From Candidatus Omnitrophota bacterium (lineage in GTDB: Bacteria; Omnitrophota; Koll11; VGKN01), in contig VGKN01000066.1 in the NCBI GenBank assembly GCA_016867055.1, positions 1 through 7,641 of the forward strand: a stretch of DNA of 7,641 bases, read 5' to 3'. Below the pieces are notes generated by a model that did no database searches, was not told where the DNA came from, and was given only the letters and a program-made list of their open reading frames with translations. Shown in pieces: positions 1 to 7,641 of this stretch (positions are counted from its first letter, which is position 1; each line of letters begins with the position of its first letter). The translations under genes and the position numbers were made by a program.

Positions 1-1526
1 AGTATATAATATAGGAAGTGTCCCAACCATACACTCTCACCCTTCCACTTGGGACCTACATTGCTTAAGCCATCATTCCAGTCTCCCTCACCTATTAGGG
101 GAAGTCCTCTTTTACTAAAGCGGGATAAGACAAGGTCTATTGCTTTTTTTGCATGCTCAAAAAGGCTTTCTTCGCCTGTATCTAAAAAAGGAATATTCTC
201 ATTGAGCATATTCAAGTCATTCGTTTCTTCTATATAATCCATTATAATAAAGGGAAGCCAGAGCAGGTCATCTGTATGAGCACTTTTAACACCCCTTTCT
301 ATTATGGGATCCCACCAGTGCCAAACTATGCCATCTCTAAACTGATGGCGAGCATGTAATAAAATCTGATTCTTTGTAAGTTCGCTCTTAAGGGGAAGAA
401 AAATTTGGCTATCCTGAAGCTGGTCACGAAAACCATACGCTCCTCCTATCTGATAATAGGCAGTTCTTGCCCAAAGCCTGCAGGATATTGCCTGATATTT
501 AAGCCAGGTATTTACTAATATGTCAAGGTGTTTATCGGGGGTTGAAACCGAATTTTTATCCAGCATATCTTCCCAGAAAACCTTTAAGTCCTCAAATGCC
601 TTCTCAACCTCCCTTTGTCCTTTATATTTCCTTATAATCTCCTGTGCCTTTGATTTTGTCTTAGAAACTCCGAGGACGAATGCTATGGTTTTCTCTTCAT
701 TTACCTCAAGTTCCAGATTTATGTGTAAACTTCCAATGGCATCAAGCCATTTTCCCTCTCTCGGATTACACATTCCATTTTCTATAGCCTTGGGATTCAG
801 AAATGTCCTATACATACCTATAAAAGATTCCTTGTCGCTCGTATATGATGTCGGTTCCTCGCTTAAACTATGAAACGCAAGATAATCCCACTCCTTGTTC
901 ATATAGTCATCATTTTTGCCCGGGATCTGCCAGAGTCTTTTTGTGGCAAATATTGCCTGGAGATTTTTATTATAGAAAGTTTCTAAGAATGTCCTGTGAA
1001 ACTCCCTGTGCCAGTCAGGATATTCTCCCAGGCACCACTCAATATAAGAAAAAACCCCTATACTTCTTTTATAAGGGCTGAGATTTTTTATCTTAACCTG
1101 CCATATCTCCGCATCCTCAGTCGGGGGAATAAAAATAAGAAGAGTACTTTCTATCTCTTTGTATTTAGACTTAACACGGGAATATCCTATGCCATGCCTT
1201 ACTTCATAAAAATCAGGCCAATAACAGGTAGGCTTATAACACAATGACCAAGCACTTGCTGTTTTATTATCCCTTATATAAATAAATTTTCCCCATTCGT
1301 CCTTTATAAGGTCCTGTTCACAGCGGGTGAGTCTATTTATCCTTGCATGGGTAAGCCAGGAATAGCCTGTTCCTGTGGAGGCAAACGTCAAACCATATTC
1401 TCCATTTGAGATTACGTTTATCCAGGGGCTTGGTGTGTCATGCCTTGTTATCACAAATTCCCTTCCATCCTCTGTAAAATATCCGTACCTGGTTTTATAC
1501 AATGCTACCCGCGGCTTTTCTCTCAT
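1..1526 (-). CDS. GH94-type glycoside phosphorylase (GT36/cellobiose phosphorylase family), 3' end outside window
   Basis: The first 508 codons are open without interruption; the C-terminal part lies beyond position 1. GH94 enzymes cleave a beta-glucosidic bond with inorganic phosphate, giving a sugar 1-phosphate in the cytoplasm. Seen here: an N-terminal segment (residues about 14-66) with TPSPWIN, NGEYGL and TGTGYSW, typical of the GH94 N-terminal beta-sandwich; GGAYGFRDQLQD (361-372) at the start of the (alpha/alpha)6 barrel; HWWDP (403-407) followed by TDDLLWLP (418-425); and GEGDWNDG (479-486), whose DWND holds the general-acid Asp (Asp482) in known family members. KGESVWLGHF (495-504) is another family signature. 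No signal peptide is seen. The start at 1524-1526 is chosen because an excellent ribosome binding site precedes it. The family is typically about 800 residues, so roughly 300 are missing. Family assignment is strong. The substrate (cellobiose, laminaribiose, chitobiose, beta-1,2-glucan or other) cannot be told. The start overlaps the upstream permease gene by 32 bp, suggesting translational coupling. Confidence 0.9.
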   Translation of the reverse strand, partial: MREKPRVALYKTRYGYFTEDGREFVITRHDTPSPWINVISNGEYGLTFASTGTGYSWLTHARINRLTRCEQDLIKDEWGKFIYIRDNKTASAWSLCYKPTCYWPDFYEVRHGIGYSRVKSKYKEIESTLLIFIPPTEDAEIWQVKIKNLSPYKRSIGVFSYIEWCLGEYPDWHREFHRTFLETFYNKNLQAIFATKRLWQIPGKNDDYMNKEWDYLAFHSLSEEPTSYTSDKESFIGMYRTFLNPKAIENGMCNPREGKWLDAIGSLHINLELEVNEEKTIAFVLGVSKTKSKAQEIIRKYKGQREVEKAFEDLKVFWEDMLDKNSVSTPDKHLDILVNTWLKYQAISCRLWARTAYYQIGGAYGFRDQLQDSQIFLPLKSELTKNQILLHARHQFRDGIVWHWWDPIIERGVKSAHTDDLLWLPFIIMDYIEETNDLNMLNENIPFLDTGEESLFEHAKKAIDLVLSRFSKRGLPLIGEGDWNDGLSNVGPKWKGESVWLGHFLYYI

Positions 1527-4500
1527 AAACAACCTCCCTTTGTTGTGTTTTTCTTACTAAAAGTCTTTTTACATCCTCAAATATGCTAAAAACACTCGGC
1601 ACAAAAAAGAGTGTAAGTATGGTGGAGGAGATAAGGCCACTTGTAACAGTTGTAGCAAAGGGTGCCCATAGCCCTGCCTCCTCAGAACGGTCCAACACCA
1701 TCGGAAGCATACCAAAGACAGTTGTAAGTGTAGTCATAAGTATAGGTCGTAATCTATCCTGTCCAGCGATTATAACCGCTCTGGTCTTGCCAAGTCCACT
1801 TTTAATCAAACTATTTACATGGTCTATCAGAATTATGGCATTATTTACTACGATACCTAAAAGCATAATTCCTCCCATTAAAACACCCATACTGACAGAT
1901 AGATGAGTTAGTCTTAGAGAAAGTACCACCCCAATAACAGCAAGGGGAACCGTAACAAGGATTATAAAAGGTTGACTATAGGATTCAAAAAGACTTGCCA
2001 GCACCAAATAAATCAACAAAAGACTTATAACCAATGCAAATGTTAACTCCTTCTGGTTTTCTGTCATCTGTGTATAGGCGCCACCGAATCTCCAGTAATA
2101 ATCCTTTGGAAATTTAAGGTCTTTTAAACCTGACTGCGAAAATTCTATGGCCTTGCCGTATGAAAGCCTTCCTATGTTGGCACTTACTTGGATCATTCGG
2201 CTTTTATTGCGTCTGTAGATTTTGCTTGGGCCCAGATTTAATTCAAACGTAGCAATCTGGTCAAGGCTTATCTGGGTGCCATCGGGTCCAGTCAATATAA
2301 GTTTATGCAGATTATCTATGGTCTTTCTATCTGATTCGTTAAGACGGGTTATCACCTCTACCTCTTTTGCTTCGGTATGATATACAGTGGCGCGTAAGCC
2401 CCTCATCTGACCATGTATACTTGAGGCTATATCGTCAATAGTTAAGCCGAATATTGCCGCTTTTTTCCTATCCACCACTACCCTCCACTCAGGCCTTCCC
2501 TCTCTTGCCCTTATCTTTACATCGGTAAGACCTTTAATTGCCTCAAGCCTTGAGGCTACTGAGTTAGCCAGGTCCCTTAAAATATCGTAATCGTATCCAT
2601 ACAAATCCACTACTATCTCCCTGATAAGCGCTTCCTGAGCCTCCTCAAAATATATAAATGTATTTGGAATTTTGGCAACAAGGGGTCTAAGGCTATCTAT
2701 CACCTCCTTGGTAGATTTATCCCTTTGGTTTGAAGGGAGAAGTTTCACATATATCTTGCTCTCCCAGGGTTCAATCCTTGAAGAGATTGTCACAACTTCT
2801 TTTACATCCTTAAGTATACTTTCTACCTGCGATACTGCCGAATCAGAGGCTTCTAATCTTGCGCCGGTTGGAAGTTCTATAAATATGGTGAAGGTTCCTG
2901 GTTCTGATTGCTCTATAAATTCAACCGGAATCTTAGTAAGTATTAAAACCGAAAGGATGAAAATCAAGGTGGCTAAAATTACAAGGATATATCTATACCT
3001 AATAGAAAAGACCAAGGACTTTTTATACATTAATTTAAATCCCGAAAAGGAGTAACTTCTTTTTTTAACCTTTGGACGAATTATCTTAGATGCCATTGTT
3101 GGAACCAAGGTAATGGCAACAACCAAAGAAGAGAGTAAGGAATACGTGATGGTTAAACACAACCCGCTATAAAGAAGCCTTATCTCCTTAGTAACAAATA
3201 TGATGGGTAAAAAAACAACTACAGTGGTAACAGTGGATGCCACTATTGCAAGAAGCATCTCTTCGCTTCCAACTATTGATGCCTTCATAACATCTAACCC
3301 TTTTTCTATCTTGGCATAAATATTTTCAATTACCACAATGCTATTGTCTACCAACATACCCACGCCTAAGGTAAGCCCGGTTAAGGTCATAACATTTAAG
3401 GTTATTTCCTGAAAATACATAATACCAAAGGTTATAAGAATAGCTATGGGGATTGAAACAGCTATTATTACTGTTGGACGCCAATTAAGCAAAAATAGAA
3501 ACAATATCGCTATAGCTAAAAAACCTCCTATCTTCAAAGAATCCATCACCCTGTTTATTTCCTTTATTATGGCCTCAGCCTGATTTAAGGTGGTTACTAC
3601 CCTTATATTTTTATCAAGTAGCGGTTTTATTTTCTTTATCTCTTCTTCAACCGCCTTTGTTACCTTTATGGTATTGGCAAGGCTTTCTTTTTGTATATAT
3701 ATCGAGACGGCGGAGTTTACATTAACGCGCGCAAAACCTGTAGGTTCAAGATAAGAGTCTCTTACAGTTGCTACATCTTTCAATCTCACAATAGAGCCCT
3801 GCGCTGTGGTAAATATTCCTATATCGCCTATTTCATTAACATCTCTAAACTGACCTAAGGTCCTTATAAGATACTTGTCTTTTTGTTTCTCCACCTCGCC
3901 AACCAAAAGGTCAAAGTTACTGGCTCCTAAAACACCTATAATCCTTTCCATAGGTATACCGTATGAGGCAAGACGTACCTTATCAAACTCAACCAGGATT
4001 TTTCTTTCTCTTCCGCCCACCACTTCCACATTAGCCACTCCGCTTACACGCTCTATGCGTTCCTTTATACGCTCGTCTACTACACGCCTTATCATCTCAG
4101 GAGTATACCCAAGCCCTGTAACCGCAAGTATCATAACAGGCACATCTGATTGATTAAATTTTGCTATTATGGGTTTTTCTATCTCCTTTGGCAGTTTATT
4201 CTTCACCTTGGCAAATTTCTCCCTTGTCTCAAGAGAAGCAAAATCCATATCGGTTCCCGGTTCAAAACTTAAAGCAACAATAGAACGCCCCTCTTCAGAT
4301 ACAGATGTCATACTTTTTAATGCACCAACAGTGCCAACCGCCTCCTCTACCGGTTTTGTAACAAGTGTTTCCACGTCAACGGGAGGCATCCCTCCGCGAA
4401 TATCTATCCACACCGTAATCTCGCCAAAACTGATATTTGGCATAAGTTCAATAGGAAGTTTGGTCAAGGAGATATAACCGATGAGCACCATAGATAAAAA

Positions 4501-4551
4501 AACCATCAAAATTGTAACAGGCCTTTTAACAGATACGCTTGGTAAACCCAT
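1495..4551 (-). CDS. RND-family efflux permease (HAE1/AcrB-like), complete
   Basis: This is a complete 1018-residue inner-membrane RND permease, the usual length for hydrophobe/amphiphile-efflux members, which export drugs, lipids or other amphiphiles using the proton gradient. Seen: cytoplasmic start and TM1 (about 11-30), first porter region (31-335), TM2-TM6 (341-487), TM7 (519-538), second porter region (540-833) and TM8-TM12 (834-990). The TM4 motif GVGMLVDNSIVVIENI (396-411) and TM10 motif GIVVNNAIILID (899-910) are diagnostic, as is RLRPILMT (933-940). Compared with AcrB, Asp407 is kept (Asp402), Asp408 is Asn403 and Lys940 is Asn903, a variant common in many non-enterobacterial RND pumps. 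The start is set by the family-typical N-terminus with an RPVT motif; no Shine-Dalgarno sequence precedes it. It ends with a short tail and overlaps the GH94 start by 32 bp. It pairs with the upstream permease. Substrate unknown. CzcA-type metal efflux is unlikely, because the TM4 motif is not of that type. Confidence 0.95.
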   Translation of the reverse strand: MGLPSVSVKRPVTILMVFLSMVLIGYISLTKLPIELMPNISFGEITVWIDIRGGMPPVDVETLVTKPVEEAVGTVGALKSMTSVSEEGRSIVALSFEPGTDMDFASLETREKFAKVKNKLPKEIEKPIIAKFNQSDVPVMILAVTGLGYTPEMIRRVVDERIKERIERVSGVANVEVVGGRERKILVEFDKVRLASYGIPMERIIGVLGASNFDLLVGEVEKQKDKYLIRTLGQFRDVNEIGDIGIFTTAQGSIVRLKDVATVRDSYLEPTGFARVNVNSAVSIYIQKESLANTIKVTKAVEEEIKKIKPLLDKNIRVVTTLNQAEAIIKEINRVMDSLKIGGFLAIAILFLFLLNWRPTVIIAVSIPIAILITFGIMYFQEITLNVMTLTGLTLGVGMLVDNSIVVIENIYAKIEKGLDVMKASIVGSEEMLLAIVASTVTTVVVFLPIIFVTKEIRLLYSGLCLTITYSLLSSLVVAITLVPTMASKIIRPKVKKRSYSFSGFKLMYKKSLVFSIRYRYILVILATLIFILSVLILTKIPVEFIEQSEPGTFTIFIELPTGARLEASDSAVSQVESILKDVKEVVTISSRIEPWESKIYVKLLPSNQRDKSTKEVIDSLRPLVAKIPNTFIYFEEAQEALIREIVVDLYGYDYDILRDLANSVASRLEAIKGLTDVKIRAREGRPEWRVVVDRKKAAIFGLTIDDIASSIHGQMRGLRATVYHTEAKEVEVITRLNESDRKTIDNLHKLILTGPDGTQISLDQIATFELNLGPSKIYRRNKSRMIQVSANIGRLSYGKAIEFSQSGLKDLKFPKDYYWRFGGAYTQMTENQKELTFALVISLLLIYLVLASLFESYSQPFIILVTVPLAVIGVVLSLRLTHLSVSMGVLMGGIMLLGIVVNNAIILIDHVNSLIKSGLGKTRAVIIAGQDRLRPILMTTLTTVFGMLPMVLDRSEEAGLWAPFATTVTSGLISSTILTLFFVPSVFSIFEDVKRLLVRKTQQREVVYERKAAGSIV
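1531..1540 (-). promoter_or_regulatory. Shine-Dalgarno site for the GH94 gene
   Basis: On the minus strand this reads AAGGGAGGTT, with the GGGAGG core at 1533-1538 and 6 nt to the ATG at 1524-1526. It is a near-ideal ribosome binding site and fixes the GH94 start. It lies inside the last codons of the upstream RND permease gene, so ribosomes finishing that gene pass over it. This fits coupled translation. The strength of this site contrasts with the lack of one at the permease start (4551). Confidence 0.85.
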
Positions 4552-4561
4552 AATTATAAAA

Positions 4562-4619
4562 GGTTAAGGTTTAGGTTAAGGCTAAGAAATTTTTTATTTC
4601 TCAACCTCAGCCTCAACCT
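4562..4619 (-). repeat. Long imperfect stem-loop made of hexamer repeats, between the two RND genes
   Basis: In the minus-strand transcript, 4619-4596 pairs with 4590-4567 around a five-A loop (4595-4591). Of 24 positions, 19 are Watson-Crick pairs, 3 are G-U wobbles and 2 are mismatches. The 5' arm is three hexamers (GGTTGA, GGCTGA, GGTTGA at 4618-4601). The 3' side is four (TTAGCC, TTAACC, TAAACC, TTAACC at 4585-4562). The wobbles pair only on the minus strand, the transcribed one, so the structure is more stable as this operon's RNA than on the opposite strand. The stem ends 15 nt before the downstream permease ATG. It could be a REP-like dispersed repeat, an RNA processing or stability element, or a translational control hairpin. 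It lacks the U-tract of an intrinsic terminator. Confidence 0.7.
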
Positions 4620-4659
4620 AATTAGTTGCGCCTGTCTGCTGTCTACAGTGCAACTAATT
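4620..4659 (-). repeat. 10-bp perfect inverted repeat spanning the stop codon of the wHTH-tailed permease
   Basis: The 10-bp arms at 4620-4629 (AATTAGTTGC on the plus strand) and 4650-4659 (GCAACTAATT) are exact reverse complements separated by 20 nt. Within the loop, CTGT and ACAG can pair further (for example 4639-4642 with 4645-4648). The right arm is coding and the TAG stop (4643-4645) lies in the loop. It abuts the hexamer-repeat hairpin without a gap, so together they form a double stem-loop. No U-run follows on the minus strand, so an intrinsic terminator is unlikely. Confidence 0.6.
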
Positions 4660-7641
4660 CATAATACCTTCCCACCGCTAATGGTCCGCGACCTATGATA
4701 AGACCACGCTCAACCAAATCCTTTAGGTCTCTTGCTGCTGTAGGTACCGAGGTTTTAAAAATTTTTGCGTAGTCCTTTCTTGAAATAGCGCTATATTGTC
4801 TTAAATATTCTATTGCTTTACGCTGCCTCTTATTTAAAGGTGGAATATACTTTTCTCTTGCTAGAATTTCCTCCTTTGGCTTTTCCTCCTCGGTAATTTT
4901 CTCTTCTTTAGGTAATGCCTGGGGTATCTGCGGTTCTAATTCAGGAAGTTTTTTCTGCTCGGGAGGCGCTGGTAGCAGTTCTTCTTTTTGGGGTTCTAAT
5001 TCAGGTAGGATTACCTCGCTTGGCTTTTCTTCTTCAGTTATCCTTGGCTCTTCAGGGACTACCTTTGGTTCTTCTTCAATAGTTGGAGATGGGACTTTTT
5101 CCCTCTCTAATTCAGGTGGAAGTTCTTCAGCGGGTTTCTCTTCTTCAATTATCTTTGGTTCTTCAGCAGCAGGTGTTTCTGTTTTCTGCTCTATCTCAGG
5201 TAAAATCTCTTTTACAGGTTCTATCTTTTCCTCAATTATCTTTGGCGCTTCAGGAATTGCTTTTGGTTCTTCTTCAACAGGCAGAGAGGGTACTTTTTCC
5301 CTCTCTAATTCAGGTGGAAGTTTCTCAGCGGGTTTCTCTTCTTCAATAATCTCAGGGGTTAACTTTTCTTTCTCTAATTCAGGTGGAAGTTCCTCAATGG
5401 GTTTCTCTTCTTCAATTATCCTTGGTTCTTCAGAAATTGTTTTTGGTTCTTCTTCAACAGGCGAGGTTTCCTTTTTTATTTCTACTTCTTCAATTTTAGC
5501 TTCTTTAATGAGTGGAGGCTCTACGGGTTTTTCTAACATAGCTCCAACTTCTTTTAACATTGTCTGAGGTCTGGATGTCTCTGTAGATATGATGGGTGCT
5601 TTTTCTTCAACTCTCTTTTCCTCCAATGCAACAGCTGCCTCTAAAGGAATTTGCTTTTTCCTTCTAAAAACAGCCTCCGCTATTTTTGTTGAAGAAAGAT
5701 AAAGAGAGGGTATTACAACTAAAGTAAGAAATGTTGCAGAGAGAAGCCCACCCATAGTGGTCTTTGCCAAAGGCGCATCAAGTTCTGAGCCTTCCGAGAA
5801 ACCCAATGCAAGCGGAAGTAATCCCAATACAGAGGTAAAGGCGGTCATAAGAATGGGTCTTAAGCGCACCTTTCCCGCTCTAACAGCAGCATCATATAAC
5901 CCAACACTACGGCTACGCAGAATGTTAGTATAGTCAATGAGAATAATACCATTATTTACAACAATACCACCCTGCATAATTATACCGAGCAATACTACAA
6001 CACTTAAGGTGGTATGGGTTATATATAAGGTCCATACTATACCAATAAGCGATAGTGGTATAGTAAACATAATTAGAAATGGCTGCCATAGCGACTCAAA
6101 TTGGGCTGCCATAATCATATAGACCAGTATAACCGCTAATGTTAATGCAAAAATAAGACTTTGAAACGACTCCTTCATCCTCTCAGTCTCACCTGTCAGC
6201 TTAACAGTGTAGCCCTTTGGGATTCTAATAGTTCCTAAAAGTTGGTTTATTTCCTCCTGCACCTCATTTAAAGGACGTTTATATATATTTGCGGATATCA
6301 AAACAGTCCTCTGCTGGTCAATCCTTCTTATCTCAGAGGGACCCTTTCCAATACCTATATATGTAACCTCTTTTAAGGGAACCTGCATTCCCAAGGGAGA
6401 ACTTAATAATATAGCCCCTACCTTTGAGATATCCTTCCTATCCTCTTGCCTTAGTCTTACTCTTATATCTATCTCTTTCCCAGCCTCTTTAAATCTGGTT
6501 GCAATATAGCCCTTAAGGGCAACCTGCGCGGTTGCTGCAATGTCTTTTACAGATAACCCATAGGTGGATGCACTATCTTTTAATACCCATATCTTTGTCT
6601 CAGGAGAAGGGCTAGCTAGATTATTTTTTATGCCGTAAAGACCATTTACCTTGCCAAGATGTAATTGTATAGCCTCGGTCAAGGTCCTTAAGGTGTTAAT
6701 ATTAGGCCCCTTTATATCAATAATAACTGGGGCGCTTGATTCAAAGGCTGTTTTTAGAGCGCTTTCCTGTGCTATAAACTGGATCTCGGCTTGTAAAAGT
6801 TCCATCTTGGATAGCTTATCCTTCAAGCCCTGCATAAAATCAGCTGTTGATACCTGTCTTTCCTTTTTAAGGTTTACCATAATCTGCGCCTGATGGGAGC
6901 CGAGCGTCTCGAGCATCTCGCCCCTTGCGCGTTCTCTGCTTGAGCCAATATTTAAGGTAATCTCACTAACAACGGGGTCAGTTAAAAGGAGATTCTCAAT
7001 CTTTTTAATAACTGAGTCTGTTACTGAAATTCTTGTCCCTGGCGACATATCTATTTTCATAACAAATTGCCCTTGGTCTATCTTAGGCATAAATTCTCTA
7101 TCCAATCCTAAAAACTGCCTCATAGAAAATAAAAACATTAAGAAGACCATCAAAAGATACAAAAATCTGTGTTTCAGAAAACCCTCTATAACCTTAGCAT
7201 ATATAATTTCAATAAGGTCTATGGGCTTTCCAAGAAATTCAAGGAATTTATTCCTTGGTGCTGATTCAAGCAACCCCTCTTCATCCTCTTGCACTTCAGT
7301 TTTGGTGGCTTTTTTGATATAGGATTTATCCTTTGACTGAGATACAAGACAGGGTATAAGCATAAAGGCAATTATTAGTGAGACCACCTGTGTTACAATA
7401 ACAACCCACGCAAGCTCTTTAAACAACTGCCCTGCAATACCCACTACAAACACCATCGGGAAAAACACGCATATGGTTGTAAGGGTTGAGGCTATCATAG
7501 GCGCAATTACCTCGTTACTTCCTATAACTGCCGCCTCCTTGGCTTGGAGCCCCTGTCTTCTATATCTGTAAATACTCTCCACAACAACTATGGCGTTATC
7601 AATAAGCATTCCCACGCCTATCGCCATCCCACCTAAGGACA
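4643..7641 (-). CDS. RND efflux permease fused to Glu/Pro-rich tail and C-terminal winged helix-turn-helix domain (5' end outside window)
   Basis: Numbering is from the internal Met at 7625-7627. The frame stays open to the window edge, with Ser-Leu-Gly-Gly just before this Met, so that Met lies within TM4 and is not the start. By alignment with the neighbouring permease about 390 residues are missing, giving a full length near 1385, versus about 1020-1050 for normal family members. Visible: TM4 with GVGMLIDNAIVVVESI (4-19), TM5-TM6 (42-95), TM7 (153-173), second porter region (174-485), TM8-TM12 (487-645) including GIVVNNGIILID (554-565) and RLRPILMT (588-595). After TM12 comes a cytoplasmic tail: a Glu/Pro/Lys-rich linker (about 657-926) and a basic winged-helix domain (about 927-994) resembling the DeoR-like or Fic-protein C-terminal wHTH. 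Continuity is unbroken and no ribosome binding site is seen for a separate tail gene. The pump assignment is firm; DNA binding by the tail is inferred. It is the first of two tandem permease genes, 91 bp upstream of the second. Confidence 0.93.
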   Translation of the reverse strand, partial: SLGGMAIGVGMLIDNAIVVVESIYRYRRQGLQAKEAAVIGSNEVIAPMIASTLTTICVFFPMVFVVGIAGQLFKELAWVVIVTQVVSLIIAFMLIPCLVSQSKDKSYIKKATKTEVQEDEEGLLESAPRNKFLEFLGKPIDLIEIIYAKVIEGFLKHRFLYLLMVFLMFLFSMRQFLGLDREFMPKIDQGQFVMKIDMSPGTRISVTDSVIKKIENLLLTDPVVSEITLNIGSSRERARGEMLETLGSHQAQIMVNLKKERQVSTADFMQGLKDKLSKMELLQAEIQFIAQESALKTAFESSAPVIIDIKGPNINTLRTLTEAIQLHLGKVNGLYGIKNNLASPSPETKIWVLKDSASTYGLSVKDIAATAQVALKGYIATRFKEAGKEIDIRVRLRQEDRKDISKVGAILLSSPLGMQVPLKEVTYIGIGKGPSEIRRIDQQRTVLISANIYKRPLNEVQEEINQLLGTIRIPKGYTVKLTGETERMKESFQSLIFALTLAVILVYMIMAAQFESLWQPFLIMFTIPLSLIGIVWTLYITHTTLSVVVLLGIIMQGGIVVNNGIILIDYTNILRSRSVGLYDAAVRAGKVRLRPILMTAFTSVLGLLPLALGFSEGSELDAPLAKTTMGGLLSATFLTLVVIPSLYLSSTKIAEAVFRRKKQIPLEAAVALEEKRVEEKAPIISTETSRPQTMLKEVGAMLEKPVEPPLIKEAKIEEVEIKKETSPVEEEPKTISEEPRIIEEEKPIEELPPELEKEKLTPEIIEEEKPAEKLPPELEREKVPSLPVEEEPKAIPEAPKIIEEKIEPVKEILPEIEQKTETPAAEEPKIIEEEKPAEELPPELEREKVPSPTIEEEPKVVPEEPRITEEEKPSEVILPELEPQKEELLPAPPEQKKLPELEPQIPQALPKEEKITEEEKPKEEILAREKYIPPLNKRQRKAIEYLRQYSAISRKDYAKIFKTSVPTAARDLKDLVERGLIIGRGPLAVGRYYELVAL
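4646..4849 (-). other. C-terminal winged helix-turn-helix domain of the fused permease
   Basis: This encodes residues about 927-994 of the fused permease (numbered from Met 7627). The pattern is characteristic: LNKRQRKAIEYL (931-942, helix 1), ISRKDYAKIF (948-957, helix 2), SVPTAARDLKDLVERGLI (960-977, recognition helix and exit), then a Gly-rich wing and strand, GRGPLAVGRYYEL (979-991). It resembles the wHTH found at the C-terminus of many Fic-family proteins and in DeoR-type regulators, where the S-x-x-TAxRDLxxLVxxG signature is common. The segment 931-994 has 14 Lys/Arg against 6 Asp/Glu, in sharp contrast to the acidic linker, and this charge fits nucleic-acid binding. The protein ends directly after the domain. 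DNA binding is predicted from the fold only; some wHTH domains bind proteins instead. Confidence 0.85.
4850..5659 (-). other. Glu/Pro/Lys-rich repetitive linker region of the fused permease
   Basis: This encodes residues about 657-926 of the fused permease (numbered from Met 7627). The first 60 or so residues are charged but not clearly repetitive. From about residue 721 the tail consists of degenerate repeats with a core like IIEEEKPAEELPPELEREK (about 737-756, 760-779 and 826-845) alternating with EEEPKxIPEEP-type segments. There are no hydrophobic stretches, so it is cytoplasmic and probably extended or disordered, similar in character to Pro/Glu/Lys spacers such as that of TonB. Its likely role is to hold the terminal wHTH away from the membrane. 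Confidence 0.85.
5094..5420 (-). repeat. Three near-identical 60-bp in-frame repeats inside the linker
   Basis: Copies lie at about 5094-5153, 5292-5351 and 5361-5420. The first two differ at only 3 of 60 positions by eye; the third is somewhat more diverged. They are offset by 198 and 69 bp, both multiples of three, so duplication has kept the reading frame. More diverged relatives occur downstream at about 4984-5055. The near identity at DNA level, rather than only in protein, points to fairly recent expansion of the linker by tandem duplication or slippage, and predicts length variation between related strains. Confidence 0.75.

Follow-up and report, generated by a model that had tools for sequence, protein, structure and literature searches.

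A winged-helix tail on an RND efflux permease of Omnitrophota and the CGTATCA arrays that accompany it

Analysis of a 7,641-nucleotide stretch of contig VGKN01000066.1 from a Candidatus Omnitrophota bacterium (the window) revealed an RND efflux permease that ends, within the same reading frame, in a winged helix-turn-helix (wHTH) tail. This fusion is conserved in related genomes. In most of the lineages examined, the tail is present or absent together with arrays of a short word, CGTATCA, found at the promoters of the pump operons and in the origin region; such arrays, associated with the tail, are new here. On balance, the tail-bearing permease is probably a DNA-binding protein tethered to the pump, which controls its own operon and also binds, and perhaps anchors, the origin region.

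Architecture of the permease and its homologs

The open reading frame of the permease (RND1) runs from position 7639 to 4643 of the minus strand without stops (998 aa) and is open at the contig edge. Since the N-terminal third of RND1 lies beyond this edge, position 7627 is not the true start; the promoter of the pump operon is also located off the contig. Residues 1–648 match the Pfam profile ACR_tran (PF00873; E 5e-134; profile positions 387–1018 of 1021), which assigns the part of RND1 present on the contig to the RND superfamily (HAE1-type permeases). As claimed in the preliminary description, one uninterrupted frame joins the permease, an E/P-rich linker and a 68-residue winged helix, with the linker being somewhat longer (about 282 residues) than the approximately 270 residues given there. 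According to known RND structures, the C-terminus of these permeases is cytoplasmic. Transmembrane segments and a predicted DNA-binding domain are joined in a single chain, as in transmembrane regulators. The coordinates of the individual features are given in Table 1.

Table 1. Features of the RND1-RND2 region of the window.
Feature	Position	Strand	Basis or remark
RND1 permease, C-terminal two thirds	5696..7639	-	ACR_tran profile 387-1018; 5' end cut at contig edge
E/P-rich flexible linker, cytoplasmic, ~282 residues	4850..5695	-	between permease and tail
Tandem repeat within linker, 69 bp, 2.1 copies, 82% matches, diverged	5268..5415	-	
C-terminal winged helix-turn-helix tail, 68 aa	4646..4849	-	Pfam + AlphaFold2
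Predicted recognition helix, tail residues 35-47, motif P-T-A-A-R-D-L-K	4709..4747	-	AlphaFold2
Predicted wing, GP...GRYYEL	4655..4699	-	alignment + AlphaFold2
RND2, second RND permease of the operon, complete, tail-less, 1018 aa	1495..4551	-	ORF + Pfam

In most related loci the gene next after RND1 is of the RND2 type, and the operon also encodes an MFP (HlyD_D23) and an OEP, neither of which is visible in the window. Among the 30 proteins whose linker could be measured with a regular expression, the window's included, its length spans 25 to 511.

The 120 best protein matches comprise the window's own protein and 119 others, 104 of which carry the same tail. On the genome contigs, an RND core was found in 35 of the 39 tail-bearing Omnitrophota ORFs, the remaining four being cut by contig ends. 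No published RND-wHTH fusion appeared among the literature matches listed, which consisted of titles and the beginnings of abstracts, with subscription journals mostly outside the coverage.

Fold, conservation and relatives of the tail

The tail folded by AlphaFold2 with an alignment of 40 tails as input was predicted to form three helices (tail residues 7–19, 24–30 and 35–47) followed by two strands (51–54 and 62–65), i.e. a winged helix-turn-helix, with a pLDDT of 94.2; this supersedes a single-sequence prediction with a pLDDT of only 61. In Pfam searches, HTH_DeoR matched residues 938–982 of the full RND1 frame (22.4 bits; cut-off 21), and the tail alone exceeded the cut-offs of both HTH_DeoR (25.3 bits) and HTH_24 (22.3 bits). 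The structure prediction and the profile search, both suggested in the preliminary description, gave a wHTH fold and a DeoR-type winged helix domain above the Pfam gathering cut-off, respectively. Pfam and NCBIfam scans detected no sugar-phosphate sensor domain of the kind present in full-length DeoR-family regulators, and the tail forms the end of the protein. The same fold also occurs in proteins other than DNA-binding regulators.

The motif T-[AST]-[AST]-R-D-[LI] is present in all 105 tails found among the top 120 matches; the invariance of the recognition helix in alignments A1 and A2 is partly due to selection, as their rows were chosen with the same motif. The dN/dS value of 0.10 for the tail indicates purifying selection; the core gave a value of 0.08 and the linker one of 0.33 (11 pairs from related loci). 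Two clades of tails, A and B, were distinguished; a tree was built from 180 of the 183 rows. Clade A was defined by a motif, and the labels of six B tails were changed by eye; conservation within A is therefore in part a matter of definition. The recognition helix of clade-B tails is acidic (charge compared over the full sets of 127 A and 31 B tails, the column table over the 60 and 29 of sufficient length). Since clade-B genomes also lack arrays, DNA binding is not common to all tails.

Outside Omnitrophota, the closest relatives of the tail are the C-terminal winged helices of Fic enzymes, a family already named in the preliminary description. The Fic domain was confirmed in all five of the proteins tested, out of 40, and the best PDB sequence match of the tail is such an enzyme (8cil). 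The window protein contains no Fic domain detectable with Pfam, and the wHTH is the sole common part. Among 60 short matches to the tail, most of which lie on short contigs or are marked partial, no separate family of stand-alone soluble tails was accepted. One short match, P0212 (67 aa), lies on a 14 kb contig and is not marked partial.

CGTATCA repeats at pump promoters and in the origin region

At the promoters of tail-bearing pump operons, the word CGTATCA was identified, usually within AACCGTATCA repeats 11 bp apart. It occurs in 22 of 24 promoter regions, and no 7-mer exceeded 13 in 60 shuffles. Between positions −300 and +30 of the OEP gene, it was found in 23 of 25 tail loci (21 strictly upstream), as opposed to none of 28 tail-less and none of 5 clade-B loci; L005 and L162 lack the 7-mer, in L157 and L163 it is confined to the gene's initial 30 bases, and the loci of the 24- and 25-locus sets are mutually related to varying degrees. 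No repeats clearly above shuffles were detected upstream of ROK (8 loci), RND1 (29 loci) or c3 (11 loci), and five upstream regions of c7 yielded a weak, different word. In two genomes of the c7 type (G003 and G011), five and six single sites lie approximately 6–7 kb before RND1, about where the OEP start is expected from the coordinates. The promoter repeats are the predicted binding sequence of the 68-residue domain.

The distribution of the sites extends to the chromosomal origin. In the dnaA-yidC-jag-parAB region, 96 exact sites are present in 30 of 44 tail genomes (2.4 sites expected from composition), versus none in 20 tail-less and none in 6 clade-B genomes, and the reversed motif gave one match in the tail genomes and one in clade B. 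The 14 tail genomes with no site near yidC include some with short contigs. The preliminary description had put forward the hypothesis that substrate-driven cycling of the pump, or its assembly state, alters transcription of its own operon. The conserved promoter repeats of tail operons, absent from tail-less orthologs, are what self-regulation predicts, but the clustering of the same sites at the origin makes self-regulation an incomplete account.

Throughout the genomes, tandem sites were detected in 26 of 50 strong-tail genomes (the exact tandem is missing from 24) versus 12 of 334 others, 3 of the 334 having a consensus second unit; the reversed tandem gave 4 matches among 384 genomes. Apart from loci with a ParA-type gene (see below), the tandem sites lie ahead of an 82-aa protein in seven loci, and single cases involve MnmG, MacB and matches inside ORFs. 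Consensus tandems without a strong tail match were observed in G183, G292 and G317. The RND1 frame of G292 and the RND2-like gene of G317 are cut at contig ends, and the match in G183 lies inside an ORF.

The window itself contains no site (8 near-matches at ≤2 mismatches versus 5.0 expected), as expected with its promoter located off the contig. For the window, the site is putative and the reading is based on homology. The comparison for its lineage rests on one genome, G007, which is the nearest whole genome to the window. G007 has kept the tail, and exact ACCGTATCA is found nowhere on its 40-kb pump contig C7. No array is present in this genome, and exact words show only a slight excess (18 versus 15 reversed for the 9-mer, 7 versus 3 for the 10-mer; one set behind the comparison comprised 80 of the 93 entries first listed). 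G007 is therefore a counterexample to strict co-occurrence of tail and site.

Candidate binders of the arrays and comparison with known systems

In the most probable reading, RND1 forms the inner-membrane permease component of a tripartite pump, OEP-MFP-RND1-wHTH-RND2, and carries the wHTH on a flexible cytoplasmic linker. The several wHTH copies of a pump oligomer would bind arrays of short, non-palindromic AACCGTATCA spaced by about one helical turn. Arrays at the promoter adjoin the site of RNA polymerase or overlap with it, and the most simple outcome of binding would be self-repression, possibly linked to the activity of the pump. Those within yidC and ahead of parA would keep origin DNA close to the pump, adjust the expression of yidC and parAB, or both. 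We tentatively consider, as a rather unlikely extension, that the efflux pump serves as a membrane anchor of the chromosome: its oligomers would hold the origin-side AACCGTATCA arrays via the tethered wHTH while the same domains set pump expression, so that a single protein would couple the state of the envelope to the supply of pumps and the position of the origin. The candidate sites are enriched in the 44 yidC regions of related tail genomes (96; reversed motif, 1); the window's lineage shows none. If the origin arrays are indeed targets of the tail, a transporter would be connected with the organisation of the chromosome in a phylum that is for the most part uncultured.

A narrower form, overlapping with the above and possible although doubtful, is that the tail is purely a transcription regulator of its own operon and of the yidC-jag-parA unit, with no anchoring. 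In OEP promoters the repeats abut the −35 box or sit near the −10/start region, and in 11 loci tandem sites precede a ParA-type gene by 7 to 259 bases (within 10 bases in four; assignment by Pfam for two loci and by BLAST grouping for the others). However, 45 of the 96 origin-region sites are placed inside the yidC frame, in both orientations and often far from the start codon, unlike ordinary operators.

It is also conceivable, though we think it unlikely, that the AACCGTATCA arrays are recognised by another DNA-binding protein, confined to these lineages, for which the pump operon is just one target, and that the tail has another role, e.g. binding of a partner protein. The origin is a place expected of a nucleoid or partition protein, clade-B tails seem ill-suited to DNA and are still retained, and G007 combines a tail with a pump contig devoid of exact sites. 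Moreover, the independent contrasts between tail and sites number only 2 (starred) to 3, each in the expected direction or equal, which is too few to reach significance (sign test p at least 0.5). Such a protein, however, would have to have disappeared along with the tail twice, from the large clade without tails and from G149, whose RND1 is nested among 19 tail-bearing ones in a clade of 20 (support 98; the RND1-core tree omitted 14 loci with an untrimmable core). The joint loss of arrays and tail constitutes a natural experiment. Palindromes resembling parS, for ParB, occur separately from the arrays in 20 of the 44 tail-genome regions, and ROK proteins fit poorly.

Pump regulators are normally separate and soluble, as noted in the preliminary description, and many tail operons also have a soluble regulator of the ROK type: in 15 of the 25 tail loci with an available OEP upstream region, a ROK gene precedes RND1. 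It is nevertheless very improbable that this protein binds the sites, which are absent from all 22 tail-less loci with ROK and present in 8 of 10 tail loci without an adjacent ROK gene. Five tandem-site genomes, whose assemblies may be incomplete, have no HTH-bearing ROK match (in G237, G192, G185 and G150 the only matches lack the N-terminal HTH, and G179 has none). In addition, the sites are direct repeats, in contrast to the palindromes bound by NagC-type dimers. In the sequences compared, the sites follow the tail and not the upstream ROK regulator. Finally, an assembly join or frame error, considered in the preliminary description and suggested by the short contig and the repeat in the linker, is hardly credible as the origin of the fusion, given the same architecture in more than 100 protein clusters and dozens of independent genomes.

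The Fic enzymes related to the tail (CbFic2/8cil, SoFic, CccR) are soluble AMP-transferases without a membrane part, and they bind palindromes or unspecific DNA, as opposed to the direct repeats described here. According to the CbFic2 report, the C-terminal wHTH contributes to DNA binding; random DNA was used, binding was termed possibly non-specific and residual binding persisted without the HTH, and CccR is described as repressing its own promoter by binding palindromes (PMC10628234). Transmembrane transcription regulators such as CadC, ToxR and BcrR likewise combine membrane segments with a DNA-binding domain in a single polypeptide, but here the membrane part is an entire RND permease belonging to a tripartite pump. 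A survey of such regulators reports up to 22 TM regions, and its main text mentions neither RND nor permease (PMC10269533). Transporters mostly answer to separate soluble regulators; in this case, a pump subunit itself seems to bear the DNA-binding domain.

In the MdtB/MdtC system, too, a single operon encodes a pair of RND permeases together with an MFP and an OEP. The NCBIfam MdtB and MdtC scores of the window RNDs are far below the cut-offs, and to our knowledge MdtB and MdtC carry no such tail. RacA and Noc are origin-proximal, membrane-linked DNA binders; neither is known to be a transporter. If the tail is the binder, it would resemble them in having short sites grouped close to the origin and in the link to the envelope.

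The RND permease-wHTH fusion and its operon

The fusion of an RND permease with a C-terminal winged-helix (wHTH) tail, which the preliminary description had claimed for RND1, is real and old. One of the best 120 matches is the protein of the window itself; among the 119 other homologues, 104 carry the tail and 15 lack it, and all organism-named entries are from Omnitrophota, except one labelled only "bacterium". A tail-motif scan of 84,980 species genomes confirmed 85 stretches, and 80 loci were retained, 40 of them from Omnitrophota (one assigned by taxonomy look-up). It had been proposed that the absence of any homologue of the same architecture would speak against the fusion; such an absence is contradicted by the RND core and tail sharing one ORF in 35 of the 39 Omnitrophota loci with a tail ORF, the remaining four being cut by contig ends. 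The 40 loci from other phyla gave much lower scores and are mostly ~320 aa long; each of the five examined proved to be a Fic enzyme.

A strong tail (93 bits or more, separated by a clear gap from weaker wHTH proteins at 59 bits or less) was found in 50 of 384 Omnitrophota genomes, in 51 copies, eight of which sit in short or cut frames of 164–736 aa. In the L163 assembly, RND1-wHTH occupies two separate frames, of 663 and 506 aa. Literature searches for an RND-wHTH fusion returned none among the entries listed, which is weak evidence of absence, and the tables of a survey of transmembrane regulators (PMC10269533, available in part) may contain such fusions unremarked.

The usual gene order in related loci is (ROK regulator)–OEP–MFP–RND1-wHTH–RND2 (OEP, outer membrane channel; MFP, further pump gene; RND2, second permease), and the window is consistent with it, RND2 starting 91 bases past RND1. 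In one variant subclade other secreted-looking genes lie ahead of RND1; c7, c6 and c3 gave no Pfam match in the representatives tested, and c6 and c7 resemble secreted repeat proteins. The tail-less RND1 loci (35 fetched) usually retain ROK, OEP, MFP and RND2. Since the listed frame of the glycoside hydrolase gene of the window overlaps the RND2 end by 38 bases, its true start is probably further in.

Location of features in the window and in related loci
Feature	Location	Remarks
Glycoside hydrolase family 94 (phosphorylase-type) gene	window, 3-1532	directly after the pump genes
Outer membrane channel gene	L010, 2608-4440	TonB_C-like domain ahead of the OEP domain
Variant subclade	L022, L025, L026, L033, L037	c7, c6 and c3 precede RND1; MFP after RND2
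82-aa protein, membrane-protein look (motif IFIGGGTPEAPRSTGFIGLLLG)	L198, L200, L202, L204, L206, L208, L211	gene preceded at 17 to 62 bases by a tandem site
Nine single AACCGTATCA sites in 2.6 kb	G208, C13, 8912-11501	both orientations; an RND1-like gene several kb away

A candidate site and its association with the tail

The word CGTATCA occurs upstream of OEP in 22 of 24 tail-bearing loci (0.5 expected); in 60 shuffles of the 24 OEP upstream regions the top 7-mer reached 13. TATCA is repeated at an 11-bp distance in 14 of these 24 regions (expected 0.0). The full candidate site is AACCGTATCA, mostly in direct repeats, with a period of 11 bp in nine neighbour pairs and 9 bp in two. In one group it lies immediately upstream of a good sigma-70 promoter and in other groups close to the -10/start region; the latter placement would suit repression and the former either sign. 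Among loci with a readable OEP upstream region, CGTATCA was present at OEP in 23 of the 25 tail loci, strictly upstream of it in 21, compared with 0 of 28 tail-less loci and 0 of 5 loci of clade B, the divergent kind of tail (Fisher 3e-14, on related rows). The 35 tail-less and five clade-B RND1 loci contained no tandem sites, and each of the two sets yielded one exact site in total (in L290 and L311, respectively). In three loci encoding the 82-aa protein (L200, L204 and L208), a FIST-domain gene flanks the opposite side of the tandem site.

Of the 50 strong-tail genomes, 26 contain the exact tandem site, versus 12 of the 334 others, and just three of those 12 have the consensus second unit; a reversed-pattern tandem control gave a total of four matches across the 384 genomes. 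Single sites in the 50 tail genomes numbered 371 versus 154 for the reversed control (p 4e-7), and the excess was not significant in 24 tail-less (97 versus 75) and six clade-B genomes (37 versus 24). Only two (starred) or three tail/site contrasts are independent, so they cannot reach significance; over 200 pairings, an average of 1.8 contrasts ran as expected, 0 were opposite and 0.2 showed no difference.

The genome nearest to the window (G007), which keeps the tail, is an exception to the site following the tail: a search covering exact sites found no ACCGTATCA on its 40-kb pump-operon contig. Its locus L001, outside the 25 tail loci and the contrasts, branches beside tail-less relatives in a phylogeny of 86 loci. 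The window's lineage may have altered the site or lost it, in which case the window tail could differ in target.

Sites beside the replication origin

Distant tandem sites precede a ParA-type gene in 11 loci. Since the tandem-site neighbours in L205 are DnaA, RNase P, YidC, Jag and ParB, a block typical of a replication origin, the surroundings of yidC (up to ~8 kb each) were examined in all genomes in which this gene was found (70 of 80; 44 tail, 20 tail-less and 6 clade-B). The tail-genome regions contain 96 exact ACCGTATCA sites, in 30 of the 44 (reversed control 1; 2.4 predicted from base composition), and none was found in the 20 tail-less (1.3 predicted) or six clade-B regions (reversed control 1). 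Forty-five of the 96 lie within the yidC ORF, 41 downstream towards parA and beyond, and 10 upstream; 30 are in yidC orientation and 66 opposite, with same-strand spacing peaking at 11 and 12 bp. The tail-less genome G149, without origin-region sites, is nested in a clade of 20, 19 with a tail-bearing RND1 (support 98). For the single whole-genome relative of the window, the contig carrying yidC spans 3.6 kb. In G107, G033, G006, G014, G005, G316 and G120, the RND1 operon shares the yidC contig, at most ~65 kb away.

ParB is unlikely to bind the arrays, because parS-like palindromes, found in 20 of 44 tail, 2 of 20 tail-less (L314–L333) and 5 of 6 clade-B yidC regions, occur apart from them. 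The ROK regulator does not explain the site, which is present in all 15 tail loci that have an upstream ROK gene and also in 8 of the 10 that do not, but in none of the 22 ROK-carrying tail-less loci. Four genomes (G237, G192, G185 and G150) contain tandem sites, yet their ROK matches all lack the N-terminal HTH; G179 has tandem sites and no ROK match.

Proposed role and evolution of the tail

The simplest reading, to which presence, absence and position mostly point, together with the Fic relative, is that the main (A-type) tail binds the arrays. According to PMC10628234, the wHTH domain of the nearest solved relative, a Fic enzyme, helps DNA binding, on random DNA and with some binding persisting without the HTH, and CccR, related to that enzyme, is reported to repress its own promoter. 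Direct repeats without dyad symmetry would be better suited to an oligomeric pump with several identical, flexibly tethered domains than to a soluble dimer. The arrays at the pump promoter suggest feedback control of the pump operon by predicted tail binding, and those within yidC and ahead of parA suggest that origin DNA may be kept near the pump or that the yidC-parA unit may be regulated by it; this evidence is wholly comparative, from fragmented metagenome assemblies, and the window contig ends without its pump promoter and origin.

The clade B tail, on the same permease family, was detected among weak matches. Loci L309–L313 and clade B proteins P0121–P0151 retain this divergent, acidic-helix tail without DNA site arrays. 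A 180-row tree (179 RND1 cores plus an RND2 outgroup) recovers clade B as monophyletic (support 100). One gain followed by loss would be the simplest tail history, the deepest branch of this tree being weak (support 30); four changes among three tail states are required on the tree of 86 loci. Mean net charge is +6.5 for A-type versus +1.6 for clade B tails, in which the recognition helix is acidic. Across 11 pairs of related loci, some of which overlap, dN/dS was 0.08 in the core and 0.10 in the tail, versus 0.33 in the linker.
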